A DNA stretch of 64,000 bases from Sulfurimonas marina (GTDB taxonomy: Bacteria > Campylobacterota > Campylobacteria > Campylobacterales > Sulfurimonadaceae), in contig NZ_CP041165.1 in NCBI RefSeq assembly GCF_014905095.1, positions 1,922,001-1,986,000 of the forward strand, given 5' to 3'. Positions 1 through 64,000 of this stretch are shown piece by piece (position 1 is the stretch's first letter; every line of letters begins with the position of its first letter). The notes beneath the pieces are model-generated. The model was not told the DNA's origin, made no database searches, and saw only the letters and a list, made by a program, of their open reading frames with translations. A program made the translations under genes and the position numbers.

Positions 1-137
1 AGATTCTTGATTCTAAACCTTCAGGTGTCTTTGATTCTGCTGCTTTAAATGCGGTAAACGGATGGCGCTTTAGTCCGGCAAAATACAAACTCAAACCTGT
101 AAAAATATGGGTTAAACAAAAAATTAGTTTTAAATAG
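1..137 (+). CDS. C-terminal end of a TonB-like energy transducer (partial)
   Basis: The window opens inside a gene; frame 3 runs 44 codons to a TAG at 135..137. The visible tail contains VNGWRFSPAK followed by a short strand ending KISFK. A Trp-Arg-Phe-x-Pro motif followed by a terminal beta strand is typical of TonB C-terminal domains, which contact the TonB box of outer-membrane receptors. Seven bases separate it from the TPR gene, and a TonB-dependent receptor follows, so the three look co-transcribed. The 5' part is outside the window; the call rests on the short motif and the neighbours. Confidence 0.7.
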   Translation, partial: ILDSKPSGVFDSAALNAVNGWRFSPAKYKLKPVKIWVKQKISFK

Positions 138-144
138 GATCTTT

Positions 145-1410
145 ATGATGAGAAAAAAAGTTTATAACATAGCATTGGTTTTATTGTTGTCTGCATCATC
201 TTTAGCTGCAAACACTGAAGACAATGTTGATCATATCTCTTTAGCATCACTAATGATCTATGACGATAAATTTAAAAAAGCACAAGAAGAGCTTGATGCC
301 GTTAACAAAAAAGCACCGACATTTGATGCTGCAAAGTTCTACACTGTAAGCGGAGTACTTGCATCAAAACAGAATCTGCATAAACAGGCGGTAACAATGT
401 TTACTCAAGCTATTGAAGCTACAAAAGTAAAAACATTTAAAGAGCCTAAAAGCTATACACAAAAAAAGTATCTTTTTGAGATCTCAAGCGATACTGGTGA
501 GCAAAAGAAAAAAAGTTTTGATCCACAAAAGATTAGAAAAGAAAACATTTCTGATCTTTATATGCATCTTGCAAAAGAGTATTACCAGTTAAAAGATTAT
601 AAAAATACTATCAAATCACTTGATAATGCAGGTGAAAAGGGAAGTAATAAACCATCACTATACACTTTAAGAGCAGACTGTCATTGGAAACTGAGTGAGC
701 ATGACAAAGCTGTAGAAAGTTTAAATAAAGGGTTTAAAAAATTTCCAAAAGAGTACAAACTTTTAAAACAAAAATTCTACTATTTTGCCGAGCTTAAACT
801 CTACCAAGCGGCTATAGATACTGCAAAAGAGTATATGGACAAGATCGGTGTATCAGCTAAAGAGTATGTAGCTACTGCACAGATGTTGATTGGAGCAAAT
901 GAGATAGATCAAGCTATACGTTTTCTAGAAGAAGCAAAAATGAAGTTTCCAAAGAACTCGGAGATCACTATATTACTTGGTCATATGTATCTGAAAAAAG
1001 ATTACAAACATGCAAGTGCTCACCTTTTTGATCAAAGTGCATACAATGATAAAAAATATCTCAACGATGCCGTAGAGATCAATAAACGTGCGGGAAATAC
1101 TACGCATGCTTTATATCTTAATGCACAAAATCCAAATAAACAAGCAAAACTAAAACAAAAAATAGCGATCTATCTGAACTCTGAAGAGTATAGAAAAATA
1201 ATCGGTCTCAAACGTGCGTTAGAGAGATATAACATGCTCAAAGATGAGAACATAAGATATACGCTTGCTTATGCTTACTACATGGTAGGGGATTATTTTA
1301 GTTCTGAAGAGCAACTTAAATATATCTCTGATAATGAACTGTTTTTAAAAGCAACGGTTATCAGAAAAAACATAGAAAAATGTACAAACAATACGCTGGA
1401 GTGTCTCTAA
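145..1410 (+). CDS. Periplasmic tetratricopeptide-repeat protein
   Basis: This 421-residue protein starts with a signal peptide (residues 1-22, ending SSLAA), so it should be periplasmic. The rest is helical with several TPR-like units: about residues 25-90, then 135-290, where helices with the A/Y/L/A spacing recur (for example LYMHLAKEYYQLKDYKNT and LYTLRADCHWKLSEHDKA), and a last pair near 370-400. TPRs bind other proteins; no catalytic motif is seen. It lies 1 nt before the receptor gene and 7 nt after the TonB-like gene, so a helper role for that receptor is likely but inferred. ATG at 145 is followed directly by another ATG at 148; either may be used. Confidence 0.8.
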   Translation: MMRKKVYNIALVLLLSASSLAANTEDNVDHISLASLMIYDDKFKKAQEELDAVNKKAPTFDAAKFYTVSGVLASKQNLHKQAVTMFTQAIEATKVKTFKEPKSYTQKKYLFEISSDTGEQKKKSFDPQKIRKENISDLYMHLAKEYYQLKDYKNTIKSLDNAGEKGSNKPSLYTLRADCHWKLSEHDKAVESLNKGFKKFPKEYKLLKQKFYYFAELKLYQAAIDTAKEYMDKIGVSAKEYVATAQMLIGANEIDQAIRFLEEAKMKFPKNSEITILLGHMYLKKDYKHASAHLFDQSAYNDKKYLNDAVEINKRAGNTTHALYLNAQNPNKQAKLKQKIAIYLNSEEYRKIIGLKRALERYNMLKDENIRYTLAYAYYMVGDYFSSEEQLKYISDNELFLKATVIRKNIEKCTNNTLECL

Positions 1411-1411
1411 T

Positions 1412-4400
1412 ATGAAAAAAATAATTTTATTCTTTACCCTATTTGTATCAACAATATTTGCAGACTCAACAGGGAGTGCTTCAATATTTGTGTTTTTTAA
1501 CGATACACCACTGCAAAATAACGAAGTTCTAGTGGATGGTGTGGATCACCACTTGACAGACGAAGACGGTGTTGCCGAGATCATTTTAGATACGGGCAAA
1601 CACAAGATAGAGATCTTTGCTAAAGATGGACAAGGTAAGAGCCTTGGTTATGTTAGACGTTCAATCACTATTAAAGAATCAAGAGACACTCAAGTTATTG
1701 CAACTTTTACAGGGGAAGCATCTCTGGCACAAATCGATATCGATTCACCTATCGGAGACAGCGTAGAACTTGAAAAAGCTACAATATTCGGTACCCTTGA
1801 AGGTGTTATTACCTCTTCAGAGACATCAAAACCGATTCCAAACGTAAGAGTATTTCTTAAAGGAAGCAGTGCAGAAGCCAAAACTGATAAAGATGGAAAA
1901 TTCAGCTTACAGATCCCGGCTGATCGCAATGTTAGTGTTTCAATGATCCACTCTGAATACTCATCTCTAACACTTACTGATCTTGTAGTAAAAAAAGATC
2001 AAACAATTCATAAAGCTGTCTCTATGACTCCGGCAAGTATGGAGTTAGAAGAGTTTATTGTACTTGCACCACAGGTACAAGGAAGTATTGCCAGCATCTT
2101 AGCTGAAGAGAAAGAAGCGGCTGCGGTTACAAACATTATCGGTGCAGAGCAAATCTCTAAACAAGGTGATAGTGATGCAGCGGGTGCTATTAAACGTGTA
2201 ACGGGTGTTACTTTAGTTGATGGGACAGACGTTTATGTTAGAGGTCTTGGTGGACGTTATTCAAATGTTGAGATGAACTCACTTCCACTTCCTTCACCGG
2301 ATCCGCAAAGAAGAACTGTACCTTTAGATATTTTCCCATCAGCCGTAATCGGTTCGATGAAAGTACAAAAAAGTGCTACGGCAGATATCCCTGCAAGTTT
2401 TGGTGGTGGGTATGTAGATATTCGTACAAAAAGTAAACCTAAAGAGAACTACCTTAAAGTTACTACAGAGGTAAGAGCAAACTCTTACACTGGTAAAGAG
2501 CGTACAACTTACGAAGGAAGTGCAACTGACTGGATGGGTAAAGATGATGGATATAGACAAATTCCGGCACAAATTCTAAACGACTCAAAACTTGTAGTTG
2601 GAGAAGGGATACCAACTTTTGATTCTGCAAATCAAGAGATATACCAAAAAGCTATTACAAACAGACTTTTTAGTACCTTTAAAGACAAACTTCCTTACGG
2701 TGGGAAACTTGAAGTTGAGGGTGCATACACGGCAGAGATTGCCGATCAGCACAACTTATCATTTTTTGCAAACTATGCGTATGGACAAAAACATACATCT
2801 AGAGATGAAGAGTACTTTAAATATGAGTACAACCAGGCTACAGATACACTAAAAGATGATCCGAGACAATATGGTATAACTTACCGTTCAATGGATACTT
2901 TTACAAATGCACTAATTGCAAATATAGAATACGACTATGCAGATGCATTTAGTATAAAATATACAAAACTCTATAGTAAGATCTCAGAAAAACTTACAAA
3001 GGTTTCTGATGGTATAGCAAACTCTGATGATGACTGGAAAATTAGATACGATTTAAACTGGGAAGAGAGAACTCTTGATGCCGATCAGATTAACGGTCAT
3101 CTAAACTACAAAGTTTTCAACAGTGAGAACAAGTTTACTTTTGGAGCAGAAAAAGCACAAGCATTCCTTGACCAGCCTTCAAATTATAAATACGCATACC
3201 TTAAAGGGAATGCTTTCCAAATATTCGACGAGCCGTATCTTGACAGATATTCACCGAACATCTTTTTAAATATGACGGTTGACGATAAACAAACTGCATA
3301 CTATCTAAAGAACAATACTGAGTTTGAACTCTTTAACGAAGGTGAATATCTTGAGGTGGGAGTTGCACAAAACTCTAAGACTCGTGAATCAAGATATAAC
3401 AAATTCCAAATGCAGAAACTGACATCTGATTTTACAGATCCACTAACTGCTGATATCGATACAATATATGATGAGAGAATCAGAAACTATGACGGTACAT
3501 TTAGACTAGATATCTCTTTCCAGCCGGCATACTGGTATGATGCAGAGGTTGAAGAGATCGCATATTACGGTAAAGTGATGCTAAAACCTCTTAAGAACCT
3601 TGAAATTCTAATCGGTGCAAGAAGTGTAGACTATTCACAAACTGTATACTCATATACAAATGATGAAAATATATTTACACCTATTTACAGAAAAGCTGAG
3701 ACTTTTGAATATGCACAACTACTACCAAGTGCCAATATCAAATACTCTTTTGATAAGCAAAATATACTAAACTTTGCTTATTCACAAACATATATCGTGC
3801 CTGATTTAAGAGAGTTTACGGAAGCTCAATACTTCCACCCTTATGATGTAGCGACTGTAGAGGGGAATCCTGATCTTGTAAATACTGATATTACAAGTTA
3901 CGATCTGAAATTCAGTCACTATTTTTCAGATACGGAAAACATCGGTATCGGGACATTTTACAAGTATCTTGAAAACCCAATTGAAGATGTAATGTTACCT
4001 TCATCTTCTTTACCTAGATACGGGTATGCAAATGCTGATAATGCAGTACTTTACGGTATTGAATTTGACGGGAGAAAAAGTTTAGATCTTATCTCTAGAT
4101 CTTTAAAAGACTTTTATCTTTTTGGAAACTTTTCATACACGAAATCTGATGTTACTTTAACAGCAGATCAAGAGCAACTCTATACTAACAACCATAGAGA
4201 ACTGCAAGGTTTATCGCCAACTGTACTCAATGTAGCACTTGGTTATGACACAAAACGTAGAAGTGCTACACTCTCTTACAATAAGATGGGTGATCGTATC
4301 AGAAAAGTAGGTATGGTTGATGCAACAGATAAGTACCCTGACTATTACGAACAGCCTGCAGCTGTTTTAGACTTTGTTTGGATAGAAAACTTCGGGTATG

Positions 4401-4534
4401 GTTTAAGTGCTAAACTCAAACTAAAAAATCTTCTTAATGAAGAAACTATCTGGTATCAAGGTGACAAATCACACGTAACTAACCGTTTTAAAGTTGGTAG
4501 ATTTTACAGCTTTGCTCTGTCGTACAAGTATTAA
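1412..4534 (+). CDS. TonB-dependent outer-membrane receptor with N-terminal carboxypeptidase-regulatory-like domain
   Basis: This 1040-residue protein has a signal peptide (1-17), an Ig-like N-terminal part to about 120, and a carboxypeptidase-D-regulatory-like domain at about 125-205 (motifs IPNVRVFLKG and TDKDGKFSL). A TonB plug domain follows at about 235-345, with the typical VYVRGLGGRYSNV segment, then a long barrel rich in aromatic alternating strands that ends in Tyr. Such receptors import scarce large or chelated substrates using TonB energy. The substrate cannot be read from sequence. Its position beside phoB suggests a phosphorus compound, but no Pho box precedes it in the window; the operon promoter would lie upstream. 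A strong hairpin follows it at 4546..4585. Confidence 0.9.
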   Translation: MKKIILFFTLFVSTIFADSTGSASIFVFFNDTPLQNNEVLVDGVDHHLTDEDGVAEIILDTGKHKIEIFAKDGQGKSLGYVRRSITIKESRDTQVIATFTGEASLAQIDIDSPIGDSVELEKATIFGTLEGVITSSETSKPIPNVRVFLKGSSAEAKTDKDGKFSLQIPADRNVSVSMIHSEYSSLTLTDLVVKKDQTIHKAVSMTPASMELEEFIVLAPQVQGSIASILAEEKEAAAVTNIIGAEQISKQGDSDAAGAIKRVTGVTLVDGTDVYVRGLGGRYSNVEMNSLPLPSPDPQRRTVPLDIFPSAVIGSMKVQKSATADIPASFGGGYVDIRTKSKPKENYLKVTTEVRANSYTGKERTTYEGSATDWMGKDDGYRQIPAQILNDSKLVVGEGIPTFDSANQEIYQKAITNRLFSTFKDKLPYGGKLEVEGAYTAEIADQHNLSFFANYAYGQKHTSRDEEYFKYEYNQATDTLKDDPRQYGITYRSMDTFTNALIANIEYDYADAFSIKYTKLYSKISEKLTKVSDGIANSDDDWKIRYDLNWEERTLDADQINGHLNYKVFNSENKFTFGAEKAQAFLDQPSNYKYAYLKGNAFQIFDEPYLDRYSPNIFLNMTVDDKQTAYYLKNNTEFELFNEGEYLEVGVAQNSKTRESRYNKFQMQKLTSDFTDPLTADIDTIYDERIRNYDGTFRLDISFQPAYWYDAEVEEIAYYGKVMLKPLKNLEILIGARSVDYSQTVYSYTNDENIFTPIYRKAETFEYAQLLPSANIKYSFDKQNILNFAYSQTYIVPDLREFTEAQYFHPYDVATVEGNPDLVNTDITSYDLKFSHYFSDTENIGIGTFYKYLENPIEDVMLPSSSLPRYGYANADNAVLYGIEFDGRKSLDLISRSLKDFYLFGNFSYTKSDVTLTADQEQLYTNNHRELQGLSPTVLNVALGYDTKRRSATLSYNKMGDRIRKVGMVDATDKYPDYYEQPAAVLDFVWIENFGYGLSAKLKLKNLLNEETIWYQGDKSHVTNRFKVGRFYSFALSYKY

Positions 4535-4545
4535 AAAACAAGCAT

Positions 4546-4585
4546 TCTCAATGATTACAACGTAATATTTTTGTAACCATTGAGA
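4546..4585. other. 15-bp inverted repeat between the receptor gene and phoB
   Basis: Arms 4546..4560 and 4571..4585 pair over 15 positions with one mismatch (A opposite C at 4554/4577) around a 10-nt loop. It follows the receptor stop by 11 nt, as a terminator would, but no T-run follows. The right arm contains the proximal Pho-box unit of phoB and the loop the distal unit, so terminator-like and operator functions overlap. Confidence 0.6.
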
Positions 4586-4593
4586 TATATAAT
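4561..4593 (+). promoter_or_regulatory. Pho box and -10 of phoB
   Basis: Two 11-bp units begin at 4561 (CGTAATA) and 4572 (TGTAACC). A perfect TATAAT lies at 4588..4593, starting 16 nt after the start of the second unit. The same spacing occurs at four other promoters here. PhoB-family regulators bind 11-bp direct repeats in place of a -35 box, so phoB is probably autoregulated. Confidence 0.8.
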
Positions 4594-4625
4594 AAAGATA
4601 AATTAGAAAACTCTAAAGGCTTAGT

Positions 4626-5309
4626 TTGAAGAACAAACAGATACTTATTGTTGATGATGATCAAGATATTCTTGAACTCCTTGAGTACAACCTCTTAAAT
4701 GACGGTTATGATGTTATCGGTATGTTAAATACAAAACATGTTCGAGATGTTTTAAACGAAGAAAGAATCGACTTGATTATAATGGATAGAGGACTTCCCG
4801 ATATTGAAGGAAGTTTTTATGTCGAGATGTTACGTAATAAAAACATCAATACTCCTGTAATCTTCTTAAGCGGAAAAAACTCTCAAGAAGATATCAAAGA
4901 GGGATTTATCAAAGGTGCGGATGACTATGTAGTAAAACCTTTTGATATAGAAGAATTAAAACTTCGCATCAATGCCGTTCTTAAACGTCAAAATCCACAA
5001 ACAAAAGAGAATATTGAAAATATAGAGTATAAAGATATACAACTTGATCTCAATATTCAAAAAGCAATTATAGACGGTGTAGATGTAAACCTTACAAAAC
5101 TCGAAACTGCTCTACTGAAACTTATGATTCTCAATCGTGGGAAAGTATTAGACAGAGATTTTTTACTCAAAAATGTTTGGAACGATGCAGAGTCTACAAA
5201 TAAAAAGACCGTTAATGTTGCGATTAAAAGATTAAAAGAGAAGATTGATCCTCTTGGAGAGAAAAACTACATAAAAACTATCCGCGGTATTGGATATATG
5301 ATAAATTAA
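4626..5309 (+). CDS. phoB: Phosphate regulon response regulator PhoB (OmpR family)
   Basis: The 227-residue protein has a receiver domain at 1-120, with acidic pocket DDDQD, phospho-acceptor D54 in IIMDRGLPD, a conserved Ser in FLSGK and Lys in VVKPF. A winged-helix Trans_reg_C domain follows at about 130-227, ending in RGIGYMI. The start is TTG at 4626 with AAAGG about 6 nt upstream; no better in-frame ATG exists. It is not next to its likely kinase phoR (11105), but shares the island with pst genes, and its own promoter and theirs carry the same box. That linkage makes PhoB more likely than another OmpR-type regulator. Confidence 0.85.
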   Translation: MKNKQILIVDDDQDILELLEYNLLNDGYDVIGMLNTKHVRDVLNEERIDLIIMDRGLPDIEGSFYVEMLRNKNINTPVIFLSGKNSQEDIKEGFIKGADDYVVKPFDIEELKLRINAVLKRQNPQTKENIENIEYKDIQLDLNIQKAIIDGVDVNLTKLETALLKLMILNRGKVLDRDFLLKNVWNDAESTNKKTVNVAIKRLKEKIDPLGEKNYIKTIRGIGYMIN

Positions 5310-5334
5310 TAGATTATTTTTTTGATTTACAATA

Positions 5335-5357
5335 AAGCAAAGTTCTAAACTTTGCTT
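5335..5357. terminator. Hairpin between convergent phoB and porin genes
   Basis: A 10-bp perfect stem (5335..5344 with 5348..5357) has a 3-nt loop between two converging genes. T-rich sequence is weak on both sides (CTTGT on plus, TATTGT on minus). It probably serves as a bidirectional terminator. Confidence 0.55.
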
Positions 5358-5395
5358 CTTGTAAAAAGGAGAAATGAAATTTTGAAATTTGTGTA

Positions 5396-6586
5396 TTAGA
5401 ATTTGATGATAGCGTCTAACTGTACACGCTCATAATCTGCACCTAGTTTGCCAGGAGTTTTACCTGAAAAAAGGTAATTGTAAAAGAATGTTCCAGCAAG
5501 GTATGTGTTTTTACCAAATTTATATTTTGCTCTAATTGCATGTCCTTTAGCAGCAGAACCACCACCGAAATTATCAGAGTCACTATGATCACCAAGTACC
5601 GCATCTGCTTGAATATCAGTATAAGAATACTTCACTTGCCAATCATGAATATTTTTTGCTTTACCTACTTGAAAAGCTAAATCATACCCAAAATTTTTAT
5701 TACTAGCTGCAACATTATATGCCACTCCAGCAGCAAGAGCTAATGGTTTACCAAATACATCTTTAAATTTAAGCTCTCCAAATCCTTCTACAATATGGAA
5801 ATCATTTTCATATACATCAGCTCCAGAGCCATCTGTTACAAATGTATTACCCATTGGTTTACCACCTTTTTCTGGATAATACATAGCAGTATTACCTTTT
5901 AAACCATCGTAGTAATAAAGAGCTGCACCTAAATTTAATTTAGCATTATCGTTTACCTTCATTTTCTCTACATATTGTGCAAAGAATAGATTAACATTAT
6001 CTCTTGCATTCACTCTTTCAGCATACGTTGGTTGGTTAGCACCTAGGTTAATGATACGAGCATCATTCTCATAGTTATAACTTATACCATTGAATGATAA
6101 ATCATTATCCCAAATAAGCTGTGATTTAATTGGTCTATAGATCATATATGGGTGTCTTCCAATTTTTGCCGTATGATCACCATCTTTATATGTTACATCC
6201 AAGATATTAAATCTTAGTGATTGCCACATGTAATCACTTAAAGCTTTATCAGTTTCAAATGTTTGGTTACCAGACGTTGGATTTGCATATCCACTTCTCA
6301 TACCAGCTTCAAATGTAAGTTTGTCAGTTAAATCAACAGCTGATATTAATCTGATTCTATATCTATTAAGATATTTTAGACTTTCTGTTCCATCGTTATA
6401 GTAAGTTTCTTTACTTTCATATCTTAATCTTAAATCACCTTTGAAATGAATTCTTTCAAGAATATCATGTTCAATCCCTGTAGCCTCAGAAACACTTTTT
6501 GATACGAGCTCTGGATTTGGAGTTGCATTTGCAGCAACTGAACCTATTGCTAAAGCAGCTAAGCTTGATAAAACAACTTTTTTCAT
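5396..6586 (-). CDS. Outer-membrane porin, putatively phosphate-starvation induced
   Basis: The 396-residue protein has a signal peptide (1-21, ending ANA), an N-terminal helix-like stretch, and from about residue 45 alternating amphipathic strands ending in a terminal Phe (DAIIKF), the barrel signature recognised by the BAM machinery. It resembles the putative porins common in Campylobacterota; I see no strict match to the OprP family. Its promoter has three TGTAAY-type repeats on the minus strand, back to back with the pstS promoter. This suggests it lets phosphate into the periplasm when phosphate is scarce. Ligand selectivity is inference only. The start ATG has AAGGAAG upstream. Confidence 0.8.
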   Translation of the reverse strand: MKKVVLSSLAALAIGSVAANATPNPELVSKSVSEATGIEHDILERIHFKGDLRLRYESKETYYNDGTESLKYLNRYRIRLISAVDLTDKLTFEAGMRSGYANPTSGNQTFETDKALSDYMWQSLRFNILDVTYKDGDHTAKIGRHPYMIYRPIKSQLIWDNDLSFNGISYNYENDARIINLGANQPTYAERVNARDNVNLFFAQYVEKMKVNDNAKLNLGAALYYYDGLKGNTAMYYPEKGGKPMGNTFVTDGSGADVYENDFHIVEGFGELKFKDVFGKPLALAAGVAYNVAASNKNFGYDLAFQVGKAKNIHDWQVKYSYTDIQADAVLGDHSDSDNFGGGSAAKGHAIRAKYKFGKNTYLAGTFFYNYLFSGKTPGKLGADYERVQLDAIIKF

Positions 6587-6618
6587 TTGTTTTCTTCCTT
6601 TTTTAAATTGTTGAACGA

Positions 6619-6651
6619 AGTTTATTACATCTTTATTACAATATGATTACA
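6619..6651 (-). promoter_or_regulatory. Pho box of the porin gene
   Basis: On the minus strand, units TGTAATC (6651..6645), TGTAATA (6640..6634) and TGTAATA (6629..6623) are spaced exactly 11 bp apart. A TAAACT -10 candidate at 6624..6619 starts 16 nt after the start of the middle unit; the third unit overlaps it. Confidence 0.75.
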
Positions 6652-6673
6652 ATCTGGAGACATATCTTTTTTA

Positions 6674-6706
6674 TGTAATCCTTCTGTAACCTAACTATTT
6701 TATACT
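6674..6706 (+). promoter_or_regulatory. Pho box and -10 of pstS
   Basis: TGTAATC at 6674 and TGTAACC at 6685 are 11 bp apart. TATACT at 6701..6706 starts 16 nt after the second unit begins. There is no separate -35 box, as expected for a PhoB-activated promoter. Confidence 0.8.
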
Positions 6707-6740
6707 TCCGCATCTTAACAAAATAAAAAGGTTATTCAAG

Positions 6741-7745
6741 ATGACTAAAATAGCTAAAATTGCTCTTGCAACAACACTTCTGGCAGGTTCTTTAAGTGCT
6801 AGTGAAATCATTAAAGGAAGCGGTGCATCTTTTCCGTACAGTGTATACCAAAAATGGTTAAAAGCATATAATAAGGATACTGGTATTAAAGTAGACTATA
6901 TTAAAAAGGGTTCATCTAAAGGGATCAAAGATGCAAAAGAACGTGCAGTTGATTTTGCCGGAACAGATAAGCCTCTTTCTCCAAAAGTTTTAAAGCAAAA
7001 CAGACTTTATCAGTTCCCTGGTGTGGTTGGTGCAATCACTATGGGTTACAATCTTCCTGGAGTTAAAAACCTACAACTTAGCCGTAGTGCAATCGTAGCA
7101 ATTGCTAGCGGTAAAGTTGCGTACTGGGATGATCAAGTGATCGCATCTGCAAATAAAGGTGTTAAATTACCACATAAAAAAGTAACTTTCGTACACCGTG
7201 CAGACGGTAGTGGTACTACATATAACTTTACATACTACCTTTCAAAAGTTTCTAAAGAGTGGAGAAGAAACTTTGGAGCTAAAAAGTCACTTAACTGGCC
7301 TGGTGAGCAACACATCGGTGGTAAAACAAACTCAGGTGTAGCTGCACTTCTAAAACAAACTCCATTCTCAGTTGGATACATCGACTATGCTGATGCTAAA
7401 AACAACGGTATTACAATGGCAACTGTAGAAAACAAAGCTGGGAACTACATCAAACCAGAACTTAAATATTTCCAAATTGCAGCTGCAAAAGCAGACCTAA
7501 ACCCTGCAAAAGATTTCTATGCGGTGATCGCAGATCCTTCAGGTGCTGAGTCTTATCCGATGGTAGCGGCAACTTTCATCTTAGTTCCTGCAGAAAAGCC
7601 TGAGATGAACAAAAAAGTTACGGCATTTTATAACTGGTCATATGAAAATGGTCAAGAGATCGCAAAAAGCTTAGGTTTTGTTCCATTACCGGCAACATTA
7701 ACAGAAAAAATCAATACTTACTGGGCAAAAAAAGGTATTAAATAA
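6741..7745 (+). CDS. pstS: Periplasmic phosphate-binding protein PstS
   Basis: The 334-residue protein has a signal peptide (1-20, ending LSAS) and the phosphate-binding loops of the PstS family: GSGASFPYSVYQKW near the mature N-terminus, FAGTDKPLS at about 72-80, and HRADGSGTTYNFTYYL at about 152-167. It captures phosphate and passes it to the PstCA channel. The gene has its own Pho-box promoter. pstCAB begin 98 nt downstream after a second Pho-box promoter, so binding protein and transporter can be set at different levels. The 155-nt region upstream is shared with the divergent porin. Confidence 0.97.
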   Translation: MTKIAKIALATTLLAGSLSASEIIKGSGASFPYSVYQKWLKAYNKDTGIKVDYIKKGSSKGIKDAKERAVDFAGTDKPLSPKVLKQNRLYQFPGVVGAITMGYNLPGVKNLQLSRSAIVAIASGKVAYWDDQVIASANKGVKLPHKKVTFVHRADGSGTTYNFTYYLSKVSKEWRRNFGAKKSLNWPGEQHIGGKTNSGVAALLKQTPFSVGYIDYADAKNNGITMATVENKAGNYIKPELKYFQIAAAKADLNPAKDFYAVIADPSGAESYPMVAATFILVPAEKPEMNKKVTAFYNWSYENGQEIAKSLGFVPLPATLTEKINTYWAKKGIK

Positions 7746-7758
7746 TACCTTTGCCCCT

Positions 7759-7766
7759 CCCCCCCC
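7759..7766. repeat. C8 homopolymer between pstS and pstC
   Basis: A run of eight C, preceded by CCCCT, sits in AT-rich intergenic DNA 18 nt before the Pho box of pstC. Poly-G/C tracts in Campylobacterota can change length by slippage; here it is non-coding. Confidence 0.6.
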
Positions 7767-7783
7767 TTCTCTTCAAAACACTT

Positions 7784-7816
7784 TGTAACCATCTTGTAAT
7801 ATTGCTTCAATATAAT
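7784..7816 (+). promoter_or_regulatory. Pho box and -10 of pstCAB-phoU-phoR
   Basis: TGTAACC at 7784 and TGTAATA at 7795 are 11 bp apart, and a perfect TATAAT lies at 7811..7816, 16 nt after the start of the second unit. This gives the transporter genes a promoter separate from that of pstS. Confidence 0.82.
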
Positions 7817-7843
7817 TCGCGTAAATTATTCTAGGGTTCTTAA

Positions 7844-8818
7844 ATGGAAAAAATTTTTCAAAAGCTCTCACTTGGTAGTGCTTCTTTAGTTCTTATCATA
7901 CTTATTGGGATCTTTATCACTTTATTTAATGCTGCAAAACCGGCTATCGACGAGTTTGGTTTAGGATTTATTATCAATCCTGACTGGAATACAGAGGTAG
8001 TTTTAGATCAAGCACCTCTAAACGATACGGTTTCAGACGAGATAATCGATGAAGATGATGTAATGATCGAAGATGAAGACGACATGATGCTTATAGATGA
8101 AGATGATATGATGCTTGATGATGAAGTAGATTCAAAAACTATCTACGGTGGACTTATCCCAATTGTAGGTACACTTTTATCGACTCTCATAGCACTAGCT
8201 TTTGCCCTTCCGATAGCGATGGGAATTGCAGTATTCTTATCTGAAATAGCACCTAAGAACATCTCTCACGTAGTGGGAATTGCTATTGAACTTTTAGCTG
8301 CTATTCCATCTATCATTTTCGGTATGTGGGGACTTTATTATTTTGCTCCGATCGTAGCTGATCTAGTGGGTGGTTACCAGGTTTCACTCCTTACGGCAGG
8401 TCTTGTTCTAGGAGTTATGGTTTTACCGTTTATGGCAGCGATCACACGTGATAGTATGAATACGACACCGAATGTTTTAAAAGAATCGGCTTACGCTCTT
8501 GGAGCTACAAAATTTGAAGTGATTAAAGATATCATCTTCCCTTATTCAAAAGTAGGAATCATCGGTTCAATCATCTTGGCACTCGGTCGTGCACTTGGTG
8601 AGACAATGGCGGTAGCATTTCTTATCGGTTCGATCTTCAGTCTTCCTGATGCTATCAACGATCCTACAATCTCGATTCCAGTTGCAATGGCAAACAACTT
8701 TGGTGAAGCAAGCGGTTTAGGTGAGAGTGCTCTTTTTTACTTAGCACTTATCCTATTTGTTATCAGTTTCGGTGTAATCTCACTGGCTAAATTTTACTTT
8801 TTGAAAAAGGCTAAATAA
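7844..8818 (+). CDS. pstC: Phosphate ABC transporter permease PstC
   Basis: This 324-residue inner-membrane permease has six membrane segments: about 11-30, 105-130, 142-165, 180-205, 240-262 and 295-316. The EAA-type loop (SAYALGATKFEVIKDII, about 223-239) contacts PstB. Between segments 1 and 2 lies an unusual, strongly acidic insert (about residues 60-97) with three imperfect copies of a DEDDMML-like unit, placed in the periplasm. Typical PstC proteins have no such repeat. The stop overlaps the pstA start by one base (TAATG), which suggests translational coupling. With PstA it forms the phosphate channel fed by PstS. Confidence 0.95.
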   Translation: MEKIFQKLSLGSASLVLIILIGIFITLFNAAKPAIDEFGLGFIINPDWNTEVVLDQAPLNDTVSDEIIDEDDVMIEDEDDMMLIDEDDMMLDDEVDSKTIYGGLIPIVGTLLSTLIALAFALPIAMGIAVFLSEIAPKNISHVVGIAIELLAAIPSIIFGMWGLYYFAPIVADLVGGYQVSLLTAGLVLGVMVLPFMAAITRDSMNTTPNVLKESAYALGATKFEVIKDIIFPYSKVGIIGSIILALGRALGETMAVAFLIGSIFSLPDAINDPTISIPVAMANNFGEASGLGESALFYLALILFVISFGVISLAKFYFLKKAK

Positions 8819-9621
8819 TGAGACTAGTTCTAAATAAAATCTTTTTAGCACTCTCAATCCTCTCAGCATTGATCGGGCTTGCATTTTTAGCGTGGATTTT
8901 GACAACTCTTTTCTTAAAAGGTCTGAGTTCATTTCACTTTAGCCTCTTTCTAAACGACTTGGTTGAGGGAGGTCTAAGAAACCTTATCATTGGGCAGTTG
9001 ATACTTGCAGGCCTTGCTTCACTCATCGGTATCCCTATCGGGATGACGGCAGGTATTTACATCCAGGAGTACGGGCGTGGAAAATACGCTTCGTTTATCC
9101 GTGACCTAAGTGACATTATGATGTCTGCACCATCAATCGTAATCGGTGCTTTTGTGTACGCAGTAGTTGTTGTACCAACTGGTGGGACAAGCGGATATGC
9201 AGGTTCAATCGCTTTAGCAATTATGATGATACCTGTTGTTATCAATACAACAGACTCAATGCTCAGCCTGGTACCCCGTGAACTTCGTGAAGCGGGAATT
9301 GCACTTGGTGCTAGTAAATACAAAGTTATTATCGACATTGTAATAAAAGCGGCAAAAGTAGGTATCATGACAGGTATATTACTTGCATTCGCACGTATTA
9401 TCGGTGAGACAGCACCGCTGCTTTTCACATCGGAGACTTCAAACTACTTCACACTGAATCTAAGTGAGAGTTTTCCGTCTCTAACGGTAAGTATTTACGA
9501 CCTTGCAAATGAGCCTGAAGAGTCTAGCCGCGACCTTGCGTGGGCAGCTTCGTTTATACTGACGGTTTTAGTTTTAATCATTAACTTAAGTGGTAGATAT
9601 ATCACAAGAAACAAAAAATAA
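8818..9621 (+). CDS. pstA: Phosphate ABC transporter permease PstA
   Basis: The 267-residue permease has about six membrane helices and the ABC-permease loop [20 protein letters not shown] at about 159-178, followed by the conserved [11 protein letters not shown] segment typical of PstA. It pairs with PstC. The gene overlaps pstC by one base and is followed after 11 nt by pstB. Nothing odd is seen in length or motifs. Confidence 0.95.
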
Positions 9622-9632
9622 GGATACGTTCT

Positions 9633-10415
9633 ATGTCAATTATGAAAATTAAAAAGTTCTCTTTTACTTACCCTGGAGTTGATCATCCATCACTCAAAAA
9701 CATTAACCTTCCGATCGAGAAAAACAAGATTACTGCACTTATCGGACCGAGTGGTTGTGGAAAGTCTACACTGCTTCGTTCTATGAACAGAATTCACGAT
9801 CTTTATCCTGGAAACAGATATGACGGTAAAATTGAACTGCTTGATCTTGAAACAGGAAAGTACAACAATATCCTAGATATCAAAAAAGAGAACGAGTTCA
9901 TTAAACTTCGCCAACAAGTTGGAATGATTTTTCAAAAACCGACACCGTTTCCTATGAGTATCTTCGATAACGTAGCTTACGGATTAAAAATTGCAGGTAT
10001 TAAAAATAAAACTGAATTAGCAGATCGTGTGGAAGTAGCTCTTAAAGGCTCAGCACTCTGGAAAGAGGTAAGCGACAGACTTGATAAATCTGCGATGGGT
10101 CTCTCAGGAGGTCAGCAGCAACGTCTTTGTATTGCACGTGCGGTTGCCGTAAAACCTGAAGTACTGCTTTTTGACGAACCGACATCTGCACTTGATCCAA
10201 TCTCTACAGGCGCAATCGAAGAGCTGATCGTAGAGCTTAAAAACGAAGTAAGTATTGCGATCGTTACACACAACATGCAGCAAGCCAGCCGTATTAGTGA
10301 CTATACTGCATTTATGTATCTTGGTGATTTGATAGAATATGACAAAACAGAGACTATATTCTTAAACCCTGCGGAAAAACAAACTGAAGACTATATTACT
10401 GGTCGTTTTGGATAA
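9633..10415 (+). CDS. pstB: Phosphate ABC transporter ATPase PstB
   Basis: The 260-residue ATPase has Walker [10 protein letters not shown] (about 38-46), the PstB-typical [17 protein letters not shown] stretch after the Q-loop, signature LSGGQQQRL (about 152-160), Walker [13 protein letters not shown] and the H-loop His in IVTHNMQQA. It drives phosphate import through PstCA and, by family knowledge, also takes part in signalling to PhoR through PhoU. An AAGGA ribosome site lies before ATG 9633. Confidence 0.97.
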
Positions 10416-10424
10416 GGAGAGAAA

Positions 10425-11090
10425 ATGTTACAAACTTTTAGAACAAGTGTAAGTGAAGTTCAAGAGAAACTCACAAATATTGGAAACGATCTTGTTAAAG
10501 CAAACGAGGTTATAGTTGATGCTATAATTACATGTGATGTAGATAAATTTAATGAGGCACGTTCTTACATTAAAAACATATCTTCAAAAATGAACGATAT
10601 CGATAACTCGATCATTAAAATCTTGGCACTTTACACACCTGAGGCAAGAGACTTAAGACAAGTTGTAGCTTACTTTAAAATCACAAATGAGCTTTCTCGC
10701 GCATGTGCAAACACAAGAAGCTTCATTAGAGGTTTTACCGATGTATGTGACGACTTAGGTGAGGAGACTATCAACGAGTATGCTATCCCTATGCAAAACT
10801 CTACAGTTAGAGCGGTAAAAATCGCCGTAAGTATGATCAACTGTGTTGATGCCGATGAACTAAGAGAAAGATATGAAGAGGTTCTTATAGAAGAGAACAA
10901 AACTGATGATCTCTACTCTATGATCGAGAAAAATCTCATTAAAAAAGCAGATATGCAAAGTGGTGAGTTTGAAAAATACCATAGAATGCTTAGAGCATTA
11001 AGAAAAAGTGAAAAAGTCGCAGGGCGTGCTATCTCTATGGCAAGCTTATTGCTTTATGCAAACCTAGGCGGCGAATTACAAGCTTCATAA
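10425..11090 (+). CDS. phoU: Phosphate signalling regulator PhoU
   Basis: This 221-residue all-helical protein carries two PhoU-like three-helix bundles (about 10-100 and 115-210) with acidic repeats such as ARDLRQVVAYFKITNELSR, which fits the family metal-binding pattern. PhoU damps the kinase activity of PhoR when the Pst transporter senses phosphate. It lies 9 nt after pstB and 14 nt before phoR, an order that supports this role. A good AAGGAGA ribosome site precedes ATG 10425. Confidence 0.9.
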   Translation: MLQTFRTSVSEVQEKLTNIGNDLVKANEVIVDAIITCDVDKFNEARSYIKNISSKMNDIDNSIIKILALYTPEARDLRQVVAYFKITNELSRACANTRSFIRGFTDVCDDLGEETINEYAIPMQNSTVRAVKIAVSMINCVDADELRERYEEVLIEENKTDDLYSMIEKNLIKKADMQSGEFEKYHRMLRALRKSEKVAGRAISMASLLLYANLGGELQAS

Positions 11091-11104
11091 ACTAAGGAGA
11101 AAGA

Positions 11105-12487
11105 GTGCTGAAATTTCATCAAATAGTACTTAGAAAATTTTTAGCACTCTTTTTTGCTCTCTTTTTTATCGTAGGTACGATTGTCTACTTTTGGGAGTAC
11201 GACTTTTATATCGAGGGCTCTAAAAAATCACTTCTGCAAGACATTGAACTTATAGCGCTTCAGATCGACAACGATACAAATCTCGATCTGCTTGCACAAA
11301 AAGTGAAACAACAACTTCATATCCGTACAACTATTATTGATGCAAATGGTGTAGTTATTGCCGAATCGCATAAAGATAAAACAAAGATGGAAAACCACCG
11401 TTACCGTGATGAAGTGCTTCAGGCGGATAAAAACAGTTACGGATACAAAAAAAGACACTCAGAAACACTAAAACTTGATCTCATCTATGTAGTAAAGAAA
11501 TACACTATCGAAGGGAAGATCTTATACATACGTTTAGCACTCGAACTTGAAGGGATTGAAGAGAAGATGTTCCAACTAGGCTTAAAAATTTTCTCGGTAC
11601 TCACACTCTTTTTTCTTGCTATATTTTTTATTACCTACAAAATCAATTCTCAGGTTGAAAAAGAGGTTAGCAACATCATCTCTTTTTTAAAGTCTCTGAC
11701 AAAAAAACAGAAGTCTACATTTATCAAGTCTGAGTATTCTCAAGAGTTTGCACTTATTACAAACCTACTGACCAAAGTAGCGCAAATCATTGTAAAACAA
11801 GAGAAGAAAAAGTCAAAATACACAAACAAGCTCAAAGAGCTTAACAAACAAAAAGATGATATCATCTCAGCAATATCGCATGAGTTTAAAAATCCGATCG
11901 CCATAGTAAACGGTTACTCGCAAACACTTCTTGAAGATCAAGATATCAATCCAAACATCAGACAAAAATTTTTAACAAAGATCCATAATAACGGTATAAA
12001 ACTAAGTGAACTGATCGACACCCTGCGCCTATCATTAAAACTTGATTCAAAACAGCAGTCATTGAAGGTAAGCACTTTCAATCTTTACGAGCTGGTAGAA
12101 GATTGTGCAGAAAACATTAAGATCAACTATTCAGGACGCGAAGTGCTTATTAACGGTGCTCGCGATATTGAGATCACGGCAGATAAAACAATGCTGAGTA
12201 TTGTCTTCTCCAATCTTATAGAAAACGGTATCAAATACTCAGAAGATGAAGTTATAATCAATTTCGACAAACAACATATTGAGTTCATCGATACAGGAAT
12301 CGGTATCAATGAAAAAGATCTTCAAAACATTACCGATAAATTTTATCGTGTCCATAAAAATACTTGGAACAACTCTTTGGGACTAGGTCTATTTTTAGTA
12401 GATACAATTATCAAACTCCATAACTTTAAACTGAAAATTAAAAGTAAAGAGAACGAAGGTTCAACTTTTAGTATCTACTTTTCGTAA
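11105..12487 (+). CDS. phoR: Phosphate-regulon sensor histidine kinase PhoR-like
   Basis: The 460-residue protein has membrane helices at about 11-30 and 158-178 enclosing a periplasmic domain of about 125 residues, which E. coli PhoR lacks. A linker follows, then a HisKA domain with phospho-acceptor H259 in AISHEFKNPI and a HATPase domain with N-box NLIENGIKYS, G1 DTGIGI and G2 GLGLGLF. All catalytic motifs are present. The start is GTG at 11105 after AAGGAGAAAG. Its place after phoU and the shared Pho boxes point to PhoB (4626) as partner. The periplasmic domain is not recognised; direct sensing there is possible. Confidence 0.85.
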   Translation: MLKFHQIVLRKFLALFFALFFIVGTIVYFWEYDFYIEGSKKSLLQDIELIALQIDNDTNLDLLAQKVKQQLHIRTTIIDANGVVIAESHKDKTKMENHRYRDEVLQADKNSYGYKKRHSETLKLDLIYVVKKYTIEGKILYIRLALELEGIEEKMFQLGLKIFSVLTLFFLAIFFITYKINSQVEKEVSNIISFLKSLTKKQKSTFIKSEYSQEFALITNLLTKVAQIIVKQEKKKSKYTNKLKELNKQKDDIISAISHEFKNPIAIVNGYSQTLLEDQDINPNIRQKFLTKIHNNGIKLSELIDTLRLSLKLDSKQQSLKVSTFNLYELVEDCAENIKINYSGREVLINGARDIEITADKTMLSIVFSNLIENGIKYSEDEVIINFDKQHIEFIDTGIGINEKDLQNITDKFYRVHKNTWNNSLGLGLFLVDTIIKLHNFKLKIKSKENEGSTFSIYFS

Positions 12488-12526
12488 TCTTTCCGTAATC
12501 CCCATGTAATCTAGCTAGTTTATTAT
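12483..12526 (+). promoter_or_regulatory. Pho box (three units) and -10 of the OlsF operon
   Basis: Units CGTAATC (12483), CGTAATC (12494) and TGTAATC (12505) are spaced exactly 11 bp apart. TATTAT at 12521..12526 starts 16 nt after the third unit begins. The first unit overlaps the phoR stop codon. It shows that the next three genes form a separate phosphate-controlled transcription unit. Confidence 0.8.
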
Positions 12527-12556
12527 TCTTCCTATACTTTATTTATAGGAAATAAA

Positions 12557-12787
12557 ATGAAAATGCGTGAGTTTAGCATCAAAACAGACAAACTCGAATA
12601 CTTAGGATACGCCCAAGAGGAACTTAGCCTCGGTGTTATTGAAGAGCATCTTTTTGAAGAGCTCGATGTTCCAGAGGAATATATTAAAAACTTAGAACTT
12701 ACAGATGACAAAATATACATCAGACTTATCGACAAAGTAAGATACTTCAACGAAGACTGGTATGTATCTATCCAGAGGATTGCCTAA
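12557..12787 (+). CDS. Small uncharacterised acidic protein, first gene of the OlsF operon
   Basis: This 76-residue, acidic, soluble protein has no signal peptide or membrane helix and I do not recognise its family. It is read as real because AGGA lies 7 nt before its ATG, it directly follows the three-unit Pho box, and its stop overlaps the OlsF start in TAATG. Translation is therefore likely coupled to OlsF. A role as partner or regulator of the lipid synthase is possible but unproven. Confidence 0.75.
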   Translation: MKMREFSIKTDKLEYLGYAQEELSLGVIEEHLFEELDVPEEYIKNLELTDDKIYIRLIDKVRYFNEDWYVSIQRIA

Positions 12788-14511
12788 TGTTAGACGTAGA
12801 GCAAACTATACTCAAAAAATACCCTAAACTCAAAAACTCAAAACTGCTTAAATCGGCTGTCACAAAATTTGCAGATTCACTTATCCACCAAGATGAGATC
12901 AATAAATTTATGAAAAAAAACACTCACCTTGGAAGTTACGAGTTTATCGATGAAGTTTTAGAATACTTTAACTTCAAATTTTTTGTTAACGATAACGAGA
13001 TAGAAAACATCCCTTCAAGTGGGAGAGTCGTAATCATTGCAAATCACCCTTTAGGAGCACTTGATGCGCTTTCACTTATCAAACTCGTCTCTAAAGTGCG
13101 TAAAGACATTAAAGTGATCGCAAACGATTTTCTAGAGATCTTTGAGAACATTAAACCGATCCTAATCAACATTGATGTCTTCACAGCCAAACAGAAAAAA
13201 GAATCTATTGCAAAAGTGTATGAAACGCTTGAAAATGAGGGCGTGATTATTATCTTCCCATCGGGCGAAGTAAGCCGTGCCACACCTACGGGAATCAAAG
13301 ACAAAAAATGGAAAAAAGGGTTTTTAAAATTTGCCCATAGATCTCACTCCCCTATTTTACCTATCTATATCGGCGGAAAAAACTCAAAAACTTTTTATTC
13401 CATCTCTACGCTCAACAAAAAACTCTCAACGGCTCTGCTGCCAAACGAGATGTTTAAACAAAAGAACAACACTATAGAGATGGTTATAGGGGAGTTAATC
13501 CCATCTGAAAACATCATGCCAAAAGGGATCGAGCAATCTCAACTTATCGATCTTTACAAAAAACACCTTTATGGTTTGAAATCTAAAAAACACTATTTTC
13601 AGACACAAAAAGCGATAGCCCATCCCGAAGATACAAAAGCGATAAAAAAAGAATTAAAAAATTCACAGCTTTTGGGAAAAACGAAGGACGGAAAGTTTAT
13701 CTATCTCTACTCAAGTGAAGATAAAAACTCCATTGTAATCAATGAAATCGGCCGCCTTCGAGAGATCTCTTTTAGAAAAGTTGGTGAAGGGATCAACAAA
13801 AAAAGAGATATAGACAAATACGACAGATACTACAAACATATTATCTTATGGGATGATGAAGATCTCGAAATAGTAGGTGCCTATAGAATTGCAGAGTGCT
13901 CAAATATTATACAAACACTCGGAGTTGATGCATTGTATACTTCTACACTTTTTAATTACAACGATAGTTTTTATCCTTACCTTGACGATGCAATAGAGTT
14001 GGGGAGAAGTTTTGTACAGCCTAAATATTGGGGAAGTCGTGCATTAGACTATCTTTGGTACGGAATCGGAGCATACCTTAAAAACAATCCGCAGATTCGT
14101 TATATGTATGGTCCCGTCACTTTAAGTGCCTCTTTACCGAAGATCGCAAAAGATATGATCCTCTATTTTTACGATAAAAACTTTGGAGATAAAGAGCATT
14201 TAGTAACATCGAAAATCCCTTACAATTTTAAAAGCGATAAAGATCTTACTAAAAAACTGAAATCTGAATTTTCCTCTGATGAGTATAAAGAAAATTTCAA
14301 AGCTTTAAAAAATTCACTTAGCAGTATAGGTGCAAGCGTACCTACACTTTATAAACAATACAGTGAATTGTGTGAAGATGGCGGAATAAGATTTTGTGCG
14401 TACAATATCGACCCGGATTTCTCAGATTGTATCGATAGTTTTATTGTTGTATCTATAGACAAAATAAAGAAAAAACAAAAGGAAAGATACTTTGCAACAC
14501 AAGAGTCCTGA
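12787..14511 (+). CDS. olsF: Bifunctional ornithine-lipid synthase, OlsF-like acyltransferase
   Basis: The 574-residue protein has two acyltransferase domains. The N-terminal one (about 60-265) is PlsC-like, with NHPLGALD as the catalytic His/Asp motif and IIIFPSGEVSRA as the substrate motif. The C-terminal one (about 290-540) is of the OlsB/GNAT type, with the family segment DDAIELGRSFVQPKYWGS. In OlsF proteins the C-terminal half N-acylates ornithine and the N-terminal half adds the second acyl chain, giving a phosphorus-free membrane lipid. Its Pho-box promoter fits the known use of ornithine lipids under phosphate limitation. A separate hemolysin-like or PlsC function is the alternative. 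It overlaps the next gene by 20 nt. Confidence 0.8.
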   Translation: MLDVEQTILKKYPKLKNSKLLKSAVTKFADSLIHQDEINKFMKKNTHLGSYEFIDEVLEYFNFKFFVNDNEIENIPSSGRVVIIANHPLGALDALSLIKLVSKVRKDIKVIANDFLEIFENIKPILINIDVFTAKQKKESIAKVYETLENEGVIIIFPSGEVSRATPTGIKDKKWKKGFLKFAHRSHSPILPIYIGGKNSKTFYSISTLNKKLSTALLPNEMFKQKNNTIEMVIGELIPSENIMPKGIEQSQLIDLYKKHLYGLKSKKHYFQTQKAIAHPEDTKAIKKELKNSQLLGKTKDGKFIYLYSSEDKNSIVINEIGRLREISFRKVGEGINKKRDIDKYDRYYKHIILWDDEDLEIVGAYRIAECSNIIQTLGVDALYTSTLFNYNDSFYPYLDDAIELGRSFVQPKYWGSRALDYLWYGIGAYLKNNPQIRYMYGPVTLSASLPKIAKDMILYFYDKNFGDKEHLVTSKIPYNFKSDKDLTKKLKSEFSSDEYKENFKALKNSLSSIGASVPTLYKQYSELCEDGGIRFCAYNIDPDFSDCIDSFIVVSIDKIKKKQKERYFATQES

Positions 14512-16249
14512 ATGCAATTTACCTGATGATTTAAAGAAAAAAATAGAATTATTAGACATAGCGTTTCAACCGATTGTCAATATACATACAGGAAAGATAT
14601 ACGCAGTTGAAGCACTACTGAGAAATTTTAGAGATATCGGATGTAAGTCGATTTTTGAAGTTTTCGATATGGTATATAAAGAAAATCTTCTTTATGGTTT
14701 TGACTTGGCTCTCAGACGAAAAGCACTCAAAAAGTTCAGTAAAATAAAAAACTTTGAAAACTTGAAACTTTTTTACAATCTTGACAACAGACTCTTTGAG
14801 ATGCATAACTTTGCACCTGGTAACACAAGCGAGATTTTAAAAGATCTCAATATAAAACAGGAGACTATCTGTTTTGAGATCTCTGAGAGACATGAGATAT
14901 CTGACAAATCAGGAATGGAAAGAACACTGCAGCATTATAAAAATGCAAACTTCTGTATAGCCATAGATGACTTTGGAGTTGGGTATGCAGGATATAAGCT
15001 TCTTTTTGATTCTACTCCGGATATTATAAAAATAGATAGATATTTTCTCCAAAATATCGACAAAGACACAAAGAAAAAGCAGATGGTAAAAAGCATTACC
15101 CATCTTGCTATTGAGCTCGGTATTAAAGTAATTGCAGAGGGTGTTGAAACAGCTGAAGAGTACCTTACCTGTAAAGAGATAGGGTGCAATTTCGTACAAG
15201 GTTATTTTGTCCAAAAACCGACAGTTGATGTGAATGAGATACAGAAAAAGTATCACCATGTTATTGACATAATTAAAGAGGATAAACGTAAACGCAAAGG
15301 GAATAATCTTTTAAAATATCTTGATAAAATAGAGCCGTTAAGGTCTAAATCTTCTATGCATAAAGTTGTTGATTATTTCAAAGAGAACAATAATACTCCT
15401 ATGGTACCGGTTATAAATAACAACAATGAACCGGTTGGTATATTTTACGAATCACAGATCAAAGATTATCTCTATTCACCCTATGGAATGTCCCTTTTAC
15501 TCAATGAAAACAAAGAGACCTCAAAACTCAAAAACTTCATTGCCAAATGCCCTTCAACAGATGTAAGAAGCGATATCTCAACGATCATTGAGCTCTACTC
15601 TAAAAACGGGGATACCAACGGAATTATTATCACACAAAATGCAAAATACCTTGGTTTTTTATCTGCAAGCGACATTATTAAACTGATGCATGAAGAAAAC
15701 CTGATTGCCGCTCGTGATCAAAATCCACTGACAAAAATGCCGGGAAACAGAATTGTCGAGAAAACAATTGCAACGATCTCATGCGATAAAAAGTATCTTT
15801 TTTGTTATTTCGATCTCGATAACTTCAAGGCATACAACGATAAATACGGCTTTAGAAACGGTGATCGCATTATCCAACTTTTTGCAGATATTTTACATAA
15901 ACATCTCCCTCAGGAATACTTTAAAGGTCACATCGGAGGAGATGATTTTTTTGTCTCATCCCAAGATGAAACGGATGGATACCAACAGATAAGAAACCTA
16001 ATTGAAGAGTTTGAAAATCAAGCAAAAACATTTTACTCGCAAGAGGATAGAGAGAGGGGATATATTATCGCTTCAGATAGAGACGGATTGCAAAAAAAAT
16101 TTGAATTATTAACCGTTAGTGCATCTCTTTTGTATGTAAATAATGTCGATACATCTCAATTTTCCAACCATATAAATAACATCTTATCAAAGCAAAAAAA
16201 GCTTGCAAAAAGTGATAAAACAAAAATTGTTGCAAGCTCTTTACTCTAG
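14492..16249 (+). CDS. EAL-CBS-GGDEF c-di-GMP turnover protein
   Basis: The 585-residue cytoplasmic protein has an EAL phosphodiesterase domain at about 15-255 with its key motifs intact: EALLR, FEISER, IDDFGVGY, IKIDRYF, IAEGVET and FVQGYF. A CBS pair follows at about 275-400, and a GGDEF domain at about 410-580 carries GGDDF instead of GG(D/E)EF. The EAL half is probably active, breaking down c-di-GMP; the GGDEF half may be weak or regulatory. CBS pairs usually bind adenine nucleotides. The start is TTG at 14492 inside the end of olsF, with AAAGG 8 nt before, so it is translated with the phosphate-controlled lipid gene. Confidence 0.85.
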   Translation: MQHKSPECNLPDDLKKKIELLDIAFQPIVNIHTGKIYAVEALLRNFRDIGCKSIFEVFDMVYKENLLYGFDLALRRKALKKFSKIKNFENLKLFYNLDNRLFEMHNFAPGNTSEILKDLNIKQETICFEISERHEISDKSGMERTLQHYKNANFCIAIDDFGVGYAGYKLLFDSTPDIIKIDRYFLQNIDKDTKKKQMVKSITHLAIELGIKVIAEGVETAEEYLTCKEIGCNFVQGYFVQKPTVDVNEIQKKYHHVIDIIKEDKRKRKGNNLLKYLDKIEPLRSKSSMHKVVDYFKENNNTPMVPVINNNNEPVGIFYESQIKDYLYSPYGMSLLLNENKETSKLKNFIAKCPSTDVRSDISTIIELYSKNGDTNGIIITQNAKYLGFLSASDIIKLMHEENLIAARDQNPLTKMPGNRIVEKTIATISCDKKYLFCYFDLDNFKAYNDKYGFRNGDRIIQLFADILHKHLPQEYFKGHIGGDDFFVSSQDETDGYQQIRNLIEEFENQAKTFYSQEDRERGYIIASDRDGLQKKFELLTVSASLLYVNNVDTSQFSNHINNILSKQKKLAKSDKTKIVASSLL

Positions 16250-16270
16250 GAAAATGAGCCTTTTAGACCA

Positions 16271-16327
16271 TATTGATTAAATTTTAATCAATAAAAAGTA
16301 GTACTCGAAAAAAAATTTCGATATACT
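16271..16327 (+). promoter_or_regulatory. Palindromic operator candidate and -10 upstream of glnA
   Basis: A 23-bp perfect palindrome (16271..16281 and 16283..16293 around one base) of TATTGATTAAA arms lies 28 bp before a TATACT -10 at 16322..16327. Its distance fits an activator or repressor site. It lacks a following T-run, so it is less likely a terminator of the preceding gene. Its arms contain TTGAT/ATCAA but with a 9-bp spacer, not the 4 bp of an FNR box. Confidence 0.5.
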
Positions 16328-16355
16328 AACAAAAGAAAAATTTAGGAGAGAATTT

Positions 16356-17786
16356 ATGGGAAAATTCGTTAACAGTGTAGAAGAATTTTTCACTTTTTGT
16401 GAAGAAAACGATGTTCAGTTTGTAGACTTCAGATTTACAGACATTAAAGGTGCATGGCACCATATTTCTTACCGCTATTCTGCAGTAAGTGCTGAATTAT
16501 TAGAAAACGGTCTTCCGTTTGACGGTTCATCAATTGAAGCTTGGCAGCCAATTAACAAGTCAGATATGCTTCTTAAAGTAGATGTACCAACTGCTTTCTT
16601 AGATCCGTTTACTGCTGATCCAACTATCATCGTATTTTGTGATGTTTACGACATCTACAAAGGACAATTATATGAAAAATGTCCACGTTCAATCGCTAAA
16701 AAAGCATTACAACACGCTGATGAGCTTGGTATTGCTGATGCTGCTTACTTCGGACCGGAAAATGAATTCTTCATTTTTGATGATGTTAAATTTGTTGACA
16801 ATATCAATGAAGCTGGTTACAAAATTGACACTGAAGAGGGTGAATGGAACTCAGGTACTGCTTATGAAGATATGTACAACACTGGTCACCGTCCAGGGAC
16901 TAAAGGTGGTTACTTCCCGGTAGCTCCAACTGACTCTATGGTAGATCTTCGTGCTGAAATGATGCAAGTTCTAGAGCAAGTTGGTTTAGAAGTTGTTCTT
17001 GGTCACCACGAAGTTGCTCAAGGTCAAGGTGAAATCGGTATTGTTTTCTCTGACATTATCGGTGCAGCTGACAACGTTCAAAAATATAAATACGTTGTAA
17101 AAATGATCGCTCACCTTAACGGTAAAACTGCTACATTCATGCCAAAACCATTATTTGGTGACAACGGTAACGGTATGCACGTTCACCAATCTCTATGGAA
17201 AGATGGTAAAAACTTATTCTACAAAGAGGGTGAGTACGGTAACCTTTCTGAAATGGCTTTACACTATGCTGGTGGTATCTTTAAACATGCTGCTGCAGTT
17301 GCTGCATTTACAAATGCTTCAACAAACTCATACAAAAGACTTTTACCAGGTTTCGAAGCGCCAAGTATCTTAACTTACTCTTCTCAAAACCGTTCAGCTG
17401 CTTGTCGTATCCCATACGGTGCAGGTGAAAAAGCTACTCGTATCGAGATGAGATTCCCGGATTCAACTGCTTGTCCATACCTTGCATTCGCTGCAATGAT
17501 GATGGCTGGTCTTGACGGTATCAAAAACAAAACTATCCCAACTGGTCCAATGGATATCGATTTATTCGAACTTTCTTTAGATGAAATTCGTGAAAAAGGT
17601 ATCGTTCAAATGCCACACACTTTACGTGAAGCACTTGAAGGTTTAATCGCTGATAACGATTTCTTAAAACCAGTATTTACTAAAGACTTTATTGACGCTT
17701 TCCAACACTACCAATTCGAGCGTCAAGTATGGCCAGATGAAGGTCGTCCAACAGCATACGAGTTCAAAACAACTTACCAGTGCTAG
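16356..17786 (+). CDS. glnA: Glutamine synthetase type I
   Basis: The 476-residue enzyme makes glutamine from glutamate, ammonia and ATP and is the main entry of nitrogen. The beta-grasp domain (about 15-100, with DIKGAWHH) is followed by the catalytic domain with the conserved loops [28 protein letters not shown] and [11 protein letters not shown]. The site that is an adenylylated Tyr in E. coli (context NLYDL) reads DLFEL here, with Phe at about residue 404, so control by GlnE-type adenylylation should be impossible. This matches reports on Helicobacter. A strong AGGAGAG ribosome site lies at 16344..16350, and a terminator follows directly. Confidence 0.97.
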
Positions 17787-17793
17787 TTCTTTA

Positions 17794-17826
17794 AAATTTA
17801 CACCTCTTGGGTGTAAATTTACCCTC
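17794..17826 (+). terminator. Rho-independent terminator of glnA
   Basis: An 11-bp perfect stem (17794..17804 with 17810..17820) with loop TCTTG starts 7 nt after the stop codon and is followed by a pyrimidine-rich stretch. The stem is AT-rich at its base with three consecutive G/C-containing pairs near the loop. Confidence 0.8.
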
Positions 17827-17881
17827 TTCTTTTTCTCTTTTTTACTTTTAATTTCAAATAAAATTTGGTTATAATTTATGT

Positions 17882-18850
17882 ATGAAAAACAATCCATTTA
17901 ATCCAGAAAATGACATTGTTATAAAACGACGCAAGAACCCTAAAGGTGAGTACGCCCATTTAAATACCACAGAACTTTTAGAAGCTGTCAAAAAAAGTGC
18001 TCACTCCACCCACCGTGCCGACTTGGATATCTTACTGGAAATCTTTTTAGAACGTTACAATGCACGTCAAGATGAACTTGATAAACTCAACAAAGATCTC
18101 GAACAACGCATTAAAGATGAAGTACAAAAAAGCAAACAAAATCAAAAAAGATTTGAACAACAGGCAAAAATGGCTGCAATGGGTGAGATGATGGATGCAG
18201 TAGCCCATCAATGGAAACAACCTCTCAATGCCCTTTCAATGATGGGAGATCTTCTTGTTATGGATTATGAAGCAGAAGAACTTACACTTGATTCTATCAA
18301 ACAGATGCGTGAAGATATGCAGGTACAGATAGATCACATGATCACAACCCTCAGTGAATTTAGAAACTTCTTCCGTACAAAAGAGAAAAATGAAACGTTC
18401 GGACTTAAACGCTCAACTCAGAGTGTAGCACTTCTGGTAAAAGATGAGTTTTTAAAAAACAACATTGAGATCTCTATAGTTCCAGAACATGAAGTACTTA
18501 TTTACGGAAATGAAAATGAGTTTAAACACCTTATTTTAAATATTGTAAACAATGCAAAAGATGCTTTCAACGAAAGAGAGATCCAAAACCGTAAAATTGC
18601 TATAGACTTTATGAAAGACGAGCAGTGTACCTACTTAGAGATCTCCGACAATGCAGGTGGCATTCCAGAACACATCATCAAAGATATTTTCAAACCTGAA
18701 ATCACTACAAAACCTGAGGGCAAAGGGACCGGCATAGGTCTTTATATGAGTACCCAAATAGCCCAAAAACTAGGTGGCCTTTTAAGTGTTAAGAATGGCA
18801 ATGACGGTGCTATCTTTCAACTGAAAATTCCAAATGTAAATAATGTATAA
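17882..18850 (+). CDS. Orphan cytoplasmic histidine kinase
   Basis: The 322-residue protein has no membrane segment. Residues 1-60 are unassigned, 60-100 form a coiled coil (DELDKLNKDLEQRIKDE), and a HisKA-like segment carries H109 in VAHQWKQPLN. This is the H-box type of many Campylobacterota kinases. The HATPase domain has N-box NIVNNAKDAF, G1 ISDNAGGIP and G2 GKGTGIGLYMS. No response regulator gene is adjacent, so its partner is unknown. Its place after glnA, but beyond a terminator, does not prove a nitrogen role. It converges on the DUF4190 gene with a 9-nt gap. Confidence 0.88.
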   Translation: MKNNPFNPENDIVIKRRKNPKGEYAHLNTTELLEAVKKSAHSTHRADLDILLEIFLERYNARQDELDKLNKDLEQRIKDEVQKSKQNQKRFEQQAKMAAMGEMMDAVAHQWKQPLNALSMMGDLLVMDYEAEELTLDSIKQMREDMQVQIDHMITTLSEFRNFFRTKEKNETFGLKRSTQSVALLVKDEFLKNNIEISIVPEHEVLIYGNENEFKHLILNIVNNAKDAFNEREIQNRKIAIDFMKDEQCTYLEISDNAGGIPEHIIKDIFKPEITTKPEGKGTGIGLYMSTQIAQKLGGLLSVKNGNDGAIFQLKIPNVNNV

Positions 18851-18859
18851 TTTTCTCTT

Positions 18860-19201
18860 TTAATATTCACTTTCAGAAGGAGAACTCATACTTTTACTCT
18901 TTTGTAACTGTTGAGCCATTTCAGCCTCATGTTTTACCTGTGCAAATTTTGGAAGAGCAACAGCAAGTAAGATCAGTATTGTAAAGATTAATCCGATGTA
19001 ACCTGTAATTAGCCCTGTAAGTGCAAGACCGTCCCCACTTAACGTACCATTGCTATGTTTGATTTTTGATCTTGCAATATGACCAAAAATAACCGCTAAT
19101 AAAGAGCCGAAAAAGAATAATCCAACTATTCCAAGAATCATACTGGCAATAGCCATTCCGGAAGTTTGTACTACAACTACATTTTGATTTGTTTGTTCCA
19201 T
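18860..19201 (-). CDS. DUF4190-type small membrane protein
   Basis: The 113-residue protein has two long hydrophobic helices (about 13-38 and 52-84) joined by a short loop with GHIARSKIKHSNGTLSGDGLALTGLITGY, here noted as the stretch GHIARSKI to GLITGY, which is the pattern of DUF4190 proteins. These are of unknown function, often in signalling or envelope contexts. The C-terminal tail (85-113) is polar and Ser/Gln-rich. It stands alone on the minus strand between two plus-strand genes. Confidence 0.75.
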   Translation of the reverse strand: MEQTNQNVVVVQTSGMAIASMILGIVGLFFFGSLLAVIFGHIARSKIKHSNGTLSGDGLALTGLITGYIGLIFTILILLAVALPKFAQVKHEAEMAQQLQKSKSMSSPSESEY

Positions 19202-19368
19202 CTTTTTCCCTTTAATACGAATTAATATATTTTACTATTCTTCTATTATTCTCTTCTTAATATCAAAAAGATTCCCCTTCTTCTAAAACCTTATAACAAC
19301 TTGTTTAAAACAAACTATCCCAGCTCACACAAACTTTTTATAACCATAATTTTGATATAATTCCAAAA

Positions 19369-19398
19369 TTAATAAGGTGTGTAAGAGTGTCTTATTAA
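19369..19398 (+). promoter_or_regulatory. Short leader hairpin upstream of leuA
   Basis: TTAATAAG (19369..19376) pairs with CTTATTAA (19391..19398) across 14 nt, 25 nt before the leuA ATG and just after a GATATAAT -10 candidate (19354..19361). I see no leucine-rich leader peptide or long attenuator, so any control role is uncertain. Confidence 0.35.
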
Positions 19399-19423
19399 AA
19401 ATTTCAAGTTAAAAGGGTTTCTG

Positions 19424-21085
19424 ATGAAACATATTCCAAGTGGCAAATACCAGCCATATCCAAAAATAGACTTGCCAAATAGACAATGGCCTGACAATAC
19501 TATTACAAAAGCTCCAATCTGGTGTAGTGTAGATTTACGTGACGGTAATCAAGCGCTTATTAACCCGATGAACATGGAGAAAAAACTTGAACTTTTTACA
19601 CTCTTACTCAAACTTGGATTTAAGGAGATCGAAGTAGGTTTTCCATCTGCATCGAAAGTTGAATTTGACTTTTTACGCAAGTTGGTAGATGACAACTTGA
19701 TCCCTGACGATGTAACTATCCAAGTGCTAGTACAAGCTAGAGAGCATCTTATAGCAAAAACTTTTGAAGCATTACAAGGTGTAAAAAAAGCGACTGTACA
19801 TCTTTACAACTCAACTTCGATCGCACAAAGAAAGATCGTTTTCGGTAAATCTCAAGAAGAGATCATTGAACTAGCACTTGAAGGTGTTGATTTAGTAAAA
19901 AAATATGAAGCACAGCACGACGGGAAAATCTTTTTAGAGTACTCTCCAGAGAGTTTCACAGGAACTGAGTTAGAGTTTGCTGCAAAAATCTCAAATGCAG
20001 TAACTGCTCGTTGGGGAATAAGTGCAGAGCGTCCTGTAATCATCAACTTACCGGCAACGGTTGAGATGGCTACACCAAACATCTATGCAGATCAAATAGA
20101 GTGGATGAGCAGACATTTAGATAATCGTGAGCATATCCTTATCTCTACACATACTCACAACGATAGAGGAACATCTATCGCGGCAACAGAACTTGCACTT
20201 TTAGCGGGAGCTGACAGAGTTGAGGGAACGTTGTTAAGCAATGGTGAGCGTACAGGTAACGTGGATATCATCACACTTGCACTAAACATGACAACTCAAG
20301 GTGTTGACAGCGGTCTTGACTTCTCAGATGTAAATGAAGTTGTAGAGGTAGTAGAGCGTGTAACAGAGTTACCGACACACCCAAGACATCCGTATGTAGG
20401 AGACCTTGTATATACTGCATTCTCTGGTTCACACCAAGATGCGATTAACAAAGGTCTTGCATATCAGCAGGCAAAAGAGCAGCCTTTCTGGGAAGTTCCG
20501 TACTTGCCAATCGATCCTGCCGATGTAGGTCGTACGTATGAGTCGATCATCCGTATCAACTCACAATCAGGTAAAGGTGGTGTTGCATATATCTTGGAAC
20601 AAAACTACGGTTACCAGTTGCCAAAATCGATGCATCCGGAGATCGGACGTGCTGTACAAATGCTTAGTGATGTAGAGGGGCGTGAGCTTACTAGTGAAGA
20701 GATCTACGGTGTATTTAAAGCTGAGTATTTTGAACTTGATCAACATATCAAGTTTATCGATTTTAGCTCAACTACAAAAAATAAAGTTGCAACATGCACT
20801 TTAACATATGAGTACAACGGCAAAGAGATCACATCTGAAGGTACTGGCAACGGTCCAATCGATGCTTGTAAAGATGCACTTATGAAAGAGTACAAAAATG
20901 AGTTTAGTATAAAATCTTACTCTGAGCACTCTTGCGGAGATAAAAGCTCTGCAAAAGCTGTAGCATATATAGAGCTCAAAACAGCAGAAAAATTCTCTTG
21001 TTTTGGAGTTGGAAGAGATAACGATATCACAATCGCTACAGTTAAAGCACTTTTCTGTGCACTAAATAGAACTTACTCAAACTAA
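19424..21085 (+). CDS. leuA: 2-isopropylmalate synthase, long (type 2) form
   Basis: The 553-residue enzyme condenses acetyl-CoA with 2-oxoisovalerate, the first committed step of leucine synthesis. The HMGL-like TIM barrel (about 30-310) has the metal motif LRDGNQAL, the HTHNDRGT motif near 242, and the LSNGERTGNVD segment. The C-terminal LeuA regulatory domain (about 430-550) binds leucine for feedback inhibition. The length and the N-terminal YQPYPKIDLPNRQWP segment fit the long form. The gene is monocistronic, with a strong terminator 2 nt after its stop. Confidence 0.95.
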   Translation: MKHIPSGKYQPYPKIDLPNRQWPDNTITKAPIWCSVDLRDGNQALINPMNMEKKLELFTLLLKLGFKEIEVGFPSASKVEFDFLRKLVDDNLIPDDVTIQVLVQAREHLIAKTFEALQGVKKATVHLYNSTSIAQRKIVFGKSQEEIIELALEGVDLVKKYEAQHDGKIFLEYSPESFTGTELEFAAKISNAVTARWGISAERPVIINLPATVEMATPNIYADQIEWMSRHLDNREHILISTHTHNDRGTSIAATELALLAGADRVEGTLLSNGERTGNVDIITLALNMTTQGVDSGLDFSDVNEVVEVVERVTELPTHPRHPYVGDLVYTAFSGSHQDAINKGLAYQQAKEQPFWEVPYLPIDPADVGRTYESIIRINSQSGKGGVAYILEQNYGYQLPKSMHPEIGRAVQMLSDVEGRELTSEEIYGVFKAEYFELDQHIKFIDFSSTTKNKVATCTLTYEYNGKEITSEGTGNGPIDACKDALMKEYKNEFSIKSYSEHSCGDKSSAKAVAYIELKTAEKFSCFGVGRDNDITIATVKALFCALNRTYSN

Positions 21086-21087
21086 GT

Positions 21088-21121
21088 CCTAAGAGGTCAC
21101 CCTCTTAGGCATCTCTTTTTT
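21088..21121 (+). terminator. Rho-independent terminator of leuA
   Basis: A 9-bp perfect stem CCTAAGAGG/CCTCTTAGG (21088..21096, 21101..21109) with loop TCAC is followed by CATCTC and a T-run ending at 21121. It touches the stop codon of the converging gene at 21120. Confidence 0.9.
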
Positions 21122-22247
21122 AAAACGCTAAATCCCAGCGAAAATAGAGTGTGCTCGAATCTCCGTTATACTTTTTCTTATTTTCAACATCATTGACCAT
21201 AACTCCTAAGGTAAAACTATTATAGTCATTGAGCGTATAAGTAAGCTGCGGTGAAAGAAAACGACTTTGTTCACCACCAAAACTCTCAATATAGATAAAA
21301 GATGCATCGAGATAGATAGTTAGAGGGGAAGAGAGTGAGAGTGCTACATATAAAGGGGATGAAACCAAGTTAGGCAATATCTCCGAATCTAAATTTTCAG
21401 ATATCTCCTTAGCCGTAAACGTTTTAGAGCTGTAGAGTGCTTCTACAACCAAAGTAAGCCCCTCTTCAAAACCGTAATCAGCTCCAACAAGTCCTTGAAA
21501 AAACCTTGTATTGTTACTCTCGATGTAAGCGCCCTCACTGCGCACCCCTACCCCTGAACTCTCTAAACTTCCATCAACCTCATACCCTATCATTTTGGTC
21601 TCATCACTATAGATCGCATCGAGTGCAAAATCAGCTACTTCCAAAAAACCCTGATAGCGCATAGCATAGCGAAACTTATCCGCTTCATTTTGAGAAACAA
21701 TAGCGCTTAGATGTGATGTATCATCAAGATACCTTGTATATAATACACCTACTACACCGTAAGTTTCATCACTCTCAAGTGCATAGATATTTTTAGGGTT
21801 GTACAAATTGGTAGGGTTCCAGATGCGACCTACCCCCATAGTGATACTCTGCAATCCCACTACAACTCTGTTTACCTCATCTTCATATCCGCCGTAAGCT
21901 CTGTAAACTTTGGCATAGGTACTTCCGCCGTTATAGTCCATAAAAGAGGTTTGTGTTTTAAAGGGGGTATCGCTTCTAAGGGTTTTTTGATACTCAAAGA
22001 GTTCAGACTCTACATACTTGTTGCCGTAATAGTTGATCCCGTCTGCGATTACGGTAGAGAAATAGCCGTTGTCTTTCCAGTCCAAAGTAAAACGCAATCT
22101 GTCGTAGTTATAGAGGTACTCTTTTGTTTGATTTTTGTCATTGTAGTTTTGCAGCAGGGTGATATTTGTGTTTTGCGTTTTGAGTTCAAGCTCTGCAAAA
22201 AGTGTATAGGGTATAAGCAAGATAACAAGAGCTAAAACCTTAACCAT
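21120..22247 (-). CDS. Outer-membrane beta-barrel protein, last gene of ABC export cassette
   Basis: The 375-residue protein has a signal peptide (about 1-18, ending LFA) and amphipathic strands throughout, ending WDLAF with the terminal Phe of barrel proteins. I recognise no specific family. It overlaps the LolD-like ATPase gene by 8 nt and so belongs to the export cassette. ATG 22247 (preceded by GGAGAG) is preferred over TTG 22250. It may be the outer-membrane receiver or exit for the transported material; this is inference. Confidence 0.75.
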
Positions 22248-22911
22248 CAACTATCTCTCCGTCATACATATTGATCACTCTTCGTACATTCTCTTTTACC
22301 ATCTCGTCGTGTGATGCAAAGATGATGGTTAGCCCCTCTTTTTCATTTAACTCTTTCATCATATCGATCAAAATTTTCGAGTTTATAGAATCGAGATTTG
22401 CCGTAGGTTCATCCGCTAAAATTATCTTAGGCTTTGTAGCCACGGCACGGGCAACGGCTACACGTTGCTGCTCCCCGCCGCTTAAATTATTTGGAAGGTA
22501 TTCAAGCTTGTCTGTGATATCTAAAAGTTTTGCAAGCTCTGTAACACGATTCTCTATAAAACTCTCTTCAAAACCTCGCAAACGCATTATAAAAGCGATA
22601 TTTTCTTTCACATTGAGAACCGGGATAAGATTATACGCCTGAAAAACAAAACCGATTTGCTCCAACCTTAGAGTAGTTTTGTCTTCTTCGCCCAGTGAGC
22701 TTACCTCATCATCATCAAAATAGATCTCACCTTCGCTTAGATCATCAAGGGCACCTATCAGATTGAGCAAGGTTGATTTTCCGCATCCGGAAGGTCCATT
22801 TAAAAGGGTAAACTCTCCATCTTCAATTACAAGTTCAACATCGTTTAAGGCATGTACCTCTCGCGGCTCACCTTTGTAAAAGTACTTATGAAGATTTGTA
22901 ATTTTGATCAT
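22240..22911 (-). CDS. ABC transporter ATPase of the LolD/MacB type
   Basis: The 223-residue ATPase has Walker [10 protein letters not shown] (about 39-47), the Q-loop segment [13 protein letters not shown] typical of the LolD/MacB/FtsE group, signature [14 protein letters not shown] (about 143-156), Walker [13 protein letters not shown] and the H-loop IFASHDEM. It powers the two FtsX-type permeases whose genes lie directly before it; start and stop overlap by 4 nt. Whether the complex moves lipoproteins (LolCDE-like) or another envelope substrate cannot be read from the motifs. Confidence 0.9.
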
Positions 22912-24134
22912 TTTTCAACCTTTATGATATCTACAAGACTCAACTTTTTCAATTTTCTTAGTGGTATCACTACACTCAGTAACGAGGCCAAGACAATAGC
23001 GACAAAGGTCGTTGTAAAATAGCTCACCTTGATTGTTCCGTATATCACAGACTCATATCCCCACATCTCCAAAGCATCTGAAAAAGAGGTAAAATCAAGC
23101 CCGTAGTATTGTAGATACAGAAGCATCCCGTATCCTAAAACCGCACCGACAACATAACCTAAAAATCCAACTATTACCGCTTCAAGAATAACCTGCAAAC
23201 GTACATATTTATAATGATACCCAACACTCATCATAATCCCAAACTCACGTATGCGATCGAGTATAGAGACATACATTACCCCGAAGATTCCTACAAAAAC
23301 AACACTCATGACAATCATAAAAGTGATTGAATTAAAGATATACATTATATCTTGCATCTGTTGCATCATCGGCTGGAGTTCCATAAAACTTTTTACATCA
23401 TACTCTCTGTATCTGTTTTGAATCTCCTTTGTTACTTTTTCATCGGAGAGCATTACAGATATTTGTGAGACCTGATTGCTTTGGAGTCCTAGCAGTTTTT
23501 GCAGCCTTGTTTTATCTACAAACATCCCTTTTGCATCAAGGGCTATATTTGTAGTTTGTACAATCGCTTTGATCTTGTAAGCGACTGAGATAATTTCACC
23601 GTGAATATCCTGTGTTGAGAAGACAACTTTTGAACCAATTTTTACTTTCAGTTTTTTGGCAAGTTCCAATCCGATAATTGCAGAGTTTTTCTCAACACTC
23701 AGCTCTCCGCTTTTTAAAAACTGTTCAAACTGACCGAACTGTTTTTCATCCTCTAAATCAATCCCTACCAATGTAATAAATGAAGATTTCCTCGCAGTAG
23801 ATAACAACCCTTGAACATTTACCCTTCCTATCACGGAAGTAACAGCGGGATTCCCTTTTAAATCCTTTGTCATCGTATCTGCATCACTAATGATATCTTT
23901 GATCTCTTTGTCGATCAGATACCCTTTAGCGAAGATACTCACATCCCCGCTGTATGAGCGTCTATTTTTATCAAGCATATTCTCTGCCATCCCGTCATAC
24001 AAGGCTTGGATCGAGAGCATCATACTCATACTCACAGATATCATCATAATAAGTAAGAATGTACGAGAAAGTCGTAAAAAAGAGTTTTTCCAGGCAAGTT
24101 TTGCAAGCAATTTATACATGACGGCTCGCTTCAA
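22908..24134 (-). CDS. FtsX/LolE-type ABC permease (second of a pair)
   Basis: The 408-residue protein has one N-terminal membrane helix (about 20-45), a large periplasmic domain (about 50-265), then three helices (about 270-300, 315-345, 375-400), the MacB/FtsX permease layout. The loop RIREFGIMMSVGYHYKYV is the coupling segment. It has about the length of LolC/LolE. The first codon is TTG at 24134; ATG at 24119 (MYKLLAKLAW) is a likely alternative start and would reduce the overlap with the previous gene. It pairs with the permease at 24112..25332. Confidence 0.88.
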   Translation of the reverse strand: MKRAVMYKLLAKLAWKNSFLRLSRTFLLIMMISVSMSMMLSIQALYDGMAENMLDKNRRSYSGDVSIFAKGYLIDKEIKDIISDADTMTKDLKGNPAVTSVIGRVNVQGLLSTARKSSFITLVGIDLEDEKQFGQFEQFLKSGELSVEKNSAIIGLELAKKLKVKIGSKVVFSTQDIHGEIISVAYKIKAIVQTTNIALDAKGMFVDKTRLQKLLGLQSNQVSQISVMLSDEKVTKEIQNRYREYDVKSFMELQPMMQQMQDIMYIFNSITFMIVMSVVFVGIFGVMYVSILDRIREFGIMMSVGYHYKYVRLQVILEAVIVGFLGYVVGAVLGYGMLLYLQYYGLDFTSFSDALEMWGYESVIYGTIKVSYFTTTFVAIVLASLLSVVIPLRKLKKLSLVDIIKVEK

Positions 24135-25332
24135 GCGGAGTAAAAAGATTTACATAGATATATGGGTAAAAAATACTGATATAGTTTAAAAGAAAAATAA
24201 CAGCACTATTCCAGGCAACAGTAAATAGATCAAAGTTAAAAGGGATCTCATCCGATACTACCCCATAATCTTTATACATCTCCGCAATCCCCTCGATCAC
24301 AATCGGATGGAGTGAATAATAGTAGGTGATATATGTTGCAATAGGTACGGCAAAAACAAGTGCCGCAAGAGTAAGAATCACTATCTCATAACTTAGCAGT
24401 TTAAAAAGCGCTTTTTTTGAGACTCCTATTGAGCGTAGAACGCCTATCTCTTTTATTCTAGCACTCACATTGATAAAACCGTAGATCATAATTACAAAGA
24501 AGATAACCACCATAAAAAGTGCCAAAGAGATATATCCAAAGATTGAGTCAACCTCCATAGCCTCGACCATCGTATCCATCAATGTTTTCCATGTAAGCGA
24601 TTCTAAGTTCCCATTGTTTAGGCGTGCAGTAATCTCTTGATTTATAACATCAACCTGCTCTAAATCTTTTACGCTTACTACAATATATGAGGCCTTATTT
24701 TTCGAATACATCAAATCATCGAGATATTTTTTAGAGATAAACGATGCCCCTGCATCAAACTCATTCATCCCTGTTTTAAACACACCGCACAACTCAAAGA
24801 TATCTGCGGCAAAAGAGCCGTCACTCGCACCACCTATAAATGAGAACTCATTTCCAAGACCAAGAGAGAGCTTTTTCACAAGATCGACACCCATATAGAC
24901 ACATTTTCCGCTATTTTCTTCTAGATAACTCCCTTTGAGCAAAGCCTCTTTAAGTGTAGAGATATCTGCTTCAGCCTCAGGTTCTATCCCAACAACCAAA
25001 GAGGCACTCGAGTTGTCTTTATAGGAAAGCAGACCGTACGTCTCATATCTTGCGGCAATATTTTTAATCCCCTCTATTGTTTTTATCTTGTTTTTGTACG
25101 TATCAACATTTTCAAGATAATACTCATAGCCACCCTCGTCACGATACCCTTTTTTATAGATCTCTATAGCCGAGGTATAGATTTTGAGTGAGTTTTCAAG
25201 CATAGAGTTGTGTGAACCGTCCATCATAGATACATAGACGATAAAAAGAAGTGTAGAGATAAAGGTAAGTATAAAGGTAGTGATTGAGCGAGCTTTATAA
25301 TAGAAGATGTTTTTAAGTGCTAAAGTGAACAT
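24112..25332 (-). CDS. FtsX/LolC-type ABC permease (first of a pair)
   Basis: The 406-residue protein has the same layout as its neighbour: helix at about 12-35, periplasmic domain to about 265, then three helices. The coupling loop reads RIKEIGVLRSIGVSKKALF, closer to the consensus than in the second permease. Two different permeases with one ATPase suggest a heterodimer as in LolCDE. It follows the LolA-like gene by 18 nt. Confidence 0.88.
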   Translation of the reverse strand: MFTLALKNIFYYKARSITTFILTFISTLLFIVYVSMMDGSHNSMLENSLKIYTSAIEIYKKGYRDEGGYEYYLENVDTYKNKIKTIEGIKNIAARYETYGLLSYKDNSSASLVVGIEPEAEADISTLKEALLKGSYLEENSGKCVYMGVDLVKKLSLGLGNEFSFIGGASDGSFAADIFELCGVFKTGMNEFDAGASFISKKYLDDLMYSKNKASYIVVSVKDLEQVDVINQEITARLNNGNLESLTWKTLMDTMVEAMEVDSIFGYISLALFMVVIFFVIMIYGFINVSARIKEIGVLRSIGVSKKALFKLLSYEIVILTLAALVFAVPIATYITYYYSLHPIVIEGIAEMYKDYGVVSDEIPFNFDLFTVAWNSAVIFLLNYISIFYPYIYVNLFTPLEASRHV

Positions 25333-25350
25333 AGAAACAGTATACTCTCT

Positions 25351-26076
25351 TTATCTAGAAAATCTCTTAAGTGCACTTTTCTGAAAATATTCGTGCGGAA
25401 TATCTAGATCATATTCTACTTTTTGAAGCGTAATCTCTGTGTATTGCCCCTTTTTCTCATAAGGCTCTACGCGCCAATACAAAGGGATGTAATATTTGCC
25501 GTACTTTTTCACATCTTTATAGATAAAAAAACGGACTATTTTGCCATCTTCATCGTAGTAGGTATCTTTTTGGGAAGTGTAGGTATTGAGATCGATCTGC
25601 AGGTCTATCTTTCCCCAAACAACCGCTGCATCCTCTTTCGGAGTAAGTTGAAGGGTCACGATATTCTCTTTTTTGTTGATGATCTTAGGCTTATAATCTT
25701 CAACAAGGGAGCTTTGTTTTACGATATCGTCATTACTGATATCGCTCCCCATCCACTTTTGCAGCATCATAGAGGGTGGTATTTTTATAACCCTCTCGAT
25801 TTTAGGGACATACTGCCACATCTGATTATCTAAGCTTAAAAAAGTGATCCCTCGATCGCGGGGCGGGTAAGTGATCTTTACAAAACTTTTTTCACTTCCT
25901 TGCGAATAGTTTTCTAACTTGATCACCCTTTCATGTCCCGATGAAACCACCTTCATAGTCAGCTCTATATAGATAGTGCTTCCTCTAAGATTTTCATCGA
26001 GTTTTTTAACAATATCTGCTGCTTCGTCGCCAAACAAGAAAAAGAACGAAAGGCTTAGAAACAGTAGATGTTTCAT
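25351..26076 (-). CDS. LolA-like outer-membrane lipoprotein-sorting family protein
   Basis: The 241-residue periplasmic protein has a signal peptide (1-16). The fold pattern is LolA/LolB-like: an open half-barrel suggested by alternating strands with the segments IYIELTMKVVSSG, VKITYPPRDRGITFLSL and MWQYVPKIERVIKIPPSMM. This type, longer than classical LolA, is known as the outer membrane lipoprotein-sorting family and is often coded with ABC or RND exporters. It probably carries a hydrophobic substrate across the periplasm from the permease pair to a barrel. It lies 1 nt after the small barrel gene. Confidence 0.82.
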   Translation of the reverse strand: MKHLLFLSLSFFFLFGDEAADIVKKLDENLRGSTIYIELTMKVVSSGHERVIKLENYSQGSEKSFVKITYPPRDRGITFLSLDNQMWQYVPKIERVIKIPPSMMLQKWMGSDISNDDIVKQSSLVEDYKPKIINKKENIVTLQLTPKEDAAVVWGKIDLQIDLNTYTSQKDTYYDEDGKIVRFFIYKDVKKYGKYYIPLYWRVEPYEKKGQYTEITLQKVEYDLDIPHEYFQKSALKRFSR

Positions 26077-26077
26077 C

Positions 26078-26560
26078 TTAAAAAGAGAGCCCTACCGTTA
26101 GCTCGGGATATTTTCTGTAACACTGTTCAGAAGGCTCACAAGTGTCATAATACTCTACAGTATATCCAAATGAGATGTAAGTGTTTTTGCTTGTTATAAC
26201 ACTTAACCCTCCCCTAAAACCGTATGATGTGAAATCATCGTATACTGAGCTGTTTATAAAAGTTTCTTTTACAAAAGCTCCGAGGTACGGTCTTAACTTT
26301 CTATCGAGTGAAATATAATAATCTGTACGTAAAGAGAGTTCATTAAACGTTGGTTCTGCACCAAGCCATGCTCTGTAGTTCACACCCACGGCAAGATTAT
26401 CTACAACACAATACTCCGCACCCACACCTACTATTCCGTAGCTGCGGTTATAGGTATCTCCCGAACCTACTAAGAAGTTCAGATTGGTCTTTCCTTTTGT
26501 AAAGACATCCCCGCTTACCAATGTAGCCAATAATGAAAATAAAACTAGAACTCTTATCAA
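26078..26560 (-). CDS. Small outer-membrane beta-barrel protein
   Basis: The 160-residue protein has a signal peptide (about 1-17) and about eight amphipathic strands ending LTVGLSF, the size of an OmpA/OmpX-like eight-stranded barrel. The start is TTG 26560, overlapping the TGA of the PBP gene, with GAGGAG 9 nt upstream. It holds four Cys in the C-terminal third or nearby (such as YDTCEPSEQCY), possibly disulfides. It is the first gene of the export cassette; its function is unknown. Confidence 0.75.
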   Translation of the reverse strand: MIRVLVLFSLLATLVSGDVFTKGKTNLNFLVGSGDTYNRSYGIVGVGAEYCVVDNLAVGVNYRAWLGAEPTFNELSLRTDYYISLDRKLRPYLGAFVKETFINSSVYDDFTSYGFRGGLSVITSKNTYISFGYTVEYYDTCEPSEQCYRKYPELTVGLSF

Positions 26561-28563
26561 AATAATAACTCCTCTGTAGCATCAGAATGAACTTCTGCTT
26601 TTGGTGGTTTTGAGATATCACTGAAGTACTCTTTTTCACCGTCAATAGTTACTTCACGAACACCTTCAGGAATATCAAACTCTCTTTTAATTTGCGGATA
26701 TATTTTTAAAACTTCACGATAAAAGTGTGAGAACGCAGGAGCAGCTATCCTACCCCCTGTTTCTCTTCTGTACATAGGTGTATTATCATCATTTCCAAAC
26801 CATACGATTGTCTCAATAGTTGGAGAATATCCAGCAAACCACCCATCAACATTAGAGTTTGTTGTCCCCGTTTTTCCGGCCAATTCGATTCCTCTGACTC
26901 TTGCACCCCTACCTGTACCACGCTTTACAACGTCACGTAAAATAGTTGTCATAATAAACGCCTGCGAGGCAGGTGAGATCTCTTCTCTTTGGTCCTCTTT
27001 TTGATAGATCTTCTTTTCATCTTTATAGATAGAACTGATTAGGTGTGTTTGCACCTGTGTCCCGTAATTTGAAAAAGATGTATAGTATTTTGCAAGTTCA
27101 AGCGGTGATACCGACATTGTCCCAAGTGAAATAGATAGATCGTTTGGAAGATGTTTGATATTAAACTTTTTTAACTCTCTTATCAACTGCGGTAAACCTA
27201 TGTCATTTACAAGATTAATAGTTGCAAGGTTTCTTGAGTGGATCAATGCTTCTCTAAGTGGGATTAACCCTTTATAATTTTTTTCATAGTTTTTTGGCTG
27301 CCACTTCATCTCTTCGCCATCTTTTTCATAGTCATACGTTTTGGCAATATCAACTAACTCTGTTGCTCCCGAGTATCCGAGATTTATAGCAACCTGATAG
27401 ATAAAAGGTTTAAATGCTGAACCCGGTTGACGTTTCCCTTGTGTTGCACGGTTGTATGAAGAGACTCTGTAATCAACCGAGCCAACCATAGCTAAAACAT
27501 CTCCGCTGCTTGGTTCTATTGAAACAATAGCACCGTTTACTTTACTTATATTAATATCTTTTGCAAGTAAAATCTCAGGATCGTACTCTAAAAGAGCTTT
27601 AATATTTTTTTCCTCTTTCTCTTTATAGTTTTCAACCCTTGTTAAAAATCTATCATAGGCATATTTTAATGATTCTCTTGCTGCTTCTTGAAGTTTCAGA
27701 TCAATTGAAGTATAGATCTCATAACCGCCTGTTTTAAAATCTTTAATCCCCATCGCATACATTCTTCTAGCTACCTCGTCAACAATAAAAGGTGCTTTGT
27801 TTTGTGTCAATGTATCATCATACACTTTTGGGTTTTCTGCTAACGCTTTCTCATATGCAGTATCATCGATCCAGCCAAGAACATGCATTCTGTTAATAAC
27901 TCTGTTTGCACGACCCATAGAGATCTCATAGTTTTTCGTAGGTGCATATGCCGAAGGTGCTTTAGGAAGCCCTACGAGTATAGCTACCTCTTTGAGTGTC
28001 AACTCATTTAGTTTTTTATGAAAATAACCGTCAGCTGCCGTTTTAATTCCGTAATATCCATGCCCGTAATAGATCTCGTTTAAATAGCGCTCTAAAATTT
28101 GCTCTTTTGTCAGAACCTTTTCTATCTTGATCGCATAGATAGCCTCTTTGATCTTACGAGAGAGTTTTTTCTCACGTGTTAAAAGGACATTTTTTACCAG
28201 CTGCTGAGTGATCGTACTTGCACCCTCGACGGCATGCCCCGCCTTGATCACTTTAAGTGCTGCACGAAAAATTGCATCGATATTAATTCCGGGATGTTCA
28301 AAAAAAGTTGTATCTTCTATCGCTACCAAAGCCTCAACTACACGAGGTGGAATCTCATCGAAAGATGCATAATAACGGTGTTTTTCATCAAAAATGTTTG
28401 CTATTTTTTCACCGTCTTTATCGTAAATACGTGTAGTTACTGAAGGTTTATAATCAACTAATTCGGAAACGTCGTAATCAAACTTGATATAAAAGTATCC
28501 AAACACCATAAATGGTGATAATAATCCTAAAATAAAAAGTGTAATTATTATTTTTTTTATCAT
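26557..28563 (-). CDS. mrcA: Bifunctional penicillin-binding protein 1A (glycosyltransferase/transpeptidase)
   Basis: The 668-residue protein has an N-terminal membrane anchor (about 5-25), a GT51 glycosyltransferase domain (about 50-225) with EDTTFFEHPG and GASTITQQLVKN, and a transpeptidase domain (about 310-620). The latter has the acyl-serine motif SAFK, the SRN triad and KTGTT. It polymerises and cross-links peptidoglycan outside the inner membrane. All catalytic motifs are intact. It sits between an ABC ATPase gene (4-nt overlap) and the small barrel gene. Confidence 0.93.
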   Translation of the reverse strand: MIKKIIITLFILGLLSPFMVFGYFYIKFDYDVSELVDYKPSVTTRIYDKDGEKIANIFDEKHRYYASFDEIPPRVVEALVAIEDTTFFEHPGINIDAIFRAALKVIKAGHAVEGASTITQQLVKNVLLTREKKLSRKIKEAIYAIKIEKVLTKEQILERYLNEIYYGHGYYGIKTAADGYFHKKLNELTLKEVAILVGLPKAPSAYAPTKNYEISMGRANRVINRMHVLGWIDDTAYEKALAENPKVYDDTLTQNKAPFIVDEVARRMYAMGIKDFKTGGYEIYTSIDLKLQEAARESLKYAYDRFLTRVENYKEKEEKNIKALLEYDPEILLAKDINISKVNGAIVSIEPSSGDVLAMVGSVDYRVSSYNRATQGKRQPGSAFKPFIYQVAINLGYSGATELVDIAKTYDYEKDGEEMKWQPKNYEKNYKGLIPLREALIHSRNLATINLVNDIGLPQLIRELKKFNIKHLPNDLSISLGTMSVSPLELAKYYTSFSNYGTQVQTHLISSIYKDEKKIYQKEDQREEISPASQAFIMTTILRDVVKRGTGRGARVRGIELAGKTGTTNSNVDGWFAGYSPTIETIVWFGNDDNTPMYRRETGGRIAAPAFSHFYREVLKIYPQIKREFDIPEGVREVTIDGEKEYFSDISKPPKAEVHSDATEELLF

Positions 28564-29249
28564 TCTCTATATTTCCTATTTGCAAAATTTGCTTCAATTA
28601 ATGTTTTTGTATATTCATTTTGAGGATCGTTAATTATACTAGCCATTGTACCACATTCAACTAACTTCCCCAACTTGATCACACAGATATCCTCACAAAG
28701 AGACTCTGCCGAAGCTATGTCGTGTGTTACAAAGAGCATCTTAAAACCCTCTTTTTTTTGTAGCTCTTTTAAAAGCTCAATAATATTGATTCTTGTCTGC
28801 GGATCGAGTGCAGTTGTCGGTTCATCAAGGAGTAAAAGCTTCGGTTTTTGACTTATCGCTATAGCTATTACAACCCTTTGAAGTTGCCCACCTGAAAGTT
28901 CGGGAGGATATCTATCAAGCAGTGCAAGTTCCAGTCCCAACTCTTCAAAAAGCTGCTCAATTCTCTCTCTGGAGACAAAAAACTGTTTTTTTATTTTTGT
29001 CAGCGGAGAGAGAGCCGTAAAAGGGTTTTGTACAACTAAACTCACATCCCCGTTGCGTCCGAGTTTAATAGCACTGTCAACTTTTATGTTTAACTCCATA
29101 GACTCAGGCAGCATATCTAAAAGCGATTTGAGTGTTAAACTTTTTCCGCTTCCGCTTTGTCCCACAAGGGCTAAAGAGCTCTTCACCTCAAATGCAATAT
29201 CTACTAAAGTATCACCCTTGTGTTTTATCTCAAGCTGATTAATCTTCAA
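28560..29249 (-). CDS. ABC ATPase of the oligopeptide/nickel importer type
   Basis: The 229-residue ATPase has Walker A GQSGSGKS, a QNPFTALSPL segment typical of DppD/OppD-type subunits, signature LSGGQLQRVVIA, Walker B LLLLDEPTTALDP and an H-loop in FVTHD. It lacks the C-terminal extension seen in full DppD/DppF proteins. No permease or binding-protein gene is adjacent, so it is an orphan or serves a transporter coded elsewhere. The start is TTG 29249, preceded by GAGG and overlapping the end of bioF by 11 nt. Confidence 0.82.
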   Translation of the reverse strand: MKINQLEIKHKGDTLVDIAFEVKSSLALVGQSGSGKSLTLKSLLDMLPESMELNIKVDSAIKLGRNGDVSLVVQNPFTALSPLTKIKKQFFVSRERIEQLFEELGLELALLDRYPPELSGGQLQRVVIAIAISQKPKLLLLDEPTTALDPQTRINIIELLKELQKKEGFKMLFVTHDIASAESLCEDICVIKLGKLVECGTMASIINDPQNEYTKTLIEANFANRKYRE

Positions 29250-30345
29250 GATGCACCTCTTGATTGATCATTTGGGCAACTTTAGTAAGGTCTTCACAAC
29301 TCTCACCCAAACGTGTAATCACCCTTAAAATTGCACTAGCAACTGTGGGCTGGCGAATAGCACCTATGCTGTACCCCTGCTCAAAAAGTTTGTTTTTAAT
29401 CTCAATCACCTTACGGTTATCCCCGATCACTATCGGTGCAATTAATCCATCGATCTCTAAACCCAGCTCTTTTTTTACAATCGCTTGTCTTTTTGCAATC
29501 TCCTCTTTTAAACTCTCTTTGTTTTCTATAATATATTTCAGCGCATTATGTCCGAGCAATGTATCGTACAAAGATAAAGAGGTAGCATAGATAATAGGCT
29601 TTGCACGGTTTATAAGATACTCGTTAATATGAGCAGAGGACAAGATATAGGCACCGAAACTTCCGTATGCTTTGCCGAGTGTCCCCATCTTTATATGATT
29701 TGGTTTGATCTCGATGTTGTAAAGATCATATACACCCATAAGTTTTTTCCCTACAACACCGCTGCTGTGTGCCTCGTCTACTATCAAAATAGCTTCATAT
29801 TGATCACAGAGTGAAAAAACCTCTTTAGGACAAAGATCACCGTCCATAGAGTAGATCCCCTCAACTGCCACAATGTTTCTTTTACCCTTTGAGTTTTTGA
29901 GTAGAGTTTCCAACTCATCCATGTCGTTGTGTTTAAAAAAAGTCACATCGACATGCTCAAGATTTGTAGCAAGTACACCTGAGGCGTGATACAACTCATC
30001 CATAAAAAGTTTATCACCCTTACGTACTAAAGACTCAATCAAAGCGATATTGGCATTAAAACCGCTGCCTAAAACAACCCCTGCCTCAAAACCGTTAATG
30101 CGGCATAGTTCATCCTCAAAATCTTTATGTATCTGATGGTAACCGTTTACTAATAAAGAAGCTTTTGAACTGTGTACGTCTAAGTCATTTAATACATCTA
30201 CAGTTTTACGGTGCAACTCCTTATTGTGAGCCAGACCAAGATAATCGTTTGAAGCAAAATCTTTTATCTTATAGTTTAAAACTTCGCGTGTACGAAAACG
30301 TCCCGATTTTTTTAACGCTTTGAGCTCGTTGCTGTAAAAATTCAT
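29239..30345 (-). CDS. bioF: 8-amino-7-oxononanoate synthase (biotin synthesis)
   Basis: The 368-residue PLP enzyme of the alpha-oxoamine synthase family condenses pimeloyl thioester and alanine in biotin synthesis. Visible motifs are ASNDYLGLA-like (here FASNDYLGLAHN), ASLLVNGYHQIH, IVDEAHSSGVVG and the PLP-lysine loop GTLGKAYGSFGAY. It is close in length to E. coli BioF. Other members (Kbl, HemA-type) are less likely given the size and motifs. No other bio genes lie in the window; its place in a mixed operon is typical of Campylobacterota. Confidence 0.88.
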   Translation of the reverse strand: MNFYSNELKALKKSGRFRTREVLNYKIKDFASNDYLGLAHNKELHRKTVDVLNDLDVHSSKASLLVNGYHQIHKDFEDELCRINGFEAGVVLGSGFNANIALIESLVRKGDKLFMDELYHASGVLATNLEHVDVTFFKHNDMDELETLLKNSKGKRNIVAVEGIYSMDGDLCPKEVFSLCDQYEAILIVDEAHSSGVVGKKLMGVYDLYNIEIKPNHIKMGTLGKAYGSFGAYILSSAHINEYLINRAKPIIYATSLSLYDTLLGHNALKYIIENKESLKEEIAKRQAIVKKELGLEIDGLIAPIVIGDNRKVIEIKNKLFEQGYSIGAIRQPTVASAILRVITRLGESCEDLTKVAQMINQEVHLED

Positions 30346-32159
30346 CTGGTTACTACTTGATTTCTGCCGTTTGCTTTTGCTTCATACAGTGCTTCATCGG
30401 CTCTACTTAAAAGGTGTTCAGAATCTTCACCTTGAATATATTCTGTCACACCAAAACTCATTGTAATCGGTAAAACCACTTTATGATCAGCTACTTTTTT
30501 TCTTATTTTTTCAGCTAATTTAGCACCTTTTTGTAAATCTGCATACGGAACAATGATAAGAAATTCTTCACCGCCCATTCTACAAAAGATATCAGCCTCT
30601 CTAATCATAGTAGATATTAACTTAGTATACTCTACTAAAACACTGTCACCCACACCGTGACCGTGTTTATCGTTAACGCGTTTAAAATGATCTATATCTA
30701 TCATAATAACCGCTATCGGGAACTTATAACGTTTTGCAAGTGTAATAGTCTCTTCAATTTTTATTTTATAGTAACGTCTGTTTCCGATATTTGTCAGTGA
30801 ATCTGTAATGGTTAATGTTTCGAGTTCTTTTTTATACATCTCTTCATTTGTAACATCGGAGAAAATAGCACTGTAATACCCTTTCTCTTCAGAGACGAGT
30901 GCTACACCCACGCTAAAATAGTAACTCTGATTATCATAAATTATTTTTACCTTATTTGGTTTGTCCGGATTATGTAAAATGTAATCTATCCATAACTCAC
31001 CATCAATATATCTTGTTATATACCCATCTTCATGTACGAAAAGTTCACAGATACATCCATGTCTATCTTTAAACTCTTCAATACTACTCTCTTTGGAAAA
31101 GTACTTAAAAAATGTTTTATTCACATCTATTATTTTCTCTTTATCGTTTATGATTACTATATTTGTCGAAGAATCTATAATATTTTTTATATACGATTTT
31201 TGGCGTGCTAAAAGATAAAACAGTACAAGATTCACCATACCTGCCAATATAAGGATAATAATAAACCCTACTGCTACCCATTTAAAAATAAAAAACTCTT
31301 CATTATCTGTAGATATATCTGTCAGCTTTTTAAACATTATATAGTAACCGAGAGTATCACCCTTAAAACCAGTTAAAGGGTATGAGACAATTATATAACC
31401 GTTTTCGATCTTATATCCAGTGGAAAAATAATTCTCTATCCCCTCTTGCTGCAAGTATGCAAGCTTATCTTTCGGGACATCAAAGTTTGCAATATAATAC
31501 CCTTCCAAAAAAGTTTCCGTAAATGGATGCTGTAATTTTTGCGTATGTTCTTTATTGAGCATAACGACAGAATCTATTTGAGATTTTTTAAGCCCTTTTT
31601 CTATAGAGTTAAAATGCGATATCAGCTCCAACACCCCAATCACACGATTTGATTCCATTATCGGAACCATCGCTTTAATTGCAACGGCAAACTTACCCGA
31701 ACTGATTGTATAAAGAACTTTTTTTGTTTTTATAACTTCGGCGAGGTCCGTTCTTACATTTTTTACACTATCTCCCCGTTTATTCGTCCAACTTCTGTAC
31801 ACGGAGTTTAAATTTTTATCTATTATATTGATCCATATATTTTTATACTCTGTATCTTGTTTTAGTTTTTTTACTAATGCTTTATAGTAGTTTCTATGAA
31901 CTCTTCTGTTTTTTATCTCATCTATTAAGCGTTGGTCCTGAGAAAGTACTAAAGCAATTGCAATAGTCGCTTTTTGTTTCTCAAAAATCATCTGGGCTAC
32001 ACGTGAATGCATATCTGTAGCTTGGTGCTTATAGTTCTCCTCTTGCATCTCATATTTTTTTGCATTTACAAAATCAAAATAGTAATAAGAAGCTACCATC
32101 AAAATAGAGATGAAACTTGCTAAGAATATATAGATTTTACGATTATTAAAAATGCTCAT
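30342..32159 (-). CDS. Membrane-bound Cache-PAS-GGDEF diguanylate cyclase
   Basis: The 605-residue protein has a helix at 9-29, a periplasmic Cache-like domain (about 30-295), a second helix (about 298-322), a PAS-like domain (about 330-440) and a GGDEF domain (about 445-600). The GGDEF motif is intact (MGGEEF), with an inhibitory I-site RxxD (READ) five residues before it, so it should make c-di-GMP under product control. The periplasmic domain resembles that of the Cache protein at 43084: both have ALxLSxDxxLID and a later RSW...RTDL pattern. The ligand is unknown. It overlaps bioF by 4 nt. Confidence 0.88.
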   Translation of the reverse strand: MSIFNNRKIYIFLASFISILMVASYYYFDFVNAKKYEMQEENYKHQATDMHSRVAQMIFEKQKATIAIALVLSQDQRLIDEIKNRRVHRNYYKALVKKLKQDTEYKNIWINIIDKNLNSVYRSWTNKRGDSVKNVRTDLAEVIKTKKVLYTISSGKFAVAIKAMVPIMESNRVIGVLELISHFNSIEKGLKKSQIDSVVMLNKEHTQKLQHPFTETFLEGYYIANFDVPKDKLAYLQQEGIENYFSTGYKIENGYIIVSYPLTGFKGDTLGYYIMFKKLTDISTDNEEFFIFKWVAVGFIIILILAGMVNLVLFYLLARQKSYIKNIIDSSTNIVIINDKEKIIDVNKTFFKYFSKESSIEEFKDRHGCICELFVHEDGYITRYIDGELWIDYILHNPDKPNKVKIIYDNQSYYFSVGVALVSEEKGYYSAIFSDVTNEEMYKKELETLTITDSLTNIGNRRYYKIKIEETITLAKRYKFPIAVIMIDIDHFKRVNDKHGHGVGDSVLVEYTKLISTMIREADIFCRMGGEEFLIIVPYADLQKGAKLAEKIRKKVADHKVVLPITMSFGVTEYIQGEDSEHLLSRADEALYEAKANGRNQVVTR

Positions 32160-32708
32160 CTACATAAACCTCTTGAGTACTTCTACACTAAGCCCCATAG
32201 CAGTACTTTCATAGCCGCGTACCTCTTTAATGTAAGATTTGCAAAAACCTTCTACCATACATCCGCCCGCTTTTCCACGCCACTCACCGCTTTGTAAATA
32301 ACTTTCTAAAGCGTCATGGTCAAACTCATCAAAGATATAATCGGTTTGAGAGATATCTACTATCTTTACTTTTTGTGAATGGTAGATCATACAAGTGATA
32401 ATACTGGTAATATTTCCGCTTTGTGTCATTAAAATATTACGAGCATCATCTATACATTTTGCTTTTCGAAGGATTTGGTTTTGTGAAGTAACAACGGTAT
32501 CGGCAACTAAGAGTGGATACTCTTCAATCCCAAAACTCTTGAGATTAGTTTCGTACTTTCCAAGTGTTGCCTGATATACGAAGTTTTTTGGAGAGGTTGC
32601 GATTATGCTATCTTCATCAAACTCTACACTCTCCTGGATAAAGTCTATCCCTGCATTTTGCAGTAAAAGGGCCCGAGTAGGAGATGAAGAAGCAAGTCTA
32701 ATACGCAT
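32160..32708 (-). CDS. maf: Maf-family nucleotide pyrophosphatase
   Basis: The 182-residue protein has the Maf N-terminal motif LASSSPTRALLLQNAGI, the catalytic-acid segment VADTVV, and a C-terminal GKAGGCMVEG-like stretch (here WRGKAGGCMVEGF). The family hydrolyses non-canonical or modified nucleoside triphosphates and may slow septation. The usual SxxR is present. It ends directly against the GGDEF gene and overlaps the membrane-protein gene by 11 nt. Confidence 0.87.
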   Translation of the reverse strand: MRIRLASSSPTRALLLQNAGIDFIQESVEFDEDSIIATSPKNFVYQATLGKYETNLKSFGIEEYPLLVADTVVTSQNQILRKAKCIDDARNILMTQSGNITSIITCMIYHSQKVKIVDISQTDYIFDEFDHDALESYLQSGEWRGKAGGCMVEGFCKSYIKEVRGYESTAMGLSVEVLKRFM

Positions 32709-33231
32709 TTCTAAGAGTAACTCCTAAGAATATAGCGATAACTCCTAAGATAATATTTAACGGAACCATATACTTTCCGATAAGCTCTAATGCTTTTTTT
32801 GCACCGGCAGTGTCACCTGCATCTAAAAGTTTCTGTGCTTTGTTACGTCTTAAAATCATAGCTAGAAGGTTTGCACCCATTACCATCCAGATAACCTCTT
32901 TTACATGAACAAGGTTATAGATATACATTGCATAATCATCGATCACATTTCCGTTTGCATCAACAGCTGCAGCGCGGAAACCCAAACCAACCGCCATAAT
33001 TACGGCAGTGATAATCAAGATAAACACAAACGGAGAAACGATTGCAAATAATCTTTTTAATGCATGTGCAACTCTCGGTAGTCTTTGAGCCGGCTCTAAC
33101 TCCATAAAAGAGTTGTGTGCAGCATATCGCATAGCGATCATTCCGCCAACCCATACAACAGCACTTATAATGTGCAAGAAAATAATAATTGTCTTATACT
33201 CTGCAAAGAGTGCTATCATTCCATCTTTCAT
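32698..33231 (-). CDS. Four-helix membrane protein, CopD/HemJ-like
   Basis: The 177-residue inner-membrane protein has four helices (about 12-32, 62-84, 104-124, 150-172). Helix 1 carries His in IIFLHIISAVVWVGGM, and a second His lies before helix 3 (NLVHVKEVIW). This layout resembles the CopD/HemJ superfamily, where such His residues bind heme or copper. A specific function cannot be assigned. Its start overlaps the alaS stop (TAATG). Confidence 0.65.
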   Translation of the reverse strand: MKDGMIALFAEYKTIIIFLHIISAVVWVGGMIAMRYAAHNSFMELEPAQRLPRVAHALKRLFAIVSPFVFILIITAVIMAVGLGFRAAAVDANGNVIDDYAMYIYNLVHVKEVIWMVMGANLLAMILRRNKAQKLLDAGDTAGAKKALELIGKYMVPLNIILGVIAIFLGVTLRNAY

Positions 33232-35780
33232 TAACTTAATACCTCTGTAATAAATGCTAAAGATTCCTCTTTCGCTTCAGGAAGTTTTGTTTTATCTTTT
33301 CCACCCGCTTGAGCAAAGTCTGGACGGCCGCCGCCGCCACCGCCTAAAATCGGTGCTATTTTTTTGATCCAGTCACCCGCTTTGGCATCGCAACCTTTTA
33401 CACCTGCAGCGATCAGTACTTTATCCCCTTTTACTTGGAAAAGCATTGCAGCTAGTTTTTCATTTTCGTTTTTCAGTTCATCAATTTTCTCTTTGATATC
33501 ACCGCTTGGAAGCTCTTCAACTACAACCGCTACACCGTTAATCTCATTTGCCTTGATCTCAACTTTTGCAGACTCTAACGCCTCTTTTACTTCAACTTTT
33601 AGCTCATCGATATTTGCTTTAAGTCTGTTAATACCTGCAATCACGTCAAGATTTTTTACTTCAGTTTCTACTTGTTTAAGAAGAGCTCTTTGCTCACAGA
33701 AATAGTCATACGCAGCTTTTCCACACACAGCTTCAATACGTCTAACACCCGCACTTACACCGCTCTCTTTTGTGATGATAAAGCTTCCAATGTTTGCAGT
33801 GTTGTCAACGTGAACACCACCACAGAACTCGATACTTGAACTATCAAAACTTACAACTCTTACTTCATCACCGTATTTCTCACCGAACTGGCTTTTTGCA
33901 CCAGATTTTAGTGCTTCTTCTATCGGTAGAACTTCTGTTTTTCTTACAATTGCACGAGAGATAAGTGCGTTAACACGTTGTTCAATCTCAGTTAACTCTT
34001 CACTACTTAGAGCTTTTGGATGTGAGAAGTCAAAACGTAAACGGTTTGCTTCGTTAAGTGAACCGGCTTGAGAGATATGCTCACCAAGTACATCATAAAG
34101 TACTGCATGAAGTAAGTGAGTTGCCGAGTGGTGTTTTATGATCTCGTTTCTTGAGATATCTACCTGTGCATCTACAACATTACCTACACTTAACTCTTTT
34201 GTAACTTCAACTTGAGACAGGTTAAGACCAAAGAATTTTTTCGTATCTAGTACTTTTGCAAACCCTTCAAGCTCACCGCTGTCACCGCACTGTCCGCCGC
34301 TTTCAGCATAAAATGGTGTAATGTCAAGATATACCCAACCTTTTTCACCAGCTTTAAGAGTATCTACACGTTTAAACTCATCATTTAAAAGTGCTTTTAC
34401 TTCACCCGAGTGTTCAGTAAAGTCATATCCTACAAAAACATTCTCACCGAACTCTTCAAGTAATGCTTTAAAATCACCGTGAACAGCTTCGTCACCGCTA
34501 CCTTTCCAAGCAGCTTTTGCACGTTGCTTTTGCTCAGTCATAAGTGCTTCAAATTTTTCAGTATCTAAAGAGAGACCTTTTTCACGAAGCATATCTTCCG
34601 TTAAGTCTAACGGGAAACCGAAAGTGTCGTAAAGTTTAAATGCAACCTCACCTGAGAATACATCTTTTGTAGTTTCAAGCTCTTTTTCAAACAGTGCAAT
34701 TCCACTTTCGATAGTTTTAAAGAATCTTGCTTCTTCAAGTTCGATCTGCTCTTTTATAACTTCCGCTTTTTGTCCAAGATACTCATACTGAGACTTCATA
34801 ATCGATACCAATGTATCTACGATCTTGTACATAAACGGTTTTCTAAAACCAAGAAGGTATCCGTGTCTTACAGCACGGCGCAAGATACGACGAAGTACAT
34901 AACCGCGCCCTTCGTTTGAAAAGTTTGTCCCTTGAGCAAGTAAGAACACAGTAGTTCTGATGTGATCAGCAATTACACGATAACTAGCACCAGTTGCATA
35001 CTCATACTCTTTGCCTATTAGCTCTTCAACTTTACGGATGATCGGCATAAACAGACTTGAACCGTAGTTAGACAGAGCCCCCTCTTTAATAGCAACTACA
35101 CGCTCTAGACCCATACCAGTATCGATAGACGGTTTAGGAAGCGGGTTCATAGTACCGTCAGCTGAACGCTCATACTGCATAAATACCAAGTTCCAGATCT
35201 CTAAAAATCTGTCACCGTCACCGCCCATGTAATCTTCAGGGCCATTGAAGTGTTCTTCACCTTGATCGTAAAAGATCTCACTACACGGTCCACACGGTCC
35301 CGTATCACCCATCTGCCAAAAGTTATCGGCATCGCCAAGACGCATAATGCGATCTTTTGCTACATACTTTTGCCAAATAGCTTCCGCTTCATCATCGCTC
35401 TCGTGAACAGTTACCCATAACTTCTCGATCGGCAGTTCTAAAACTTCAGTAATAAATTCCCATGAGTAAGCGATAACTTCCTCTTTAAAATAATCACCAA
35501 AACTAAAATTCCCCAGCATCTCAAAAAACGTGTGGTGACGTGCAGTGTGTCCAACATTTTCCAAGTCATTGTGTTTTCCACCCGCACGGATACATGTTTG
35601 ACATGACGTTGCACGAGGGTTTTGTGGTACTGGAACTTCCCCTGTAAAGATAGACTTAAAAGGGACCATTCCGGCATTGTTAAATAGCAAAGTAGCATCA
35701 TCTGGAACCAGCGGTCCAGAAGCTACTCTTTCGTGTTGTTTCGATTCAAAAAACTTAAGAAACTCTTCTCTAATATCCAT
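33231..35780 (-). CDS. alaS: Alanyl-tRNA synthetase
   Basis: The enzyme of 849 residues (from ATG 35780; TTG 35783 is a poorer start) charges tRNA-Ala. It has the class II catalytic domain ([31 protein letters not shown]), the editing domain with zinc ligands HSATHLLH and CGGVHVDN, and the C-terminal C-Ala domain ending with a Gly-rich [15 protein letters not shown]. It is slightly shorter than the E. coli enzyme. It heads a run of 13 genes in the same direction and has its own -10 box at 35810..35815. Confidence 0.97.
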
Positions 35781-35809
35781 CAATATATCTCTTCTTATAA
35801 AATTGTGCG

Positions 35810-35815
35810 ATTATA
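35810..35815 (-). promoter_or_regulatory. -10 element for alaS
   Basis: The minus strand reads GATATAAT (TATAAT at 35815..35810), leaving a leader of about 20 nt with AAGAAGAG before ATG 35780. No -35 box is evident, which is usual for sigma70 promoters in Campylobacterota. Confidence 0.55.
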
Positions 35816-35816
35816 T

Positions 35817-36263
35817 CTAAAAATCGCTAAAATTCAGCTCATCTTTGATTTTTAGGGCTTTATAATGGCTTTGAAATAAGTCTGCAGCGATCCCGTTTTC
35901 ATACTTTAGAATCTCTTTTTTTGGATCTAAAATAGGGGTTGTTTTGTATCCGCAAGAGGGAGATTTTGATTTTAAAACGATCGCATCAGCCTCTTGATTT
36001 TTCTCGATAAACGAGAGTATTTCATCTTTTAGAAGTTGTGTCACATCCTTGTTGGTCTCATCGGTTATGATCCTTTTTTCTCCATCAATAAGCATCACAT
36101 TGATCCGCTCTCTCGGCGTTCCAAAAAGTGGTGCTTCTGGACAAAAAGGGATAATCTCATACTCTTTAAAATACTCCAACAACTCAGCATATTTTTTCGT
36201 TTTTCCGTCATAACGGCAATATTCTCCCAACAAACACGCCGATATAATCACTTTTTTTCTCAT
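35817..36263 (-). CDS. DUF523 family protein
   Basis: The 148-residue protein has the DUF523 pattern: N-terminal ISACLLGEYCRYDG with paired Cys, PFCPEAPLFGTPRERI, and the Cys-containing KSKSPSCGYK. The conserved Cys may bind metal or a cluster; the function is unknown. The frame is open further upstream to 36377, but that part would overlap the divergent gene at 36306 and lacks family similarity, so ATG 36263 is chosen. It ends 36 nt before the alaS start. Confidence 0.85.
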   Translation of the reverse strand: MRKKVIISACLLGEYCRYDGKTKKYAELLEYFKEYEIIPFCPEAPLFGTPRERINVMLIDGEKRIITDETNKDVTQLLKDEILSFIEKNQEADAIVLKSKSPSCGYKTTPILDPKKEILKYENGIAADLFQSHYKALKIKDELNFSDF

Positions 36264-36305
36264 ATACACACCTAAATTACAGTTTTTTTTCGCTATTATC
36301 TTGAA

Positions 36306-38114
36306 ATGATTTCTTTTGCACCTTTTACTAAAAAGACAGTATCGATACCGAAAACTCTCAGTAACTATACCCAACAAAAAAATATTAGCATAAAAGATAT
36401 TGACTTTACACTTGAAAAGTATGAAACGCTTATTCGACGTAAAGATATTAAAGATGATCTCCTTATAGAAAATCCTGCCGAGATAGATGAAGAGATTTTA
36501 CTTGATAAAGATGCAAGGATTTATCAACGCTACGATATTAAAATATCCCCTTCTGACCTAGATATAAATTCTTATAAGATAACACTTGCTGCAAATAAAC
36601 AAAAAACAAAAGTGATAGCAATTATAAAAGCGGGAAGTATCTTTAACAAAGATGAAAAACTTTATGAAAAACTTTTAGCACAAATTCAGCACAAAAAACT
36701 TGCTACAGGGTTTTTAATAAATATTTTTGAAGAAGATCTAGAGACACAATTACAAAAATTGATTAAGATTCTCCCTTACGGTAAAAAACTGCCAAAAGAT
36801 ATAAAATTTGTTGTCGCAAGAGGGATTGAACCGACTGACGGTGATGACGGAGAAGTACAAAAGATCTATTTATCATATCAACAAGATGAGCAAAGAAACT
36901 ATATAGACGGAGTCAAAAAGGGGGAATTGGTACTCCGTTATAAAAAACCTCTAAACGGTAGTGGCGGACGCTCTTGTGAGGGTAAATATATCCCCGAAAA
37001 GCTAGCGCAGAACTTCAATATACCAGAGATGGATGAGAGTGTTATTCTCAAAGAAAATGATAAATTTATGGAGTTTTATGCAAACGAAGACGGTTTTGTT
37101 GAATATGACGACAAAACGCTGAAAATATCTAAAACGCTAAAACTTGAAGGGGCTGACTATAAATCAACGGGACATCTGGATGCAAAAGATCTAAAAGATG
37201 AGATCAGTGTTGAGATAAAGCACAATAAAGAAGCATATGAAGATGCAATCGGAGAGGGATTAAAAGTTGATGTAAAAGATCTCAATGTCGACGGGAGTAT
37301 AGGTTCAAACGTAAATGTAGCTGCCCAGAGCATAAACATTGATGCACAAACACACAAAAGAGCAACGTTTACAGTTGAGAACAAAGCCAATATCAAACTC
37401 CACAGAGGAGATCTTACGGCCAGTCATGCCGAAATCGAAATATTGGAAACGGGAAAAATAACGGCTCACAAATCTATCCATGTGAAAAAAGTTGTCGGTG
37501 GAGAGCTGGCTGCCCCGAAAATATATATTGATGAACTTGTTTCCAATGCAAAAATCATAGCTTCCGAACTGATAGAGATAAAAAGTATCAGAGGTTCAAA
37601 CAACATTTTAATGATTAATCCCGATAAAGTTCAGGCGTATCATCAAGAGAAAGAGGATTTGACTAAAGCTATTAAAGACAAACAGCAAAAGTATCAAGAG
37701 GATTTTGATGCTTTACATAAAGAGATTGCAGAACACGCCCAAGAGATAGACAGAATAAAAACGTTTCAAAAACGTATACTTGTAGCACAATCAACTGGTA
37801 AAGCACCGACAAAACAAGATCTAATTCGTGTTCGAGAGTATAAAAGGAAATCTCAAGAGTTCAAAGAGAGAGAAGAGCAATTCAAAGAGAGAGAAGAGTC
37901 CATAAAACAGATGGAAGCCGAACTTGAAAAATTACTAGAACAGGATCTTCACGCTGAGATTAGAACCAAGTCACTTTATGACGGCCATATAAAAGTAATA
38001 TTTGTAAACCCTGACGATGGGAAGGAACTTGTATTTATGCCGCAAGGGCAAGTTGAAGTTATTTCACTCAAACTTGATGAGCGAAATAACAGGGTAATAA
38101 AAACTACTCCTTAA
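36306..38114 (+). CDS. FapA/DUF342 family polymerising-domain protein
   Basis: The 602-residue cytoplasmic protein has an N-terminal domain (1-180), a central DUF342 region (about 180-455) with repeated beta-helix-like segments (GELVLRYKKPLNGSGGRS, then NVDGSIGSNVNVAAQSINID), a coiled coil (about 455-560, rich in KEREEQFKEREE) and a small C-terminal domain. This is the flagellar-assembly-protein-A type, linked in other bacteria to flagellar or surface assembly. The start ATG 36306 has no strong ribosome site. It converges on the aldehyde dehydrogenase gene with a 4-nt overlap. Confidence 0.8.
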   Translation: MISFAPFTKKTVSIPKTLSNYTQQKNISIKDIDFTLEKYETLIRRKDIKDDLLIENPAEIDEEILLDKDARIYQRYDIKISPSDLDINSYKITLAANKQKTKVIAIIKAGSIFNKDEKLYEKLLAQIQHKKLATGFLINIFEEDLETQLQKLIKILPYGKKLPKDIKFVVARGIEPTDGDDGEVQKIYLSYQQDEQRNYIDGVKKGELVLRYKKPLNGSGGRSCEGKYIPEKLAQNFNIPEMDESVILKENDKFMEFYANEDGFVEYDDKTLKISKTLKLEGADYKSTGHLDAKDLKDEISVEIKHNKEAYEDAIGEGLKVDVKDLNVDGSIGSNVNVAAQSINIDAQTHKRATFTVENKANIKLHRGDLTASHAEIEILETGKITAHKSIHVKKVVGGELAAPKIYIDELVSNAKIIASELIEIKSIRGSNNILMINPDKVQAYHQEKEDLTKAIKDKQQKYQEDFDALHKEIAEHAQEIDRIKTFQKRILVAQSTGKAPTKQDLIRVREYKRKSQEFKEREEQFKEREESIKQMEAELEKLLEQDLHAEIRTKSLYDGHIKVIFVNPDDGKELVFMPQGQVEVISLKLDERNNRVIKTTP

Positions 38115-39526
38115 GCGATCACGATAGATTTTATCTCCGTCATCTCTTCGATCGCAAATCTTGGACCTTCACGTCCAACACCACTTAGTTTTACACCGCC
38201 GTACGGCTGAATATCAAAACGAAGTGTCGGCATATCGTTGATCACTATTCCACCTGCATCTAATTCATCAATAGCACGGTTTGTAATGCTTAGATCGTTA
38301 GTAAATACAGAGAACTGTAATCCGTATGGAGAGTTGTTCATACGTGGAAGCGCATCATCAAAACCGTTCACACGTACAAGTGATACGATTGGAGCAAACA
38401 CCTCTTCACATACTATCGCCATATCATCATGAACTTCAGTCATTACACAAGGATAAAAAAGTCGTCCTTCACGATGTGGAGGCAACATAGGTTGAGCTCC
38501 CTCTTCTATAGCAGACTCTACCCAATTCATTGCTCTCTCACAAGCATCATCATCTATAAGCGGTCCCATAAATGTTTCATCCTCATATGGAGAGCCAACT
38601 TTGAGTTTTTTCGTCTCCTCAGCCATCAGCGCTGCAAATTCATCATACACTGCATCATCTACATAAATTCTCTGTAAGGAGATACACACCTGCCCTGAAT
38701 TTACAAATGCACCGAGTGCACAACGCTGGGCTGCAAGTTTTAAATCAGCTGTTTTTTCTATAAACGTCGCTGCATTTCCGCCAAGCTCAAGGCCTACTTT
38801 TTTAATACCTGCATTTTTAGTGATAATATTTCCTACAGGTACACTTCCCGTAAAACTTATAACACGTGGGATATCAGAAGTGATAAGTGCACTTCCAACC
38901 TCTGCATCGCCATAAACAACACTTAAAGCATCTTTGATCGCATATTCACTCTCAATAAAAAGTTTTGCAAACTTATATGCAGTAAGGGGTGCTTCAGGTG
39001 TAGGTTTAAGTACTACCGCATTTCCCGCAACAAGTGCAGGTCCAAGTTTATGTGCTACCAGGTTAAGAGGAAAGTTAAAAGGTGTAATTGCGACAACTAC
39101 ACCTGCTGGCTCACGACGAAAAAGTGCGAGTGTCTTTTTTCCGCTTGGCATTGCATCTGTATTGATTGTCTCACCGTGCATTGTACGCATTGTTTCAGCC
39201 GATAGTGTCAGCGTTTCTATACATCTATCCACTTCTACACGAGCAAATGCTATAGGTTTTCCAACTTCATCTGTAATCGTTTTTGCAATATCTTCTTTTG
39301 TCTCTTTGAGTTTCGATACAACATCCAAAAGCCAGTTACATCTTTGAGAAAGGGTTGAGAGTTTTGTACCCTTTGCTGCTTCTTGAGCAATATCTAGTGC
39401 TTTAGTGGCATCTCCGGCATCACATATCGGAGATTTAGAAACCACTTCACCGTTGTATGGTGATTTTCGTTCATTAAACGTATCTTTCGTAGCGGCTTGC
39501 GAGCCGAAAAATATCTTTGCTTCCAT
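38111..39526 (-). CDS. NAD(P)-dependent aldehyde dehydrogenase
   Basis: The 471-residue enzyme has the ALDH motifs ITPFNFPLNLVAHKLGPAL, FTGSVPVG (cofactor), catalytic Glu in LELGGNA and catalytic Cys in NSGQVCISLQRIYV. It oxidises an aldehyde to an acid. The pattern around the Cys and the C-terminal VGREGPRFAIEEMTE resemble lactaldehyde/glyceraldehyde-3-phosphate-type ALDHs; the substrate cannot be fixed. It appears monocistronic. Confidence 0.9.
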   Translation of the reverse strand: MEAKIFFGSQAATKDTFNERKSPYNGEVVSKSPICDAGDATKALDIAQEAAKGTKLSTLSQRCNWLLDVVSKLKETKEDIAKTITDEVGKPIAFARVEVDRCIETLTLSAETMRTMHGETINTDAMPSGKKTLALFRREPAGVVVAITPFNFPLNLVAHKLGPALVAGNAVVLKPTPEAPLTAYKFAKLFIESEYAIKDALSVVYGDAEVGSALITSDIPRVISFTGSVPVGNIITKNAGIKKVGLELGGNAATFIEKTADLKLAAQRCALGAFVNSGQVCISLQRIYVDDAVYDEFAALMAEETKKLKVGSPYEDETFMGPLIDDDACERAMNWVESAIEEGAQPMLPPHREGRLFYPCVMTEVHDDMAIVCEEVFAPIVSLVRVNGFDDALPRMNNSPYGLQFSVFTNDLSITNRAIDELDAGGIVINDMPTLRFDIQPYGGVKLSGVGREGPRFAIEEMTEIKSIVIA

Positions 39527-39588
39527 CTAATTCTCCGTAAAAGTATAATGGGTAAATTATACCATCTTTGAATTAAATGAAAAACTTT

Positions 39589-39972
39589 TTACCAGCCTCT
39601 AATTACAGTATGGCAAGCTACACAATCATTAAGAACTTTTCCGTATTTCTCAGTTGCCGTAGTAAATTCGTTGTTTTCTATAGCTTTTCTTAGTACTTCT
39701 AGATCTTCGCTAAGATTGTTTGTAATATTTTGTGTAACACGTACCTTTTTGTTATTAGGAATAAATGTTGTTACATCAACTGTTTTAAATATAGCATCAG
39801 AATTTTTCAGAGTATCTATACCTTTTAAAATCTCACTTTTTGAGTTATACATAAACCCTCTTTGTACCTGTTGCATACCTCTATCCATCAATTGCATTGT
39901 TGCAGTAATAGTGGTGTCAGCTGCAAAAGCTGCTACAGAAGTGAAAGCCAATGCCAACATAAGTTTTTTCAT
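39589..39972 (-). CDS. Small periplasmic c-type cytochrome, cytochrome c'/c556-like
   Basis: The 127-residue protein has a signal peptide (1-18, ending AFA), then a helical body and one heme site CVACH very close to the C-terminus. A C-terminal heme on a four-helix bundle is the layout of cytochrome c' and c556. The first mature helix holds several Met (ATMQLMDRGM), possible axial ligands. It stands alone; its electron partner is unknown. Confidence 0.8.
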   Translation of the reverse strand: MKKLMLALAFTSVAAFAADTTITATMQLMDRGMQQVQRGFMYNSKSEILKGIDTLKNSDAIFKTVDVTTFIPNNKKVRVTQNITNNLSEDLEVLRKAIENNEFTTATEKYGKVLNDCVACHTVIRGW

Positions 39973-40026
39973 ACGATATCCTTAATAATAACTTTTCTAA
40001 ATGTTACTACTTTAATAATTAAAACT

Positions 40027-40356
40027 CTATAAAGTTATATTTTCAACTAATACTACTTCATCCGACGTTACAACAAGTGCATCAAAAGTGTAATCACAAT
40101 CCAAAGCATGCTTTTTCATATACACATCTGCTGTTTTTATAATACGGGAGAGTTTTGTCGGAGTGATGTTGGCAATTGCACTCTCATAGTCGTCCCCGCT
40201 TTTTACTTCTACAAAATGAAGTACCTGATCTTTTGTCACAATAATATCAATTTCACCAAAACGGCTGTAAAAGTTTCTCTCTACTATTGCATACCCTGTT
40301 TCTTCCAGAAAAACGGCTGCTTTATCCTCTGCCAGATTACCTTTTTCTCTACTCAT
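40027..40356 (-). CDS. yraN: YraN family (UPF0102) protein
   Basis: The 109-residue protein has the nuclease-like pattern GEIDII followed by FVEVKSG, with an N-terminal GNLAEDKAAVFLE helix. This fits the YraN family, with a Holliday-junction-resolvase-like PD-(D/E)xK fold of unproven function. It is soluble and near family length. Confidence 0.88.
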   Translation of the reverse strand: MSREKGNLAEDKAAVFLEETGYAIVERNFYSRFGEIDIIVTKDQVLHFVEVKSGDDYESAIANITPTKLSRIIKTADVYMKKHALDCDYTFDALVVTSDEVVLVENITL

Positions 40357-40449
40357 AGTAAGTTGAAACTCCCATATCTAATCTAAAAACTTAAGTCAAA
40401 TCATTGTAAATTGGATCTATACTAAAATTATTTGAGATGGAGGATTGTT

Positions 40450-40734
40450 ATGAATTACTTCAAATCCTACACTCTATTATATCTTATCCTGTTTTGTATG
40501 GAACTTCATGGCGATGAACATCCACAAGAGTTAATGGATGATGCCAACTGTATGCGTTGCCATGCTACAAGTGATTTTGAACCGAGAGAGGAGAAGGTTA
40601 ATAGTTTTAAAAAACTGCACCATCAAGTTGGTGTATGTGCAGATAATAATTTTGCCGGATGGTTTGAAGAGGAGAAGTTAGATGTTTCCAATCATCTTGA
40701 CTGGAAACATTATCATTTTAAAAGTGGTAAATAA
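40450..40734 (+). CDS. Small periplasmic mono-heme cytochrome c-like protein
   Basis: The 94-residue protein has a signal peptide (about 1-21), one heme motif CMRCH (about residues 34-38) and several further His (KKLHHQ, HLDWKHYHF) plus one extra Cys. I do not recognise the family. ATG 40450, with GGAGG 7 nt upstream, is chosen; an upstream in-frame TTG at 40432 is unlikely. It converges on the molybdoenzyme gene with a 3-nt gap and might accept its electrons, though that enzyme looks cytoplasmic. Confidence 0.7.
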   Translation: MNYFKSYTLLYLILFCMELHGDEHPQELMDDANCMRCHATSDFEPREEKVNSFKKLHHQVGVCADNNFAGWFEEEKLDVSNHLDWKHYHFKSGK

Positions 40735-40737
40735 CTT

Positions 40738-42807
40738 TTAGCACTTTATTACATCGACTTTGATCGACTTAAATGCAGCTGTGAGTATCAGCTCATCTCT
40801 TGCATCACCAAAGAGATTGTTTATCTTTGATTTTGCATGATGGAACGTTACAAACAGCGTATTTGGTTTGATCTTGTCGGTAATCTTTACAGTAAGCGGT
40901 GTAGATTCACCAAATTCACTTTTTAGGATCACTTTCTCTGTCGTAAAATGTTCAGCATCTGCTTCACTTACAAGTAAAATATCTTCATCATATCTGTCAT
41001 TTAATTTTTCAGAACGTTTTGTTTGTGCCGCATTGTTATAGTGTGCTAAAGTTCTTCCCGTTGTCAGATAAAAACCGCTAAGTTTTTTACTCAGTATCTC
41101 TTCTACCATGTTACGCGGTTCATACTGTTTGTATTTGAAATATCCGTAACCGTCTGGTGTTCTAAAATCTAGTTGATGCAAGATCGGAGTATCTTCTGTA
41201 TGAACAGGCCATTGTAGTCCACGTTTACGGTGTTTTTCAAGTCTATGATAATCTGCTCCGCTAAAACGTCTGTACGCAACTTCACGCACCTCATCCCAAA
41301 CATCTTGAGAAGTTTCGTAGTTTGCAGAACCGCCCATTTTGTTATCAAGGATCTGTAAAACTTCCCAGTCATCAGGAAGATCAGATTTTACAAGCGGTTG
41401 TGAAAGGTGTAAACGACGCATAGCATTTACATATACACCCGTTTTCTCATATGCAGATTTTACACCCACTACAATGTCTGCACGATTTGCCACATCTGTC
41501 ATAAACAGCTCTTGAACAAAAAGAAGTTCCAATTCGTTAAACGCTTTATCTATCTTGTTTAGATTTGGATGGATATGCGTTAAATCCTCACCGATGTTTA
41601 AAACAGCTTTCAGGCGTCCCTCTAACATCTCATCAACAAGCTGAGGAGTCATTAAACCTACCTCTTTTGGCTCTTGATAATCAGGATCGTAATATGGAAG
41701 CATACCCATATCACAAGTCCCCTGAACATTGTTTTGTCCGCGTAAAGGCATAAGACCAGCACCGCTTTTACCCACATTACCCGTCATAAGTGCTAAGTGT
41801 GTGATCGCCATTACCGCGTATGAGCCGTCAAGGTGTTCAGTGATTCCGAGACCCCAGAAGATCATAGATTTTTTCAGTGCATATTCACGAGCCACTTTAC
41901 GGATCATTTTACCCATATGCTCATACCCTTCGATCTGCTCAAAGAACTCAGGTTTTGCGTATGGATCGTTTAAAATTTTCTCTTTAAACTCTAAGAAATC
42001 TTTTGTACGATCAGCAATAAAACTCTCATCATACAGATCCTCATCGATGATCGTATATGCAAGCATATTTAAAACCATCAAGTTTGCTTCGTGTGGGATA
42101 ATAGCCTTGTATTTTGCAAAACGGTGCAGCTTAATTTCACGCACGTCAAATACAGCCAGGTTGTCGTGCTCACGTGCTACGTCTAAAATACGGTTTGAGA
42201 TAATAGGATGGGCTTCAGTCGTATTTGAACCGATTACAACCATAAATTCAACATTATAGATATCGTTGTACGGATTCGTCGCCGCACCTTCACCGATTGT
42301 TGCACGCATCCCTTTTAATGACGGAGAGTGACATACACGTGCACAGTTATCTACGTGTGGAGAGTTGAGTGTATGACGTGTAAATTTTTGGAAAAGGTAT
42401 GAAGATTCACACGAAGTTCTAGCACCCCCGATAGATGCAACAGATTTTCTTCCGTACGTCTCTTGAAGCTCTTTTAACTTCATAGCACAAGCTGTTGTAG
42501 CACTATCTAAGTCTGTCTCATACCAAGTATCGTCTAAATCAGTCAGTGAAGCAGCAACCGCCTCTTTGATCGAAGGATTTTTTTCTAAAAAGCTTTTACG
42601 AATACGTGGAATTCTTAATCTGTCTTCGGCATCCACAAAGTCATATCCGTACTTCCCTTTTATACACAGCTTCCCTTGAGAAACCACACCGTCAGGATGA
42701 GCGAAGATCTTTACGATCTTATTCTCTTTTGTATCTACATTTGCTGCTATATCACACCCTACACCGCAGTATGTACATACGCTGTCTATTGTTTCAATGT
42801 TTTCCAT
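40738..42807 (-). CDS. fdhF: Formate-dehydrogenase-like molybdopterin oxidoreductase, stand-alone catalytic subunit
   Basis: The 689-residue protein (ATG 42807, GGAG upstream) has one [4Fe-4S] site (C11, C14, C18, C48), a molybdopterin-binding core and the active-site segment CARVCHSPS. There Cys stands where other formate dehydrogenases have selenocysteine and is followed by the conserved His. A C-terminal dinucleotide-binding domain (about 575-685) follows. No twin-arginine signal is present, so it is cytoplasmic. No beta or gamma subunit or NADH module is coded nearby. A nitrate reductase (NarB/NasC-like) is less likely given VCHSPS. A 76-nt hairpin region lies 45 nt upstream. Confidence 0.82.
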   Translation of the reverse strand: MENIETIDSVCTYCGVGCDIAANVDTKENKIVKIFAHPDGVVSQGKLCIKGKYGYDFVDAEDRLRIPRIRKSFLEKNPSIKEAVAASLTDLDDTWYETDLDSATTACAMKLKELQETYGRKSVASIGGARTSCESSYLFQKFTRHTLNSPHVDNCARVCHSPSLKGMRATIGEGAATNPYNDIYNVEFMVVIGSNTTEAHPIISNRILDVAREHDNLAVFDVREIKLHRFAKYKAIIPHEANLMVLNMLAYTIIDEDLYDESFIADRTKDFLEFKEKILNDPYAKPEFFEQIEGYEHMGKMIRKVAREYALKKSMIFWGLGITEHLDGSYAVMAITHLALMTGNVGKSGAGLMPLRGQNNVQGTCDMGMLPYYDPDYQEPKEVGLMTPQLVDEMLEGRLKAVLNIGEDLTHIHPNLNKIDKAFNELELLFVQELFMTDVANRADIVVGVKSAYEKTGVYVNAMRRLHLSQPLVKSDLPDDWEVLQILDNKMGGSANYETSQDVWDEVREVAYRRFSGADYHRLEKHRKRGLQWPVHTEDTPILHQLDFRTPDGYGYFKYKQYEPRNMVEEILSKKLSGFYLTTGRTLAHYNNAAQTKRSEKLNDRYDEDILLVSEADAEHFTTEKVILKSEFGESTPLTVKITDKIKPNTLFVTFHHAKSKINNLFGDARDELILTAAFKSIKVDVIKC

Positions 42808-42851
42808 CATTCTCTCCAAAACTTTTTAAGCATTTTGTCTATTTCACAGTA

Positions 42852-42927
42852 GAAATATTATATCTTTGTTTTGCAGGCTCGTGATCCAAGGGAGGATTTG
42901 TCCTGTAAAATAAAGATATAATATTTC
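42852..42927. repeat. 26-bp inverted repeat forming a long hairpin
   Basis: Arms 42852..42877 and 42902..42927 pair over all 26 positions if read as plus-strand RNA (24 Watson-Crick and two G-U pairs). On the minus strand the same two positions are A-C mismatches. The 24-nt loop has a small inner stem ATCC/GGAT. It lies between the divergent fdhF-like and Cache-protein genes. It may be a structured leader RNA or a MITE/REP-type remnant; no clear target duplication is seen. Confidence 0.65.
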
Positions 42928-43083
42928 GAAGCTAAAATTTTGAGGCAATTTCGCAAGGAAAGTTTACAATCCTTTGACTTAAAGCCACATCTAAAAAAAA
43001 TAAAAGTACATCTGACATAATGATTTTCTAAGGATATCACTTTTTTATTATACTTTTATAAGGTTTAGTGATACAATTATGAA

Positions 43084-44178
43084 ATGCAAAAAATTTTTAT
43101 AATACTTTTTACCCTAATCATTTTCATTACAATTACAATCTTCTTTTATTATAAACAAGAAGTAAAAGAGCAAAAGATCTATAAAATTATGGATCAGATG
43201 CGTCTTACTCTTCAGACACAATTAAAAACACAAAAGATGGAAGATTTACGCGTTGCACTAATGCTTTCAAAAGACCATACTTTAATTGACAGCCTTGAAA
43301 ATGATGATGAAGATTTTGGATACCAGATTATCTCCGATATTGCCCACACTATACAAAAAAACACAGGTTCTATAATCAGAGCGCAAGTGATCACAAAAGA
43401 TTTAAACATATTTGCACGCTCATGGGATGATGTATATGCAGGGATGCCTATTGGTGATTACAGAACCGATTTAAAATATTTTGATACCCATGATACACCC
43501 AGAACTTCCATAGAGGTTGGACGACGTCTAGGAATTAAAGCAACTGTTCCCGTCTACAAAGATGAAGAGTTTATAGGATATGTAGAAGCTATCTCTTTTT
43601 TTAAAAAAATTACAAACTTTTTTAGCAGTATCGGTGTAGACCTCTATGTTTTTCTAGATATCAAACATGCAGATTCAGCCGTACTTATGATGGAAAACTT
43701 GACAATCGGAGATTATATTCTCTCCAATAGAAACTATAATTATGCACATATCCAAACACTCAAAAAAATCGACTTTAAAGAGCTGAAACTAAGTGGTGTT
43801 GTATATAAAGATAACAGCTACATCTTTTATGAAAATATGAAAGATGGTAACGGACAAACGATAGGGGGCTTTGTTTTTGTTTTACCGGAGAAATATCTGG
43901 AATATTTTAGAAATCCTGAAGATGATATCTCCTTTCTCATTAACATTACCCGAAGTAATTTATATGATGTAGTGAGACAGGAAAACTATCAAGACAACAG
44001 TTACCAAAATTACTCTGCTAACTCTCTTATGCAACTTCAAGATGTAATTGACAGAGAAGACAGGGCTATCTTCTTTGATGAAGCGTATGATAAATTTGAC
44101 AAATACTCCAAAGATGAATTGATACAGATGATGTTAAACAGAAGAACTATTAAAAAAATAGATGGGAAAATAAAATGA
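43084..44178 (+). CDS. Membrane-anchored periplasmic Cache-domain sensor protein without output domain
   Basis: The 364-residue protein has one membrane helix at the N-terminus (about 3-23) and then a long periplasmic region. Residues about 45-275 resemble a double-Cache ligand-binding domain (ALMLSKDHTLIDSL, later FARSWDDVYAG and DYRTDL). No second helix, kinase, HAMP or methyl-accepting domain follows; the tail (about 285-364) is polar. The stop overlaps the response-regulator start (ATGA), so it is a part of the three-gene signalling operon before sox. It probably binds a ligand and acts on the kinase at 44818; this is inference. Its ribosome site is weak; a TATACT -10 candidate is at 43049..43054. 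Confidence 0.75.
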   Translation: MQKIFIILFTLIIFITITIFFYYKQEVKEQKIYKIMDQMRLTLQTQLKTQKMEDLRVALMLSKDHTLIDSLENDDEDFGYQIISDIAHTIQKNTGSIIRAQVITKDLNIFARSWDDVYAGMPIGDYRTDLKYFDTHDTPRTSIEVGRRLGIKATVPVYKDEEFIGYVEAISFFKKITNFFSSIGVDLYVFLDIKHADSAVLMMENLTIGDYILSNRNYNYAHIQTLKKIDFKELKLSGVVYKDNSYIFYENMKDGNGQTIGGFVFVLPEKYLEYFRNPEDDISFLINITRSNLYDVVRQENYQDNSYQNYSANSLMQLQDVIDREDRAIFFDEAYDKFDKYSKDELIQMMLNRRTIKKIDGKIK

Positions 44179-44828
44179 ACATTTTACTTTTAGAAGATGA
44201 ATATTCACTTCGCATTAGTATAGAGGAGTTTTTACGTGATATTGGATATAACGTAGATGGTTTTACAGATGGGAATGATGCCTATTATGCTATATACGAT
44301 AAAAGTTATGACATATTACTTTTAGATGTCAATGTCCCTTCGATCAACGGATTTGAACTCCTTAAAAAACTAAAAGATGAAAATATCAACATTCCGGCCA
44401 TTTTCTTAACATCGATGACAGATATAGACGACTTAAAAGAGGGCTATAGACGCGGTTGTTGTGACTATATTCGAAAACCGTTTGATCTAGAGGAGCTGGA
44501 ACTCCGCATTGAGCAAGCCTTAGCATCCTACCTGCAAAATAAAAGCTCGATTATAGAGTTAGGACCTGAGCTCGTCTACAATTTAAAAACGGCAAAACTC
44601 ACATATAAAGGGGAAGAGATCGTTTTACGTAAAACGGAAAAAGATCTTCTTGAGGTACTAATCAAAAATAAAAATGCCGTTGTCTCTACACAGATGTTTC
44701 AAGATGCAGTATGGGGAGAGTATGTCGAACCTGCAACCATTAGGGTACAACTAAACAACCTCAAAAAGAAACTTCCACTCGATATTTTGCAAAATAGACG
44801 TGGATTAGGATATATCATTGAACGATAA
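44175..44828 (+). CDS. OmpR-family response regulator, probable sox regulator
   Basis: The 217-residue protein has a receiver domain (acidic pocket LLEDEY, phospho-acceptor D51 in LLLDVNVPS, Thr in FLTSM, Lys in IRKPF) and a winged-helix Trans_reg_C domain (about 125-215) ending RRGLGYIIE. It lies between the sensor and kinase genes, overlapping both. Tandem 11-bp repeats at soxX and at the DUF302 gene are the likely binding sites, since OmpR/PhoB-type proteins bind such repeats. Confidence 0.88.
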   Translation: MNILLLEDEYSLRISIEEFLRDIGYNVDGFTDGNDAYYAIYDKSYDILLLDVNVPSINGFELLKKLKDENINIPAIFLTSMTDIDDLKEGYRRGCCDYIRKPFDLEELELRIEQALASYLQNKSSIIELGPELVYNLKTAKLTYKGEEIVLRKTEKDLLEVLIKNKNAVVSTQMFQDAVWGEYVEPATIRVQLNNLKKKLPLDILQNRRGLGYIIER

Positions 44829-45981
44829 TAAATATTCGGCAAAATACGCACTCATCTACACAACGCTTGTAGCTGTAATTTTACTTGCCCCGCTTGTTTA
44901 CTATACTATATACATGAAAAACATCTATTCTATCCAGAATGAGCTTTCTCTGAAAAAGAAATCTTTACTTGTTATTCAAGCGATGCAGGAGTACGATCAA
45001 GCCGATGATTATTTTGAATATCCTCGCTTTAAAACTTTCGATTCCGGTTTATACGGTGAAAACTTTCAGCCTATATTTACCCTTATTAAAAAACCGATAC
45101 CCTATTTTAAAAAGGGCTACTATTTAAACAATGAGGAAGCATACCTGATCGTAAAACTTCCAAAAGAGAGATATTTTGGAGCGCATTATCTCGTTTTGCA
45201 TAATACAATCTCTTTTGCACCCGTGTATGAGAAAGTACTGTTAATTCTTACAAGTATAGTTATCTTGATTTTTATCTCAAGTATATTTTTCTTAAAAACT
45301 TTTGCAAAACCTTTTCAAAGACTCAATAAGCAACTCGATACCTTTATCAAAGACTCTATGCATGAGATCAATACCCCTCTTGCCATTATAAACGTCAATA
45401 TCGATCTATACAATAGAAAATATGAACCAAACAAATACTTACGCAGAATGAAAGCTGCAACAAAAGTACTCTCAAATATTTATAACGATATGGACTATCT
45501 TATCAAACATGAACGGCTCTACTATGAAAAACAAGATATAAATATCAAAGAGTTTTTAGAAGAGCGAATAGAATACTTTTCAGAAGTAGCTGCGATGAAA
45601 GATATAAAAATCAATTCTAATTTAGAGAATTGCGGAACTCTTCATTTGAATGACAAGCAACTCCAAAGACTCATCGACAATAATATCTCCAATGCTATCA
45701 AGTATTCTTATGACAACTCGACTATTGAGATACGACTTTATATGAGAGACGGGGAACCTGTTCTTGAATTTGAAGATCATGGTGTCGGCATAGAAAAAGT
45801 TGAGAAAATATTCAGCAGATACTATAGAGAAAACAACAATAAAGGCGGTTTCGGAATAGGATTAAACATAGTAAAATCTATTATCAATGAAGAAAACATA
45901 GAGCTTCAAATCACCTCTACACCGAAGAAGGGAAGCCTTTTTAGATACATCTTTCCATCTAACTTACATAAAAATTTATAA
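44818..45981 (+). CDS. Sensor histidine kinase of the sox-linked system
   Basis: The 387-residue protein has helices at about 11-31 and 141-161 around a periplasmic part of about 110 residues, a HisKA domain with H182 in SMHEINTPLA, and a HATPase domain with DNNISNAIKYS, FEDHGVGI and GGFGIGLNIV. It lacks a clear Cache or PAS domain, which fits a partner role for the Cache protein at 43084. The start is TTG 44818, overlapping the regulator gene by 11 nt. soxX follows after 63 nt with its own promoter. Confidence 0.88.
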   Translation: MNDNKYSAKYALIYTTLVAVILLAPLVYYTIYMKNIYSIQNELSLKKKSLLVIQAMQEYDQADDYFEYPRFKTFDSGLYGENFQPIFTLIKKPIPYFKKGYYLNNEEAYLIVKLPKERYFGAHYLVLHNTISFAPVYEKVLLILTSIVILIFISSIFFLKTFAKPFQRLNKQLDTFIKDSMHEINTPLAIINVNIDLYNRKYEPNKYLRRMKAATKVLSNIYNDMDYLIKHERLYYEKQDINIKEFLEERIEYFSEVAAMKDIKINSNLENCGTLHLNDKQLQRLIDNNISNAIKYSYDNSTIEIRLYMRDGEPVLEFEDHGVGIEKVEKIFSRYYRENNNKGGFGIGLNIVKSIINEENIELQITSTPKKGSLFRYIFPSNLHKNL

Positions 45982-46014
45982 TTTTACATTCATTTTACAT
46001 TCGCTAGTTAAACT
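45982..46014 (+). promoter_or_regulatory. Tandem 11-bp operator and -10 of soxX
   Basis: TTTTACATTCA (45982) and TTTTACATTCG (45993) form a direct repeat of 11 bp. TAAACT at 46009..46014 starts 16 nt after the second unit begins. The promoter at 54542 has the same layout and shares the downstream pattern GTTAnACTT. Confidence 0.78.
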
Positions 46015-46044
46015 TGTCCTCGAAAATATATAGGAGGAACAAGA

Positions 46045-46572
46045 ATGAATAAAGCAGTAATCACTTCATTACTTGTCGGAGCTTCACTTTTTGCTGGAAA
46101 CTATAGCAAAGTTATTGAACATCCTGATGCAAGTAAAATGATACAAAATGATTTACTCGCACCTGCAAAAGCTTACACAATGCCTAAGGGTTGTATAACT
46201 ACTGATGCAGATGCAATTGCTAGAGGTGAGTATATTTTCCATAATCTCAATGGAAAAAAAGCTAAAAAAACACCACCAAAAGGTCTCAGTAAAAAAAATG
46301 CTGACGGTTCGCCAAAACAGTATGGAAACTGTGTAGCTTGCCATAACATTGAGGGAGCTAAAGGTGCCGGCAATATTGGTCCTGATTTAACAAAGTACAA
46401 AGAGTACATTATGGATACAGGTGCAAGAGATGCACAATTTGTTTATCAGAAAATTGCTGATGCAAGAATTGATAATCCAAATACTCATATGACAATTAAC
46501 TTAACAACAAAGTTATTCACAGAACAAGAAATATGTGACATTACTTCATATATTGTTGCAGAAAAAAAATAA
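46045..46572 (+). CDS. soxX: Sulfur-oxidation cytochrome SoxX
   Basis: The 175-residue periplasmic cytochrome c has a signal peptide (about 1-17), one heme site CVACH in GNCVACHNIEGAKGAG, and a likely Met ligand in NTHMTIN. It forms the SoxXA enzyme that joins thiosulfate to the SoxY cysteine. Upstream is an AGGAGG ribosome site. It is the first gene of soxXYZAB and carries the two-unit operator. Confidence 0.93.
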   Translation: MNKAVITSLLVGASLFAGNYSKVIEHPDASKMIQNDLLAPAKAYTMPKGCITTDADAIARGEYIFHNLNGKKAKKTPPKGLSKKNADGSPKQYGNCVACHNIEGAKGAGNIGPDLTKYKEYIMDTGARDAQFVYQKIADARIDNPNTHMTINLTTKLFTEQEICDITSYIVAEKK

Positions 46573-46584
46573 AGGGTAATAAAC

Positions 46585-47052
46585 ATGCAAAGAAGAGATT
46601 TTTTTAAAAAATTAGGAAGTGTAACAGCAGTTGCGGCAGTAATGCCGGTAATGAGTTTTGCAGCAGATGCACAACCTGTAAGTCCAAATAAAATGAGTTA
46701 CGAAACAGCGGTTAATGCTATCACAGGTGGAAAAACGCCGACAAAATCAAGTAAAGTATCGCTAAAAGTTCCTGAAATTGCGGAAAATGGAGCTGTTGTT
46801 CCTGTAACTGTAAATGTTGAGTCTCCTATGACTGAAAGTGACTATGTAAAAAGTATCCATATTTTAAATACTAAAAACGGAAATTCTCGTTGTATCGATG
46901 TTAACTTAACACCTGCAAACGGAAAAGCAATGTTCTCTACTCGTATCAAACTAGGCGGTACTCAAGATGTTGTTGCTGTAATAGAACTTAGTAACGGTGA
47001 GTTTCTTATAGCTTCACAAAATGTAAAAGTTACTATCGGTGGTTGTGGTTGA
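46585..47052 (+). CDS. soxY: Sulfur-carrier protein SoxY
   Basis: The 155-residue protein has a twin-arginine type signal (QRRDFFKKLG, then a hydrophobic stretch to about 27), so it is exported folded, probably as SoxYZ. The C-terminus is VTIGGCG: the Cys that carries the sulfur intermediate is the second-last residue, one Gly shorter than the common GGCGG tail. It carries the substrate between SoxXA and SoxB. Confidence 0.94.
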   Translation: MQRRDFFKKLGSVTAVAAVMPVMSFAADAQPVSPNKMSYETAVNAITGGKTPTKSSKVSLKVPEIAENGAVVPVTVNVESPMTESDYVKSIHILNTKNGNSRCIDVNLTPANGKAMFSTRIKLGGTQDVVAVIELSNGEFLIASQNVKVTIGGCG

Positions 47053-47102
47053 TTCTAACCATATATACATAATTTCAAAAGATAAAAAAAGAGGAAAAGA
47101 AA

Positions 47103-47438
47103 ATGGCAGAAAGAAAATCACTCATTAAAATTAAACCGAAAAGATATAAAGACGGTGAAGTAGTTAAAGTTAGTTTCATGGTAATGCACCCAATGGATAC
47201 AGGTATGGGAAAAGATAAAAAAACAAAAGAGATCATCCCTGCTAAATATATTAACAGTGTAAAATTTGTTTACAACGGTAAAGAGATCACAAATATGACA
47301 GTTTGGGAATCACTTTCAGTTAATCCTGTATTTACAACATACATGAAAATTAACGGTAAAGGTAAACTTACTATTACATATACAGACAACACTGGTGAAG
47401 TTCACGAAACAAGCAAAAAGATTAAGCCAAAAGGATAA
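47103..47438 (+). CDS. soxZ: Sulfur-carrier partner SoxZ
   Basis: The 111-residue protein has no signal peptide, as usual for SoxZ, which is exported with SoxY. It has an Ig-like fold pattern with FMVMHPMDTGMGKDKKTKE and VWESLSVNPVF, typical of the family. It follows soxY by 50 nt, with AGAGGAAAAG before its ATG. It forms the SoxYZ heterodimer. Confidence 0.94.
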   Translation: MAERKSLIKIKPKRYKDGEVVKVSFMVMHPMDTGMGKDKKTKEIIPAKYINSVKFVYNGKEITNMTVWESLSVNPVFTTYMKINGKGKLTITYTDNTGEVHETSKKIKPKG

Positions 47439-47442
47439 TCAG

Positions 47443-48213
47443 ATGAAAACAGGTATTAAAATAGCTCTTAGTATTGCAATGCTCTCTTCATTATCTTTTG
47501 GTGGTGAACAGTTTGCAATGAGCGATGCAGACCGCGCAATGTATGCAGAGATGTCAGAAAACAACCCTGCAGACATTATGGTTGCAGACGGTGAAAGTTA
47601 TATAGAAGAGTTAGGCGGCGATGCTGCACTTGCAAAATATCTTGGTGTAAGCGAAGATAATCTTCCATCATATATCGCAGGATTCCCTCGTTATATTAAA
47701 AAACTTGACATGGTTGTTGGACTTGATCAAGTAGTGCAAGCGATGATGCACGATCAAGGTAAAAAACCTTATACACTTAAAAGTGCAGAGATGTTTTCTG
47801 TCTTAGCATATGTAAAGTCTATTGCTAACGGTGAAAAGATTAACATTGACGTAAATGCAAACCCTCAAATGAAAGAGGCATATGCACTTGGAAAGAAAAC
47901 GTTTGAGACTCCAAGAGGTGGAAGAGGATTATCATGTCTTAGCTGTCACTCTCCTGACATGATCGGTACTGTTTTAAGAACGCAACCATTACCGGAACTT
48001 GGTTACCCGGGAAATGCAGCAGCAGCTACATGGCCTGCATACAGAATGACAAAATCATCTTTAAGAACGCTTCAACGCCGTTTTCAAGGATGTATGAATA
48101 ATGCACTTCTTAAAGTTATCCCTCTTGGTTCTAAAGAGATGGTAGCACTAGAAGTATATCTTACAGATAAAGCTAAGAATAGTGAAATCGCTATTCCAGG
48201 TTTAAAAAGATAG
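47443..48213 (+). CDS. soxA: Mono-heme SoxA
   Basis: The 256-residue periplasmic protein (start ATG 47443, AAGGA upstream) has a signal peptide to about 20, one heme site CLSCH (in GRGLSCLSCHSP), and the catalytic Cys in RRFQGCMNN, which ligates the heme and bears the persulfide. The N-terminal second heme of two-heme SoxA is absent. With SoxX it forms the c-type thiosulfate-joining enzyme. An upstream in-frame extension overlaps soxZ and is rejected. Confidence 0.94.
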   Translation: MKTGIKIALSIAMLSSLSFGGEQFAMSDADRAMYAEMSENNPADIMVADGESYIEELGGDAALAKYLGVSEDNLPSYIAGFPRYIKKLDMVVGLDQVVQAMMHDQGKKPYTLKSAEMFSVLAYVKSIANGEKINIDVNANPQMKEAYALGKKTFETPRGGRGLSCLSCHSPDMIGTVLRTQPLPELGYPGNAAAATWPAYRMTKSSLRTLQRRFQGCMNNALLKVIPLGSKEMVALEVYLTDKAKNSEIAIPGLKR

Positions 48214-48222
48214 AGGTAAAAA

Positions 48223-49986
48223 ATGGAAATATCTAGAAGAGATTTTATGCACATTGCAGCCATTTTTGGCCTTGGTGCAGTTGCTGCGGGTTGTACAACC
48301 TCAGCATTAAAAACACCTAATCAGATATCGTTAAAAGATATCTATGATTTTAAAGCAAAAGGGAATGTAACACTTTTACATATGTGTGACCTGCATGCCC
48401 ACTTAAAACCGCTTTACTGGAGAGAGCCGTCAACTTTGATCTCAGCTCCTAATCTTGTGGGAACTCCAGGGTTTCTATGCGGTGAAGCATTTGCAAATCA
48501 TTACGGACTTGAACCAAGTTCTTTAGATGCATATTTTGACACTCATATCGACTTTGAAGCACTGGCTAAAAAGTTTGGAAAAATGGGTGGTGTTGCACAT
48601 ATGAAAACATACCTTGATCGTGTACGTGCTGAGCGTGGAAATGAAAATGTTTTATTTTTAGACTCGGGTGATACATGGCAAGGGACTGGTGTTGCACTAA
48701 AAACTGATGGTGAAGCGATCGTAAAAGCACAAAACTATCTTGGTGTTGATGTAATGGTTGGTCACTGGGAATTTACTTACGGTAAAGAGCAAGTTAAAAA
48801 GCTGATCGAACAACTTGATGCGAAATTCGTTTCTCAAAATATTATTGGAGACGATCCGTTCTCTGATGAGTATGAAGAGCTAATTTTCGAACCATATACG
48901 ATCGAAGAGCGTGGTGGTGCTAAGATCGGTATTATAGGTCAGTCGTTCCCGTTCACTTCAACTGCAAACCCTAAAGAGTTTACACAAGGCTGGAGTTTCG
49001 GTTTAAGACTTGACACACTTCAAGAGTATGTGGATGAATTAAGAGACGAGCATAAAGTTGATTGTGTAGTTGTACTTTCACACGACGGATTCAGCGTTGA
49101 TCAAGAGGTAGCTCGTAAAGTTCACGGTATTGACTTCATCTTAAGTGGACATACACATGACCCTTCACCAAAACCGATCACTATTGACGGTACTGTAATC
49201 GTTATTGCAGGAAGCCACGGGAAATATGTAGGACGTTTAGATATTGATGCCAAAGACGGTAAAGTTCATGGATATGAATATAAACTTGTACCAATTGCAT
49301 CAAATATGATACCAGCTGATCCAGAGGGTGTAAAACTAATTGATGAACTATATGCACCATTTGATGCAGAGTTCAATGAAGTTCTAGGTCAGACAAAAAA
49401 CATCCTTTATAAAAGAGATACTTTCTTCTCAACATTTGATCAACTCATCAATGATGCGATCATGGATGAAATGAAATGTGACATCTCATTTACACCTGGT
49501 TACAGATGGGGAACAACTGTTTTAGCGGGTGATGACATTTTAATGGAAAATGTTTACGAGATGTGTGGTATCACGTACCCAAATGTTTATACATTTGAGT
49601 TAAAAGGTTCAAAAATCGCTACATTACTAGAAGATATTGCAGATAATGTTTTTAATGCGAATCCTCTTTACCAACAAGGTGGAGATATGAGTCGTCTTGG
49701 CGGTGTTACTTACAGTATTGCAGTAGCAAATAAAGCGGGACAAAGAATCTCTAATCTTAAAGTAGGAGGTAAACCGATAGATCTGGAAAAAACTTATGTA
49801 GTTTCTTCATGGGGAGGGAACTTACAAAATGCCGGAGCCAATTTACGTAAAGATAAGATCAGACCTGTATACGACGTTGTAAGAGATTATGTAAAACGTC
49901 AAAAAGTGGTTGATGTTAGTAATGAGGGGAATGTAACACTCGTAGATTATAACTGCGGATGTCCTACAAAAGGCTCTAGAGGCTAG
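48223..49986 (+). CDS. soxB: Thiosulfohydrolase SoxB
   Basis: The 587-residue protein has a Tat signal (EISRRDFMHIAAIFG) with a possible lipobox-like AAGC near 24. A dimanganese metallophosphoesterase domain carries DLHAH, DSGDTWQG, the SoxB-typical GHWEFTYG, LSHDGF and SGHTHDP. A C-terminal 5'-nucleotidase domain follows (about 395-560). It releases sulfate from SoxY-bound intermediates. It is close to family length. A hairpin (49990..50019) separates it from the porin gene. Confidence 0.96.
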   Translation: MEISRRDFMHIAAIFGLGAVAAGCTTSALKTPNQISLKDIYDFKAKGNVTLLHMCDLHAHLKPLYWREPSTLISAPNLVGTPGFLCGEAFANHYGLEPSSLDAYFDTHIDFEALAKKFGKMGGVAHMKTYLDRVRAERGNENVLFLDSGDTWQGTGVALKTDGEAIVKAQNYLGVDVMVGHWEFTYGKEQVKKLIEQLDAKFVSQNIIGDDPFSDEYEELIFEPYTIEERGGAKIGIIGQSFPFTSTANPKEFTQGWSFGLRLDTLQEYVDELRDEHKVDCVVVLSHDGFSVDQEVARKVHGIDFILSGHTHDPSPKPITIDGTVIVIAGSHGKYVGRLDIDAKDGKVHGYEYKLVPIASNMIPADPEGVKLIDELYAPFDAEFNEVLGQTKNILYKRDTFFSTFDQLINDAIMDEMKCDISFTPGYRWGTTVLAGDDILMENVYEMCGITYPNVYTFELKGSKIATLLEDIADNVFNANPLYQQGGDMSRLGGVTYSIAVANKAGQRISNLKVGGKPIDLEKTYVVSSWGGNLQNAGANLRKDKIRPVYDVVRDYVKRQKVVDVSNEGNVTLVDYNCGCPTKGSRG

Positions 49987-49989
49987 GTG

Positions 49990-50019
49990 TGAAAGCGGCA
50001 GTTGCAGCTGCCACTTTCA
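49990..50019 (+). terminator. Intercistronic hairpin after soxB
   Basis: TGAAAGCGGCAG (49990..50001) pairs with CTGCCACTTTCA (50008..50019), 12 positions with one mismatch and a 6-nt loop, 3 nt after the soxB stop. T-rich sequence follows (TTTGTGTTT). Since related genes follow in the same direction, it may be a partial terminator or mRNA-processing site that lowers expression downstream. Confidence 0.6.
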
Positions 50020-50055
50020 TTTGTGTTTAAAGAAAAACAACAAGGGGATTATAAT

Positions 50056-51558
50056 ATGAAATTTGTAAAGATGAGTTTAATTGCTGCATTAACTTGTGGT
50101 GCGTTTGTAACTGCTTCAGCGGATGATGCAAAACCAAAACGTCAGTTAAAAGGGAACATGATGGAGGTATACAATGTACTTCCAGGAAAAGCTGACAACA
50201 TTGTTGATGCTTTAGCTGATGGTGTGTTCTACGGTCGTTTACGTTCAAACTCTTTTTATTGGGATTGGAAAAACGATGAGACTTCTAACAAGGATAATAA
50301 AGCTTCAGGTCTAGGTGGTAGTTTAATCTATAAAACTGCTTCTTATGAAGGTCTAAGTGCTACTGCCGGTATGTACTTTTCAACTAACCTTATCCACACA
50401 GCTCATGATGATCTAGGTACAATCAAAGCAGGTAAAGATACATTCAGCCGTCATAATGCATTTATTGGTGATGATTACTCAATGGCTGTATTAGGACAAG
50501 CGTATTTACAATATGATGTATCTAAAACTTCTGTTAAAGTTGGTCGTCAAATTTTTGAATCGTTTTTAACAAAATCAAATGATACAAAAATGGTTCCAAA
50601 TACATTTGACGGTCTAGTAGTGACAAATAAAGATCTTCCACAAACAAGAGTTCGCGGTGCTTATTTCCTAACACAAAAACTTCGTGATCATACAACTGCA
50701 CATGATGTAATTACATTCGATACGGGAAGTGCTACTGATGCAAAATCAAGCTGGAACGGAAATGATGACTCTGCTGTACATAAAGGTTTAAGCCATGCAA
50801 ACTTTTTAGCTGCAGGTGAAGATACTAATCACGATCTTATCGTAGTAGACCTACAAAATAAATCTGTTGAAAACTTACAAGTTGATGTAACATACGGAAG
50901 TGTTCCGGGTGTTGTTTCTTCACTTACTGGTGAATTAAACTATAAAGTTGATCTAGGTAGCGGTTACTCTTTAACTCCGGGTGTACGTTACATGAAGCAG
51001 TTTGATAACGGCGGTGGAGAAGTTGGTGGTGCTACACTAAAAGGTACCCTTGCAATTGATAAAACACCTGCGGACAACTTAGGATATAAAGAGAGATATA
51101 CACTTGACTCTTCACTTGCTATGGCTCGTTTAGTACTTAAAAAAGGTGCTTTAAAAGCGCAAATCGCTTACTCTGCTGTTGAAGATGCAGCGGATATCGT
51201 AGCTCCATGGCGTGGATTCCCGACTGGCGGATATACTCGTGCAATGGCACAATACAACTGGTATGCAAATACTAAAACAACTGCTGCAGAAGTAAAATAT
51301 GACTTCGGTAAAGCGAAAATGGTTCCGGGCTTTAGTGCAATGGTTCGTTATGCAATGCAAAACTTTGATGAAGCAAAACAAGCTGCCGGTGTACAAGCTG
51401 ATAGCAATATCATCCATATGGATTTTATTGAGCAGTTTACTCCTGAACTTCAAGCAAAAGTGCGTGTTGGTTTAGTAAGTGCAGATGCTCGTCAATCAGA
51501 TGGTGTTGATAAAGACTCTTACAACGAATACCGTTTTGAGTTAAACTACCTGTTCTAA
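50056..51558 (+). CDS. OprD-like outer-membrane porin of the sox operon
   Basis: The 500-residue protein (ATG 50056 with AAGGGG upstream; an upstream in-frame start is rejected) has a signal peptide (1-22, ending ASA) and amphipathic strands up to a terminal FELNYLF, with aromatic end. It looks like an OprD/Opr-type barrel common beside sox genes in Campylobacterota. It may admit sulfur compounds to the periplasm, as inferred from context. Confidence 0.82.
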   Translation: MKFVKMSLIAALTCGAFVTASADDAKPKRQLKGNMMEVYNVLPGKADNIVDALADGVFYGRLRSNSFYWDWKNDETSNKDNKASGLGGSLIYKTASYEGLSATAGMYFSTNLIHTAHDDLGTIKAGKDTFSRHNAFIGDDYSMAVLGQAYLQYDVSKTSVKVGRQIFESFLTKSNDTKMVPNTFDGLVVTNKDLPQTRVRGAYFLTQKLRDHTTAHDVITFDTGSATDAKSSWNGNDDSAVHKGLSHANFLAAGEDTNHDLIVVDLQNKSVENLQVDVTYGSVPGVVSSLTGELNYKVDLGSGYSLTPGVRYMKQFDNGGGEVGGATLKGTLAIDKTPADNLGYKERYTLDSSLAMARLVLKKGALKAQIAYSAVEDAADIVAPWRGFPTGGYTRAMAQYNWYANTKTTAAEVKYDFGKAKMVPGFSAMVRYAMQNFDEAKQAAGVQADSNIIHMDFIEQFTPELQAKVRVGLVSADARQSDGVDKDSYNEYRFELNYLF

Positions 51559-51570
51559 AAAGGATATATT

Positions 51571-52479
51571 ATGAAATTATTGCTTGTGGTGCTAAATTTA
51601 TTTTTCATCCCCCTACTCCTTGCTTTTGAATATAAAATTCAACCCCAAAAAGTCAGTAGTGATATCTACTGCTTTTTTGGTGCACCGCAGGCAATAAACA
51701 AAGATAACAACGGTAACATGGTAAACTCTTGTTTTGTTGACATGGGTGAGAGTTACCTTGTTATTGACAGCGGACCTACATATAACTATGCAAAAGAAGC
51801 ATATAGTGTAATGAAAAAGATCAAGAATCAGCCTATTGCTTATGTGATCAATACACATGCACATGATGACCATTGGTTAGGAAACGGTTACTATAAAAAA
51901 CTAGGAATTGATATTATCGGCTCAGCTCAGTTTAAAAACGAAGCAAAAGTTGAAGTAACAAGAATGCAAAGAAGTGTAACAAAAGAAGCATATGAAAACA
52001 CTACGCAGGAGTTTCCAAATCTTTTTGTAGATGATAAACAAACACTTACTATTAACAAACAAAAAGTACTTTTTTCCCGTGTACACGACAAAGCTCACTC
52101 AAGTAGTGACCTTTTAGTTTACATCCCAAGCAAATCTGCTCTTTTTGCAGGTGACCTTGTATTTAACGACAGAGTGCCTTCACTTCGTGACGGTAACATC
52201 AATCGTTGGATCGAAGAGCTCTCAAAAATGAAAGAGGGAGATTACACTTATATTATAGGTGGGCACGGCTCACTTGTAAGTAAACACTCCATAGACATAA
52301 CATATGAGTATCTCGTAACACTCAAAGAGGAGTTAGAAAATGCTCTTGATGAAGGTATGGAAATTGATGATGCGATCAATGCTATTGTGATGAAAAAATT
52401 CAAAGATATTGCAATGTATGACGTGCTCCATAGACAAAATGTTGAAACAGCATATAGGACTTTAGAATGGGAACAATAA
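51571..52479 (+). CDS. Periplasmic metallo-beta-lactamase-fold hydrolase, SoxH-like
   Basis: The 302-residue protein has a signal peptide (1-18) and the MBL metal motif HAHDDHW in VINTHAHDDHWLGN, with further ligands in RVHDKAHSSSD, LFAGDLVF and IIGGHG. It matches SoxH-type hydrolases found beside sox genes, of unclear reaction. It lies 12 nt after the porin gene and overlaps the thioredoxin gene by 13 nt. Confidence 0.8.
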   Translation: MKLLLVVLNLFFIPLLLAFEYKIQPQKVSSDIYCFFGAPQAINKDNNGNMVNSCFVDMGESYLVIDSGPTYNYAKEAYSVMKKIKNQPIAYVINTHAHDDHWLGNGYYKKLGIDIIGSAQFKNEAKVEVTRMQRSVTKEAYENTTQEFPNLFVDDKQTLTINKQKVLFSRVHDKAHSSSDLLVYIPSKSALFAGDLVFNDRVPSLRDGNINRWIEELSKMKEGDYTYIIGGHGSLVSKHSIDITYEYLVTLKEELENALDEGMEIDDAINAIVMKKFKDIAMYDVLHRQNVETAYRTLEWEQ

Positions 52480-52850
52480 ACAAACTCTTTGTCTCTTTAG
52501 TACTTCTTAGTGCTTCATTAGAAGCTATGGAGTGGGTGAGCTACAACCAAGCACTAAAGATCCAAAAACAGACACATCAGCCTATTATGCTTGATGTAAT
52601 GAGAACAGATTGTCACTACTGCATTGATATGGAAAAAAAAGTATTTCAAGACGATGCGATGGCAAAATGGCTTACACAAAGATTTATACCTGTAAAAATT
52701 AATCTCGATACAGATACCATGCCCATCGATCAAGAAGTAACTTTTACCCCTACATTCTTTTTTTTGGATGGGCAAGGTAAAATAATAAAAAAAATTCCAG
52801 GTTCTTGGAATATACAAGACTTTAAAGATTTAACAAAGGGGATCAAATGA
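52467..52850 (+). CDS. Periplasmic thioredoxin-fold protein, SoxW-like
   Basis: The 127-residue protein has a signal peptide (about 1-21) and the thioredoxin-like active site CHYC in MRTDCHYCIDMEKKVF, with cis-Pro in FTPTFFFLDGQG. It probably keeps cysteines of Sox proteins (such as SoxY) reduced, as thioredoxins in sox clusters do; the exact partner is inferred. It overlaps the next gene by 4 nt (ATGA). Confidence 0.82.
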   Translation: MGTINKLFVSLVLLSASLEAMEWVSYNQALKIQKQTHQPIMLDVMRTDCHYCIDMEKKVFQDDAMAKWLTQRFIPVKINLDTDTMPIDQEVTFTPTFFFLDGQGKIIKKIPGSWNIQDFKDLTKGIK

Positions 52851-53281
52851 TACGAACTGTTTTTCTTCTTCTATTATTAAATGTGTTTAGTTATGCAGAT
52901 ACAATCTTTGCAGAGCCGGCACCTTCGATCATGGAACCTAGACAAATCATCTTTTCAATAAACAGAGGGGATGATGAAACCATTCATCATGTACTGAGTT
53001 CTGCCAACAATGTTTTGAAATATTATGGTCCGGAAAAAGTACATATGAGAATAGTTGCTTACTATCATGGACTCAGAGCTTTACTCAAAAAAGAGAAAGA
53101 TATTGCTGTACGTATCGATGCACTACAACAATACGACGTTGAGTTTGTAGCGTGTGAAAACACAATGAAAACAAAACAGATAAAAAAAGAGGAGTTAATA
53201 GATGATGTTGAGATTGTAACAGCGGGCATTGTCGAAATAACAGAACGTGTAAAAGAGGGGTGGATATACATCGTCCCTTAA
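52847..53281 (+). CDS. Exported DsrE-family protein (first copy)
   Basis: The 144-residue protein has a signal peptide (about 1-17) and a DsrE/DsrF-like fold: the strand QIIFSINRGDDETIHHVLSS, then MRIVAYYHG, and FVACENTM with a Cys at the place typical for sulfur transfer. The C-terminal EGWIYIVP resembles EGYAYIPV of the second copy at 55525. It may carry sulfur in the periplasm. It ends the first sox transcription unit, before a palindromic hairpin. Confidence 0.8.
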   Translation: MIRTVFLLLLLNVFSYADTIFAEPAPSIMEPRQIIFSINRGDDETIHHVLSSANNVLKYYGPEKVHMRIVAYYHGLRALLKKEKDIAVRIDALQQYDVEFVACENTMKTKQIKKEELIDDVEIVTAGIVEITERVKEGWIYIVP

Positions 53282-53286
53282 TCTGC

Positions 53287-53314
53287 TTTAAATGATATCA
53301 AGATATCATTTAAA
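53287..53314 (+). terminator. Palindromic hairpin ending the sox operon
   Basis: A perfect 13-bp stem (53287..53299 with 53302..53314) of TTTAAATGATATC type with only AA between, 5 nt after the DsrE gene stop, followed by a pyrimidine-rich stretch (CTCTTACTCTC). It probably works as a terminator despite its AT-rich stem. Confidence 0.6.
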
Positions 53315-53459
53315 CTCTTACTCTCTTTCCTCAAACTGGTAAACCCAGTGAAGATTTTCCATGATTTATAGTTTTGTTCCAAAACCTACTATTTTTGATA
53401 CATTGATTATGTAGTATCAGGATATTGTCAACACAATCTTAACTGAAAAGGCTTCATGT

Positions 53460-54323
53460 CTAAAACTGTTCATTACTAATAATTCGAAGATCTAAAAAAT
53501 CACTATTTTCATTTGAAGACTTCACAAGTTCCATAAGTTCTTTAGAAGATAGTATTGATACACTAGATTTTTCTAATTGTGTTATCTCTGGAAACATCTC
53601 TAACATTTCAAAGTAAATTTTTTCCATTTCATCTGTTCCTGAATAATTATAACTCCCTACCCATCGTCCATTTTGATTATCACTATAAGCATCTGTTACA
53701 AACTTACAGGTATTAATAATATCCTTTGCATTTACAATATAAGAAATAACTTTTGGTTGTATATTTGAGTCTAATGCAACATTATTGTATTCAACTAACT
53801 TTTTTAATTCTTCATAATCATTATCTAAAGGTTTAATAAACACTGATTTACCCCATGCATTTGCCTGACGTTGGGAAAAGTTTTTTGGAAAGCCATGTCC
53901 ATTCAAATCAACATTATAATCGTGCTGAACTACATAACGTAATGCATTAAACAATGTTTGATGAAATCTACATAAATTTCTTGCAACGAGTAATCTAGCA
54001 GGTCTCCATTGCTCATTTTCCTGTTTTTTAAGTAACTCATTTTGCTTTTCTGCATAAACATGTGCAAGTGAATTCAGAAAAATACCAATAATAAAAATTC
54101 CTGCTAAAGATTCTAATGCAGTCAAAGCCCGAGCCATATCAGTTTTAGGGGTGATATCACCATAACCTAAAGTTGTAATAGTAACTATACTAAAATATAA
54201 ACTTTCTATAAAGGATAAGGGTTCTATCCAAAACTTTGGAAAACACCAATAAATTACACTGAATAATACAATCAATACAAGATATAAAATACCTGTATTT
54301 CTTGGAGAAATATAAAAATTCAT
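53460..54323 (-). CDS. Two-helix potassium-channel protein with C-terminal cytoplasmic domain
   Basis: The 287-residue protein has a first helix (about 10-30), a pore region with the K+ filter TLGYGD, a second helix (about 70-98), then a long soluble tail of unknown fold. ATG 54323 with AGAAGG upstream is preferred over TTG 54350. It is oriented against its neighbours and divides the sulfur island in two. It looks more AT-rich than the sox genes, which suggests later insertion, but no repeats or mobile genes flank it. Confidence 0.82.
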   Translation of the reverse strand: MNFYISPRNTGILYLVLIVLFSVIYWCFPKFWIEPLSFIESLYFSIVTITTLGYGDITPKTDMARALTALESLAGIFIIGIFLNSLAHVYAEKQNELLKKQENEQWRPARLLVARNLCRFHQTLFNALRYVVQHDYNVDLNGHGFPKNFSQRQANAWGKSVFIKPLDNDYEELKKLVEYNNVALDSNIQPKVISYIVNAKDIINTCKFVTDAYSDNQNGRWVGSYNYSGTDEMEKIYFEMLEMFPEITQLEKSSVSILSSKELMELVKSSNENSDFLDLRIISNEQF

Positions 54324-54426
54324 AAATAAAAACCTTCTGATTATTAACAAAATTATATAATAAAATCTAAGCAGAATGGAATGTCTTCAATATACTAGAA
54401 ATTTATTAAATCAAAAATCTCTTACA

Positions 54427-54468
54427 TTTGGAACACAGTTGGCAATTAAAAGCTTTCCGTGTTCCAAA
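54427..54468. repeat. 10-bp inverted repeat in the intergenic region
   Basis: TTTGGAACAC (54427..54436) and GTGTTCCAAA (54459..54468) are perfect inverted repeats separated by 22 nt, between the divergent channel and DUF302 genes. It could be an operator or a hairpin; nothing else supports a role. Confidence 0.4.
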
Positions 54469-54541
54469 AATGTTCAAAAAATCAAAAGTTTAAATTCTCT
54501 AAAACTTTCAAGAGTTTAGGAATAAAAACAAGAGTTTATAG

Positions 54542-54574
54542 TTTTACATTAATTTTACACTCAATCGTTACACT
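54542..54574 (+). promoter_or_regulatory. Tandem 11-bp operator and -10 of the DUF302-DsrE operon
   Basis: TTTTACATTAA (54542) and TTTTACACTCA (54553) repeat at 11 bp. TACACT at 54569..54574 starts 16 nt after the second unit begins. The arrangement matches the soxX promoter at 45982..46014, which implies control by the same regulator. Confidence 0.75.
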
Positions 54575-54600
54575 TTCCCTAACAATTAAAAGGATAAACA

Positions 54601-55515
54601 ATGAAAAAGATAGTTGTCTTACTGCTAAGTGCGATCGCACTTATGGCACAAGGGGATCTACACCTTTTTAGTGTAGATAATAAGTCTGGAGCACTGACTC
54701 CTAAAGTAATTGAGAAGAGCTTTGTAAAGAACGGTTTTACGGTAACTCTTAACAACGATATGACGGGACCGTTTAAAAAACAGTTTCAAAAGAGTGACTT
54801 TAAGATTTTCAATCTTATGACGGTAGTTGAGCCTAAACTTGCAGATAAACTTTTACGTATAAATGCAAATGCCGGTGTGTTTATCCCAATGGGTGTTGGG
54901 ATCTATCAGGCAAACGGTGAAGATACATTACATGTAAGTATCTTGACATCAGAGGCACAGGCAAAAATTATAGGTATTGAAAATAACGAGCTTTTAAAAA
55001 CTCTTGAAGCAAAAACTATCAAAACAATTAAAGAAGCATTGCCGAATGCAAAACAAACTTTGAGCGAAGATTCTCTTAAAGAGAGCAGAAACCTTGTAAG
55101 TGCTTATGAGTATGAACTTGACGATGCTGATGACTTTGATGATGCAAAAGAGGAGATCAAGATGTCTTTAGAGAGCAATTTTGCTCCAAAAGGTTTTATC
55201 GTTCCGGCAACACTTGATTATGAACTTGGAGTCTTAGATGAAAATGCAGATTCTCCGTTTGATTTTTACGAATCATACTCTATTTGTAAACTTCCTGTAA
55301 TCTATACAGTTGCAAAAACTCGTCCCGAAGCTGCTGCGTTTGCTCCTTGTACTACAATGTTGTACAAGAAAAAAGGTGATGATAAAATTGTTATGGGATT
55401 CCCTGCTGTTTACAACTGGTTAAGCAGTGCACACGTAACAGACGATGCTGCACATCAAGAGCTTATGAAAGCACAACAAGATTTTGAACAAATTTTGAAA
55501 GATATTACAGAATAG
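54601..55515 (+). CDS. Exported double-DUF302 protein
   Basis: The 304-residue protein has a signal peptide (1-17) and two DUF302-like domains (about 20-155 and 175-300). The first has VFIPMGVGIYQ, the second FAPCTTMLYKKK, at matching places; only the second has the Cys. DUF302 proteins are of unknown function and are often found near sulfur genes. Its promoter matches that of soxX, so it is probably a member of the sox regulon. It is followed after 9 nt by a DsrE-like gene. Confidence 0.82.
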   Translation: MKKIVVLLLSAIALMAQGDLHLFSVDNKSGALTPKVIEKSFVKNGFTVTLNNDMTGPFKKQFQKSDFKIFNLMTVVEPKLADKLLRINANAGVFIPMGVGIYQANGEDTLHVSILTSEAQAKIIGIENNELLKTLEAKTIKTIKEALPNAKQTLSEDSLKESRNLVSAYEYELDDADDFDDAKEEIKMSLESNFAPKGFIVPATLDYELGVLDENADSPFDFYESYSICKLPVIYTVAKTRPEAAAFAPCTTMLYKKKGDDKIVMGFPAVYNWLSSAHVTDDAAHQELMKAQQDFEQILKDITE

Positions 55516-55524
55516 GTTGAAAAA

Positions 55525-55992
55525 ATGAAAAAGATCATTGTTTTACTTTTTGCTTTCGTTTCGTTCTTATCTGCTGCTTCAGATACAAAAAAAGTTGTGA
55601 TCGATTTTACAAGCGGGGACCTTCAAGTTTTTGAAAAGAAGATCCTCTCTGGAATCCCTCACCATAAACTCTATTTCGAAAATAGATTTGAAGAGCTTGA
55701 AGTTGCTATCGTAATCCACGGAGATGCTTACAAACTTTTTGTAAAAAATTTACAAAATACATCTTACAAAAAAGAAGAAGCTCTTGTAGCCAAACAACCA
55801 GAGTATGAAAAAAGACTTACTTCTCTCGTAGATACATATAATGTTGAGATCTATATGTGTGATGTTGGAAGAAAAAATAATAAAATTGCACAAGAAGATC
55901 TTTATAAATTTGTAAAGATTGTTCCAAACTCTACAATAGGTCTAATCGACAAACAAAATGAGGGATATGCATATATTCCTGTTGCAAAATAA
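55525..55992 (+). CDS. Exported DsrE-family protein (second copy)
   Basis: The 155-residue protein has a signal peptide (about 1-18) and the DsrE-like pattern VVIDFTSGD, VAIVIHGDAYKLFV and IYMCDVGRKNN with one conserved Cys. It is a distant paralogue of the protein at 52847. Together with the DUF302 protein it forms a two-gene unit under the sox-type operator. Periplasmic sulfur transfer is inferred. It ends directly against the converging SDR gene. Confidence 0.8.
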   Translation: MKKIIVLLFAFVSFLSAASDTKKVVIDFTSGDLQVFEKKILSGIPHHKLYFENRFEELEVAIVIHGDAYKLFVKNLQNTSYKKEEALVAKQPEYEKRLTSLVDTYNVEIYMCDVGRKNNKIAQEDLYKFVKIVPNSTIGLIDKQNEGYAYIPVAK

Positions 55993-56727
55993 CTAACTCA
56001 GTTTTTGCACAATTTTAGCTGTCAAAAAGTTTGGCAGCAAATTCAGCAGTCGAATAAGAAAATAAAATCTAAGCGGAAAAGCATAAAAGATTTTATTTTT
56101 ATCGATTGCTTTTTTAATCCTTGCTACACCCTCTTTCGTCTCAAGTAAAAACGGCATATGAAAATCATTTTTATCGGTAAGTTCACTTTTTATAAAGCCA
56201 GGCAAAATATTAATCACCTTTATCCCCATCGGAGCATACTTATAGCGCAATCCTTCAGCATAAGCATTTAAAGCCCGTTTTGATGAGGAATATACCTTAG
56301 AACTCGGCATAGAGAATAAAGATGCCAGCGAAGAGATAAATACTATCTTGCCTGATTGCTGTTTTGTAAAAATAGGCAATAATACTTCTAGGATAGCATG
56401 ATTTGCTAAAACATTTACATCATAAAGTTTTTTAAACTCTTCTATTGTAGGTGTCTGAGTATGGGAATGTCCAAGTGAAATACCCGCGTTTAAAATAACC
56501 ATATCTAAAGATTCTATTACTGTTAACTTCTCTTGCAACTCTTCAAACTTTGTCACATCAGCAACTATAATTTGAACATCTTTACATAAAGGGATAAGTT
56601 TTTCTTGTAAGGTTTTTAATTTCTCTTCTCTTCGAGCTAAGAGGATAAGCTCATTCTCTTTTGAAGCGTACTGAAACGCAAGTTCTGCACCAAGACCCGA
56701 ACTTGCACCAGTAATTAAGATTTTCAT
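55993..56727 (-). CDS. Short-chain dehydrogenase/reductase
   Basis: The 244-residue protein has the classical SDR features: cofactor motif GASSGLG, NAG in ILNAGIS, catalytic Ser in ISSLAS and YSSSK. The C-terminal 40 residues are hydrophobic/basic and may attach to the membrane. It reduces or oxidises an unknown substrate with NAD(P). It follows hom by 7 nt. Confidence 0.88.
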   Translation of the reverse strand: MKILITGASSGLGAELAFQYASKENELILLARREEKLKTLQEKLIPLCKDVQIIVADVTKFEELQEKLTVIESLDMVILNAGISLGHSHTQTPTIEEFKKLYDVNVLANHAILEVLLPIFTKQQSGKIVFISSLASLFSMPSSKVYSSSKRALNAYAEGLRYKYAPMGIKVINILPGFIKSELTDKNDFHMPFLLETKEGVARIKKAIDKNKIFYAFPLRFYFLIRLLNLLPNFLTAKIVQKLS

Positions 56728-56734
56728 CTTGAAG

Positions 56735-57997
56735 TTATACTATCCTGATCATTACAGGCTGTGCATGTACAAACTCTTGTGCTTCAAGATCTTTGATCAT
56801 CTTTTGTACATCTTTTTCAACCGCAACATGTGTTGAAATAAGCAGGTTTGCAGAGATATTATCTGCAGGGCGTTGTAAAATAGTCTCGATTGAGATATTG
56901 TTGTCTTCAAATAGTTTCGTAACACGAGCAAGTACACCAGCCTTGTCACTAACATTAATACGAAGATAATATTTTGACTCAATCTGCTCTACAGGTTTAA
57001 GAGTTAACGTATCACCCTCCATTGGACGATCAAATCCAAGCATCGGTGTTGATTTTCCACTTCTTGCGATATCGATGATATTTGCAACTACCGCTGAAGC
57101 CGTAGCATCGCCGCCAGCTCCCGGTCCGTAGTAAAGCGTCTCGCCAACTTTATCACCAACAACAGAGATACCATTCATAACACCGTCGATTTTTGCGATC
57201 ATTTCATCTTTTTTAATTAGACAAGCATGTACACGTAATTCAACTTCACTTCCTGTTTTCTTCGCAATTCCAAGAAGCTTGATCGCATAACCAAACTCTT
57301 TAGCAAAAGAGATATCATCCTGAGTTACGTTCTCAATACCCTCGATCAAAATATCTTCAGGTTTTGCATCGATTCCGTATGCAATAGAAGCAAGAATAAG
57401 CAGTTTATGAGCAGCATCATATCCGCCTACATCAAAACTTGGATCAGCTTCAGCATATCCTAAATCTTGAGACTCTTTAAGGATCGCATCATAGTCAACA
57501 CCCTCATTTGTCATCTTAGTCATCATATAGTTACAAGTACCGTTCATGATACCCATCATAGACTCAATATGGTTTGCTGAAAGACCGTCACGAAGTGCAT
57601 TAATGATTGGAATACCGCCCGCAACACTCGCTTCATATTCAAAAGGTAAATCTTGTGCTATCTCTTGAAGTTCGTATCTGTGGTACGCTAAAAGTGCTTT
57701 GTTTGCAGTTACTACCGCTTTGCCTGATTTAAGAGCACGTTTTACAACATCAAACGGCTCTTCAACCCCACCCATTAGCTCAACAACTACATCGATCTCG
57801 TCGTCATTCAAGATATCATCAACATTATCTGTTAAAGTGATATCTAAACCTCTATCTTTTGCAAGGTTTTTAACAACACCGCTTTTTACAACAATGTCAC
57901 GCCCTGCACGAGCAGAGATCACATCTGCATTATCTTTTAAGATATTTGCAACGCTAGTCCCTACTGTTCCAACACCTATGATTCCAACTTTAATCAC
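56735..57997 (-). CDS. hom: Homoserine dehydrogenase
   Basis: The 420-residue enzyme reduces aspartate semialdehyde to homoserine for threonine and methionine synthesis. It has the NAD(P) motif GVGTVGTSV, the ELMGGVEEPF and TANKALLA segments, the catalytic region GIPIINALRDG, GIMNGTCNYM, and a C-terminal ACT domain (about 345-415) for amino-acid feedback. The start is GTG 57997, overlapping the aminotransferase stop (GTGA). Confidence 0.95.
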   Translation of the reverse strand: MIKVGIIGVGTVGTSVANILKDNADVISARAGRDIVVKSGVVKNLAKDRGLDITLTDNVDDILNDDEIDVVVELMGGVEEPFDVVKRALKSGKAVVTANKALLAYHRYELQEIAQDLPFEYEASVAGGIPIINALRDGLSANHIESMMGIMNGTCNYMMTKMTNEGVDYDAILKESQDLGYAEADPSFDVGGYDAAHKLLILASIAYGIDAKPEDILIEGIENVTQDDISFAKEFGYAIKLLGIAKKTGSEVELRVHACLIKKDEMIAKIDGVMNGISVVGDKVGETLYYGPGAGGDATASAVVANIIDIARSGKSTPMLGFDRPMEGDTLTLKPVEQIESKYYLRINVSDKAGVLARVTKLFEDNNISIETILQRPADNISANLLISTHVAVEKDVQKMIKDLEAQEFVHAQPVMIRIV

Positions 57998-59220
57998 TTA
58001 TTATCCTTACATCCGTCAAACTGTTTTAAAAATGTTTTGATATTTTTTGCTGCCTGGCGAATACGGTTGTCATTTTCAATAAGTGCAATACGCACATACC
58101 CTTCACCGTATTCTCCAAAACCGATCCCTGGAGCTACCGCTACGCCCGCTTCAACAAGTAAACGTTTTGAAAATTCTAAAGAACCTAAATGAGCAGCACA
58201 ATCAGGAATTTTTGCCCAAGAGAACATACTTGCTTCATTTTTCTCTATATGCCATCCTGCACGCTCAAACGCTTCTATAAGTACTTCTTGACGGTGGTTG
58301 TATTTTTCAGTGATATCTCTTACACACTGCTGTTCACCGTTTAGTGCTACAGTCGCAGCTACTTGGATCGGTGTAAACATACCGTAATCTAACCACGATT
58401 TAATTTTTTGTAATGCACCGATAAGTTTTTTATTTCCAACAAAGAAACCTACACGCCATCCAGCCATGTTATACGATTTACTTAAAGTAAAAGACTCAAC
58501 CGCTACATCTTTTGCGCCAGGTACACTCATAATTGAAGGTGTTTTATAACCGTCAAAAGTGATATCTCCATATGCGATATCAGAGATTACGTAAAATCTT
58601 CTCTCTTTTGCCATAGCTACAAGTCTTTCATAAAACTCCGGTGTAACTGTTGCAGTAGATGGATTATGCGGGAAGTTTACAAGCACAAATTTTGGTTTTG
58701 GAGAACTCTCTTTGAAAACTTTTTCTAAGTTCTCAAAAAACTTATCCTCATCCAAACGATATTTTTCGTCAAATTCGATTCCGAACTTAATAACATTTCC
58801 ACCCGCTAAAATAAAAGAGTACTCATGGATTGGATATGTAGGATCCGGAACAACTGCTACATCACCTGGATTTGTAATCGCATACGTAAGGTGAGCATAT
58901 CCCTCTTTTGAACCCATAGTAGCTACACATTCAGTCTCAGGGTCAAGTTTACAGTCGTATCTTCTTTCATACCAGTCTGCAATAGCTTGAAGTAGTTTAG
59001 GAATACCTTTTGATGTAGAGTATCCGTGTGTTTTAGTTTTTTGGGCTGATTCTACCAGCTTTTCACGGATGTGTTCAGGCGTGTCACCGTCAGGGTTTCC
59101 CATAGAAAAGTCAATTACATCTTTTCCTGCACGGCGCTCTGCCATTTTTATCTCGTTTACCTCAGCAAACACATACTTAGGAAGTCTCTCAACTCTATTA
59201 AATTTAAACTCGTCAAACAT
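57994..59220 (-). CDS. PLP-dependent class I/II aminotransferase, AlaC/DapL-like
   Basis: The 408-residue enzyme has the fold-type I motifs NFPHNPS, SDIAYGDITFDG and the PLP-lysine loop SFTLSKSYNMAGWRVGF, with the last Arg region GYVRIALIEN. It resembles the AlaC/LL-diaminopimelate-type aminotransferases of the aspartate-family group. It is translationally linked with hom, which supports a role in aspartate-family amino-acid synthesis; the substrate is open. Confidence 0.85.
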   Translation of the reverse strand: MFDEFKFNRVERLPKYVFAEVNEIKMAERRAGKDVIDFSMGNPDGDTPEHIREKLVESAQKTKTHGYSTSKGIPKLLQAIADWYERRYDCKLDPETECVATMGSKEGYAHLTYAITNPGDVAVVPDPTYPIHEYSFILAGGNVIKFGIEFDEKYRLDEDKFFENLEKVFKESSPKPKFVLVNFPHNPSTATVTPEFYERLVAMAKERRFYVISDIAYGDITFDGYKTPSIMSVPGAKDVAVESFTLSKSYNMAGWRVGFFVGNKKLIGALQKIKSWLDYGMFTPIQVAATVALNGEQQCVRDITEKYNHRQEVLIEAFERAGWHIEKNEASMFSWAKIPDCAAHLGSLEFSKRLLVEAGVAVAPGIGFGEYGEGYVRIALIENDNRIRQAAKNIKTFLKQFDGCKDNK

Positions 59221-59272
59221 TTTAATTGCCCTCTAAAAATATTGACGATATTTTAGCAAAATTTGTTTAGAA

Positions 59273-60127
59273 TTATCTTGAGCCTTTTGGGTAAAAGATC
59301 AATTCATCTTTGATATTTTTTAAAGTATAAAGATCTGAAATTTTCATATATGTTGCATTTTTTGGAATCTCTAAATAAAGTCCCTTGTATATAGTCTCTT
59401 TTTTGATCACTTTTAAAAGGTGTAAAGAGCTGTCATAGTATGCTATATAAGGATACCAATGGTTTCTAGAACTGCTTTGTACATCTAGTGTTTTTATCTT
59501 TGAAACATCAAACCAATGCTCATATAATGAACGTTTTCGTACAGATTGTTTAGAGTCTTCTAATTGTTCTACATTTAATTTTGCATGTGAAATATCTATA
59601 AGATAAGACCACTCTTTTGCATTATCTCTTTGAATATCTACAATTTCACACAGTTTTTTCTTTAACTCTTTTTGTAATAGTAATGGATCTGTCGCATACT
59701 CAGATGTAAGATTGATACTCCATATAAATTCAGAAGCATCTCTTGTAGAAGCGATAGTCACATATTTGTAGTAGCCTAAAGAGCTTAAAGTATCACCGAT
59801 AATTTTCACAAAAAAGATTGGAGAACCATTTGTTCTAAAGTTGAGTCTTATCTCTTGAGGTGTATCGAAAAACAGGTTTAACAAACCGTTATCTTGTAAT
59901 GTCTGGATCACTTTTACCGAATCAACCCTGTCGTTTTTAAAATATGCACTTTTTGGATCAAATACAGCATTGATAAAGTCTAGATTTTGTTTATAAGTCT
60001 CTTCAGATACAAATCCTTGTATTTTTGCACTTAAAAGCTCTGCAGGTGTAGTAACATTTGTATCTTCTGTCTCTTGGGCATATAAACTCCCTAAAAAAAG
60101 AAGAACTAAAAGAAATTTTTTTACCAT
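59273..60127 (-). CDS. Exported protein of unknown function
   Basis: The 284-residue protein has a signal peptide (1-17, ending LYA) and no other helix, so it is periplasmic or lipid-free envelope-associated. It has mixed alpha/beta features and no motif I recognise. It overlaps the RodZ-like gene by 7 nt and probably works with it in the envelope. Confidence 0.7.
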   Translation of the reverse strand: MVKKFLLVLLFLGSLYAQETEDTNVTTPAELLSAKIQGFVSEETYKQNLDFINAVFDPKSAYFKNDRVDSVKVIQTLQDNGLLNLFFDTPQEIRLNFRTNGSPIFFVKIIGDTLSSLGYYKYVTIASTRDASEFIWSINLTSEYATDPLLLQKELKKKLCEIVDIQRDNAKEWSYLIDISHAKLNVEQLEDSKQSVRKRSLYEHWFDVSKIKTLDVQSSSRNHWYPYIAYYDSSLHLLKVIKKETIYKGLYLEIPKNATYMKISDLYTLKNIKDELIFYPKGSR

Positions 60128-60912
60128 ACATATCCTCTGTTAAATCTTTTGAATTCTTCAAGCGTTATAGGTTTAAATTCACCCTCTTTATAAACAAATT
60201 TGAGACCTTTTTCAGATTTGTAAGTATACTCTTGACCGTTAATTTCAAAGTCTACATACCCGTGTCCCAGAGTGATAAGCCAGTCTCTATTTGGATCAAG
60301 GTTAAACTCTTTTTTAAAAACTGTTTGATGTTTTTTGTTTGTATCTAGTTCTATATACCCTATCCAAAGTTTTCTGTGTGTCTTTATTACAAAAGATTTT
60401 TCTACAACCTCTTCTTGCGGCACTGTTTCTTCTACAACTACTGTAGTATTTGTTTCAACAACACTTTCGTTACTCTCTTGTACATCTGAATTGTTTACTT
60501 CATCGACAACTTTTTCTTTAACTTTTTGGATAATTTCATTCTCATTAACAACAGGTTCTGCTACCTCTTTTGAATCAGCGTAAAATGTAAATAAAAATAC
60601 TAGAAAAACTATAACAGCGATAATAATATAGAGTGCTTTATAACTTCGTTTAGGCTGCACTTTAACAAAGATACTTTCATCTTCGTGAACCTCTTTTTCA
60701 CCGTCAAAGTAAGCTATCCCTTTTAGTTTAACAGAGTTCAGATCAAGATTGTATTCACGTTCTAATATTGATATAAAGCCTGTAAACTGGATCTTATTGA
60801 GGCCGTCATAACTCTCATGTAATATAGCTTGAACATGTCCTACGGGAATATGGGTTTTTTCATAAATCGCTTGGGCACCTATCGCTTGTAACTTTTCTAA
60901 ACCTTCACTCAT
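60121..60912 (-). CDS. Bitopic membrane protein with RodZ-like layout
   Basis: The 263-residue protein has a cytoplasmic helical domain (about 1-60), one membrane helix (about 92-112), a Glu/Val/Thr-rich linker (about 115-170), and a periplasmic beta domain (about 172-245) with WIGYIELD and WLITLGHGYVDFEING. This order (helical N-domain, helix, linker, DUF4115-like beta domain) is that of the cell-shape protein RodZ. Similarity is in layout only. It overlaps the following methyltransferase and unknown genes. Confidence 0.6.
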   Translation of the reverse strand: MSEGLEKLQAIGAQAIYEKTHIPVGHVQAILHESYDGLNKIQFTGFISILEREYNLDLNSVKLKGIAYFDGEKEVHEDESIFVKVQPKRSYKALYIIIAVIVFLVFLFTFYADSKEVAEPVVNENEIIQKVKEKVVDEVNNSDVQESNESVVETNTTVVVEETVPQEEVVEKSFVIKTHRKLWIGYIELDTNKKHQTVFKKEFNLDPNRDWLITLGHGYVDFEINGQEYTYKSEKGLKFVYKEGEFKPITLEEFKRFNRGYVW

Positions 60913-61588
60913 ATCTCATCCTATCCATTAAAATAGCACCTGCCACACTTACATTTAAAGAATCAAAGTCGTGTGACATCTTAATACTTACAACGTTATC
61001 GAGTTTTGAAGAGACTCTAGCGCTGAGCCCTTCCCCTTCGCTGCCAAGAACCAATACTCTTTTTTTAGTTATCTTGGCATCGCGAATGTCAATTCCACCC
61101 ATATCTGCACCATAAGTGCTAAAACCGGACATTTTTAAATCGTTAAGTACATTATGAATATTATGCTCAATTGCAAAAGGGATATCAACTAATGCACCCG
61201 TACTAGTTCTTAATATTGGTTCAATTGGAAGTTTTTTTACTCCACAGGCAACTATAGCATCAACACCAAGAGCATAGGCACTGCGTATAATTGAACCTAT
61301 ATTACCGATATCGGTAAGTCCTGCTAAAACAACAATAAAATCTTTATCAAGAAATGTTTTAAAATCATGAAGTTGATAATCTTCCACTTCAGCCAAAAAG
61401 CCTTGATGGTTTGCATTTTTGCTCATCTTTACGGCAGCTTCATTCGGGATTCTTTTGATCTCGAATCCCATCTTCATAAGTCGTGAATACTCTTTTTTAT
61501 CAAGCTCACGTGCAAGATAAAGTGTTTTAATCTTTTGTGGATAATTATCAATAAGATAGTATATTGGTTGCTTTGCATAAATTAACAT
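60905..61588 (-). CDS. rlmB: SPOUT-class (TrmH/RlmB-type) 2'-O-methyltransferase
   Basis: The 227-residue enzyme has an N-terminal substrate-binding domain (1-75) and the knotted SpoU domain with motif 1 LTDIGNIGSIIRSA, motif 2 LVLGSEGEGLS and motif 3 SLNVSVAGAILM. It methylates a ribose in rRNA (RlmB-type, 23S G2251) or tRNA; RlmB is the likeliest. It overlaps the RodZ-like gene by 8 nt. Confidence 0.88.
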   Translation of the reverse strand: MLIYAKQPIYYLIDNYPQKIKTLYLARELDKKEYSRLMKMGFEIKRIPNEAAVKMSKNANHQGFLAEVEDYQLHDFKTFLDKDFIVVLAGLTDIGNIGSIIRSAYALGVDAIVACGVKKLPIEPILRTSTGALVDIPFAIEHNIHNVLNDLKMSGFSTYGADMGGIDIRDAKITKKRVLVLGSEGEGLSARVSSKLDNVVSIKMSHDFDSLNVSVAGAILMDRMRYE

Positions 61589-61650
61589 GGGGACATTTTA
61601 GCAAAATTTTTTTAATTAATGTTAATATTTAAGGCTTTTAGCGTCAGAAG

Positions 61651-62466
61651 TTAGAGTTGCATCAATCTTTGATAGCAAGCTTTCGTGTTTTCACCCGTAA
61701 TTTTGGCTATTAACTTCGCCTGTGCTTTTTTCGGTAGGTCTAGAGCAAGGATGTCATTTTGTGTAATAGCAGAGCTGTTTTGTTTCTCTCCTGCTTTGAT
61801 CACGACAACCCATTCCCCTTTAAAATTCCCGTCTAATGTTTTTAGGATCTCATCAGCAGTGCCGCGAAGATATTTTTGGAACTTTTTACTCAGCTCTTTG
61901 GCTATAAAAAGCTCTCTTGCTGGTTCGCTTTTTGCGATCTCTTTTAAGAGTTTTTCTATTCTGTGGGGTGATTCATATAAAATCGTCGTATAACCGTTGT
62001 GCAGTGCTTCATTTAAACCTGCTTCACGTGATGCACCTTTATGATCCAAGAAACCTAAAAAAAGCATCTGTGTCTCAACAAATCCGCTCGCTACAAAAGC
62101 AGTTAAAACTGCATTTGCACCCGGTAAAATATCATACTCAATACCATTTTTTATACAGTAATCTACAAGAACCTGTCCTGGATCGCTGATACCTGGCATC
62201 CCGGCATCACTTACGTAAACAACATTTTGCTCAAAAAAAGATTTTTCTAGCTTTTCAACAAAAGATTGTTCATTATGGGAATGTAAAGAGATAAACTCTT
62301 GTGTTTTTTCAAACTGAGTATTGTAACGCTCTTTTAAAATATGGATAAGTTTTTTTGTGACGCGAGTGTCTTCACAAAGAAGGATGTCGGCTTCACTTAA
62401 AGCTTCTATAGCTCTAAGTGATATGTCGCCAATGTTCCCAATCGGAGTTGGAACAAGTGTAAGCAA
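61651..62466 (-). CDS. rsmI: 16S rRNA 2'-O-ribose C1402 methyltransferase
   Basis: The 271-residue enzyme has the RsmI pattern: LVPTPIGNIGDISLRAIEAL, LLCEDTRVTKKL, VSDAGMPGISDPG and YESPHRIEKLL. It modifies C1402 in the decoding site. The start is TTG 62466 with only a weak AAGAAA upstream; no in-frame ATG fits the conserved start. It lies 13 nt after rpmE. Confidence 0.93.
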   Translation of the reverse strand: MLTLVPTPIGNIGDISLRAIEALSEADILLCEDTRVTKKLIHILKERYNTQFEKTQEFISLHSHNEQSFVEKLEKSFFEQNVVYVSDAGMPGISDPGQVLVDYCIKNGIEYDILPGANAVLTAFVASGFVETQMLFLGFLDHKGASREAGLNEALHNGYTTILYESPHRIEKLLKEIAKSEPARELFIAKELSKKFQKYLRGTADEILKTLDGNFKGEWVVVIKAGEKQNSSAITQNDILALDLPKKAQAKLIAKITGENTKACYQRLMQL

Positions 62467-62479
62467 AATATTTTCTTGA

Positions 62480-62680
62480 TTATTTTTTGCTGTATTTTGC
62501 GTTGAATTTTTCGATACGACCAGCAGTATCTACGTTACGCTCAGAACCTGTGAAGAATGGGTGACATTCATTACAGATATCAATTCTCATCTCATCTTTT
62601 TGAGATTTTGTAACAAAGCTGTTACCACAAGCACAAGTAACTGTACAGTCTACTAAATTCGGGTGAAGATCTTTTTTCAT
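62480..62680 (-). CDS. rpmE: 50S ribosomal protein L31, zinc-binding form
   Basis: The 66-residue protein begins MKKDLHPN and has four Cys in CACG and CNEC-type pairs (with a further CTVTC), the C+ form that binds zinc. The C-terminal [10 protein letters not shown] segment is typical. It is the first gene before rsmI on the minus strand, with AAGG before the ATG. Confidence 0.95.
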
Positions 62681-62786
62681 CTAATTTGCCTTTTACCATT
62701 CGTCAAAGTACGAATAGTGATATATTTTTTAAATCCGTATGGGGGCGGATTTTTGGAAATGGGATTATACCAAAAAATGTAAAATA

Positions 62787-63458
62787 TTACAATAGTATCT
62801 TTGAAGCTACGGCAAGAGCTGCACTCTCAGAACGCAATACCAGCGGGGTGTCGAGTCTAAACACATCATAACCGCTTAAGAACTCACGCTCCTCTGGAGA
62901 AAAACCACCTTCACAGCCGATAAGTACCGTTGAAATATCAGCATCATCCTCTAGAACATTGTCACAAAAATCGAACACTTTCGTATCGGGATTTTCACTC
63001 AAAAACTCTTGAAGGTTTTTTGCCGTTGCAAACTCCATAAAATCACTTCTGCCACACTGTTGATTGGAAGCTTCTATGATTCGCTCATAACGTTTAAAAT
63101 CAGCCTTGAAGTTTTTTTGGCTTCGATTGCAGTAGATAAAAGTGATCTTCTCAACCCCTATCTCATTTAAACTTGGAAGTACCTTCTCAACTGATTTAGA
63201 ATCAATCACACACCAGCCAATATGCAACTCTTTTTTCGCCTTGACCTCATTTATCTCTTCGCCGAGATATGCTACTTCAAGCGATCTTGGATCGACAGAA
63301 ACCACTTTATAGAGGTAAAGCATCTCTGGAGCCTCTTTTCTTCTAAATCCAAGCGTATCACCCTCTTTGTGACGACGCACTTTTACAAGATACTTGTGTA
63401 ACTCACCCTTGATCGTAAAACGCTCTTTACCTGCATTTTCTTCATATATAAAAATCAT
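62787..63458 (-). CDS. rsmE: 16S rRNA m3U1498 methyltransferase
   Basis: The 223-residue enzyme starts at ATG 63458, overlapping the preceding gene's stop (ATGA). A longer frame to 63476 is rejected. It has an N-terminal PUA-like part (1-70) and the SPOUT domain with YCNRSQKNFKADFKRYERI, ASNQQCGRS and LIGCEGGFSPEE, as in RsmE. Confidence 0.93.
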   Translation of the reverse strand: MIFIYEENAGKERFTIKGELHKYLVKVRRHKEGDTLGFRRKEAPEMLYLYKVVSVDPRSLEVAYLGEEINEVKAKKELHIGWCVIDSKSVEKVLPSLNEIGVEKITFIYCNRSQKNFKADFKRYERIIEASNQQCGRSDFMEFATAKNLQEFLSENPDTKVFDFCDNVLEDDADISTVLIGCEGGFSPEEREFLSGYDVFRLDTPLVLRSESAALAVASKILL

Positions 63459-63871
63459 GAGAAAAACCACATCCATATTGAGATTGCAACGACGATGAAA
63501 AATTCAAAATACAGGATTTTATAGGCAAACTGTTTATAAACTACAAAGTCGATAAACTCGTCATCATCTACGTGTTTTAAAGCTTTTGAACGTCTCACCT
63601 CTTTAACAATTAAGGTAATAGCCACAATAATCATAAGGATATTTTCTAACGTAAAATCGAGATGCTTCGTAGCCATCATAATGCTACCTGTGAAGATTGC
63701 AGCAGCTACGAGCATCGAATTAAACGGTAGTAGAAAAACTGAACGTAAACGTTTATATTTCGCAGAATCATCCGCTTGATACAAAAGTACAATATTTACA
63801 ACAATTGCAAAAATAAGTAGTAAAATTCCAATAGAGTGGAGGTTGACCCCCATTGAGTACATTTGTTCCAT
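63455..63871 (-). CDS. Four-helix inner-membrane protein of unknown function
   Basis: The 138-residue protein has helices at about 11-31, 48-66, 75-92 and 117-136 and a charged loop EVRRSKALKHVDDDEF. I do not recognise a family. It overlaps both neighbours by 1-4 nt, so it is cotranscribed with rsmE and the gene cut by the window end. Confidence 0.7.
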   Translation of the reverse strand: MEQMYSMGVNLHSIGILLLIFAIVVNIVLLYQADDSAKYKRLRSVFLLPFNSMLVAAAIFTGSIMMATKHLDFTLENILMIIVAITLIVKEVRRSKALKHVDDDEFIDFVVYKQFAYKILYFEFFIVVAISIWMWFFS

Positions 63872-64000
63872 TATACAGACTCCGGATTTATAAACTCTTC
63901 ACCATCTTTTAATTTTTCAAATAAAGCAGTATCGTTAAAACTTTCAACTACTGCGTCTGAAAACGCAATTTTCTCTAGTTCTATTATACCCATTTGTTGA
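63871..64000 (-). CDS. C-terminal end of an unidentified gene (partial)
   Basis: On the minus strand an open frame enters from the window end and stops with TAA at 63873..63871. The visible 42 residues end LKDGEEFINPESV and are acidic. The stop overlaps the next ATG in TAATG, which shows it is a coding gene of the same operon. The product cannot be identified from this piece. Confidence 0.6.
   Translation of the reverse strand, partial: QQMGIIELEKIAFSDAVVESFNDTALFEKLKDGEEFINPESV

Follow-up and report, generated by a model that had tools for sequence, protein, structure and literature searches.

Tandem TTTTACA repeats upstream of sox genes in Sulfurimonas marina: a very probable binding site for the adjoining sensor-regulator pair

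Results

The sox locus and its regulatory genes

The window, that is, the whole stretch of DNA that was analysed, comprises 64,000 nt of the Sulfurimonas marina genome, and all of its features described here lie on the + strand. Ahead of a sox operon are three regulatory genes. The first (43084..44178) encodes a membrane-anchored dCache_3 protein (Pfam dCache_3, 1.5e-9) that is likely an accessory sensor; no kinase or methyl-accepting domain, and no further Pfam family at 0.001, was found in it. The second (44175..44828) encodes the proposed activator, a response regulator of the OmpR/PhoB family as judged by its receiver (Response_reg) and winged-helix (Trans_reg_C) domains, and the third (44818..45981) a sensor histidine kinase with HisKA and HATPase_c domains. 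The regulator and kinase genes, which presumably encode a cognate pair, are adjacent in the relatives examined too, and the dCache_3 gene precedes the regulator gene in most of the relatives' clusters examined. An earlier note, made from the sequence, had placed an OmpR-type regulator directly before soxX; such a gene is indeed nearby, but the immediate neighbour is the histidine kinase gene.

The operon contains soxX (46045..46572; TIGR04485), soxY (46585..47052; TIGR04488), soxZ (47103..47438; TIGR04490), soxA (47443..48213; TIGR04484; translated from 47440, with an ATG at 47443) and soxB (48223..49986; TIGR04486). All five products score over the curated cut-offs, which identifies a Sox thiosulfate-oxidation cluster. 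Genes for OprD-like porin (start codon uncertain), metallo-beta-lactamase-fold, thioredoxin-like and DsrE-like proteins follow (50026..53281; Pfam), in an order that is repeated in many relatives. A separate unit further downstream consists of a DUF302 protein gene (54601..55515; PF03625) and a DsrE-like gene, dsrE2 (55525..55992; PF02635). For Sulfurovum indicum, the passages of PMC10045233 report higher soxABXY1Z1 transcript levels with thiosulfate than with elemental sulfur, and the neighbouring dsrE, soxW and soxH1 as 2.17-3.83-fold up.

Two tandem operators in the window

Operator 1 (45982..46003) consists of two 11-bp units, TTTTACATTCA (45982-45992) and TTTTACATTCG (45993-46003), each made up of TTTTACA and a further 4 bp; its first base directly follows the stop codon of the histidine kinase gene, and the -10 box of the soxX promoter, TAAACT, lies at 46009..46014. 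Operator 2 (54542..54563) likewise has two 11-bp units, TTTTACATTAA (54542-54552) and TTTTACACTCA (54553-54563), and is followed by the -10 box of the DUF302-dsrE2 promoter, TACACT (54569..54574). The earlier note had described tandem repeats of equal period before soxX and before 54601, a shared 16-nt spacing to the -10, alignable DNA downstream and a separation of 8.5 kb. All of this holds: the period is 11 bp in both, each -10 begins exactly 16 nt from the first base of unit 2, the stretches GTTAAACTT and GTTACACTT can be aligned in the way claimed, and the operators are 8,560 bp apart. A direct repeat of 7 bp + 4 bp across the -35 region is the operator geometry of the OmpR/PhoB family, and the placing of an 11-bp-period repeat close to the regulator's own genes also agrees with that family. 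No TTGACA-like -35 is present at the soxX promoter, either in the site itself or in a logo of 86 sites.

The 20-nt tandem with at most two mismatches has 2 matches in the window, against 0.07 expected, and none of 100 shuffles reached two. A 33-nt pattern, built from relatives' soxX sites with the -10 included, also has 2 window matches at three or fewer mismatches (0.08 expected; 1 of 100 shuffles reached two). Across the 2.26-Mb genome the exact tandem pattern occurs twice and its reversed form not at all, and only operators 1 and 2 match the full promoter pattern with no mismatches. The -10 had been added to the search pattern because the loose 20-nt tandem, at two to three mismatches, was too near its reversed control; at three mismatches it gave 33 matches in the genome versus 26 reversed, and is thus not distinctive. 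The 33-nt pattern with up to three mismatches gave six matches (two, one, one and two at zero, one, two and three mismatches, respectively) and its reversed control none. As this pattern at three mismatches came near the control in many relatives, genome-wide claims are limited to at most one mismatch, a threshold at which the reversed pattern has 2 matches across all 200 family genomes.

The site upstream of soxX and its association with the regulator

We found the site, with three or fewer mismatches, upstream of soxX in 94 of 96 relatives (53 with none, 33 with one, five with two and three with three mismatches); the reversed pattern reached three mismatches in one of the 96. The consensus is TTTTACAYW repeated with an 11-bp period, and the 86-site logo shows no variation in the TTTA of either unit or, within the -10, in its T, A and last T. 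In the 400 nt upstream of soxB, taken as a control at 90 loci, the best match never had fewer than six mismatches. The count covers 96 relatives and the genome itself out of 101 soxX genomes, G042, G056, G130 and G198 being omitted because upstream sequence was missing or too short; two loci, L264 (soxX at contig base 2) and L263 (65 nt upstream), were excluded from it, and the named contig that is the counterpart of the latter, L426, has a site at two mismatches. Among named soxX loci, a set that overlaps the family set, the site is present in 73 of 80, including those of Sulfurovum, Nitratiruptor and Hydrogenimonas.

Orthologues of the 44175 regulator were identified in 97 of the 200 family genomes, own included, at an identity of at least 57%, a threshold of our own choosing under which the regulator of G050 (51%) is not counted. 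The site (at most one mismatch) is present in 90 of the 97 genomes with the regulator and in five of the 103 without it; these figures need to be read with caution, as soxX is also present in 93 of the 97, and lacking the regulator is thus confounded with lacking sox. For the same comparison, the Fisher value overstates the evidence, because the genomes are related and the counts not independent. These two results support the earlier suggestion that the sites mark a distinct sox regulon linked to the nearby OmpR-type regulator.

Autoregulation of the sensor-regulator-kinase operon in its usual arrangement was considered and rejected: upstream of the sensor gene, a second control covering 91 loci, the best match never had fewer than five mismatches. 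A site precedes this operon only where dsrE2 leads it. Among the eight genomes of this kind (L147-L153 and L202, with dsrE2 at the locus edge, inspected apart from the counts given below), six have the site; G017 has none and G081 only one with four mismatches.

Sites at other sulfur genes

The sole one-mismatch match in the S. marina genome is followed, after 23 nt, by a Sulf_transp (YeeE/SoxT-like) gene (genome position 873081), whose product has the PF04143 domain (171.2 bits; cut-off 27). Full-length Sulf_transp orthologues are preceded by the site in 12 of 14 cases, 14-34 nt ahead of the start, the exceptions being G193 (site absent) and G048 (four mismatches).

DUF302 matches at E 1e-15 occur in 158 of the 200 family genomes, paralogues included. 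Where DUF302 or dsrE2 leads a separate unit, it has a site of its own in 12 of 14 genomes, four of them close relatives, compared with one of 106 such genes inside an operon; a gene counted as leading when the recognised gene ahead of it was over 150 nt away (15 leading rows from 14 genomes, 106 inner rows). The operator also precedes DUF302 in G079 and G059, and is absent from the separately placed DUF302 genes of G101 and G195. In most relatives examined DUF302 lies within the sox operon. In S. marina another gene intervenes and DUF302 has an operator copy of its own, which is therefore a lineage-specific addition.

A hand count of the family-wide site listing gives 48 sites located elsewhere than at soxX. 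Of these, 20 stand before genes for DUF302, DsrE or Sulf_transp proteins, six before dCache sensors or chemoreceptors, and 22 before other or unclear genes (a MoxR-like ATPase, a hydrolase and others). Further sites near the sulfur genes of relatives, whose absence, along with a lack of binding by the 44175 protein, had been named beforehand as grounds for abandoning the regulon, exist at soxX, Sulf_transp and separate DUF302/DsrE units. Outside the family, 27 loci have a site with at most one mismatch, only five of them at soxX, 11 before cytochrome-like genes and 11 before other genes or none.

Discussion

Proposed regulation and alternatives

At vents and in sulfidic waters, Campylobacterota play a major part in the oxidation of sulfur. 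Among the literature titles and abstract openings listed, none described a regulator for the sox genes of this group or a TTTTACA regulon; the kind of mechanism is already known. Sites of one fixed geometry are conserved among relatives and associated with both the regulator and sulfur genes. It is probable that both repeats are operators of one regulon, activated via the 44175/44818 two-component system; judged from sequence, the repeats before the sox genes are very probably where the adjoining sensor-regulator pair lands. We infer binding of the sites and activation by the 44175 protein, with thiosulfate or some similar sulfur compound as the signal. Kinase 44818, perhaps aided by the dCache protein 43084, would phosphorylate the regulator, which would then bind as a head-to-tail dimer to the two 7-bp TTTTACA half-sites, 11 bp apart. 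With the second half-site in the -35 region and its unit 16 nt before the -10, the bound dimer would most likely recruit RNA polymerase, in a PhoB-like manner, to promoters without a good -35. Predicted targets in the S. marina genome are the soxXYZAB-porin-MBL-trx-dsrE unit, the DUF302-dsrE2 unit and the Sulf_transp gene at 873081.

Could the site be real and yet be read by a paralogous OmpR-family regulator, or by several that share a recognition helix? Regulators 45-50% identical and with nearly the same helix stand, in other families, before cytochrome-like genes with the same motif, and the cluster of one regulator of about 50% identity starts with TTTTACACTTTCTTTTCACT. Because such sister two-component systems share both helix and motif, a paralogue could bind some of the sites. 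Within the family, however, the site tracks the 44175 orthologue (90/97 vs 5/103 genomes). The helix is similar in the 16 other regulators aligned besides the paralogue RR2. The S. marina genome has 11 regulator-like matches, and helices were inspected in only two other regulators of that genome; both differ from that of the 44175 protein, though one resembles it in part. We regard a paralogous reader as unlikely. A mere chance or generic AT-rich promoter likeness is hardly credible: TTTTACA-like words are common and the loose tandem barely exceeds its control, but the reversed controls drop to two matches in 200 genomes once the -10 is included and one mismatch allowed, and at soxX chance is already refuted by the site in 94 of 96 relatives.

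The operator's overlap with the -35 region, within the core promoter, would also suit a repressor that releases sox upon exposure to sulfur compounds. Against this speak the constant 16-nt spacing between the start of unit 2 and the -10 and the missing TTGACA-like -35, which are typical of activator-dependent promoters, and we consider repression quite improbable. Repressors of sulfur oxidation are described for Hyphomicrobium in PMC12423496 and PMC11582611, but they are ArsR-type and not OmpR-type.

The outcome of preferring activation by the adjoining pair is a named candidate regulator with an operator precise enough for genome searching. DUF302, DsrE, Sulf_transp and chemoreceptor proteins, all of unclear role, would be tied to thiosulfate oxidation, and what switches on Sox in Campylobacterota is now a directly testable question.

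Other sox loci

The earlier note had pointed to soxCDYZ genes as a place for further sites. This expectation failed in the S. marina genome, where no TTTTACA site with three or fewer mismatches lies before soxYZ2 or soxCDYZ (L254, L255) and different tandem repeats stand in its place. A paralogue, RR2, whose helix differs from that of the 44175 protein, adjoins the second sox cluster with its CTTCACA tandem. It is conceivable, with somewhat less than even chances, that Campylobacterota sulfur oxidation is governed by a number of paralogous two-component systems with a common promoter geometry, in which two 7-bp half-sites recur at an 11-bp interval and unit 2 begins 16 nt before the -10, while the half-site words differ. 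TTTTACA would then mark soxXYZAB, DUF302-DsrE, SoxT-like importers and dCache chemoreceptors, and CTTCACA the soxYZ2 unit, which stands apart, and perhaps that of soxCDYZ as well; both halves of the Sox pathway, along with sulfur chemotaxis, might be adjusted independently, and genes leaving the sox operon would stay regulated by gaining an operator of their own.

Comparison with known systems

The arrangement resembles PhoB and the pho box in its direct repeats and proposed tandem dimer, as in the 7-bp motifs with 4-bp spacers given for PhoP in the passages of PMC4832192, and in the placing of PhoB over the -35 region as modelled in those of PMC3348028. It differs in its half-site, TTTTACA, and in that many targets are sulfur genes. 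The 44175 protein itself is no PhoB equivalog by TIGR02154, at 102.9 bits against a cut-off of 296.2.

Acidithiobacillus caldus, which belongs to another phylum, offers further comparisons. Its RsrS-RsrR, as presented in the passages of PMC5093147, is likewise an EnvZ-OmpR-like system over inorganic sulfur oxidation with a site upstream of the promoter, but directly controls tetH through a 19-bp AACACCTGTTACACCTGTT element, termed an inverted repeat. Compared by eye, the TTTTACAYW repeat is unlike AACACCTGTTACACCTGTT in sequence and spacing, which does not fit an RsrR-type regulon. TspS-TspR of the same species also adjoins a sox cluster but is sigma-54 dependent according to those passages (PMC5093147), whereas the promoter here looks sigma-70-like and the regulator is OmpR-type. 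Hyphomicrobium denitrificans likewise regulates its sulfur oxidation, with a YeeE-like SoxT importer as part of the system (PMC11582611); its SoxR and sHdrR are, in contrast, ArsR-type repressors that respond to sulfane sulfur (PMC12423496), with no phosphorelay. CemR/Abu0127 of Campylobacteria is a response regulator affecting energy metabolism, and a legend in PMC11334517 names the SOX system; it is, however, called atypical, and the passages of that paper report no sox operator. For the Arcobacter sox cluster, a separate origin is thought likely in the passages of PMC2147049.

The tandem operator in the window and its genome

The earlier note had described a tandem 11-bp repeat before soxX (operator 1, 45982-46003) and another before the DUF302-dsrE2 genes (operator 2, 54542-54563), and the window sequence bears out where they lie, their period, how far they stand from the -10 and the matching flanks. 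Both repeats are unusual against the background of the window. In the S. marina genome they are almost the only ones of their kind: a 33-nt pattern of tandem and -10, built from relatives' soxX sites, has two perfect matches, single matches with one and with two mismatches, and two with three; its reversed form with the -10 has none there. By Pfam, soxX is preceded by genes for a dCache_3 protein in which no output domain is recognised (43084-44178), an OmpR-type response regulator (44175-44828; hereafter 'the regulator') and a histidine kinase (44818-45981). SoxX, Y, Z, A and B each score above the curated cut-off.

A further tandem 11-bp repeat (TTTATTACATC/TTTATTACAAT), whose -10 has the same spacing, occurs at 6621-6653 upstream of an ORF at 6741; tandems of this type gave 0-3 matches in ten shuffled windows.

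The site before soxX is conserved with the regulator

Using our own orthologue threshold of at least 57% identity, we found the regulator in 97 of 200 family genomes, S. marina included; the usual gene order in these is sensor-regulator-kinase, then soxXYZAB. In a first pass the tandem was present at five or fewer mismatches in 86 of 87 soxX upstream regions, the sole miss being G036, where the site lies further upstream (784038-784070). The 86 aligned sites have the consensus TTTTACAYWAATTTTACAYT followed by seven bases and TAnAMT; TTTA is invariant in each unit, as are T, A and the last T in the -10, whereas the flanks vary. The full count places a site (at most three mismatches) before soxX in 94 of 96 relatives. 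As controls, the reversed pattern reached three mismatches in one of the 96 soxX upstream regions, and the best match upstream of soxB, in 90 loci, never had fewer than six. Among the best 80 of 154 named soxX loci found, a set that overlaps the family set, 73 have a site at three or fewer mismatches, including those of Sulfurovum, Nitratiruptor and Hydrogenimonas; the seven misses are L386, L399, L405, L428, L429, L433 and L442.

The two relatives that lack the site are G153 (L252, also named locus L386) and G171 (also L399), and no close regulator orthologue was found in either. The G153 sequence has neither kinase nor operator, and of the regulator it keeps just the first 20 codons, joined in frame to soxX; the cause could be a genuine deletion or faulty assembly of this metagenome bin. 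The G171 contig starts 121 nt before soxX. The tandem before soxX in G101 (L134) has three units rather than two.

At one mismatch or fewer, the pattern occurs in 95 of the 200 family genomes, and its reversed form has two matches across all of them. Such sites are present in 90 of 97 genomes with the regulator versus 5 of 103 without it, counts that are not independent because the genomes are related; regulator presence also coincides with that of soxX (93 genomes have both). As to the five genomes with a site but not counted as having the regulator, soxX lies near a contig edge in G032 and G159 (the end of the regulator gene is still visible in G159), a contig end interrupts the sox unit of G151, and the site precedes a cytochrome-like gene in G050 and a gene without Pfam relatives in its family in G124. 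The seven regulator genomes without such a site comprise G015, G024, G076 and G080, with sites at two to three mismatches before soxX; G031 and G157, which have no soxX match; and G042, whose soxX contig was outside the sample.

Other genes preceded by the site

In most relatives examined, DUF302 directly follows the DsrE gene of the sox unit and has no site of its own. Where DUF302/dsrE2 is internal to an operon, a site was found in 1 of 106 cases; where it leads its own unit, in 12 of 14 genomes (G000, G079, G183, G006, G008, G024, G042, G153 and the close relatives G010, G027, G036 and G044; none was found in G101 or G195). Similarly, dsrE2 leading a sensor-regulator-kinase operon has a site at three or fewer mismatches in six of eight genomes (G093, G139, G141, G146, G136 and G164), with four mismatches in G081 and no site in G017. 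Thus, operator 2 looks like one gained when the DUF302-dsrE2 genes became separated from the sox operon. A possible intermediate is seen in G059, where DUF302 lies 63 nt after dsrE and has a perfect site of its own. In G079, the closest relative, DUF302 is split into two overlapping matches (L121), possibly by a frameshift.

The sole one-mismatch site of the S. marina genome lies 23 nt before a gene for a 352-aa Sulf_transp protein, of a type found in 15 of the 200 family genomes. Among the 14 full-length orthologues, 12 have, 14-34 nt ahead of the start, a site with at most two mismatches; that of G048 has four mismatches, in place, and none was found before the gene of G193 or the partial gene of G117. 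The YeeE-like SoxT proteins of Hyphomicrobium are reported to bring sulfur into the cell for its oxidation (PMC11582611).

By our count from the genome search, 48 family sites at one mismatch or fewer lie away from soxX: 20 before DUF302, DsrE or Sulf_transp genes, six before dCache sensors or chemoreceptors, and 22 before other or unclear genes, among them those for a winged-helix-only protein, a MoxR-like ATPase and an alpha/beta hydrolase. In five genomes (L314, L330, L343, L345 and L348) the site stands before a chemoreceptor-like gene of about 710 aa, and for L314 and L330 Pfam confirms the dCache_3 and MCP domains; these sites suggest that sulfur oxidation and chemotaxis may be under shared control.

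Predicted mechanism and relation to known systems

OmpR/PhoB-family sites are direct repeats, those of PhoP comprising 7-bp motifs with a 4-bp spacer bound by a tandem dimer (PMC4832192), and the soxX site has the same direct-repeat 7-bp plus 4-bp geometry. In a model of PhoB, the protein covers the -35 region and contacts sigma and alpha (PMC3348028); no TTGACA-like -35 was found at the usual distance at the soxX promoter. The regulator, bound to the tandem, would recruit polymerase and so activate transcription. In Sulfurovum indicum, sox transcription is reported to be higher on thiosulfate than on elemental sulfur (PMC10045233), which fits the proposed control. Sulfur oxidation in Acidithiobacillus caldus is likewise under two-component control but through other sites (PMC5093147). 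In the portions available, a review on Campylobacterota regulation names sox as an enzyme system only (PMC6682613) and the CemR paper names SOX in a figure legend (PMC11334517). No sox regulator or operator for Campylobacterota appeared among the literature matches listed, whose coverage leaves out most subscription papers. The predicted regulon is taken here as new, its likely mechanism is of an already known kind and the binding is putative.

Sister systems and paralogous sox loci

Order-wide, 54 of 298 genomes, family members included, have a site at one mismatch or fewer, with two reversed-control matches. Of 27 loci from other families, five are at soxX, 11 precede cytochrome-like genes (products beginning like a paired-CXXCH cytochrome) and the remaining 11 lie before other genes or before none; outside the family, therefore, sox is not the only place where the motif occurs. 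In L471, L483, L484, L485 and L489, all from these other families, the same operator lies before a paired-CXXCH-cytochrome-like gene preceded by a related kinase; in four of the five a regulator gene, 45-49% identical, precedes it as well, and Pfam confirms the paired-CXXCH domain for the similar gene of L353 only.

Aligning 17 regulators with that of S. marina, we found a recognition helix close to ANIRVQ-NNLRKKL in 16, from Sulfurimonas to Sulfurovum and including sister systems. Because sister systems share motif and helix, cross-binding between them is possible. The one aligned regulator with a different helix is an S. marina paralogue beside a second soxYZ.

This paralogue, a second OmpR-type regulator, and its kinase are followed by cytochrome c-soxY2-soxZ2 (C1:297012-300154; L254:513-3655). 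The gap after the kinase holds a perfect tandem, CTTCACAATCA/CTTCACAATTA, which differs in sequence from the soxX operator and has the same period and 16-nt distance to TATACT. The tandem before soxCDYZ (L255:443 on), at L255:299-331, is weaker, ATTATCACATA/ATTTTCACAAA, and its -10, TATAAT, is equally far away; the soxYZ genes of this locus and of L254 are almost identical.
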